A DNA stretch of 36,800 nucleotides from positions 1 through 36,800 of the forward strand of contig CAMWIU010000006.1 in NCBI GenBank assembly GCA_947174385.1. Direction: 5' to 3'. Position 1 is the first letter of the stretch; each line of letters starts with the position of its first letter. Origin of the DNA: an uncultured Treponema sp. GTDB taxonomy: Bacteria > Spirochaetota > Spirochaetia > Treponematales > Treponemataceae. Shown here piece after piece: positions 1 to 36,800 of this stretch. Below the pieces are notes generated by a model. That model was not told the DNA's origin. It ran no database searches and saw only the letters and a list, made by a program, of their open reading frames with translations. A program made the position numbers and the translations under genes.

Positions 1-2
1 AA

Positions 3-1622
3 TTTTTTATTGGCAACGATCAGGAATTTCAAAAAAAATTTATTTCAATAAACGAATGCAGAATCGAAAGCGTGCGCGGAACTTTGCTCGAAAATGTTTC
101 GTGGAAAATGCGCTCGAAAGAAGCGTGGCTTGTCGTGGGCGCGAATGGAAGCGGCAAGGCGAATTTTTTGAACGCGCTCGCGGGCGATGGCGCGCGATTT
201 GTCCCGAACAAAGACGGCGCGTTTTTTTCGAATGCTTTTGAAAATTCCGCAGAAATCATTTCGCTGGAAAAAGCCGCCGCGCTGATTGAAGAGGAGCGCG
301 CGAACGACGAAAGCGAATATGTCGAAGGCGGCGTGGATCACGGAAGGACTGCGCGAGTTTTTTTATGCGAAGGAATTTTGGGCAAAAAAATTCGGCGGCA
401 AACAAACGGCGAATTTGAAATTCCGGAAACGGGCGCGCGCTTGGAAAATTTTCCCGAAGTGAAACTTTGCGGCATTGAAAATATTTTGGATCGTGGGCTG
501 AAATATCTTTCCACCGGCGAAATTCGCAGGACGTATTTGTGCCGCGCGCTTTTGGGAAAAAAGCGGCTTTTGATTTTGAGCGACCCATTTGCAGGGCTGG
601 ACGCGCAAAGCCGAAAAATTCTTTTGGATTTTTTTGACGGAATCGCCACGCGACAATTGAAAAATTCTGGCGAAGATGCTGGCGCGTTTCCGCGAATAAT
701 TTTGTCGATGGAACGCTTCAATGAAATTCCCGAATCGATAAATTGCGTTTTGGAATTTTCGAAAAATGCGATTTCATTTTGCGGAAGCCGCCGCGAATAT
801 GAGGAAATTCTTTCGCAACGCCAAAAAGAAAATTCCGATTTCCGCGAAAAAAATAAAATCGAATTCAAGCAGACTGTTCAAAATCTTGTCGCCGAAAATT
901 TTTCGGACGAAAAAAATTCCGCAGAAAAAATTCTCGTGGAAATGCGCGGCATAAATGTTGGCTGGGGCGAACATCGTGTTTTGCGTGATTTGAGCTGGAC
1001 GTTGCGGCGCGGCGAGCATTGGCTGATTCGCGGGCCGAACGGTTCTGGCAAGACGACTTTTTTGGAATTGATTACAGGCGACAATATGCAGGTTTTTTGC
1101 AACGACGTGAAAATTTTTGGTGCGCGGCGCGGTTCGGGCGAAACGATTTGGGACATCAAAAAACGGCTTGGAATTGTTTCGTATCGTTTGCATGTCGAAT
1201 ATCGGATGGTCGGACAAAATTTGCTCGGCGTGATTGTTTCGGGCTTTCACGATTCGATCGGGCTGTACGAAGCGGCGAGCGACGTGGAAATTGTGGCGGC
1301 GAAAAAGTGGCTCGCGCTCGGCGGATTTTCCGGGCGTGAAAACGAGCAGTTCAGCAATTTGAGTTACGGCGAGCAACGCGCGATTTTGATTTTGCGCGCT
1401 TCGGTCAAGTCGCCCGAAATCCTGATTTTGGACGAGCCGTGCCATGGGCTTGACGAAAATTTCCGCCAGAAGATTTTGGATTTGCTTGAAACAATCGCCG
1501 AAAGCGGCACGACGACTTTGCTTCACGTGACGCACGATCCGAGCGAAGCGCTTGCGTGCGAAAAAAATATTTTGGAATTTCTTCCCAATGAAAATCCAAT
1601 GTATAAAATCATTGAATTATAA
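3..1622 (+). CDS. ABC transporter ATP-binding protein with two ABC domains (ModF-like), 5' end uncertain/possibly partial at contig edge
   Basis: Walker A GANGSGKANF and GPNGSGKTTF, signatures LSTGEIRR and LSYGEQRA, Walker B LLILSDPFAGLD and ILILDEPCHGLD; frame is open to the contig start. Confidence 0.85.
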   Translation, partial: FFIGNDQEFQKKFISINECRIESVRGTLLENVSWKMRSKEAWLVVGANGSGKANFLNALAGDGARFVPNKDGAFFSNAFENSAEIISLEKAAALIEEERANDESEYVEGGVDHGRTARVFLCEGILGKKIRRQTNGEFEIPETGARLENFPEVKLCGIENILDRGLKYLSTGEIRRTYLCRALLGKKRLLILSDPFAGLDAQSRKILLDFFDGIATRQLKNSGEDAGAFPRIILSMERFNEIPESINCVLEFSKNAISFCGSRREYEEILSQRQKENSDFREKNKIEFKQTVQNLVAENFSDEKNSAEKILVEMRGINVGWGEHRVLRDLSWTLRRGEHWLIRGPNGSGKTTFLELITGDNMQVFCNDVKIFGARRGSGETIWDIKKRLGIVSYRLHVEYRMVGQNLLGVIVSGFHDSIGLYEAASDVEIVAAKKWLALGGFSGRENEQFSNLSYGEQRAILILRASVKSPEILILDEPCHGLDENFRQKILDLLETIAESGTTTLLHVTHDPSEALACEKNILEFLPNENPMYKIIEL

Positions 1623-1646
1623 ATTTGAAAAATAGCGAGGAACGAA

Positions 1647-2750
1647 ATGAAAAAAAATATCAAAGTCTTTTTCCTGATTTGCATTGTCGCGGCTTTCTTT
1701 TTGCAAAGCGCGTGTTCGAAAAAAAATGTGAAGAAATCGTCTGCTGTCGAGTCGCCTGTTTTAGACGATGCAGAAATTTTTGATGAAAAAAATTTTCCTG
1801 AAGCTGTCATGCGCAAAGGCTACACGCATCCTTATCGTTGGAATAAAATTGAAGGCGAAAAAGTGCGCTTCAAGGAAATTTGGGGCTATGTTCTTGCCGA
1901 GCGTTTGAATGAATGGGATCGCGACACACCGTTGACCGACATCGGACTTTTTGCCGTGGAAGTTGATTGCTATGGAAATCTCGAACGCGCCCCCTCCCGC
2001 AGCCTTATAAAAAATTTCAATGGCCGCGTTCATTTGGTGGCGGTGTGCCAAAGTCGCTCGCTCACGCATTTTGTGATTGACGCGCGATTCGGAAAGCGCG
2101 ACAGGCTTGTGCGAGATTTGATTTCCGCTTCCAAAGATTTTGACGGCTTGCAAATTGATTACGAGCTTGTTCCAAAATTGGACGGCGAGGATTTTGCGGA
2201 ATTTCTCAGGCTTTTGAAAAAAGGGCTTGGCTCAAAACAGCTCACTGTTTGCGTCCACGCGCGTACAAAAAAATTGCAAGACGATGTTGAGGATTACGAG
2301 CGGCTTGCGAAAATTTGCGACAAAGTTATGATTATGGCTTACGACGAACATTGGGCCACGAGCGCGCCCGGCTCGCCTGCTTCGATGGATTGGTGCAAGC
2401 GCATAGGCGAATACGCGCTCAGCATTTTGCCGCAGGAAAAATATATAATCGGCGTTCCCTTCTACGGACGCAGTTGGATAACCGAGGGCGACAGGCCAGC
2501 AGGCGCGTGGCAATTCAACGGTTCGAATCGGAGGCTTTCCGAAAATAAAGTGGAAAGAATAAAACGCAAGGACGGAATTCCATATTTTGAATTTGAAACG
2601 ACAGTAAAAGTAATTCAATATTACGAAGACGCGACTTCGCTCGTGCATCGTTGCAGAATGTATCAATCGCAAGGATTTTCCAATGTGGCGTTTTGGCGAA
2701 TGGGACAAGAAGACGCAGCATTTTGGCAATGGATAGAAATTGAAAAATGA
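1647..2750 (+). CDS. GH18-family-like glycoside hydrolase lipoprotein
   Basis: N-terminal signal with lipobox LQSAC; DGLQIDYE resembles GH18 DxxDxDxE; MIMAYDEHW and YIIGVPFYGRSW motifs. Confidence 0.8.
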   Translation: MKKNIKVFFLICIVAAFFLQSACSKKNVKKSSAVESPVLDDAEIFDEKNFPEAVMRKGYTHPYRWNKIEGEKVRFKEIWGYVLAERLNEWDRDTPLTDIGLFAVEVDCYGNLERAPSRSLIKNFNGRVHLVAVCQSRSLTHFVIDARFGKRDRLVRDLISASKDFDGLQIDYELVPKLDGEDFAEFLRLLKKGLGSKQLTVCVHARTKKLQDDVEDYERLAKICDKVMIMAYDEHWATSAPGSPASMDWCKRIGEYALSILPQEKYIIGVPFYGRSWITEGDRPAGAWQFNGSNRRLSENKVERIKRKDGIPYFEFETTVKVIQYYEDATSLVHRCRMYQSQGFSNVAFWRMGQEDAAFWQWIEIEK

Positions 2751-2959
2751 CTTTCGAAAAATGCGAGCCTTGTCTCCGTCCAAAGCTTGAATGCTGGCGG
2801 ATGATGAAGATGCGAGCTTTTTCAAAATCCAAAGCATTTCCGCAGAACCATGAATGTATTTTTTAAAACGCTCGCGCTTTTCAAAAAAATCGGTCACAAA
2901 AGTTAAAAAATCTTTAATAATAAAAATTCTAAAAAAAATCAAATTTAAAAAAAAACTAC

Positions 2960-2990
2960 TTGACATACCCCCCCCATATTATGGTATAAT
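2960..2990 (+). promoter_or_regulatory. sigma70-type promoter TTGACA-N19-TATAAT with C8 tract (2968-2975) in the spacer
   Basis: TTGACA 2960-2965, TATAAT 2985-2990, 19-nt spacer containing CCCCCCCC. Confidence 0.7.
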
Positions 2991-3121
2991 ACTCTAAATT
3001 CTTTTAAGGGATATATCATTATCAATTTATAAAAAAAGATAATTTGTTCTCCCTGTTGTATGTAACTTTGATAGATATTTATAATATTGCTCCTAATGCT
3101 GAATTTATTAAGGATTTGATT

Positions 3122-3352
3122 ATGGAAAAAATTTATACGATATTAAAAGAAATAAGACCAGAATTTGACTTTTCAGAAAGTGAAGACTTTGTTGAAGATG
3201 GTATACTAGATTCATTTGATTTAGTTACTTTAGTTTCTGAATTAGAATCAAATTATGATATAAAAATAGACGGGCTAAATATTGTGCCAGAAAATTTTAT
3301 TAATGTCGAAACTATAGCAGCTCTTGTAAGAAAATCAGGGGGAATTGTTTGA
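3122..3352 (+). CDS. acyl carrier protein
   Basis: ~76 aa, DGILDSFDLVTLVSELE with phosphopantetheine Ser in DSF; ATG at 3122 preceded by AAGGA-like RBS. Confidence 0.85.
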   Translation: MEKIYTILKEIRPEFDFSESEDFVEDGILDSFDLVTLVSELESNYDIKIDGLNIVPENFINVETIAALVRKSGGIV

Positions 3353-4422
3353 AAACGACTTTCAGTGGAAAAAGAATTTCTGCAATTCTATCTGTATTAC
3401 CTGAAAACCAGTACTTTTTCGATGACGAAGTAGGCAATTATTCTTTCCCTCCCCAGCAAACAATGAGATTAAAAAAAATTATGGGATTTAATAAACATCG
3501 CATTTCAAAAGAAAACAGCACATGTTCAGATTTTTGTATTTATGGATTAAATCATCTTGTTAAAAATAAAGTCGTCAGCAAAGAAGAAATTGGCGCAATA
3601 GTTACGGTTTCATTGTGTCCTGATTATTTCGTTCCTCATATCGGAAATATTATTCAAGAGGAATTCGCTTTGCCCCATGATATTGTGTCTATCGACTTAG
3701 CACAAGGATGCTGCGGTTTTGTTTTAGGTTTAAACCAAGCTTTTATGTTACTTGAACATATTGAACAAGGAAAAAAGGTATTACTGTTTAATACAGATAT
3801 TCTTAGTCATAAGGTTTCCAAAAGAGACAGGAACGATTTCCCATTGATTGGAGATGCCACAACTATTACAATTATTGAAAATTCTTCAAATAATGAAAAA
3901 ATTTTTTTTAGAGCATATAATGATGGAACACGAGGCAAAGCTTTGATTATTCCTGCAGGAGGTTTTAAAAATCCATCTAATCAAGAAACTTCAATAATGC
4001 GACCTATCGGTGATGGCAATTTTAGAGCTTTGGATCATATACATATGGATGGAACTGCGGTTTTTCAATTTGTTCAAGAAGAAGTTCCTTTGCTGATAAA
4101 TGAAATATTACAAGATTCTGATATTTCAATATCTGATATAGATTATTTTTTATTACATCAGCCCAATAAGTTTATGTTACAAAAATTGTGTGATAAAATT
4201 GGAATTCCTTATGAAAAGGCTCCTATGAATATTGTGGAAAATTTTGGAAATCCTAGTGGTGCGTCTATACCATTAAATATCTGCTATAATCTTAAAAACA
4301 ATATTTTAAATGAAAGTTTAAAATTATGCTTAGCTGCTTTTGGTTCTGGTTTGGCATGGATGTCTATGGTTCTAAATACAGAAAAATTTGATTATTGTGA
4401 TTTAATAGAATCAAATTTGTAA
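3349..4422 (+). CDS. 3-oxoacyl-ACP synthase III (FabH-like ketosynthase)
   Basis: Cys in LAQGCCGFVLGL, His in LLHQPNKFML, Asn in NFGNPSGAS; TTG start overlaps ACP stop. Confidence 0.88.
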   Translation: MKTTFSGKRISAILSVLPENQYFFDDEVGNYSFPPQQTMRLKKIMGFNKHRISKENSTCSDFCIYGLNHLVKNKVVSKEEIGAIVTVSLCPDYFVPHIGNIIQEEFALPHDIVSIDLAQGCCGFVLGLNQAFMLLEHIEQGKKVLLFNTDILSHKVSKRDRNDFPLIGDATTITIIENSSNNEKIFFRAYNDGTRGKALIIPAGGFKNPSNQETSIMRPIGDGNFRALDHIHMDGTAVFQFVQEEVPLLINEILQDSDISISDIDYFLLHQPNKFMLQKLCDKIGIPYEKAPMNIVENFGNPSGASIPLNICYNLKNNILNESLKLCLAAFGSGLAWMSMVLNTEKFDYCDLIESNL

Positions 4423-4651
4423 TTATGAACTTGGCATATAATGAGATTAATTACCATGATTAGAAAAGTAGGTGTAAAAATTAGTAATTTAGATTATTTG
4501 ATTTCGGAGACGTTTGATGGTGCTCTTTTAGATATTATTTCTACTATATATAGAAGAGTATAAATTGAAGAAAGTGGTTGAATTAGTTGGGAGTAAAGTA
4601 GTATTCAGATTGTTGTACACAAAATTTGATTAAATACGGATGGTGTTGAAC

Positions 4652-5398
4652 ATGAATTTTACAAACAAAACATATATAATAACTGGGGCGGCTTCCGGAT
4701 TAGGTAGGGCTGTTGCAGTTGAATTATCGAAACTTGGAGCAAATCTTGTTCTTCTTGATTTGAATAGTTCAGGACTTGAAGAAACAAAGAAAATCTGTCG
4801 GCAAAATGCTTGTGTTACGCTTCTTGCTATTGATATTACTGACTTTGATGCAATAAAACGAGCTTTTTCGGAAAATGATTGGGGGGGGGTATCAGGTTTT
4901 GTTCATTGTGCAGGGATTCCTTGCATAGCTCCTATAAAGACTTTGTCTTATGAAACTTATTTAAGGGTGATGCAAGTGAATGCTTTTGCCGCACTGGAAA
5001 TTGTAAAATGGTTTGCAAATAAAAAGAATCATAACATAGAAAATCCGAGTGTTGTTTTGGTTTCTTCAGTTTATGGTTTGGTTGGTTCTGCCGGCAATAC
5101 TGCGTATGCTATGTCAAAAGGTGCGATTCAGGCTATGACAAAATCTCTTGCAATAGAACTTGCGCCCAAGAGGATTCGAGTTAATTGTGTTGCCCCTGGA
5201 TTTATGCATTCAAATATGGAGGCTAATATTAGTAAATATTTTGATTCTGCTCATGAGCAGATACTTGAAAAGTTGCATCCTCTTGGTATGGGAAATCCGG
5301 AAAATGTTGCTGGAATGATTTGCTTTCTTTTGTCTGAGCATAGCAAATGGATAACTGGTTCAATTATTAGTGTGGACGGAGGTTTTACTGCACAATGA
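4652..5398 (+). CDS. SDR-family oxidoreductase (FabG-like) with internal G9 tract at 4881-4889
   Basis: TGAASGLG, YAMSK catalytic motif, NCVAPGF, C-terminal GSIISVDGGFTAQ. Confidence 0.9.
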   Translation: MNFTNKTYIITGAASGLGRAVAVELSKLGANLVLLDLNSSGLEETKKICRQNACVTLLAIDITDFDAIKRAFSENDWGGVSGFVHCAGIPCIAPIKTLSYETYLRVMQVNAFAALEIVKWFANKKNHNIENPSVVLVSSVYGLVGSAGNTAYAMSKGAIQAMTKSLAIELAPKRIRVNCVAPGFMHSNMEANISKYFDSAHEQILEKLHPLGMGNPENVAGMICFLLSEHSKWITGSIISVDGGFTAQ

Positions 5399-6144
5399 CG
5401 GTAGGTGAGTATACATTAATAACCGGTGCGTCGTCAGGAATTGGACGGCAGATTGCAGTCACATTGTCTCAGACAGACAATGTGATTCTGTGTGGACGCA
5501 ATGAAGAGAAACTTACAGAGACAAAACGATTATGTGCATCGCAATCAAATGTTCTTATATGGAAATATGATGTTTCTCGAGTAGCTTCTGTTGAAAGTGT
5601 TTTGAAAGATTTTATTGATACAAATCAAATCTTTATTTCAAAATATGTACATTCTGCCGGTGTTGACGGAATGAGACCTTTGCGTTCTTTGGATTGTGAT
5701 TTTGTCCATAATGTTTATTCCGTAAATATATTTTCGTTTATTTTTATCATGAAAGCATTGTGTAGCAAAAAGATAAATAAATCCAAAATAAGAAATGCGG
5801 TGATAATTTCATCAAATATTGCAGAAATGGGAGCCAAAGCTTTTGTTGCATACGGTGGTTCGAAAGCGGCGGCAAACGGAGTTGTTAGATCAATGGCATT
5901 GGAACTTGCTCCTGATGTCCGTGTAAATTCGGTTTCACCAGGAGCAATCAAGACCGACATGACAGATGCTATGCAAATGGATGATGCTGTGATTAAACGA
6001 ATGAAAAATACCTATCCGCTTGGATTTGGTAAAACCGATTACATTGCTGATGTTGTAAAATTCCTGTTATCCGATGAGTCTTCATGGATTACAGGTCAAA
6101 ATATAGTTGTTGATGGTGGAAGAACCATCAATCTTAATGGCTAA
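5395..6144 (+). CDS. SDR-family oxidoreductase (FabG-like)
   Basis: TGASSGIG, YGGSKAA, VNSVSPGAIKT, ITGQNIVVDGGRT; ATGA overlap with previous gene. Confidence 0.9.
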   Translation: MTVGEYTLITGASSGIGRQIAVTLSQTDNVILCGRNEEKLTETKRLCASQSNVLIWKYDVSRVASVESVLKDFIDTNQIFISKYVHSAGVDGMRPLRSLDCDFVHNVYSVNIFSFIFIMKALCSKKINKSKIRNAVIISSNIAEMGAKAFVAYGGSKAAANGVVRSMALELAPDVRVNSVSPGAIKTDMTDAMQMDDAVIKRMKNTYPLGFGKTDYIADVVKFLLSDESSWITGQNIVVDGGRTINLNG

Positions 6145-6160
6145 TGCTAAGGAGTTTTGT

Positions 6161-6373
6161 ATGACAAGAGAAGAAAAAATCAGAGCAATTGAAGAAGTGA
6201 TGGAGCTTGATGAGGGAATCCTCAAGGAAGATTCTGTCCTTTGTGACTTTGAAGAATGGGATAGCATGACAAAGTTAGCCCTTGTTGCTGAAAGTCAAAA
6301 GATTTTTGATAAAAACTTGACAGGAACTGTGGTCAAAGAATGTAAGACTGTAGCGGATCTGCTTAATTTATGA
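6161..6373 (+). CDS. acyl carrier protein (second)
   Basis: ~70 aa with EEWDSMTKLALVAE phosphopantetheine site. Confidence 0.75.
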   Translation: MTREEKIRAIEEVMELDEGILKEDSVLCDFEEWDSMTKLALVAESQKIFDKNLTGTVVKECKTVADLLNL

Positions 6374-6386
6374 ATTGGAATTTTAT

Positions 6387-7016
6387 ATGAAAGATTTGAT
6401 TATTGTTTGTGCGGGGGCCATGGGAAGAGAAGTTCTTCAAATGGTAAAAGATATCAATAGTTTTTCACCTACATGGAATGTGCTTGGTTTTTTAAGTGAT
6501 GTTGCAGGAGTACTTGATAATTATTCTTATAAAGAAAAAATCATAGGTACAATAAAAGACTGGAACGTTGAACCAAATCAAAATTTTGCGTTAGCGATTT
6601 CTGATTGTGCAGATAAGAAAAAAATTATTGAGACGCTTTCTTCCAAAGGTGCGAATTTTGTAACAATAATTCATCCTTCCGCAATTATAAGTGATACTGC
6701 TAAAATTGGAAAAGGCAGCATTATTTATTGGAATTTGAATTTAGGTCCTGATTGCATAATTGGTGATTATTGCACGATAATGACGACCATCGGACACGAT
6801 TCCATTATCGGTGATTTTTCAACAGTGTGCGGCAATACCAGTGTTAATGGTCATGTAACTATTGGTCGTGAAACATTTATTGGAAGCAATGCTGCCATCG
6901 TACCTGGAAAAAAGATTGGAAATAATGTTCATATTGGTCTTGGTAGCGTTGTTATAAAAAATGTGAAGGATGGAAAACATGTTTTTGGCAACCCAGCCAA
7001 AGTTGTTGATTTGTAA
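6387..7016 (+). CDS. NeuD/PglD-like left-handed beta-helix sugar O/N-acyltransferase
   Basis: N-terminal LIIVCAGAMGREVLQ, hexapeptide repeats (IIGDYCTI..IIGDFSTV..VTIGRETFIGSNAAIVPGKKIGNNVHIGLGSVVIKNV). Confidence 0.85.
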   Translation: MKDLIIVCAGAMGREVLQMVKDINSFSPTWNVLGFLSDVAGVLDNYSYKEKIIGTIKDWNVEPNQNFALAISDCADKKKIIETLSSKGANFVTIIHPSAIISDTAKIGKGSIIYWNLNLGPDCIIGDYCTIMTTIGHDSIIGDFSTVCGNTSVNGHVTIGRETFIGSNAAIVPGKKIGNNVHIGLGSVVIKNVKDGKHVFGNPAKVVDL

Positions 7017-7034
7017 TAGTTAACAGAGGAAAAA

Positions 7035-8570
7035 ATGCATTACAATTTTTACAATGAATTTGCGGATACTGTGAAGAATAACCCGCAGAAAGTCGCGGTA
7101 TATGACGGTGGTGTTTCTGTAACCTTTTACCAATTGCATGCGCGGGAACTTAAGTTTGCCGTGTGTTTGGATTCTGTGATTGCAGGAAAGATAAAAACTC
7201 CTGTGGGCGTGTTTTTGCCAAAATGCACGGATTCCATAGCTGCCGACATTGCCATAATTCACACGGGCAATTTTTACATGAACCTTGACGTGAAATATCC
7301 CGAAGAGCGTCTAAGAAATGTTTTTAAAACCGTACAGCCGTCTTGCGTTGTGACATCGAATAAATATAAGCCGATTATGGAAAGCGTGGATTCTTCCATA
7401 CCGCTTGTGATTGTTGATGAGATTACAGACAATGCTGTTGAGGAAAGTTTTTTAGGAAAACTTGCAAATCGTTTGGAAATGATGATAGATACAGATCCGC
7501 TATGCATTATCAACACTTCTGGCTCCACGGGAACTCCCAAAGGTGTGGCACTCACACACAGAGGTTTTTTTGACTATATATGCTGCACTACAGAGACTTG
7601 GAAACTTTCTGATGATGAAATCATCGGCTCAATGGCACCAATAGCTTTTGATCATTTCAGTTTTGAACTTTGTATGCTCATGGCAAAGTCGGCAACTCTT
7701 GTTATAATACCTGACCAGTTTAATATGTTTCCTGTGAAAATACTCAACTTGATGAATGAACATAAAGTTACATTTATTTTTTGGGTTCCTACAATTATGG
7801 TGAATATTGCGAACATGGGCTTGCTTGAAAAAATTCCTATGCCTACTATTCGTCATATTTGGTTTGCAGGTGAAGTTTTCCCGACAAATAAATTTAATAT
7901 TTGGTACAGGGCTTTTCCAAAATCGGTTCAATTTGTAAATTTGTATGGTCCATGTGAAATAACGGTTGATTGTACATGGTTTGAAATAACGCATGAATAT
8001 GATGAAAATAAACCACTTCCTATCGGTTTTGCCTGTAAAAATACGGACATTTTGCTTTTAAATGAAAATAACCAGCTTGTAGGAAAAAACGAAGAAGGGG
8101 AAATTTGCGTGCGTGGAACAGGACTTGCAATGGGATATTACAACAATCCGGAAAAAACGGCGGCAGCATTTGTTCAAAATCCTTTGAACAAGTCATATCC
8201 GGAATTGATTTATCGCACAGGCGATATCGGGCTTGTCAATGATGATGGGGAAATAATTTTCAAAGGTCGAAAAGATACGCTTATCAAACATTCCGGTTAT
8301 CGTATTGAGCTTTCCGAAATTGAGCATATCATTATGAATAAACTCAAATTGGTAAAAAACTGTTGTGTCGTTTACAACTGGAGCAAGAAAGAAATCACGC
8401 TCTTTTATGAAAATGACACAGAACTTGCTGTGGCTGACTTGCGAAAGAAGCTTGCCGCAGATTTGCCGAAATATATGATTCCCACGGCATATATTTATAT
8501 GAAAGAGTTGCCACGAGGCGGAACCGGTAAAATAGACAGGGCTTTGTTGAATAAGCGGGTAAATGAATGA
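7035..8570 (+). CDS. AMP-dependent synthetase/ligase, amino-acid-adenylation/DltA-like
   Basis: INTSGSTGTPKGVALTHRG, NLYGPCEITVDCT, YRTGDIG, RGGTGKIDR motifs. Confidence 0.88.
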   Translation: MHYNFYNEFADTVKNNPQKVAVYDGGVSVTFYQLHARELKFAVCLDSVIAGKIKTPVGVFLPKCTDSIAADIAIIHTGNFYMNLDVKYPEERLRNVFKTVQPSCVVTSNKYKPIMESVDSSIPLVIVDEITDNAVEESFLGKLANRLEMMIDTDPLCIINTSGSTGTPKGVALTHRGFFDYICCTTETWKLSDDEIIGSMAPIAFDHFSFELCMLMAKSATLVIIPDQFNMFPVKILNLMNEHKVTFIFWVPTIMVNIANMGLLEKIPMPTIRHIWFAGEVFPTNKFNIWYRAFPKSVQFVNLYGPCEITVDCTWFEITHEYDENKPLPIGFACKNTDILLLNENNQLVGKNEEGEICVRGTGLAMGYYNNPEKTAAAFVQNPLNKSYPELIYRTGDIGLVNDDGEIIFKGRKDTLIKHSGYRIELSEIEHIIMNKLKLVKNCCVVYNWSKKEITLFYENDTELAVADLRKKLAADLPKYMIPTAYIYMKELPRGGTGKIDRALLNKRVNE

Positions 8571-8592
8571 TTATTATTTGAATTTAAAACTA

Positions 8593-8621
8593 TTGTTGTT
8601 TTTATGTAAATATGATATAAT
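8593..8621 (+). promoter_or_regulatory. putative sigma70 promoter TTGTTG-N17-TATAAT upstream of the unknown-HD gene pair
   Basis: Position and spacing just upstream of ATG at 8647. Confidence 0.4.
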
Positions 8622-8646
8622 AATTAATCTTTTGGGAGAAAATCTT

Positions 8647-8970
8647 ATGATAAAATTTATAGGTATGGAATATCTTGCTGCGCTAGCATTGATACAACTA
8701 GAAAAAGAGGAAATTTCTCTTGCTGAATTAAATCGGTTTCGTATCAATGTCGTAAAGGCATTTAAGGACAAAGAGATTACTTCTGTATTCTTGTTTTCTG
8801 ATAATTATGCCATGGAACTTGTCAGAAATTATTCAGATTGTTTCGAACTTATAAACAATGATACTGTTCTTAGGAGGAAGGTGTCGAACGACATTCTTAT
8901 TTCAAAATTCTTGGCATATCTCTCAAACGATGTCTTGAAAGCGGCATTTAATTCTGCAAAAATTGCATGA
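8647..8970 (+). CDS. hypothetical protein, 107 aa, coupled to HD-domain gene
   Basis: ORF with RBS-like GGGAG; stop overlaps ATG of next gene (ATGA). Confidence 0.7.
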   Translation: MIKFIGMEYLAALALIQLEKEEISLAELNRFRINVVKAFKDKEITSVFLFSDNYAMELVRNYSDCFELINNDTVLRRKVSNDILISKFLAYLSNDVLKAAFNSAKIA

Positions 8971-10571
8971 TAAAACCTCTAAAGATAAAAGATCCGATTT
9001 TTGGATATATATCTGTAGAGGATGTTGATGTATACACTGTATTAAACAGTGCTATGTTTCATCGTTTGCAGGATGTAATCCAAACAAGTTATCAGTCGGT
9101 TTATCCTTCAGCGACTCATAATCGTTTTACGCATTCTCTTGGCGTATATCATTTAGGCCAGATGGCTGCTGCAAAGTTGACAAATGATATTTTGATTCAA
9201 AAACTTTGTACAAATAAAGAGGTTGATGAACTAACAAAGACTTTTATTCTTGCATGTCTTATGCATGATATTGGGCATTCTCCTTTCTCTCACACAGGCG
9301 AGAAGTTTTATTTCCAATATGATGAAGATAATTCTGAAATTCCTATTATTTGGAAAAGGCTTTTAGACGAGTTAAGTGACGAAGATTTTGTAAAAGATTC
9401 AGATGGTAAAAATAAAACAAAAGGGGCAGAACATGAGATAATGAGTGCTTATGTTTCTCTTGTAAATTTCAAGTCAATTTTTCGATTTATTGATAAAAGT
9501 TTTTTTGTTCGATGTATTATCGGTTTAAAATATGAAAATAGAAAGGATGTTCGGAACTGTTTTATAGAGTTGTTAAATTCAAAAACTATTGATGTTGATA
9601 AACTTGATTACTTGATTCGTGACAGTTTTATAACAGGATTTAAGAGTATAAATATAGATTATGAACGATTATTAAATGCGATTTGTGTTATAAATGAAGA
9701 AGATTGTTTAACTTTAGGTTTTGAAAAATCTGCGTTAAGTACATTGGAAAATGTGATACTTGCACACGATATGGAACGGAAATGGATTCAAAACCATCCT
9801 GTAATAAAATATGAGAGTTATCTTGTATCATATATGATTGCAAAAACACAGGCATTTTATAAAGAACAAAAAATTGATTTGTTTTCCGCTTCATCTTTAT
9901 CTGAAAAAGGAATTGGTAGAAGAAGCAAAAAAATCTGTCTTTTGTCGGATTCTGATATAAGAACTTATACAAAAAAGTTTTTTTCAAAAGATAAAATTAT
10001 CAAAGAGTATTATGCGAGGAGTTTAAGAAGAAAACCATTATGGAAATCGGAATCTGAATATCGAATACTATTTGAACAAAGAGGTGTTGATGATAGAATT
10101 CTTGGTGAACTTGAATCTAGAATTAGTTCTCTTGAAGATTTTCTAGTCGGGAAATTTGATATTCCAATTATAAATGAAGACGCATTGATTTATTTAAAAT
10201 CGGAATTACCTGATGAATCACTTCCAGAGAAAATTCGATCTGGAAAAGCAGATGAGTTAAAAAAATCAATTGATTTACTTAATGTGTTAAAATCATATTC
10301 AGAAAAGAAAGGGATTCCGTTTGAATATGTTTTACTCAGTGCTCAACAATTTACTACGGGATTCAATAAGGAGGAATTTAGATCGATAAAAGTTAGATTT
10401 GATGATAAAAATCTAAAACCACTTGATAGTGTAATTTATTTATTTTCCACTGATAAACCGAGAGAGAATTTTTTCTATTTATTTGCTGATTCTACAATGA
10501 GAAATAATATTGATGTAAGGGAAATGACCTTTGAATTGGTTCAATTTATACTTAAGGAATATAATAAATAA
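8967..10571 (+). CDS. HD-domain phosphohydrolase, SAMHD1/dGTPase-like
   Basis: FHRLQDVIQ..YPSATHNRFTHSLGVYHL, LACLMHDIGHSPFSH, VDKLDYLIRDSFITGF. Confidence 0.88.
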   Translation: MIKPLKIKDPIFGYISVEDVDVYTVLNSAMFHRLQDVIQTSYQSVYPSATHNRFTHSLGVYHLGQMAAAKLTNDILIQKLCTNKEVDELTKTFILACLMHDIGHSPFSHTGEKFYFQYDEDNSEIPIIWKRLLDELSDEDFVKDSDGKNKTKGAEHEIMSAYVSLVNFKSIFRFIDKSFFVRCIIGLKYENRKDVRNCFIELLNSKTIDVDKLDYLIRDSFITGFKSINIDYERLLNAICVINEEDCLTLGFEKSALSTLENVILAHDMERKWIQNHPVIKYESYLVSYMIAKTQAFYKEQKIDLFSASSLSEKGIGRRSKKICLLSDSDIRTYTKKFFSKDKIIKEYYARSLRRKPLWKSESEYRILFEQRGVDDRILGELESRISSLEDFLVGKFDIPIINEDALIYLKSELPDESLPEKIRSGKADELKKSIDLLNVLKSYSEKKGIPFEYVLLSAQQFTTGFNKEEFRSIKVRFDDKNLKPLDSVIYLFSTDKPRENFFYLFADSTMRNNIDVREMTFELVQFILKEYNK

Positions 10572-10584
10572 AGATTTTAATATT

Positions 10585-11499
10585 ATGAACATAGTCCTAT
10601 TTTCAGAAGATCGTTTTGGCGCGGAAGTTCTCTTAGAAATACTCAAGACTGATAAAGTGAATTTTGTCGTATGTCCATATTTTGAGAACAACATACACAA
10701 GCGATTGGAGACCGTTTGCAAATCAAAAAGTATCGATTTTTACCGTACAAAAAATATTAATGATGAACATGTGAAGACGAAAGTAACAAATGGAAACTTT
10801 GATTTGTTGATATCATGTCATTGTTCTCGCATCATTGCGAAAGAAATTTTTTCATTGCCGAGATTTGGAGGAGTAAACCTGCATCCATCATTGCTTCCAA
10901 AATATCGTGGAATGAGTCCGCAGCACTGGCCGATTATCAATGGTGACAAAGAAACTGCTGTAACAATTCATGAAATAAAAGAGGAAGTTGATACTGGAGC
11001 AATCTTAAAACAGATTCGTGTATCAATTGAAGCAAACGAAACGGTTTTTGAACTGCAAAATAGGATGTTACCTATTTATAAACAGGCATTCTCCGAATTG
11101 CTAGCGGAATACAAATCAGGAACTATAAAACGCATTGAGCAAAAGCCTATTAAAGAAATCTATTACGGAAAGTTTTATCCTGAATATGCTCAAATCAATT
11201 TGCGACAAACAAAAGAGAGCGTGAAAAATCTTGTACGTGCTGTAACACATCCGTATTGCGGAGCAAGTTATCAGAATTATATAATTTGGAATGTTCAAGA
11301 AATTGATGAAGAATTGGAAAAAAATATGATTAATGCGTATTCTAGATGCGGTCTGTATATAAAGAACGGTAATCTCTATTTAAAGTTGTTTGACGGTGTA
11401 CTTGGCATAATTGACTATTCAATAAATGATAGATGGGGGGGGGTACTAAAATATAGTAATTGTGAAAGTATCTCTGGTATACAGAGATGCGCAGCATAA
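10585..11499 (+). CDS. formyltransferase-family protein (methionyl-tRNA/sugar N-formyltransferase-like) with G9 tract at 11435-11443
   Basis: GVNLHPSLLPKYRGMSPQHWPI..EEVDTGAIL, matching the Asn-His-Asp formyltransferase signature. Confidence 0.85.
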   Translation: MNIVLFSEDRFGAEVLLEILKTDKVNFVVCPYFENNIHKRLETVCKSKSIDFYRTKNINDEHVKTKVTNGNFDLLISCHCSRIIAKEIFSLPRFGGVNLHPSLLPKYRGMSPQHWPIINGDKETAVTIHEIKEEVDTGAILKQIRVSIEANETVFELQNRMLPIYKQAFSELLAEYKSGTIKRIEQKPIKEIYYGKFYPEYAQINLRQTKESVKNLVRAVTHPYCGASYQNYIIWNVQEIDEELEKNMINAYSRCGLYIKNGNLYLKLFDGVLGIIDYSINDRWGGVLKYSNCESISGIQRCAA

Positions 11500-12308
11500 C
11501 TACTTGGAATGAGACTCTGAAATTCGTTTCGGAATTCAGAAAAAAAGGTTACCTTGTTACTAATTTTTATCCGAATGAGACGGAAATGTCTGATTGGATA
11601 AAAAACGGAAAATTCTTTTCACTTGAAGTCAGTGATGCTGCTTGTTTCTTTGTTCATAAAACGGAAGCAGCTGCGTTTATTTACTTTTTTGTAAAAGAGT
11701 TGTGTGATTTAAAACCTGCTTTTTTGCAAATCATACAATTATTGGATGTTAGGATTATGGCATATGACTACATCTGCAAAACTGATGAGGAAAGGAATTT
11801 TATAAAAGAAATCAGTACTTCCTGTGGATTTGAACTTCATACTTCACTGAGACGGATGTCTTTTATCTTAAAGGAAAACATTTTTGAAGAAGATGATGAT
11901 GTTACTTTTGCAGAACTTGAAGATATAGATTGTTTATTTGATATGTTTAATGCAGCGTTTGACCCTGTTTCGGAACGGATTCCTACAAAAGAACAGCTGA
12001 AAAAGTATATCAAGCAGAAAGCTGTTCTTATCTGTAGAAAGCAGAGGCGAATTGCAGGTTTTGCGGTAGTTGAGATACAAAAGAAAACTATGTATCTTAA
12101 ACACTTGCTTACAAACTCTGATTTTAGAAGACAGGGTATTGCAGAAAAAATATTGAAAAAGGCATTTTTTCTTTCAAAAGGTTGTATAAGGTTTATATTG
12201 TGGGTTATTGATTCAAATACACCCGCAATAAGTTTGTATAAGAAATTTGGATATAATTTTGAAACATTAAGTAATTATACTTTTGTTTTAAAAAGCATAA
12301 ATATATGA
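11487..12308 (+). CDS. GNAT-family N-acetyltransferase
   Basis: C-terminal LLTNSDFRRQGIAEKILKKAF..SNTPAISLYKKFGY. Confidence 0.8.
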   Translation: MRSITTWNETLKFVSEFRKKGYLVTNFYPNETEMSDWIKNGKFFSLEVSDAACFFVHKTEAAAFIYFFVKELCDLKPAFLQIIQLLDVRIMAYDYICKTDEERNFIKEISTSCGFELHTSLRRMSFILKENIFEEDDDVTFAELEDIDCLFDMFNAAFDPVSERIPTKEQLKKYIKQKAVLICRKQRRIAGFAVVEIQKKTMYLKHLLTNSDFRRQGIAEKILKKAFFLSKGCIRFILWVIDSNTPAISLYKKFGYNFETLSNYTFVLKSINI

Positions 12309-12377
12309 CAGGAGTTTGTATACACTTCGTTCATCAAATATTAATTTCTTTATTCAAAAATATTCCCACAATGCTGT

Positions 12378-12535
12378 GAACACGAGAGCTTGGGGACAGC
12401 AGCCCCCAGGAGAAGGGGTAGGCGGAAATGTTACGCAAAGCGAAAACTTTGCGTTCATTGTAGCCGAGGGGGCTCGCAACGAGTACGAATGTGCGAAGTT
12501 TCAAGCAAGACTTCCTCCTCCCCTCCAGCGTGTTC
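12378..12535. repeat. GC-rich structured islet with imperfect terminal inverted repeats and internal hairpin (ACGCAAAG-CGAAAA-CTTTGCGT, 12433-12454)
   Basis: GAACAC..GTGTTC ends plus G-rich/C-rich complementary flanks; abrupt composition change. Confidence 0.35.
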
Positions 12536-12598
12536 AAAATGAATTTCCAAATATTTTCCGCCTTGAATATTTTTTGTGTTTGCGCTATCATTTTTCTT

Positions 12599-14014
12599 AT
12601 GGAAACACGAAACATTTTTGACAATATTTCTTGTCTGGATCATCGCTATTCGATTTCTGAAAAAAGCGTTTTTGAAAATCTTTCAAAATACATTTCGGAA
12701 TCCGCTTCGATTTTGTCTTGCGCGCGCGCGGAAGCCGCGTTGGTAAAAGCGCATTTGAGCATCCGAGGAATTCTCACCGACGAATTGGAAAAGACTTTGG
12801 ACGAAGCCGCCGCAAACATCGATCCCGAAGAAGTCTATGCGGAAGAAGAAAAAACTCAGCACAATATTCGCGCGCTCGTGAATGTTTTCAAAACGAAAAT
12901 TCCTGCGGAAATTGCGCCGCTCGTTCATTTGGGCGCGACCAGCGTTGACATTTTGGATACCGCCCTCAGCATGCGTGTGCGTGATGCGGTTCAAAATGTC
13001 GTGCTTCCTGAATTGAAAAATTTGGAAAAAGCCTTGTGCGACATCGCCGCGCGCGAATGCCAAACGCCGCAAGTCGGGCGCACTCACGGCCAGCACGCAG
13101 TTCCGATTACGTTCGGATGGAGCGTGGCGGAATTTGTTTCGCGGCTTGGAAAGTCGATTTTGCGAATCGAAGAATTGAGCAAGCAGTTGAAGGGAAAACT
13201 CGCGGGACCTGTGGGCGCGTACAACGGGCCTTCGATGATTGTAAAAGATCCCGAAGATTTGGAACGCAGATATTTGGAATACGTCGGGCTTGAGCCGAGC
13301 GAATATTCAAACCAGCTTGTCGAGCCGGAATATCTTTTGCGGCTTTTGCTCGAATGCAACGTCGCGTTTGGAATCATCGCGAATTTGGCGGACGATTTGC
13401 GCAACTTGCAGCGAAGCGAAATCGGCGAAGTTTTCGAATATTTTTCTTCAACGCAAGTCGGCTCTTCGACGATGCCGCAAAAACGAAATCCATGGAACAG
13501 CGAGCATGTGAAATCTTTGTGGAAAGCGTTCGCGCCGCGCGTCATTACTTTTTTTATGGATCAGATTTCCGAACATCAGCGCGACCTCACGAATTCCGCA
13601 AGCCAAAGATTCGTCTCGGATTATCTTGCGGGATTTACGATGGCCGTCGCAAGAATGAAAAAAGTCGTGAGCGGCTTGCAGGCCGACCGCGAAAACATGG
13701 CGCGCAATTTGGAAAACGCCGGCGGAAAAGTTCGGGGGGGCGTACTTGCCGAAGCCGCATATATTTTGCTCGCCGAAAGCGGAGTGAGCGACGCGCACGA
13801 AGTGATTCGAAAAATCACGCTTGAAGCCGAGCAGTCGAATGCGCAATTTTTTGACGTTCTCAAAAAGCACGCCGATTCTTACGAGCGGATCCACGCGCAG
13901 TTGAAAAAGCTCGGAAAGGATGCGGATTTGTTTTTCGCGAAACCCGAAAATTATCACGGTTTGGCCGCCGAAAAGTCAAAGCGGCTCGCGGAAAAATACA
14001 AGGCGTTGATGTAA
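12599..14014 (+). CDS. purB: adenylosuccinate lyase
   Basis: fumarase/ASL signature GSSTMPQKRNP, VGRTHGQHAVPITFG. Confidence 0.92.
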   Translation: METRNIFDNISCLDHRYSISEKSVFENLSKYISESASILSCARAEAALVKAHLSIRGILTDELEKTLDEAAANIDPEEVYAEEEKTQHNIRALVNVFKTKIPAEIAPLVHLGATSVDILDTALSMRVRDAVQNVVLPELKNLEKALCDIAARECQTPQVGRTHGQHAVPITFGWSVAEFVSRLGKSILRIEELSKQLKGKLAGPVGAYNGPSMIVKDPEDLERRYLEYVGLEPSEYSNQLVEPEYLLRLLLECNVAFGIIANLADDLRNLQRSEIGEVFEYFSSTQVGSSTMPQKRNPWNSEHVKSLWKAFAPRVITFFMDQISEHQRDLTNSASQRFVSDYLAGFTMAVARMKKVVSGLQADRENMARNLENAGGKVRGGVLAEAAYILLAESGVSDAHEVIRKITLEAEQSNAQFFDVLKKHADSYERIHAQLKKLGKDADLFFAKPENYHGLAAEKSKRLAEKYKALM

Positions 14015-14142
14015 AACGGCGGCGAAAAACTTACGTTGCGGAACAAAAATTTTCGCTACCGCTGGAGCTAGCATCTGCACCGTTCCGCTTCCGCAAGGGG
14101 CTTCAAAAAAATTCGCGATTGCTTTTTAATTCAGGGGACTTT

Positions 14143-14949
14143 ATGAAAAATTTTGGTTTTGTCGGAATGGGAAATATGGCGCAGGCGATTGCGGCTGGAT
14201 TTGTCGCGGCGAAAAAAATCGCTTCGGAAAATTTGTTCGCGTTCGCGCCCAACCAAAAAAAATTGAAAGAAAACGCAAAGAAAATCGGCTTTGTTCCGTG
14301 CGCTTCGAATTTGGAGCTGGCAAAAAAATGCGACGTGATTTTCATCGCGTGCAAGCCGCATCAAATCGAAGGCGTTTTGTCGGAAATTGATGGCGCGCTC
14401 GAAAACAAAGTTTTGGTTTCCATCGCGGCTGGCTGGACGCTCGCGACATACAAAAACGCGCTCGGCGATATTTTTAATTCCGTGCGAATTCAATGCGTGA
14501 TGCCGAACACTCCTTCGCGGATTGGGCAAGGCGTGCTTTTGTTTGAAAAGGAAAATTCGCTCGGAGAAGGCGAGGCGGAAACGCTCAAGGATTTGTTCGG
14601 CGCGCTTGGTTTGGTGGAGATTCTTCCTTCGAGCCTCATGGGAATCGGCGGCGCGATAAGCGGATGCGGCCCGGCGTTCATGGACTTGATAATCGAATCT
14701 TATGCCGATGCCGCCGTAAAATATGGAATCGCGCGCGAACAGGCGTATCGCTTGGTGAGCCAAACAATGATGGGAAGCGCGGCGTTGCAATTGCAGACTG
14801 GCGAGCATCCCGGCGTTTTGAAGGACGCGGTTTGTTCGCCCGGCGGCACGACGATTCGCGGAGTGGGCGCGTTGGAAAAAGCAGGGCTTCGCGCGGCGTG
14901 CTGCGCGAGCGTGGATGCCGTGATGGATTTCAAAAAAATCCAATCGTAA
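14143..14949 (+). CDS. proC: pyrroline-5-carboxylate reductase
   Basis: GFVGMGNMAQAI, RIQCVMPNTPSRIGQG, SGCGPAFM..., SPGGTTIRGVGALE. Confidence 0.93.
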   Translation: MKNFGFVGMGNMAQAIAAGFVAAKKIASENLFAFAPNQKKLKENAKKIGFVPCASNLELAKKCDVIFIACKPHQIEGVLSEIDGALENKVLVSIAAGWTLATYKNALGDIFNSVRIQCVMPNTPSRIGQGVLLFEKENSLGEGEAETLKDLFGALGLVEILPSSLMGIGGAISGCGPAFMDLIIESYADAAVKYGIAREQAYRLVSQTMMGSAALQLQTGEHPGVLKDAVCSPGGTTIRGVGALEKAGLRAACCASVDAVMDFKKIQS

Positions 14950-15003
14950 TGCAGAGCGTCATTTTACTTTACTTTTTTTCCGCAATCCATTATGATATGG
15001 ACT

Positions 15004-15768
15004 ATGTTAAATGAATCTTTAAATGCGTTTCATACTTTTGTCGTGGTGGCGTTTCTTTTTTTCTTCGGCGGAATTTTGGGCTGGATAATAGAATTGTTTT
15101 TCCGCCGGTTTTTCGACAAAACGAACGCCGACCGCTTGTGGCTCAATCCGGGATTTTTGACAGGCCCGTGCCTTCCGGTTTATGGATTCGGAGCGGTCGC
15201 GCTTTTCAGCCTGAGTTTTGTGGATGCGTACATCATTAGCCGTGGCGGTGGTGGCGCGAAATATTACATCTTGATGTTTGTCGTGATGGCTTTGGTGATG
15301 ACGTTGATTGAATTCATCGCTGGAATAATTTTCATCAAGGGAATGCACATTCAGCTTTGGGATTACAGAAAAGAGCCGGGAAACATCATGGGAATCGTTT
15401 GCCCGAAATTCACATTTTTTTGGGGAGTTTTGGCCGCGCTGTATTACTTCTTCCTTTTCCCGCCTTTTTGGCGCGCGGTGATATGGTTCATACAGCATCC
15501 ATGGTTTTCATTTTTCGTCGGAATGATTTTCGGAATCTTCATCATCGACTGCGCATTCTCGATGCATTTGGGAACGGTGCTGCGAAAACGTGCCAAGGAA
15601 ATCGACGAGAAATCCGCGCTCAATTTGCGCCAAATTCACACTTACGTTCGCCGTGGCACTTCGGCTTCGAAATTTTTCAGTTTGCATAGCGAGCATTACC
15701 TCACTAGCAAAATCGAGCAGTTCGAGGAATTTATACAGCGTTCTCCCGATTCTCTGAAAAAAGACTAG
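15004..15768 (+). CDS. membrane protein, putative ABC-transporter type IV (PF06541-like)
   Basis: FFFGGILGWIIELFFRR...NPGFLTGPCLPVYGFGA; multiple TM segments. Confidence 0.7.
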   Translation: MLNESLNAFHTFVVVAFLFFFGGILGWIIELFFRRFFDKTNADRLWLNPGFLTGPCLPVYGFGAVALFSLSFVDAYIISRGGGGAKYYILMFVVMALVMTLIEFIAGIIFIKGMHIQLWDYRKEPGNIMGIVCPKFTFFWGVLAALYYFFLFPPFWRAVIWFIQHPWFSFFVGMIFGIFIIDCAFSMHLGTVLRKRAKEIDEKSALNLRQIHTYVRRGTSASKFFSLHSEHYLTSKIEQFEEFIQRSPDSLKKD

Positions 15769-15849
15769 GCGCGAAATTGCAAAAGCAAAAACTGTAAAAC
15801 AGGGCGAGCCAACGAAAAGCCTCGTTGCCGCCAAAGAATGATCGCATAA

Positions 15850-16299
15850 ATGAAAGTGATAGAATATTTCGACAGTCGCGATTCAAGCCATTGGCTGAAT
15901 CAAATGCAAAAAAGCGACTGGAGAGCAGGGCAATATCTTTGCGAATTGCTTCGTGAAAGCATGTTCAAAAATATTTTTGGCGAAAAATCGAAAGTGTTGC
16001 TGCTTGTGGACGGAAGAGAACTCGTCTCGTTTTGCACATATTCGGAAATCGACGATATTCAGCCGACAGACTTAACGCCATGGATCGGATTCGTGTACAC
16101 ATTCCCCGCATACAGAAATCGGGGATGCGCGGGAAAACTGTTGAAGCATTGCGAAGAATTGGCAAAAAATGACAAGGTGGAAGCGGTTTACATTTCTACG
16201 AATCACGTCGGCTTCTATGAAAAGTACGGATATGAGTTTTACAAGACGATGGAGGACATCGCTGGTGAATGCTCCAGAGTTTATAGAAAGCGAATATGA
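15850..16299 (+). CDS. GNAT-family N-acetyltransferase
   Basis: PWIGFVYTFPAYRNRGCAGKLLKHCEELAK, YISTNHVGFYEKYGYEF. Confidence 0.8.
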   Translation: MKVIEYFDSRDSSHWLNQMQKSDWRAGQYLCELLRESMFKNIFGEKSKVLLLVDGRELVSFCTYSEIDDIQPTDLTPWIGFVYTFPAYRNRGCAGKLLKHCEELAKNDKVEAVYISTNHVGFYEKYGYEFYKTMEDIAGECSRVYRKRI

Positions 16300-16326
16300 T
16301 ACTTTGGAAAGTTCCGATTTTTTGCG

Positions 16327-16800
16327 CTACGCTTCCACCGCCAACATTGAGCCGACGGCATTTTTTTCGGAATAAACCGAGCGCACGTTTTTGTACGGAT
16401 TTCGCAGGGAATTTATTTTCGTGCGAATTTGCGTGATGTGAACTTGAAGCAAATCGCGGTTCTTTGCGTTTTGCGCCAAAACTTTTGTCTGTAAATCCGA
16501 AAGGTCTTTTTGCAAATCCGTGATTGATTTTTCAGGATTGGCATTGCCGCCACGCGCGTTGTACAAACTCGCCATCGGCACGATGACTTTTTGCAGGCTC
16601 ACGATGTTGGAAACGACTTGCTGTTCCAATTCCGTGTGCGCCAAAAGCGCGTCGGGATTTTCAGTTTCAATGGAATTTTCCTGCTTTTCCAAGACGTTCA
16701 GATACTCGCGGAATTTTTCCCGCTGCCGTTGCAAGAGTTCGCGAAATTTTGTGAGCAATGCCACACGTTCTTCAAGTTCTTGTGCAGAAATGTTTTCCAT
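16327..16800 (-). CDS. FlgN-like flagellar chaperone
   Basis: Coiled-coil ~157 aa, adjacent to FliS; family call mainly from context and helical character. Confidence 0.5.
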   Translation of the reverse strand: MENISAQELEERVALLTKFRELLQRQREKFREYLNVLEKQENSIETENPDALLAHTELEQQVVSNIVSLQKVIVPMASLYNARGGNANPEKSITDLQKDLSDLQTKVLAQNAKNRDLLQVHITQIRTKINSLRNPYKNVRSVYSEKNAVGSMLAVEA

Positions 16801-16818
16801 AAAAATTTTCTCCTTGGT

Positions 16819-17256
16819 TTAGCCTTCAATGTTCAGGGCTTGCTGGGCGCGAATCGGAGTGGCGGCACTTGTGCTTGCCGCCGCCTGCCTCCACGAATCG
16901 GAGAGCTGCTTCATAAAATTCAAAACAGAATCGATTTTTTCTTTGTTTTTGGAAATGTTCGCCTCGCGAAGCTGTTCATTGAAATAAATATAAAGCGACA
17001 TCAGGCTGCGCGAAAGCTCGCCGCCTCTTTCCATGTCCAGCGAAACTTGCAGTTCGGTGATGATTTCCTGCGCGCGCAAAACATCCGTGCTGAACGATTC
17101 GATTTTTGAAACAGGAATTTTCCCATCCGCGGAAAATTTTGAAGAAGCCGACGACAATTTTTTCACGGCGCCTTCGTACAAAAGGACAACGAGATCCGCC
17201 GGGCTTGCCGTGTTCACGCTGGCTCTTTTGTAGGCATTGTACGCTTGGTTATACAT
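16819..17256 (-). CDS. fliS: flagellar export chaperone FliS
   Basis: YNQAYNAYKRASVNTASPADLVVLLYEGAVKKL N-terminus. Confidence 0.9.
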   Translation of the reverse strand: MYNQAYNAYKRASVNTASPADLVVLLYEGAVKKLSSASSKFSADGKIPVSKIESFSTDVLRAQEIITELQVSLDMERGGELSRSLMSLYIYFNEQLREANISKNKEKIDSVLNFMKQLSDSWRQAAASTSAATPIRAQQALNIEG

Positions 17257-17373
17257 TTTCAGCCTCCATGCAAAAAGGATAATGCATCAATTCAAATTTC
17301 GGAAAATGAGAAAAAAAGTTTAGGGAAAATTTAAAAAAAATTCGCCAGACAATTCAATTCTAAAAATTGTTTT

Positions 17374-17724
17374 TCAAATGACTTTTTCGTAGGCGCGGAT
17401 TGCCTGCGAAATGTCATCGTATTTTCCGCTCACGATGTCCAGCCCGATTTTGTAGGATTGATTTCGCATATTTTCCTGCGAATAATAATTCGCGGGAGTG
17501 GCATAGGGATGATAATAAGTATCGTCGTAAAGTTCGCGGATTTTGCAGGCGGCGAGCACGCCAAGCGCCACGGTTTTTGGATCGCTTTTTATTCCGCCGC
17601 TTTCGTCCTTTTTCGCGACGACGGTCATTTCCTCCACCGCTTCAATCAATTGTGTCGTGCTGAATTCCGAGCCAAAAAATCTTTCCACATCCTGCACATA
17701 TCGGCAATTTTTTTTCTTTCCCAT
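17374..17724 (-). CDS. hypothetical protein, paralogue of neighbour
   Basis: N-terminal VQDVERFFGSEFSTTQLIEAVEEM resembles VREIEQFYDKKYSKEDLVNAINCI next door. Confidence 0.6.
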   Translation of the reverse strand: MGKKKNCRYVQDVERFFGSEFSTTQLIEAVEEMTVVAKKDESGGIKSDPKTVALGVLAACKIRELYDDTYYHPYATPANYYSQENMRNQSYKIGLDIVSGKYDDISQAIRAYEKVI

Positions 17725-17741
17725 TTTGTTCGCTCCGAAAA

Positions 17742-18083
17742 CTATTGTTCCACGGCGGCCTTCTGCCGTTTCGAGAAAAAAACGCGCATCGCCATTTCTG
17801 CCTGCTTTTTGGAAATCGTTTTGCTTTTGATAAAACTGTTCGCAAGCCGAATCGTGCCTTCCGCGTCAATTTTTGCGCCGAACCCTTTCCAAACATAGCT
17901 GAATTTTTCCGCCGCCGCGCAGTAGCTCAAATAAGTCAAAATGCATTCACGAATCGTCAAGTCTTCCTGAAGAAAGCCTTCAAAGCGCGGATACAAACGA
18001 TCGATGCAATTTATGGCGTTTACCAAATCTTCCTTTGAATATTTTTTGTCGTAAAATTGTTCAATTTCGCGGACACGTTTCAT
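17742..18083 (-). CDS. hypothetical protein
   Basis: Intact ORF in flagellar-chaperone neighbourhood. Confidence 0.6.
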   Translation of the reverse strand: MKRVREIEQFYDKKYSKEDLVNAINCIDRLYPRFEGFLQEDLTIRECILTYLSYCAAAEKFSYVWKGFGAKIDAEGTIRLANSFIKSKTISKKQAEMAMRVFFSKRQKAAVEQ

Positions 18084-18255
18084 TTTTTCCTCACTTTTAT
18101 TTCAATAAATCGGCAATTTTCCTAAAAGGTTTAGCGAAAAATGGCGCGAAAAATCGTCCTCCGTTCCGACATTGTTTTTTATAGAAATGATTTTGTTTTG
18201 TCGAAAATTTGACAATTTGCTAGAAATTTTTCGCCGTTCGTTTGTCGTGTTCTTA

Positions 18256-18285
18256 TTGACTAAAATTTCAAAAATATGATATAAT
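18256..18285 (+). promoter_or_regulatory. rpmH promoter TTGACT-N18-TATAAT
   Basis: Near-consensus boxes upstream of rpmH. Confidence 0.6.
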
Positions 18286-18341
18286 TTGATACTCAAATGA
18301 AAATCTTTGGGAAAAATTTCCCTGTAAAATAGGAGTATGCC

Positions 18342-18497
18342 GTGAAAAGGACATATCAACCCAGTCGAGTTAAACGCAACAGAAAATTTGGTTTCCGCGC
18401 AAGAATGGCCACGAAAGGCGGACGAAAAATTTTGTCTCGCCGCCGCGCGAAGGGACGCAAAAAGCTTTCGGTGGCTGACGAGCACAAAAAGTATTAG
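18342..18497 (+). CDS. rpmH: 50S ribosomal protein L34 (GTG start)
   Basis: (M)[43 protein letters not shown]; not in the supplied ORF track. Confidence 0.95.
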
Positions 18498-18522
18498 TCG
18501 CTTCGGCAAAATTTGAACATTT

Positions 18523-18897
18523 ATGAAAACGGATTTGCCGGAAAAAACGCCAAACTTTCAAAGGACGTTCAAGCGTTACGAGCACATAAAAAGTTCGGCG
18601 GAAATACGCAATCTGTTCAAAAACGGAAGGAAGGCGAGCGTTGACGGCGCGAAAATTTTCTTTGCAAAAAATTCGCTTGGTTTCAACAGAATCGCCTTTC
18701 CCTTGCCGCGTGGCTATGGAAACGCCGTGAAGCGAAATGCTTCGAAGCGTTTCAGCCGTGAGGCTTTTCGATTTTTCAAGACATTCCTGAACACAGGGTA
18801 CGATATTTTATTTTTAGTTTATCCTGGAAACGATTCGTTCAGCTCAAGGTGTGTTCAATTTCGTGAATTGTGCAAAAAGGCAGGGCTGATGAAATGA
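18523..18897 (+). CDS. rnpA: ribonuclease P protein component
   Basis: Position after rpm[22 protein letters not shown]-type motif ([29 protein letters not shown]). Confidence 0.92.
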
Positions 18898-19115
18898 AAA
18901 ATTTTCTCGTAAAATTTTTCTGCGCTTTGATTCGATTCTATCAAATCGCGATTTCTCCGCTTTTTCCTCCGTGTTGCAGATTTTTTCCGACTTGCTCGTG
19001 CTATGCGATGCAGGCGTTCAAAAAATACGGACCGGCGAAAGGTCTTTTTATGTCTTCAGCAAGAATTTTGCGATGCAATAAATTCTCCAAGGGCGGCTTC
19101 GATCCGCTTCCGTAG
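18894..19115 (+). CDS. yidD: membrane protein insertion efficiency factor YidD
   Basis: [42 protein letters not shown]. Confidence 0.95.
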
Positions 19116-19175
19116 CGCGTAATGTTCAATAAATTTTTCTCAAACAATTAAATCCGAAAACAGGAGACATTCATT

Positions 19176-20978
19176 ATGGATAAAAATACAATCACGGCCG
19201 TCGTGCTGATTTTCCTTGTTTTGATAGGCTACACGATTGTTCAGGCAAAATTTTTTCCGCCGCCTCAGCCGCAGCAAGTCGAGCAAACCCAAATTGACGA
19301 AAATGTCGCCGAAGAAAATTCGGCGCAAACGTCGCAATTTTCCGAGGAAATAAATTCGATTGTCTACGCGAATTCTTCCGAAGATTCTGCGGGCGCGAAC
19401 GAAAATTTTGTCGAAAAAAAATACACGATTACGACCGACAAAATTAAAGTCGTTTTTACGAATCGCGGCGGCGACATCGTGAGCTACGAGCTGCTCGATC
19501 ACAAGGACACGAAAACTGGATTTGGCGTGGAAATGGCAGACAACATTTCGGCGAGCAACCGCGCGTTTTCGCTGGCTTTTGGCGGCGCGGAAAATTCAAT
19601 CGTGAATGATTTGTTTGACGCGAAAGAATTTCCCGAGGCAAACGGCGAAAAGAAAATCGCGTTCGCCAAAAAATTTTCGGACTTCACTTTGGTCAAACAA
19701 TACACTTTTAAAAACGGCGAATATATGTTCCGAATGAATGTCGTGATTGACGGCGGCGAAAATTTTTCCGCGCTGAATTTCCCCACGGCAAACGGAATGA
19801 ACGCTTCGTACACTTTGCGCACTTCGCCGCAAGTCGGGCCTGCTTTTGATCCGAAAATCGATCGATATGAAAGTCGTTCGTTTCTCGCGCTCAACGAAGG
19901 CAAAAGCAAAAGCATTCGTTTGGGAACTGGACAATTCAAAGATTACAACAAGGAATTCGAAATTGCGGGAATCGGCGGAAAATATTTTTGCGAGCTTGTA
20001 ATTCCACTGAAAAATTCGATTTTGGAAAATGCTTATTATTCCACTGAAATCGAAATTGAAAATTCGTCTAATGCGCAAGCTCGCTTGGTGCGAAAGCCAA
20101 TCACCGAAAAACAAACGAATGACATTTATTATGTTTATGTCGGGCCGCGTGCCGAAAAAGATTTGCGCGTTTATTCCAACGCCGAAAATAATGGCTGGAA
20201 TTTGAGCGGCTACCGTTTGACGGACGCGATGGATTCCGGCGGATTTTTGGGATGGCTTGAAACAATCCTAAAATGGATTTTGGAATTGGTTTACAAAATC
20301 GTGCCGAACTGGGGCGTAAGCATAATCATTCTTACGCTAATTTTGCGCCTGGCTCTTTTTCCGCTTTCGATTAAAGCGTCCGTGGGCACGACAAAAATGC
20401 AGGAACTCCAGCCGAAGATGCAAGCCATTCAAGCGAAGTACAAAGACAATCCGCAAAAAATGCAGGCCGAAACCGCCAAGCTTTATCAGGAAGTTGGCTA
20501 CAATCCGATGTCGGGCTGCCTTCCAATGATTTTGCAGATGATGTGCCTTTTTGCGATGTACAATTTGTTCAACAATTATTTTGAATTCCGGGGCGCGAGC
20601 TTCATTAAAGGCTGGATTGACGACCTTTCCGCAGGCGACAGCATTTATGTGCTCAATTTCAATTTGCCGCTTTTGCGCAGCAATCACATTCGCATTCTTC
20701 CGGTGATTTATCTTGTCTCGCAATTGCTTTACGGAAAAATTACGCAAGTCGGCGGCACTGCTACGGCGGCGCAGAATTCCACGCAGATGAAATTTATGAC
20801 TTATGGTCTGCCGATTTTGTTTTTCTTCATTCTTTACAACACGCCGAGCGGATTGATTTTGTTTTGGACGATGAGCAACATCTTGCAAATGATTCAGCAA
20901 GTCATTATCAACAAATCCAAGGCGAAAGAAAAAAATTCCGCCGCGCAGAAAAACGTCGTAAAAATGAAAAAACGATGA
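19176..20978 (+). CDS. yidC: membrane protein insertase YidC
   Basis: NWGVSIIILTLILRLALFPLSIK, large periplasmic domain, position. Confidence 0.95.
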   Translation: MDKNTITAVVLIFLVLIGYTIVQAKFFPPPQPQQVEQTQIDENVAEENSAQTSQFSEEINSIVYANSSEDSAGANENFVEKKYTITTDKIKVVFTNRGGDIVSYELLDHKDTKTGFGVEMADNISASNRAFSLAFGGAENSIVNDLFDAKEFPEANGEKKIAFAKKFSDFTLVKQYTFKNGEYMFRMNVVIDGGENFSALNFPTANGMNASYTLRTSPQVGPAFDPKIDRYESRSFLALNEGKSKSIRLGTGQFKDYNKEFEIAGIGGKYFCELVIPLKNSILENAYYSTEIEIENSSNAQARLVRKPITEKQTNDIYYVYVGPRAEKDLRVYSNAENNGWNLSGYRLTDAMDSGGFLGWLETILKWILELVYKIVPNWGVSIIILTLILRLALFPLSIKASVGTTKMQELQPKMQAIQAKYKDNPQKMQAETAKLYQEVGYNPMSGCLPMILQMMCLFAMYNLFNNYFEFRGASFIKGWIDDLSAGDSIYVLNFNLPLLRSNHIRILPVIYLVSQLLYGKITQVGGTATAAQNSTQMKFMTYGLPILFFFILYNTPSGLILFWTMSNILQMIQQVIINKSKAKEKNSAAQKNVVKMKKR

Positions 20979-21125
20979 TTTAAAATTATTGTCCGCGTTA
21001 AGCAAATTGTTGCGACGCGGGCGAAAAAAATTTTTGGCAATGAGTTTGCGTCGCAAACTTTTCATACTTTCGCGCAAATGCGCAAAAAGCCGGCGAAAAT
21101 CGCTTCGGCTTTGCAGGAGAAAAAA

Positions 21126-21830
21126 ATGACATACGAATACGAAGGAAAAACCGAAAAAGAAGCCATCGAAAAGGCCGCGCAGGAATTGGGCTTGGAACGC
21201 GATCAGTTCGACGTGGAAATTTTGGAAACGCAGAAAAATTCGCTTTTCAAAAAAGGCTTCGTGAAAATCCGCGTTCACATGGATGAAAACACGCCGAACG
21301 CCGCCGCGCAAAACGAGCGTCCTTCCGAAAATCGCGCGCCGAAAAAAAGAGTGGCGAATCCAATTCCGCAGGATGAATTCGAGCAAAAGCTCACGACGTT
21401 CATTACCGAAGTGATTTCAAAAATGGGCTATTCCGCCACCGTGGAAATTATGTTCCGCGAAGAGCGCAAAATTGGGCTTAAGATTCAGTCGGAAAGTTCT
21501 TCGATTTTGATTGGACGCAAAGGAAAAAATTTGGACGCACTTCAACTTTTGCTCAACGTTTACGCTGGACATCTCGGCCACGAAAATGTGCGCGTGATTT
21601 TGGACACGGAAAGTTACCGAATCCGCCGCGAAGAATCTTTGGTGCGCCTTGCCTACACAACCGCCGACAAAGTTCGCTCGTATCGAAAATCGATTTTGCT
21701 TGAGCCGATGAATCCGTTCGAACGCCGCCTCATCCACACGACGCTCAACGAAATCCCGGACATTGAAACTAAATCCGAAGGCGATGGTTTATATAAGCAA
21801 GTGCGCGTAATTTACAAAGGCGTAATTTGA
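21126..21830 (+). CDS. jag: Jag/KhpB-like RNA-binding protein (Jag_N, KH, R3H)
   Basis: YEGKTEKEAIEKAAQELGL; LIGRKGKNLDALQLLLN; R3H EPMNPFERRLIHTTL. Confidence 0.92.
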   Translation: MTYEYEGKTEKEAIEKAAQELGLERDQFDVEILETQKNSLFKKGFVKIRVHMDENTPNAAAQNERPSENRAPKKRVANPIPQDEFEQKLTTFITEVISKMGYSATVEIMFREERKIGLKIQSESSSILIGRKGKNLDALQLLLNVYAGHLGHENVRVILDTESYRIRREESLVRLAYTTADKVRSYRKSILLEPMNPFERRLIHTTLNEIPDIETKSEGDGLYKQVRVIYKGVI

Positions 21831-21861
21831 AAAACGATTTTGTAAATTGCAAGGAAATTCG

Positions 21862-22737
21862 ATGAAGTTTTTTTTGAAAATGCGATTTTGCAACAAAGCC
21901 GAAAATTTAAATTTTCGCAGGCAGACGAAATTTCAATTTTGTCTGCCGCGCGTAATTTTTTTCGCATTGACGATTTTCGTTTTTGCGAAAAATTTATCCG
22001 CCGAAAATTTGGAACGGCAAAAAATTCTTTCGCCGCAAATCGAAAAATCGCTTTTGCAAAGCAACGAGATTTCGCATATTTTTTCCGAAAACGATTTCGA
22101 AGCAAAACTCATTCCGCAAACTCAATTCGCGGATTCGATAAAAAATTTTGTCTTTGGAAAAATCGCGCCGGAAAAAATGGGCTTTGCCGAAGAAAAACTT
22201 TATCGCCTGCCGAAATCTGAAATCGAAAACAAAAATGCCGCCGCGCTCGACACAAGCACGGTTTCGAAAATAATGCGTTCGATTTCGAAAATGCAAGGAA
22301 TGCAATATTTTTCGCGTTCGCGAAAATCTTGGGACGAACTTTATTCGCAAGCGTTTCGTGTGGAAAATCCCGATTCGAAAGATTTTTCCGCCGCGCCTGA
22401 TTTGAACGAAGGCGACGCGAACGGCTTGGAAATCTTCGCGTTTTTGAACGACCACACTTTCGGCGAAAGCGTCTACAAAATTTCCTACAAGCAAAATCAG
22501 AATGAATTTTTGATGCTTATGGAAAATTATTCCGCGCTGACTTATGGTCCTGTCAAAGCCGTGAAGCCGGGCGATTTGAAAATGTGCGTTTGCGTTATCG
22601 ATTGCGGCGATGAATTTTTGTTTTACATCGGAAATTACGCGGAATTCAAAATGATTTCCGCCTTGAAAAAACGCTTGAACAATTCGTTTGAAGCGCGGCT
22701 CGAGGCGGTTTACAATTGGTTCAAAAATCAATTTTGA
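21862..22737 (+). CDS. hypothetical exported protein
   Basis: Hydrophobic N-terminal segment FALTIFVFAKNLSA; intact ORF. Confidence 0.6.
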   Translation: MKFFLKMRFCNKAENLNFRRQTKFQFCLPRVIFFALTIFVFAKNLSAENLERQKILSPQIEKSLLQSNEISHIFSENDFEAKLIPQTQFADSIKNFVFGKIAPEKMGFAEEKLYRLPKSEIENKNAAALDTSTVSKIMRSISKMQGMQYFSRSRKSWDELYSQAFRVENPDSKDFSAAPDLNEGDANGLEIFAFLNDHTFGESVYKISYKQNQNEFLMLMENYSALTYGPVKAVKPGDLKMCVCVIDCGDEFLFYIGNYAEFKMISALKKRLNNSFEARLEAVYNWFKNQF

Positions 22738-22765
22738 AATTTTGAATTTGTAGTAAAAAGCGCGA

Positions 22766-22787
22766 TACCCTATACCCGTATGGGGTA
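22766..22787. promoter_or_regulatory. near-palindrome TACCCTATACCCGTATGGGGTA upstream of immunophilin gene
   Basis: Visible inverted repeat TACCC..GGGTA with extra TACCC half-site. Confidence 0.35.
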
Positions 22788-22810
22788 AACCAATTTTTTT
22801 GGAGAAAAAA

Positions 22811-23875
22811 ATGAAAAGGAATATTTTTGGCGCGATTTTCGCTTTTGCTGTTTTGGCAAGCGGATGCGCTCAAAACAAATCAAAATCAATGGAGAAAAAA
22901 ACTATGGATGCGTTGAATGGAAAGGAGGGTGTTTTTGCCGTGCTCAAATTGCCGAAAGGCGAAGTCGCGTTGGAATTGTATTACAAGGACACGCCGCTTA
23001 CCGTCGTGAATTTTGTCGGACTTGCAGAAGGCACGCTCGAAGCGGCGAAAGGCAAACCGTTTTATGACGGGCTTAAATTTCACCGCGTAATCAGCAAGGC
23101 AAATGGCGACGATCAGGATTTTATGATTCAAGGCGGCGACCCGGAAGGAACTGGGCGTGGCGGACCTGGCTATCGATTTGCCGATGAGATTTTGGAAAAG
23201 TATACGTTCGCAAAGCCCGGCGTTTTGGCGATGGCGAACGCAGGTCCTGGCACGAACGGCAGCCAATTTTTCATCACGATTGCGCCCACAACTTGGCTCA
23301 ATGGAAATCATACGATTTTCGGAAAAGTCGTCAGCGGACAAGAAATCGTGGACACGACGAAGCAAGACGATGTAATCGAAAAAGTTACGATTGTTCGGCA
23401 AGGCGCGGATGCCCAAGCGTTCACAGCGACTCAAGCGGACTTTGACGCTGCCGCAAAAAAGGCGAACGAAGCCGCTCGCGCCGCCAAAGAAAAAAAATAC
23501 GAAACGCAAATCAAGCTCATTGAAAAAAAATGGCCGGGTTGCGAAAAAGATTCAAACGGAATTTTTTATAAAATCACGAAAGAAGGCAATGGCGAAATTT
23601 GCGGCGCGCGAAAAAATGTCGCCGTTCATTACAAAGGATTTTTGCTCAATGGCGACGTGTTCGATCAGTCGGAAGGACGCGGCCCGCTCGAATTTTCTAC
23701 GGGCGCGGGACAAATGATTCCGGGCTTTGACGCGATGGTTCAGGAAATGAAACTTGGCGAAAAACGCACAATCATTTTGCCGCCCGACATGCATTATGGC
23801 GAGCGCGGCTATCCCGGCATAATTCCTGCGAACAGTTATATCGGATTTGATATAGAACTTATATCAATAAAATAA
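22811..23875 (+). CDS. dual-domain peptidyl-prolyl isomerase lipoprotein (cyclophilin + FKBP)
   Basis: Lipobox LASGC; cyclophilin [67 protein letters not shown]-like, [14 protein letters not shown]. Confidence 0.93.
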
Positions 23876-23923
23876 AAGGCATCTCGAAAAACTGAAGTTT
23901 TTAGAGGTTTCCTAATTTGAAAT

Positions 23924-23951
23924 GCGCCGAAGAAATTCGGCGCGTTTTTTT
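23924..23951 (+). terminator. intrinsic terminator
   Basis: GCGCCGA-loop-TCGGCGC stem followed by a T run. Confidence 0.75.
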
Positions 23952-23962
23952 GACGAGCCAAA

Positions 23963-24424
23963 ATGGACAAAAAAAATTTCGAAGCGCAAAAAAAATTCAT
24001 CCAAGATTTTTCCGCTCGCGTGAATGACGAAGTTGAATTCGTCGAAATGTGCGAGCTTCGCGCGAGCGATGATTCGCTTTCGAAAATGCGCCTCGCTTTG
24101 AACGGCGGCAAAAGCATTTGGGGAATGCTCGTTTTTTGCAAAAAAAGCATTTATTTTTACGCGCCTCGCCGTTCGCTTGCGTTGATGTCGATGATTCACT
24201 TTGGCGGCAACGATGCGGAAATCGAAGAACAAATTTTTTGTTTCAATAATTTGCAAGATTTGAAATTTATCGCAAATCCGAAAAAATGGTTTCAAATTTT
24301 TTCGCAGGAAAAAATCAAATTTTCATTTTCGCAAGAAGGAAGGCGAGTTTGCGGAGAATTTTTCTTTTCAAAAAACGCGATTGAAATTCTCATAAAAATT
24401 CGCGCCGCGTTGAATTTGCGATGA
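23963..24424 (+). CDS. hypothetical protein, coupled to earP
   Basis: Intact ORF overlapping the ATG of earP (ATGA). Confidence 0.65.
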   Translation: MDKKNFEAQKKFIQDFSARVNDEVEFVEMCELRASDDSLSKMRLALNGGKSIWGMLVFCKKSIYFYAPRRSLALMSMIHFGGNDAEIEEQIFCFNNLQDLKFIANPKKWFQIFSQEKIKFSFSQEGRRVCGEFFFSKNAIEILIKIRAALNLR

Positions 24425-25761
24425 ACGAAACTATGCAGAAAAATTCCGACATTACAATTTTGTGCAAAGTCGTTGACAATTTTGGCGACATCGGCTTTGT
24501 GTATCGCCTTGCGAAAAATTTGCGAAAAATAAATCCGCATTATAAAATCCGCCTCGTCGTCAACGATTTGAATTCGTTCCAAAAAATCGCTCCGGAAATC
24601 AAATTGAATTCTGTCGAACAATTTTTTTGCGGAGTGAAAATTTTCGATTCAAACGCGGAAGAAATTTGCAAAGCCGAATTTTCAAAAAATTTGCCGCGCG
24701 TAATTTTGGAATGCTTTCAATGCGGACGACCAAATTGGCTTGACGAAATTCTGTTCGCGTCGCAATCGCAAGAAAAAATTTGCGATAAAAAAAGCAGCGA
24801 AAATTTTTCTCAAAACAAATCAATACACATCGGTGCAAACTCCGAAAAAATTTTTCAAATCATCAATATCGATTATTTGACCGCTGAAGATTACGCCGAA
24901 GAATTTCATTGCTTGAAATCCGCGACGCGAAGCGCGTTTGTGAAAAAAGTGAATTTTATGCCGGGATTTACTACGAAAACTGGCGGCTTAATTTTGGACG
25001 AGCCTTTTATCGCAAATTGGCGTGCGCATTTTGAAAAAAAATCCGAGAAAGAAAAATGCGAAAATTTTGCTTGCGATAAAAAGCTCGCAATGCAAAAATC
25101 TTCGTCCGTCGAATTTTCTGCGCACGCTTACGCCGCTTTATCGCAAAAAATTTTAATTTTTTCTTATCAAAAAAATTTTTCGCCGATAATTCGCGCGTTT
25201 CAAAAAATTTGCGATAAAAATTTATCGCAAATTCAAATATTTTTGGCGCAAGGAATTGGAAAAGAAAGTTTTTTTGAAACTTATCGCAAATTTTGCGATT
25301 CGCAAAAATTTGATTTATCGCAAATTCAGCTTAATGAACTTGATTTTTTATCGCAAGAAAATTGGGACGAAATGCTTTTGCGAATGGACGTGCTTTTTGT
25401 TCGCGGCGAAGATTCGCTTGCTCGAGCTTGCTTGTGCGGAAAACCGTTTGTTTGGAATGCGTATCCGCAAAAAACGACGCAGGATGAAAATTATCATTTG
25501 GTAAAAGTTCGCGCGCTTTTGGAAAAATTGCGTCCGCATTTTTTGGAAAGCGAATTTGCGATAATCGAAAAATTTTGGCTTTTGTACAATTTAAACGCTT
25601 GCGATATTTCTAGCGAAGAAAATTTGGAAAACGCATGTTTTGAATTTTTATCGCAAGCGCATAATTTGAAACGCGGTTTTGAAAAATTTTCGGAAAGCAT
25701 TTTTGCCCTTGGAAATTTTTCAGAAAAATTGGACGCATTCATTCAAAATTTGCAAAATTAA
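24421..25761 (+). CDS. earP: EF-P arginine rhamnosyltransferase EarP
   Basis: DITILCKVVDNFGDIGFVYRLAKNL; PQKTTQDENYHLVKVRALL; LARACLCGKPFVWNAYPQ. Confidence 0.85.
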   Translation: MNETMQKNSDITILCKVVDNFGDIGFVYRLAKNLRKINPHYKIRLVVNDLNSFQKIAPEIKLNSVEQFFCGVKIFDSNAEEICKAEFSKNLPRVILECFQCGRPNWLDEILFASQSQEKICDKKSSENFSQNKSIHIGANSEKIFQIINIDYLTAEDYAEEFHCLKSATRSAFVKKVNFMPGFTTKTGGLILDEPFIANWRAHFEKKSEKEKCENFACDKKLAMQKSSSVEFSAHAYAALSQKILIFSYQKNFSPIIRAFQKICDKNLSQIQIFLAQGIGKESFFETYRKFCDSQKFDLSQIQLNELDFLSQENWDEMLLRMDVLFVRGEDSLARACLCGKPFVWNAYPQKTTQDENYHLVKVRALLEKLRPHFLESEFAIIEKFWLLYNLNACDISSEENLENACFEFLSQAHNLKRGFEKFSESIFALGNFSEKLDAFIQNLQN

Positions 25762-25792
25762 AAATTGACGCATTAGTTTAAAAACTGGCGCG

Positions 25793-26371
25793 TCATTTTT
25801 TTTCGCGCATCGCAATGTCTTTCGCAAAAATCCTGCGGAAGCAAAATCGGACGAAAGGCTGAATGAAAAACATTTGCGTGAAAAACGCGAACGGAAAATT
25901 GAAGATGACGAGTTTCGCCCAATGCGCGAGAAATGTGAAAATCGTCAAATTTTCCCAAGCATACGGGAAGTACAAAAATGTCGCCAAAAAGCTCATTGCT
26001 GGGCACATGATTCCGACCGTGGCGTTTATGATGACCGATTCGAAAATTACGGGATGAGTTTGGCGCGGATCGAATTTGCGACATGCCAATTTGAACGAAA
26101 GCGGACTTCCCACCGTGCATTCGAGCAAATACGCGAGCGCAAATTCAATCAAGACAATCGCCCAAATTGGAAGCGGCCGCCCGAAAACTGGAACGCCGCC
26201 GAGAACATTGATTGCTTCAATTACGCTGCTTGTGTGCACGCCAAGCGCGCTCGCGCCTTGAATGAACGCCGCGCCGTTCAAAACGTACAGGCTGTAAAAA
26301 ACGTAGGCATGGACGGTAATCAAAACCGTGATGAATGCGAACACCATTCGCTGAAACTGATTTCTAGGCAT
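25793..26371 (-). CDS. small membrane protein, DUF2798-like duplicated domain
   Basis: Paired ~70-aa TM units with LITVHAYVFYSLYVLN and VGIMCPAMSFLATFL. Confidence 0.5.
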   Translation of the reverse strand: MPRNQFQRMVFAFITVLITVHAYVFYSLYVLNGAAFIQGASALGVHTSSVIEAINVLGGVPVFGRPLPIWAIVLIEFALAYLLECTVGSPLSFKLACRKFDPRQTHPVIFESVIINATVGIMCPAMSFLATFLYFPYAWENLTIFTFLAHWAKLVIFNFPFAFFTQMFFIQPFVRFCFRRIFAKDIAMREKK

Positions 26372-26506
26372 TTTTTCCTCGCTAAATTTTTGTGATATTA
26401 AAATTCTGTGATCAGATTTACAGCGCGGAATTTTCGGCGCAAACATGTGTCGCTTTTAATATGAAATGTTGTTGTCATATTATCGCGGAATCAAAAAAAA
26501 GTCAAG

Positions 26507-26579
26507 CGAGGTTTTGAAAAAATTTTCATTCTTTCTTTTTTACAAAATAGCAAAAGAAATAACTCGTGATGTCATCTTC
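26507..26579. repeat. left copy of long direct repeat (duplicated 3' end of MEMO gene)
   Basis: Near-identical to 28401-28472; encodes ..EDDITSYFFCYFVKKKE* on minus strand. Confidence 0.9.
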
Positions 26580-26580
26580 G

Positions 26581-26610
26581 TTGACATTATACACGCTATC
26601 GTGTATAATG
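26581..26610 (+). promoter_or_regulatory. perfect sigma70 promoter TTGACA-N17-TATAAT overlapping an 11-bp-arm palindrome CATTATACACG-CTAT-CGTGTATAATG
   Basis: TTGACA 26581-26586, TATAAT 26604-26609; palindrome arms 26585-26595 and 26600-26610. Confidence 0.85.
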
Positions 26611-26628
26611 GGGAAACTGGGGAAAACA

Positions 26629-27457
26629 ATGCTTGTATCGCTTAACAATTATGCTTCACAACATAAAAGAAGTAGTGATACTATACGTCGTCTTGCAGAA
26701 AATGGAAGATTTAAGACGGCAAAAAAGATAGCTCGAAACTGGGTAGTTGATGATACCGAACCATATCCTTTTTTAAAACGGAACTCCATAAAAAAATATA
26801 AATTCATTGATCTATTTGCAGGAATTTGGGGGAATTCGGTTGGGATTTGAAAAAGCCTTTGGAAAGGATTCTGAAACAGTTTTCGTTTCAGAGTGGGATA
26901 CCGCTGCCAAAAAAACTTACCTTGCGAATTTCCCTGACACTAAAGTAATTGCAGGTGATATAACAAAAATTGATGAAAATGATGTGCCACCATTCAATAT
27001 TTGCTTGGCTGGTTTTCCTTGCCAGGCGTTCAGCATGGCAGGACAGCGAAAAGGTTTTGACGACAACTATAAAGGCATTTGCAGGGGAACATTGTTTTTG
27101 GATGTGGCTAGAATTTGCGACTTACGAAAGCCGGAAGTCATATTTTGTGAAAACGTGAAAGGGCTTGCCATTCATGACAGGGGCAGAACTTTCAAGATAA
27201 TAAAATCAACTTTTGAAAATCTTGGATATACAGTATTTTCCGCCATCCTAAACAGCAAAGATTTCGGCGTTCCACAAAACAGAGAACGCATCTATATAGT
27301 TGCTTTTAAAAATAAACTGGGTGTAAAAAAATTTGATTTTCCCACGCCGACAGATTCTACAAAGGTAATCCGAAACATAATGGAAGAAGAGCCAGTTTCT
27401 GCGAAATATTATTTAAGCAATACTTATGTAGAAACATTAAAACGGCACAAAGCGTAA
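26629..27457 (+). pseudogene. DNA (cytosine-5) methyltransferase with N-terminal HTH-like domain; frameshifted in motif I and lacking TRD/motifs IX-X
   Basis: KFIDLFAGI|GGIRLGFEKAFG split by one extra T near 26824-26827; FPCQAFSMAG, ENVKGL, QNRERIYIVAF; ends at ..TYVETLKRHKA*. Confidence 0.85.
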
Positions 27458-27471
27458 ATTAGAGGCATTAC

Positions 27472-28236
27472 ATGGCAAATGAATGGACGAAAGAAGAAAC
27501 AATTGTAGCGTTCAATGTTTACTGCAAAGTACCGTTTAAAAATTCAAGTAAAAATCATCCAGTTGTTATGAAATATGCAAAAATTCTTGGACGCACTCCA
27601 TCTGCGTTGAATATGAAAATCGGAAATTTCGGCAGACTCGATCCGAATTTGAAGGCACAAGGAATTGTCGGACTTGGACACGGAAGCAAAATGGAAGAAA
27701 TCGTATGGAATGAATTTGCAGAAAGCCCTGAAAAATTAGCCTATGAAAGCGAAATGCTAATTGCAAAATTTCAGAACAAAGAAATTATAGAAACTTGTGA
27801 AATAGATTTGTCAAATCTTCCGCAAGGAACAGAACGGGCTTTAGCCATTCGTCAACGAATAAATCAGTCGTTTTTCCGAAGTGCAGTTCTGACGTCTTAC
27901 AATTTTTGTTGTTGCATTTCGGGCGTTAGAATTCCCGAATTGCTTGAAGCATGCCACATTGCCGATTGGTCGAAAAATGAAAAACAGAGACTAAATCCGA
28001 CCAATGGACTTTGTATGAATTCTTTCTTTCATAAATCCTATGATAAAAATTTGGTTGCGATTACGCCTGATTACGAAGTGAAAATTTCAGAAAGACTGGT
28101 TGAATCAATTGAAAGCGAAAACTTCAAAAAATACTTGAAAAACACACATAATTCAAAAATAAAACTGCCAGATCGTTTTTTGCCGAACAAAGAATTTTTG
28201 GATGCACATTATACGGAGTTTAAAAATGCAGTGTAA
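27472..28236 (+). CDS. HNH endonuclease (putative restriction enzyme)
   Basis: CISGVRIPELLEACHIADWSKNEKQRLNPTNGLCMNSFFHKSYDKNL. Confidence 0.85.
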   Translation: MANEWTKEETIVAFNVYCKVPFKNSSKNHPVVMKYAKILGRTPSALNMKIGNFGRLDPNLKAQGIVGLGHGSKMEEIVWNEFAESPEKLAYESEMLIAKFQNKEIIETCEIDLSNLPQGTERALAIRQRINQSFFRSAVLTSYNFCCCISGVRIPELLEACHIADWSKNEKQRLNPTNGLCMNSFFHKSYDKNLVAITPDYEVKISERLVESIESENFKKYLKNTHNSKIKLPDRFLPNKEFLDAHYTEFKNAV

Positions 28237-28381
28237 CGAACGAATTGATTATTGGGATTTTATCTGTGAATATTTACCAAATTATGAAAATCGCGACGAC
28301 GTTCTTCTGAGCGATATTTTATTCAGATTCACAACAGGAGTGCCATTGCAGATTAGGTTTTCTCTGAAAAATAAGATTTAG
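28226..28381 (+). pseudogene. 51-aa ORF overlapping HNH 3' end, possible truncated gene
   Basis: MQCNERIDYWDFICEYLPNYENRDDVLLSDILFRF... then short tail and stop just before the right repeat. Confidence 0.4.
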
Positions 28382-28400
28382 TAAAATCTGTCTTTATTTT

Positions 28401-28472
28401 CGAGGTTTTGAAAAATTTTTATTCTTTCTTTTTTAGAAAATAGCAAAAGAAATAACTCGTGATGTCATCTTC
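28401..28472. repeat. right copy of long direct repeat (3' end of intact MEMO gene)
   Basis: Matches 26507-26579 except a few changes in an A/T run and one C/G. Confidence 0.9.
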
Positions 28473-29324
28473 ATCTTGCCGAGAAATTTCAAATGAATTT
28501 GTGTTGCGCTGAATTACGGCGCGAAAATTTTCTTTTGTTGCGTGCGTCAGCGCGTACATTGCAACAGGATTATCGCAAAGCGTGAATTGCCATGTCGCGC
28601 GATTTGGGTCGGCAAAAAATTTTCTTGACACATTATCATTTTGCTTTGTTTTTTCAATATTGTGATGATGCGAAAAATCCGAAGAAATTAAAATGAAAAA
28701 ATCTTTTTTTGCGACAAATGATTCGAGTGCGACGGAAAGGCGGTTTGCAATTTTTGTGTTTACGGGCGATTCCGCATCGTATGCGATGGCGACGATTTTG
28801 CTTTTGGGAAAATATTTTGCGATAAAAGGCGCGATGGCGGAAACTCCGTGTTCATACAAAAAAACATCGTCTTCGTTTTTTCCGTCAAGTTTTTCGAGCA
28901 AAACTTTTTGAATTTTTTTGTCGGTTTTGAGAAAAGTGCCGTCGCAATTCCACGCGCCGGATGTCAGAGAAAAATCCGCACGCGACAAATTCCAATGCGA
29001 AGGCGAAAGGACGATAAAAGTTTTGATTTTTGGATTGTGCTCGGAAAGTTCAGAAAACCATTCGTCGATGAATTTGTACGCCAAAAGATGATGACTCACA
29101 ATTCCTGCGAACGGCACGTCGTTTTTTGCAAGATTTTGCTCGATTGGAATTTCCGGAGTGTTTGGCAAAATCAGATTGCGCTCTTGCCAAGTTGGGAATT
29201 GCACGGCTTTTTTTTCTTCCAAAATTTTTTGCGTTTTTGAATTTTGGGATGAAGATTTTCGCGAAAAATTTCCGCAAGAAAAAAGAAAAATTATTATTGC
29301 AAATCCTAAAGCCAAATTTTTCAT
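28419..29324 (-). CDS. MEMO1/AmmeMemoRadiSam system protein B family, predicted lipoprotein
   Basis: FAGIVSHHLLAYKFIDEWFSEL; LSPSHWN; ISSDFSHHH; N-terminal lipobox FLFSC. Confidence 0.8.
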   Translation of the reverse strand: MKNLALGFAIIIFLFSCGNFSRKSSSQNSKTQKILEEKKAVQFPTWQERNLILPNTPEIPIEQNLAKNDVPFAGIVSHHLLAYKFIDEWFSELSEHNPKIKTFIVLSPSHWNLSRADFSLTSGAWNCDGTFLKTDKKIQKVLLEKLDGKNEDDVFLYEHGVSAIAPFIAKYFPKSKIVAIAYDAESPVNTKIANRLSVALESFVAKKDFFILISSDFSHHHNIEKTKQNDNVSRKFFADPNRATWQFTLCDNPVAMYALTHATKENFRAVIQRNTNSFEISRQDEDDITSYFFCYFLKKKE

Positions 29325-29435
29325 AGATTCAATCTTATAATCTTAAATTTCTTTATTCGCAAAATTCGGATGCAAGCCGAAAGTTCGCGTTTTACGAACG
29401 AAACTTGCAACTTTGAATTTTGCAAAAAAGAATTC

Positions 29436-29465
29436 AAAATCCGCACAACTTTTTTTGTGCGGATT
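29436..29465 (-). terminator. 12-bp-stem intrinsic terminator AAATCCGCACAA-CTTTTT-TTGTGCGGATTT
   Basis: Perfect stem downstream of the minus-strand lipoprotein gene. Confidence 0.75.
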
Positions 29466-29497
29466 TCAATTTAAATTTTTCCGCCAAAGCCGCTCGC

Positions 29498-32233
29498 TTA
29501 AATGGTTGGATCTAAATACCATTTTGGCTTTCGTTTTGCCGCTTCACTTTCATTATCATAAACCATTTTTTTCCACTGCTCGTCCGTGAGGCGATCGTTC
29601 ATCGGATGCTCAAATTCATAATAATTGAATGTGTAGCCCACCGCAACGCGCTTTCCGCCTTGCTTGTCGTTGAGCGCGACATAAATTCTGTGCGGAATTC
29701 CCACCGCCACTTCAAGCACCGAACCGCTTTCCGCATTCGTCAAAACGTCGGCGACCAGCGCCATTTTGAATTGCTCGTTATCAGTAGCATAGGTAGCATA
29801 AGTTGAAAATGGCATTACGGATTTTGCCAAAAGTTGCGGAATTGTTCCGATCCAATCCAAGTCGTCTTTTGAAACTTTTTCATCTTTCACTTCGGAGGCA
29901 ACAATATTCAAGGCGCGAAGACAAATGTCTTCCATCGAAGAAACGGCTTTTTCCGAATCCTTATCAAAAAGTTTATACCGCTCAAAAATGTTTTGGAAAA
30001 CTTTCCACGATACGCAAAGCTCTGTAAAAAATTTCAAATTCGGCTCAATATAATGAACAGGGCTTGGAATTTTATCCGTGCGATATGTCGGGTTATATCC
30101 ACCGCCGCCCATTTCGGCAGCAACCATCTTCGTGTACAAAATCGTGTCGTGCTTCAATTCTGCCCAAGTTCCGAGCGAGCTTTCAAGCGACTTGATATTC
30201 CAAAGCGGCTTTTCGGTGAAGAAAAATCCCGCGCCTTGCTCGAATTCGGCTTGCGCTTTTGTGAGCGCGAGAACTGAATTGTAATAAGTTTCGCTCCAAA
30301 ATTTTTCGTCCTTTGAACCGAAGAATTTTTTGAATTTGGCGAGAATCGTTTTCAATTTTTCAAAATTTTCGTCGGTATTTTCAAGAAGCATATCGGCGGA
30401 ATTTGAGCCGAACGCGCTCGCGATGTCAAGGCCGGAAGCCATCATTCTTCCAAAAAGGCGAGGAGAGGTCACGTGCTGGAAAATCCATGCGTCATAAGTG
30501 AAACGCTGTCCCAAAAATCGCCAGCCCATCGCGGGCTTTAAGTTTTCGGGATCTGAATAATCGCCTTCGCTTTGGTTTGCATAAAACGCGCTTGTGCTTG
30601 CGATGAGCGGAGGTTTTAGTTTTTCGCGCGAAAGGCTTGCGAAGTTGGCGACGTTTTCATCAGAAATCCATTCCAAAACATTTTCTGCGCCCACAGATTT
30701 CCACAGCGGAACTATATCATCGAAGGAAAGATCGTCGGACTCGCCGATTAAAACCGTAATCGGCTCGAAAACGCTTTTCCACAATGCATACAAAGATTCA
30801 TCTTGCATAATGATGTCGTTTATGTAAATTCCAATTTTGAACATATTTTGCGCCAAACTTTCTCTGGGATCTGAAGAATCGCGCGAACTTTCGGGAAGCG
30901 GAAAATTTATTCTGCCAAACCACATCATAGCCCGAAAATATGTTTTCAGCCTTTCGTTTTGAGTGTAGTGGCCGCGCGGCTTGTATTGCGTGTAATCTTC
31001 GATGTAAACGCTGCCGTCCGAAAAAGCGAGCGCGCTCGAATCTTGCATTGCGGCGGCTTCGAAAATTTTTTCCACTTCTTCACGAATTTCTTCGCCGTAT
31101 TCCGAAAGCACCGAATCCTTGTCCGGCATTACTTCTTCGCCATATTTATCTTCTTTCGGGGTGAGTTTCAAAATCGCGCGCGCGACGGCAAAATATTTTT
31201 CTGCGATGTTCGCAGTTTCGTTTGAAGGATATTCTTGCAAATCATTTGAAATTTTTTCGCGGAATTTTTCTGTAAGCAAAGCCAAGCGCGGAGAAAAAAT
31301 TTCTTGCTCGACATGTTGCAAAAGCCTGTCAAATAAAAGGTGCTGGCTGTGCGCGAACAAATCCGTCGTGATGAAAAGCGGCACGAGATTTCCTCCCATC
31401 CTGTAGCCAAAAGGACGCTTGCGGTGGTTTTTGTAGAGCGCAATCATATCATCCGGATTGTCTATGTTAAGCCGATATTCATACTTCGAGACATTTTGCA
31501 AGGCGATGCGATTTTCTTTGAGCGAATTTGCAATTTGTGCGTTGAAGTATTCGTAGCCGCAAAACGGATAAAAATTTTCGAAATACGCAGTATCTTCATC
31601 AGTCGCGTGTTGATACAAAAATGAAAGAAGGTTCATTTGATCGTTCGTAAAATTGTCTTCTTGTCCGCACACATCCGCGCCAAAAACAAAACCTGCTTTT
31701 CCTTCATATTCTACCGGATAAAAATAATTGAAATTTTCTTCAAAATGAAAAAGTCTGTCATATTCTCCATCTCCAATTTTTTCGCCCGTGCATTTTAGCA
31801 GCGCACCTTTCGGAATTTTTATTCCAGCGCGTTTTAAGGAATCAAATTCATCGTCATCTTGCGGAACTTTATTGAACAAAACGCACAAATCATTTCCTGC
31901 CACGAGCGTTTTTTCAAAATCCGGCGGCGTTGGAAGATTTGAAAATTCCACTTCGTCATTTAGATAAACGCTGTGCGCCGAATTTTGCGCGTCCTTGCGA
32001 AATTGCGACAAGTAGCCGCTTAAATCGATTTTGTCTATATCCTTGTTTATGAATTTTTTTTCATCAATGAAAATTTTATTTCTTGGAAAGGAAAACTGCT
32101 CGTCTTGCGCCGTTTGTTCAACTTGCTCAATTTGTTCTGTTTGCTCGATTTGATTTTCGGGCGAAAGTTCTTCTTTTTTCGAGCATCCAAAAATGAACGC
32201 AATCGCCGCGAATACTAAAATAGATTTTTTCAT
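29498..32233 (-). CDS. DUF3160-like large lipoprotein
   Basis: MKKSILVFAAIAFIFGCSKKEE lipobox; RPFGYRMGGNLVPLFITTDLFAHSQHLLFDRLLQ; start trimmed from the longer ORF. Confidence 0.75.
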   Translation of the reverse strand: MKKSILVFAAIAFIFGCSKKEELSPENQIEQTEQIEQVEQTAQDEQFSFPRNKIFIDEKKFINKDIDKIDLSGYLSQFRKDAQNSAHSVYLNDEVEFSNLPTPPDFEKTLVAGNDLCVLFNKVPQDDDEFDSLKRAGIKIPKGALLKCTGEKIGDGEYDRLFHFEENFNYFYPVEYEGKAGFVFGADVCGQEDNFTNDQMNLLSFLYQHATDEDTAYFENFYPFCGYEYFNAQIANSLKENRIALQNVSKYEYRLNIDNPDDMIALYKNHRKRPFGYRMGGNLVPLFITTDLFAHSQHLLFDRLLQHVEQEIFSPRLALLTEKFREKISNDLQEYPSNETANIAEKYFAVARAILKLTPKEDKYGEEVMPDKDSVLSEYGEEIREEVEKIFEAAAMQDSSALAFSDGSVYIEDYTQYKPRGHYTQNERLKTYFRAMMWFGRINFPLPESSRDSSDPRESLAQNMFKIGIYINDIIMQDESLYALWKSVFEPITVLIGESDDLSFDDIVPLWKSVGAENVLEWISDENVANFASLSREKLKPPLIASTSAFYANQSEGDYSDPENLKPAMGWRFLGQRFTYDAWIFQHVTSPRLFGRMMASGLDIASAFGSNSADMLLENTDENFEKLKTILAKFKKFFGSKDEKFWSETYYNSVLALTKAQAEFEQGAGFFFTEKPLWNIKSLESSLGTWAELKHDTILYTKMVAAEMGGGGYNPTYRTDKIPSPVHYIEPNLKFFTELCVSWKVFQNIFERYKLFDKDSEKAVSSMEDICLRALNIVASEVKDEKVSKDDLDWIGTIPQLLAKSVMPFSTYATYATDNEQFKMALVADVLTNAESGSVLEVAVGIPHRIYVALNDKQGGKRVAVGYTFNYYEFEHPMNDRLTDEQWKKMVYDNESEAAKRKPKWYLDPTI

Positions 32234-32397
32234 AATTACTCCTATTTTATTATTGCATATTTTTTTTAATGTGTAAAGTTTTTGCGATGGCGAAAATTCA
32301 ATTTTGCGCGAGCGTGAATTTTCAAAAAAATTCTCTTTATTTTTCTTGAAAAATGTGCTATGTTTTTTTAAATTCATAATTGGAGGAAATGAAATTA

Positions 32398-32890
32398 TGA
32401 AAAAAATTTTTTGTCTTGCAATTTTCGCTTTGCTCGCAGGAATCGCGTTCTCCGAACGCCTGCCGAAAGAAGTGATGGAAATGGCGCGCGAAAAAATTCC
32501 CGAAGACGCGCAGCTTAAAAATTCCAGCTTCAAAGACAATGAGTACGAATTGATTTTGTCGATGGCGCGAAGTCAACTTACAAAATTGAAATCGATAAAA
32601 TTGGAAACAATTTGTCGCTCAAGGAAATTAAAATCGAAAGCCGCGCGCCGGCGGAATCCAAAAATATAAAATTGGAAGTGGAAGATGTGGAATCGCTTTT
32701 GCGTGAAAAATTTCCCGAAGCCGCAAATTTTAAAATCGAATTGGATTACAATCGAAGCGGCCGCGCGAAATACGAAGCCGAATTTTTCACGGACGAATAC
32801 AAGGCGGAAGTCGAAATAAATCCGTTCACCGGCGAATTTTCCAAGCAGGAATTTGAATATTATTTCGAATATGATTCTTTGAAAAATTAG
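32398..32890 (+). pseudogene. exported PepSY-like protein split by a single frameshift near 32547-32551
   Basis: Frame 1 MKKIFCLAIFALLAGIAFSERLPKEVMEMAREKIPEDAQLKNSSFKDNEYE continues naturally in another frame as IDFVDGAKSTYKIEIDKIGNNLSLKEIKIES..EFSKQEFEYYFEYDSLKN. Confidence 0.65.
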
Positions 32891-33762
32891 TCCTTGGTTT
32901 TCGTGAAAAACCGTCCGAAGATTTCTTTTGTTTGAAGCACGTTTATGAAAGCTTCGGCATCGCAACTTTTCAAAGCCTTGCTTAACATTCCGAGTTCGTC
33001 TGCCGAAACGACGGTGTAAAGCAAGGTCTTTTGCGAATTTCTGAAACAGCCTGTTCCGACGAATCTTGTGGCATCGTGATTTGTCACTTGCTTTATGATT
33101 TTGTAAAGTTCGTCCGGTTTTTCCGTAACTATGAGCATCGTGATTTTTTGGTAATGGCGATAAAGTCGGTTTAGAACTTGCGTCGAGCTGAATTGAAATA
33201 TAATCGAATAAAGCGCCTTGTCCCATCCGAAAATAAATCCAGCCACTATGAGAACGCAAACATTCATTCCGAAGATATAGTTCCACATATCCACGCCGCG
33301 TTTTTCGGAAAAATAAATCGCGATGAAATCTGTTCCGCCGCTGGTAGCGTCCGCACGCAAGCAGGAAGTTACTGCGATGCCGTTCAAAATTCCGCCGAAC
33401 ACGGAGCAGAGCAACGGATCGTTCGTAAGTTGAATTTGCGGAAGCGCGTCCGTCAGCACCGATGAAAGCGCAATCATTAAAAGAGAAAAAAGCGTAAACT
33501 TTTTTCCGATGAACAAAAAGCTTATTACCACAGGCGCGGCATTCAATGAAAGATATAAAACTGTGTACGGAATTTTTATGTCGAAAAATTTTTCGGCGGA
33601 ACGTTGCACCAAAAGCGAGATTCCAGAAAATCCTCCCGGAAAAATTTCTGCGGCATAGACGAAGGAATTTAAATTTAATGAAAGAATTATCGCGCCAAGC
33701 AAAATCAGCAGGATGCGCTTGAAGTCCGACGGAGTTGGGATTATTGTTGTGAATCGTGACAT
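32887..33762 (-). CDS. YitT-family membrane protein
   Basis: ILLGAIILSLNLNSFVYAAEIFPGGFSGISLL; LRADATSGGTDFIAIYFS; C-terminal DUF2179-like domain. Confidence 0.88.
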   Translation of the reverse strand: MSRFTTIIPTPSDFKRILLILLGAIILSLNLNSFVYAAEIFPGGFSGISLLVQRSAEKFFDIKIPYTVLYLSLNAAPVVISFLFIGKKFTLFSLLMIALSSVLTDALPQIQLTNDPLLCSVFGGILNGIAVTSCLRADATSGGTDFIAIYFSEKRGVDMWNYIFGMNVCVLIVAGFIFGWDKALYSIIFQFSSTQVLNRLYRHYQKITMLIVTEKPDELYKIIKQVTNHDATRFVGTGCFRNSQKTLLYTVVSADELGMLSKALKSCDAEAFINVLQTKEIFGRFFTKTKD

Positions 33763-33793
33763 TTCATTTTCCTTGCTCGTTTAAATTTTTTTC

Positions 33794-33859
33794 GGAAAAA
33801 TCAAACGGCAACTTTACTGGTTTTTCCGCGAAAATTTCCCGATAGTCCGCCTTGCTTTC
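33794..33859. repeat. left copy of ~66-bp imperfect direct repeat (remnant dus 3' end)
   Basis: GGAAAAATCAAACG and CGAAAATTTCCCGATAGTCCGCCTTGCTTTC shared with 34669-34735; minus strand reads ESKADYREIFAEKPVKLPFDFSEKNLNEQGK*. Confidence 0.85.
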
Positions 33860-33879
33860 TACGAAATATGTGATATAAT
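33852..33879 (+). promoter_or_regulatory. putative promoter TTGCTT-N16-TATAAT for expansin gene
   Basis: -10 is consensus; -35 weak and inside the duplicated dus end. Confidence 0.45.
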
Positions 33880-33885
33880 AAAAGT

Positions 33886-34627
33886 ATGATAAAACAATTT
33901 TGTATATTTATTTTGGCTATGCCGCTGCTTTTTCTTTCATGCGACATTGTTGATGGGGGGGGGTGGCCCTTCTTCATCTTCAGGAAAAACAGAATTGCAA
34001 AAAACCGGCACGGTAACATTTTACACCACGTATAATGAGGCTTCCGTCGCATATTACACGCCCGAACTTGAAAGCGGTTGGTACAAATGCGCGGTTTCGG
34101 AAAACAAGCTCGGCGAATTTCCGCCGCAGTCTGCCGTAAAAATTACGCACAACAACAAAACGATTTATGTGCTTGTCACGGATTTATGTCCGAACGATGG
34201 AAATTCGCATTGGACAAGCAATTCGAATTATTTTTTTGATTTGGCAGAAAATGCTTTTGCGGCGTTGGAAAATAAAGACAAAGGGCATATCGATGTTTCG
34301 ATACAACGCATTGCATATGAGACGAAACGGAACATCAAGTTTGCCGTGAAGGACGGCTCAAATCAAAACTGGCTTGCGGGGCGGTTTTACAATATGCGCT
34401 ATCCGCTTGCAAAAGTCGAATACTCACAAGACGGAATCAATTTCAAAGAAATGGAAAAACTTGACGGCAATAAAAATAATTGGTGGAAGATTCAATCTGG
34501 TAAAAATTTGATGTCAAACTTAACATTCCGATTGATTGACGTTTATGGCAATACGATTACGTGTACCGCAATCAGCAAATTATCCGTTGGCGGAACATAC
34601 GACCTCGGCGCGAATTTTAATTATTAA
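33886..34627 (+). CDS. bacterial expansin (EXLX1/YoaJ-like) lipoprotein, interrupted by G9 tract 33955-33963 (currently out of frame)
   Basis: Signal/lipobox MIKQFCIFILAMPLLFLSC in one frame; DPBB + CBM63-like domains (VLVTDLCPN..FDLAENAFAALENKDKGHIDVSIQRI; NQNWLAGRFYNMRYPLAKVEYSQDG..NLTFRLIDVYGNT) in the adjacent frame after the G tract. Confidence 0.8.
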
Positions 34628-34668
34628 AAACGCGGATTTGCCTTGTCGAAATTTCAGCGAACATCGCA

Positions 34669-34735
34669 GGAAAAATCAAACGTCGGCGTTGCCCGCGCCT
34701 TCCCCGAAAATTTCCCGATAGTCCGCCTTGCTTTC
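34669..34735. repeat. right copy of ~66-bp imperfect direct repeat (current dus 3' end)
   Basis: 14-bp and 31-bp exact blocks shared with 33794-33859. Confidence 0.85.
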
Positions 34736-35719
34736 CGCATGCACGATTTTTTTGCGAAGTTCCGCGCCGCCGGGAAATCCTTTTGAATACGCGCAAAATC
34801 TTTTTCGCATTTCTCGGCATGCGGCGGCTTCTCCAATGTCGGCGGCAAGCAAATCCAATTCTTCGAACGCGGCAGAGAATTTTTCTTCGGCGGAAATTTC
34901 TTCGAACGCGCCTTTTTCCAAAAGTTCTCGCGTCTGCCTGAAAATGAAAGGCTTTCCCATCGCGCCACGCGCGAACATCACGCCGTCGCAGCCAGTTTGT
35001 TCGAGCATATTTTTCGCGTCTTGCGGAGAAAAAATGTCGCCGCTTCCGAAAACTGGAATTCTTCCTGCCACAAATTCCACGAGCTGCGCCAAAATTTCCC
35101 AGTCGGCTTTGCCTTCGTAGCCTTGCGCGCGCGTGCGAGGATGAATCGTGATCGCGCAAACGCCCGCTTCCAATGCGGCGGCGGCGGCTTCTTTCCAAGT
35201 CAAATTCTGCGCGTCCCAGCCCGAACGAATTTTCACGCTGACGGGAATTTTTTGCGGGGCAGGCTTTCCGCCGAATGTCGGACGCTCGCCTTGGAATTCC
35301 GAAACCGCCTTCACGACCGAGCGCGCTATTTTGAAAAGTTTTTCGGGATTTCTCGTGATTTCCGCGCCCGCGCCGCTTTTTATGATTTTCGGAACAGGGC
35401 ATCCGCAATTTATGTCGATGAGTTCGCACGAAGTTTTTTGCAAGACGATTCGCGCGCCTTCCGCCACGACTTCCTCGTTGCCGCCGAAAATCTGCACGGC
35501 ATACGCGGCTTCGTTCGGCGCGCGCTCCATCAAGCATTGCGTTTTTTTTGAATCGCGCGTGAGTGCTTCCATCGAAACCATTTCGGTGTATTCAAAACAG
35601 CTTCCGCCTTTGACGCAAACGCTGCGAAAAGCGCGGTCGCTGTAGCCCGCCACCGGAGCGAGGAAAAGATTTCCTGGCAGAGAAAGATTTCCGATTTTTA
35701 CCGAATGAAAAAGCGCCAT
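34676..35719 (-). CDS. dus: tRNA-dihydrouridine synthase
   Basis: LAPVAGYSDRAFRSVC, DINCGCPVPKIIKSGAGAE, ITIHPRTRAQGYEGKADW, VFGSGDIFS. Confidence 0.93.
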   Translation of the reverse strand: MALFHSVKIGNLSLPGNLFLAPVAGYSDRAFRSVCVKGGSCFEYTEMVSMEALTRDSKKTQCLMERAPNEAAYAVQIFGGNEEVVAEGARIVLQKTSCELIDINCGCPVPKIIKSGAGAEITRNPEKLFKIARSVVKAVSEFQGERPTFGGKPAPQKIPVSVKIRSGWDAQNLTWKEAAAAALEAGVCAITIHPRTRAQGYEGKADWEILAQLVEFVAGRIPVFGSGDIFSPQDAKNMLEQTGCDGVMFARGAMGKPFIFRQTRELLEKGAFEEISAEEKFSAAFEELDLLAADIGEAAACREMRKRFCAYSKGFPGGAELRKKIVHAESKADYREIFGEGAGNADV

Positions 35720-35759
35720 TCCAAATCGCGGTTTTAAAAGAAATTCGCTCGCGCTTTTT

Positions 35760-36542
35760 TCATTCAGGCAGCTTGAAAATTTTGCAGCTGTTTTTCCAAA
35801 GTTGCACGCTCAATTCTTCCAAATCCATTTCCAGCATTTCCGCAAGAAATTTCGCCGTGGAAGGCAAATATTTTGGCATCGTGCGCTTTTTTTCGCGGAA
35901 TTCCGCGGGAATCATAAACGGACTTTCCGTTTCGATCAAAATTCGTTCCACAGGAACATTGAGGACAGTCTCGTGCAAATTTCGCGCGTTTCGATAAGTC
36001 AAATTTCCGGCGAAAGAAAAATAAACGTTGAGATTCGCGTCGAGGCATTTTTTCGCGTATTCGGCATCCTCGGAATAGCAATGCAAAATCGCGCCAGAAT
36101 CCGGAATCCGCTGGCTCAAAATGTCGAAAATGTCCTTTCCTGCGTCGCGATTGTGAATTACCACGGGCAGATTGTGCTTTTGCGCCAATTCGAGCTGCGT
36201 GATGAACATTTCGATTTGGGAACGCTTGTCGCCGAATTGCTTGAAATAATCCAAGCCAGTTTCGCCAATTGCGACGACGTTCGGCAATTTTACGCTTTCT
36301 TCGATCGTGCGAATCCAATCTTTGCCAGGATTCACGACTTCGGCAGGCGCAACGCCCACGGCATGGTAAATTCCTGAGATCGACTTTAAATTCGGATAAA
36401 CCTTTTCGAAATCGTGAAGAGAATTATTGATGCTGACAATTCGAGCAACTCCAGCGACTTTCGCCTGCTGAATTACGCGCAATTGTTCAATCGGGTCGTC
36501 ATAAATCAGCCCGATGTGGGCGTGAGTATCAAAAAATTGCAT
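35760..36542 (-). CDS. tatD: TatD-family metal-dependent hydrolase
   Basis: MQFFDTHAHIGL; IGETGLDYF; PVVIHNRDAGKD; ILIETESPFMIPAEFREKKR. Confidence 0.92.
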   Translation of the reverse strand: MQFFDTHAHIGLIYDDPIEQLRVIQQAKVAGVARIVSINNSLHDFEKVYPNLKSISGIYHAVGVAPAEVVNPGKDWIRTIEESVKLPNVVAIGETGLDYFKQFGDKRSQIEMFITQLELAQKHNLPVVIHNRDAGKDIFDILSQRIPDSGAILHCYSEDAEYAKKCLDANLNVYFSFAGNLTYRNARNLHETVLNVPVERILIETESPFMIPAEFREKKRTMPKYLPSTAKFLAEMLEMDLEELSVQLWKNSCKIFKLPE

Positions 36543-36767
36543 GGCTTTTTCCTTTAAAAATAATAATCGGCTTACACCAAGCCTTATTTTTTCTAGAGAA
36601 TGTTCCGATATATATTTATAGAATAACACGATTTGCGAATTTTGTCAAACAAAATTTCGTTTAAAATTTCTCGGATTTAAAAATGCGCGAATTTTGCGGG
36701 CAAACATTCGGGTTGCCTGAAAATGCGTCAAAATGGGGATTGGCGTTTTTCTTGACAAGAATTGAAT

Positions 36768-36800
36768 CTCTCTCTAATACACATCTCCGACCCCACGAGA
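36768..36800. other. Illumina Nextera adapter-like sequence at contig end (artefact)
   Basis: CTCTCTCTAATACACATCTCCGACCCCACGAGA vs Nextera CTGTCTCTTATACACATCTCCGAGCCCACGAGA, 30/33 matches. Confidence 0.9.

Follow-up and report, generated by a model that had tools for sequence, protein, structure and literature searches.

Long target duplications around a restriction-modification module, an expansin gene and further small cargoes in an uncultured Treponema

The restriction-modification (R-M) module and the expansin gene of the window, by which we mean the whole stretch of 36,800 nucleotides analyzed here, are very probably (probability about 0.85) cargo of insertions with long target duplication, in which a short recombinase-free segment is joined in and 34-92 bp of the target come to lie on both sides of it. 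Insertion with duplication of a host target and without an encoded recombinase is established; for five young sites (the R-M module and sites on contigs C10, C11, C3 and C21) the empty site with a single target copy was seen in a sister species. The window corresponds to contig C6 of a MAG of 2.3 Mb (G000; 180 contigs, 87% complete), which has Treponema MAGs as close named relatives. The sister species used for comparison (G112) is also a MAG and is syntenic with the window at approximately 93-95% nucleotide identity; the weighted mean identity of aligned stretches between both genomes is 93.4%. Roughly half of each MAG was sampled, which gave the five young events.

The R-M module and the expansin gene of the window

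The R-M module lies beside a gene for a Memo-like protein, which is paired with DUF3160 in relatives. The features of this region are:

26507-26579, no strand: left, detached copy of the Memo-gene 3' end, to the left of the R-M module (96% match to 28401-28472)
26581-26609, plus strand: consensus promoter TTGACA-17-TATAAT at the left junction, with the inverted repeat TTATACACG..CGTGTATAA (sequence reading)
26629-27457, plus strand: decayed HTH-C5 cytosine methyltransferase (PF00145, 2.7e-65, profile positions 11-216 of 324; PADLOC MTase_II)
27472-28236, plus strand: HNH restriction endonuclease partner, ORF intact, 254 aa (PF13391; PADLOC type II HNH restriction enzyme)
28401-28472, no strand: right target copy, joined to the intact Memo-like gene and spanning its stop codon (28419-28421)
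28419-29324, minus strand: Memo-like protein gene, the 3' end of which is the target (PF01875)

The methyltransferase gene carries a one-base frameshift near 26828 and lacks its C-terminal third, as the domain stops at profile position 216 of 324. The R-M module of the window is thus decayed, with its HNH partner open. In G112 the module is missing (1.82 kb), and the alignments of the left and right flanks overlap by 69 bp there, which means that the R-M site of G112 holds one target copy (C14:169791-169859). The search for a donor of the HNH partner revealed no near donor; matches were 46% to an ORF of Neisseria gonorrhoeae and 44% in an unannotated 6.2-kb faecal record. A tRNA/tmRNA island was considered and rejected, because the Rfam and tRNA scans gave no matches. 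The inverted repeat TTATACACG-CTAT-CGTGTATAA inside the R-M promoter is a candidate operator for the N-terminal HTH of the methyltransferase.

The expansin gene is located further to the right, next to dus:

33797-33859, no strand: left copy of the dus 3' end (core 33824-33859), reading ESKADYREIFAE in the dus frame; also present in G112
33886-34627, plus strand: expansin-like lipoprotein gene, DPBB fold (PF03330)
34700-34735, no strand: right target copy (core) inside the dus 3' end (35/36 match)
34676-35719, minus strand: dus (tRNA-dihydrouridine synthase), target gene of the older insertion (PF01207)

The motif ESKADYREIFAE of the left copy is the conserved Dus C-terminus, which is kept in relatives. 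Since G112 also has the expansin insertion together with the left dus-end copy, this insertion predates the species split. The absence of the R-M module and the presence of the expansin in the same genome show that the two insertions are separate events of different age. An empty dus-yitT site was not found for the expansin, and its history is thus less certain than that of the young sites.

The sequence-only reading, made on the window before this analysis, had placed both inserts between two minus-strand genes and at the 3' end of a flanking gene. Both statements are correct: the right R-M copy spans the Memo stop codon, and the right expansin core is located 22-57 bp short of the dus stop codon (34676-34678). 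It had also described imperfect duplications of 66-73 bp. This applies to the R-M module, whose direct repeat of 73/72 bp contains three substitutions and one indel and has a local-alignment score of 62, against a shuffle maximum of 13-16. The expansin repeat (score 33 against the same maximum) consists of the 36-bp core, and approximately 66 bp are reached only if a poorly matching middle of 16-17 bp and a co-linear exact 14-mer upstream are included. A promoter at each left junction, as claimed, is present for the R-M module, with TTGACA at 26581, 1-2 nt past the left repeat. For the expansin, a -35-like TTGCTT (33852) does lie within the left core; the promoter is weakly supported, because its -10 ends just 6 bp before the first ATG.

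The signal-peptide ATG of the expansin (33886) is out of frame with the expansin domain across a G9 tract (33955-33963) just past the lipobox, and G8 would restore the frame. The expansins of G112 and of a further Treponema MAG (L241), which matches the window at 98% identity in its dus region, have a poly-G tract at the same place and are in frame. In 1.07 Mb of G000, 21 G/C tracts with a length of at least 8 were counted. The G9 tract is a candidate for phase variation. In L241 (1445-3162), the interval from the expansin to the dus stop codon contains a PDC-M29A/B-type candidate defence pair, and approximately 8 bp of the target are repeated. The available stretch to the left of the L241 expansin contains no dus-end copy. 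This second cargo at dus indicates that the dus 3' end was hit more than once.

Further insertions in the genome

For identification of further cases, we scanned 1.08 Mb of G000 (47%) for direct repeats with copies 0.3-4.5 kb apart, leaving out tandem paralogues, flagellin/repeat-protein arrays, a CRISPR-like array and dispersed repeats. Several repeat-flanked inserts were left after paralogues and arrays had been set aside. In the shuffled genome no repeat pairs reached the scan threshold. A dense repeat region with 68 repeat pairs and CRISPR-like or repetitive genes is located on contig C22 (L173:117-17019). Four additional insertions of the same form were identified in G000, each with a single target copy in G112:

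C11, 3' end of the Hsp33 gene: acyltransferase and XRE regulator; 74-bp repeat; flank overlap in G112 101 bp
C10, promoter of a CAP gene: RNase III-like gene and a gene of no known kind; 92-bp repeat; flank overlap in G112 134 bp
C21, start-codon leader: 205-aa ORF; 59-bp repeat; flank overlap in G112 60 bp
C3, between divergent genes: 339-aa ORF; 34-bp repeat; flank overlap in G112 68 bp

The recurrent integrase-less route that had been proposed from the two cases in the window is supported by four more insertions in the examined half of the genome, so that the outcome which would have refuted it, an absence of further instances, did not occur. The cargo ranges from 0.6 to 2.4 kb and comprises one or two genes. 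One of the five young cargos is an R-M module and four consist of other genes. No integrase, IS or recombinase was found in the cargo proteins by Pfam and PADLOC. A serine resolvase/invertase-like ORF adjoins the Hsp33 gene at the C11 insertion site (L123:17314-17940) and is also present in the insert-free G112.

In a second, independent approach, stretches of G000 were compared with 1.19 Mb of G112, which covered 409 kb. Length differences were listed if they reached at least 250 bp and were clean, i.e., if the shorter genome contained no more than 50 bp there. Two cases in which a gene start is shared, C32 over 21 bp and L185 over 35 bp, were left out of the insertion count. In G000 there were seven clean gains, of which five are flanked by target duplications of 34-92 bp; of random intervals, 1 of 1500 scored 26 or more. 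The clean events longer in G112 (n = 6), some of which may be deletions in G000, show no repeat or one of at most 26 bp.

A putative second R-M pair, recognized by its sequence motifs, was identified on contig C1 (30359-32568, L153) and consists of a 405-aa C5 methyltransferase-like protein and a 331-aa partner. It is absent from G112, and its junction is clean, with a 6-bp gap and without target duplication. Around homologous R-M modules in G114, G159, G082 and G155 and homologous expansins in G085, G109 and G071, no flanking repeats above shuffles were detected. A link of the insertion form to the R-M or expansin families is not supported, as these homologues and the pair on C1 are without repeats.

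Origin of the second target copy and position of the targets

Shared and private states of the target copies were counted by eye from alignments. About six states that differ from G112 are common to both G000 copies at C11, and each copy has two changes of its own. Two shared states differing from G112 were found at each of C21 and C3, and one at the R-M site. Here the copy joined to the intact Memo gene has three changes relative to G112 and the detached copy keeps the G112 states. At C10 the copies are near-identical to each other and to G112. The shared host-lineage states at C11, C21 and C3 indicate that the host's own target was duplicated after the split, which argues against gene ends supplied by a donor. 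As the copies are imperfect and differ from one another, they are not exact k-mer assembly joins.

A possible but rather doubtful alternative is homologous single-crossover insertion of circles, where a repeat-flanked module excises with one repeat and reinserts at an empty target in another cell. Direct repeats permit such excision and insertion, the process was proposed for Arabidopsis gene transposition with flanking repeats (PMC2869330), and the own-lineage copies fit if donor and host are conspecific. However, the first duplication at any site is left unexplained, so that circles could only spread an existing insert among conspecifics. The targets are unlinked and their repeats unrelated, each needing its own origin, and 34-92 bp are short for homologous recombination.

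Homology-facilitated illegitimate recombination, in which donor DNA of a related species, with the cargo next to the gene in question, is anchored in that gene through homology while its other end is joined illegitimately, is improbable. The R-M site would agree with it, as the Memo-joined copy carries the three changes and the detached copy is G112-like. The copies at C11, C21 and C3, however, share host-lineage changes, so that the second copy is not foreign, and homologous cargo elsewhere is not located beside these genes. There is also little to recommend the view that insert and repeats are ancestral and that repeat-mediated recombination removed the insert from G112. Precise deletion between direct repeats of 70 bp is possible, but at C11, C21 and C3 the copies have states in common that G112 lacks, which places the duplication after the split, and an earlier insertion with duplication would still be required.

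Of the five young insertions, two hit the 3' end of a gene, two a promoter/intergenic region and one a start-codon leader. Gene 3' ends are expected for 26% of 66-bp targets that break no gene, and were observed in 2/5 young events (P = 0.39) or, with the expansin, in 3/6 (P = 0.18). The excess is not significant; five young events are few, and a mild preference would escape the test. Some 82% of targets chosen at random would interrupt a gene, which leaves survivors clustered at gene ends and between genes. The 3'-end pattern would look special since duplications over gene ends or intergenic DNA leave all genes whole. The preference for gene 3' ends suggested by the sequence-only reading was thus not supported, and the plus-strand orientation of the cargo, which is true of both inserts in the window, is not kept at the other sites, where cargo lies on either strand or on both. 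A promoter near the left junction was seen at the R-M module and at C10, whose duplicated target itself has promoter-like sequence. Overall, the observation of the sequence-only reading is partly confirmed and its interpretation partly supported.

The duplications differ in length (34, 59, 73, 74 and 92 bp), are unrelated in sequence from site to site and contain no shared att core. It is very unlikely that a trans-acting site-specific recombinase moved integrative elements to gene 3' ends, each bringing a 3'-end copy that restores the gene: three of six targets are indeed gene 3' ends with the gene intact, and that of dus also received another cargo in L241, but three young sites are promoter/intergenic or start-codon targets, repeats are unrelated and of different length, at several sites changes of the host lineage are found in both copies, the excess of 3' ends is not significant and the cargo encodes no such enzyme. 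These data do not call for a trans-acting integrase, although one might still be involved.

Proposed route and relation to known systems

The most likely route to insertion with long target duplication would be the repair of a staggered break, or of a gap opened by two separated nicks. Incoming DNA would be joined between the long single-strand ends, and fill-in would copy both of them; alternatively, an equivalent template switch may have occurred. The joining would be Ku-independent, because Ku (PF02735) was found in 0 of 40 genomes searched (G000, 87% complete, and 39 relatives), with the B. subtilis control detected. Duplications over a gene end or intergenic DNA would survive, as every gene is left whole. 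Tentatively, the Treponema clade may acquire foreign genes, one or two at a time, by a general route that uses neither integrase nor Ku, duplicates 30-100 bp of target where no gene breaks and accounts for a large share of recent small gains, beyond R-M genes.

Reports of insertion with long target duplication go back to 2000; they started with Helicobacter and mostly concern R-M genes. The G000 insertions are new cases of this already known form. As in the reports of Nobusato et al. (2000) and Furuta et al. (2010), as summarised in PMC3031569, PMC1643837 and PMC3874152, they were seen by comparison of close genomes, lack an IS or integrase, show a long direct duplication of variable length in the order of 100 bp and include R-M cargo. 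In contrast to the cases described in these summaries, they are found in Spirochaetota, only one of the five young cargos is an R-M module and several events occurred within 409 kb. Beyond these summaries, the copies are polarised by shared changes, and the target position was tested, with no significant 3' bias. Added here are therefore the frequency in one lineage, the non-R-M cargo, the polarised copies and the tested lack of a significant 3'-end preference.

The Arabidopsis case (PMC2869330) is similar in that non-transposon genes lie between direct repeats which match a single-copy target of the sister species. It differs in concerning a plant genome in which parent copies are often known, and the explanation preferred by its authors is reinsertion of circles. 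Site-specific integrative elements at gene 3' ends likewise show a direct repeat of the 3' end and an intact gene, whereas the insertions described here have no integrase and no shared att core, use 5' and intergenic targets as well, and have host-derived repeats where this can be told.

The gain of one or two genes by bacteria without phage, transposon or integron is poorly understood. Long target duplication in five of seven clean recent gains of one lineage, with diverse cargo, datable copies and Ku not found, makes the mechanism and frequency of this process testable through the comparison of close genomes. A candidate long target duplication was also observed in G112 itself, where a direct repeat of 130 bp (98%) flanks an M23-peptidase-like gene downstream of recJ (L148:17713-18983, contig C16).
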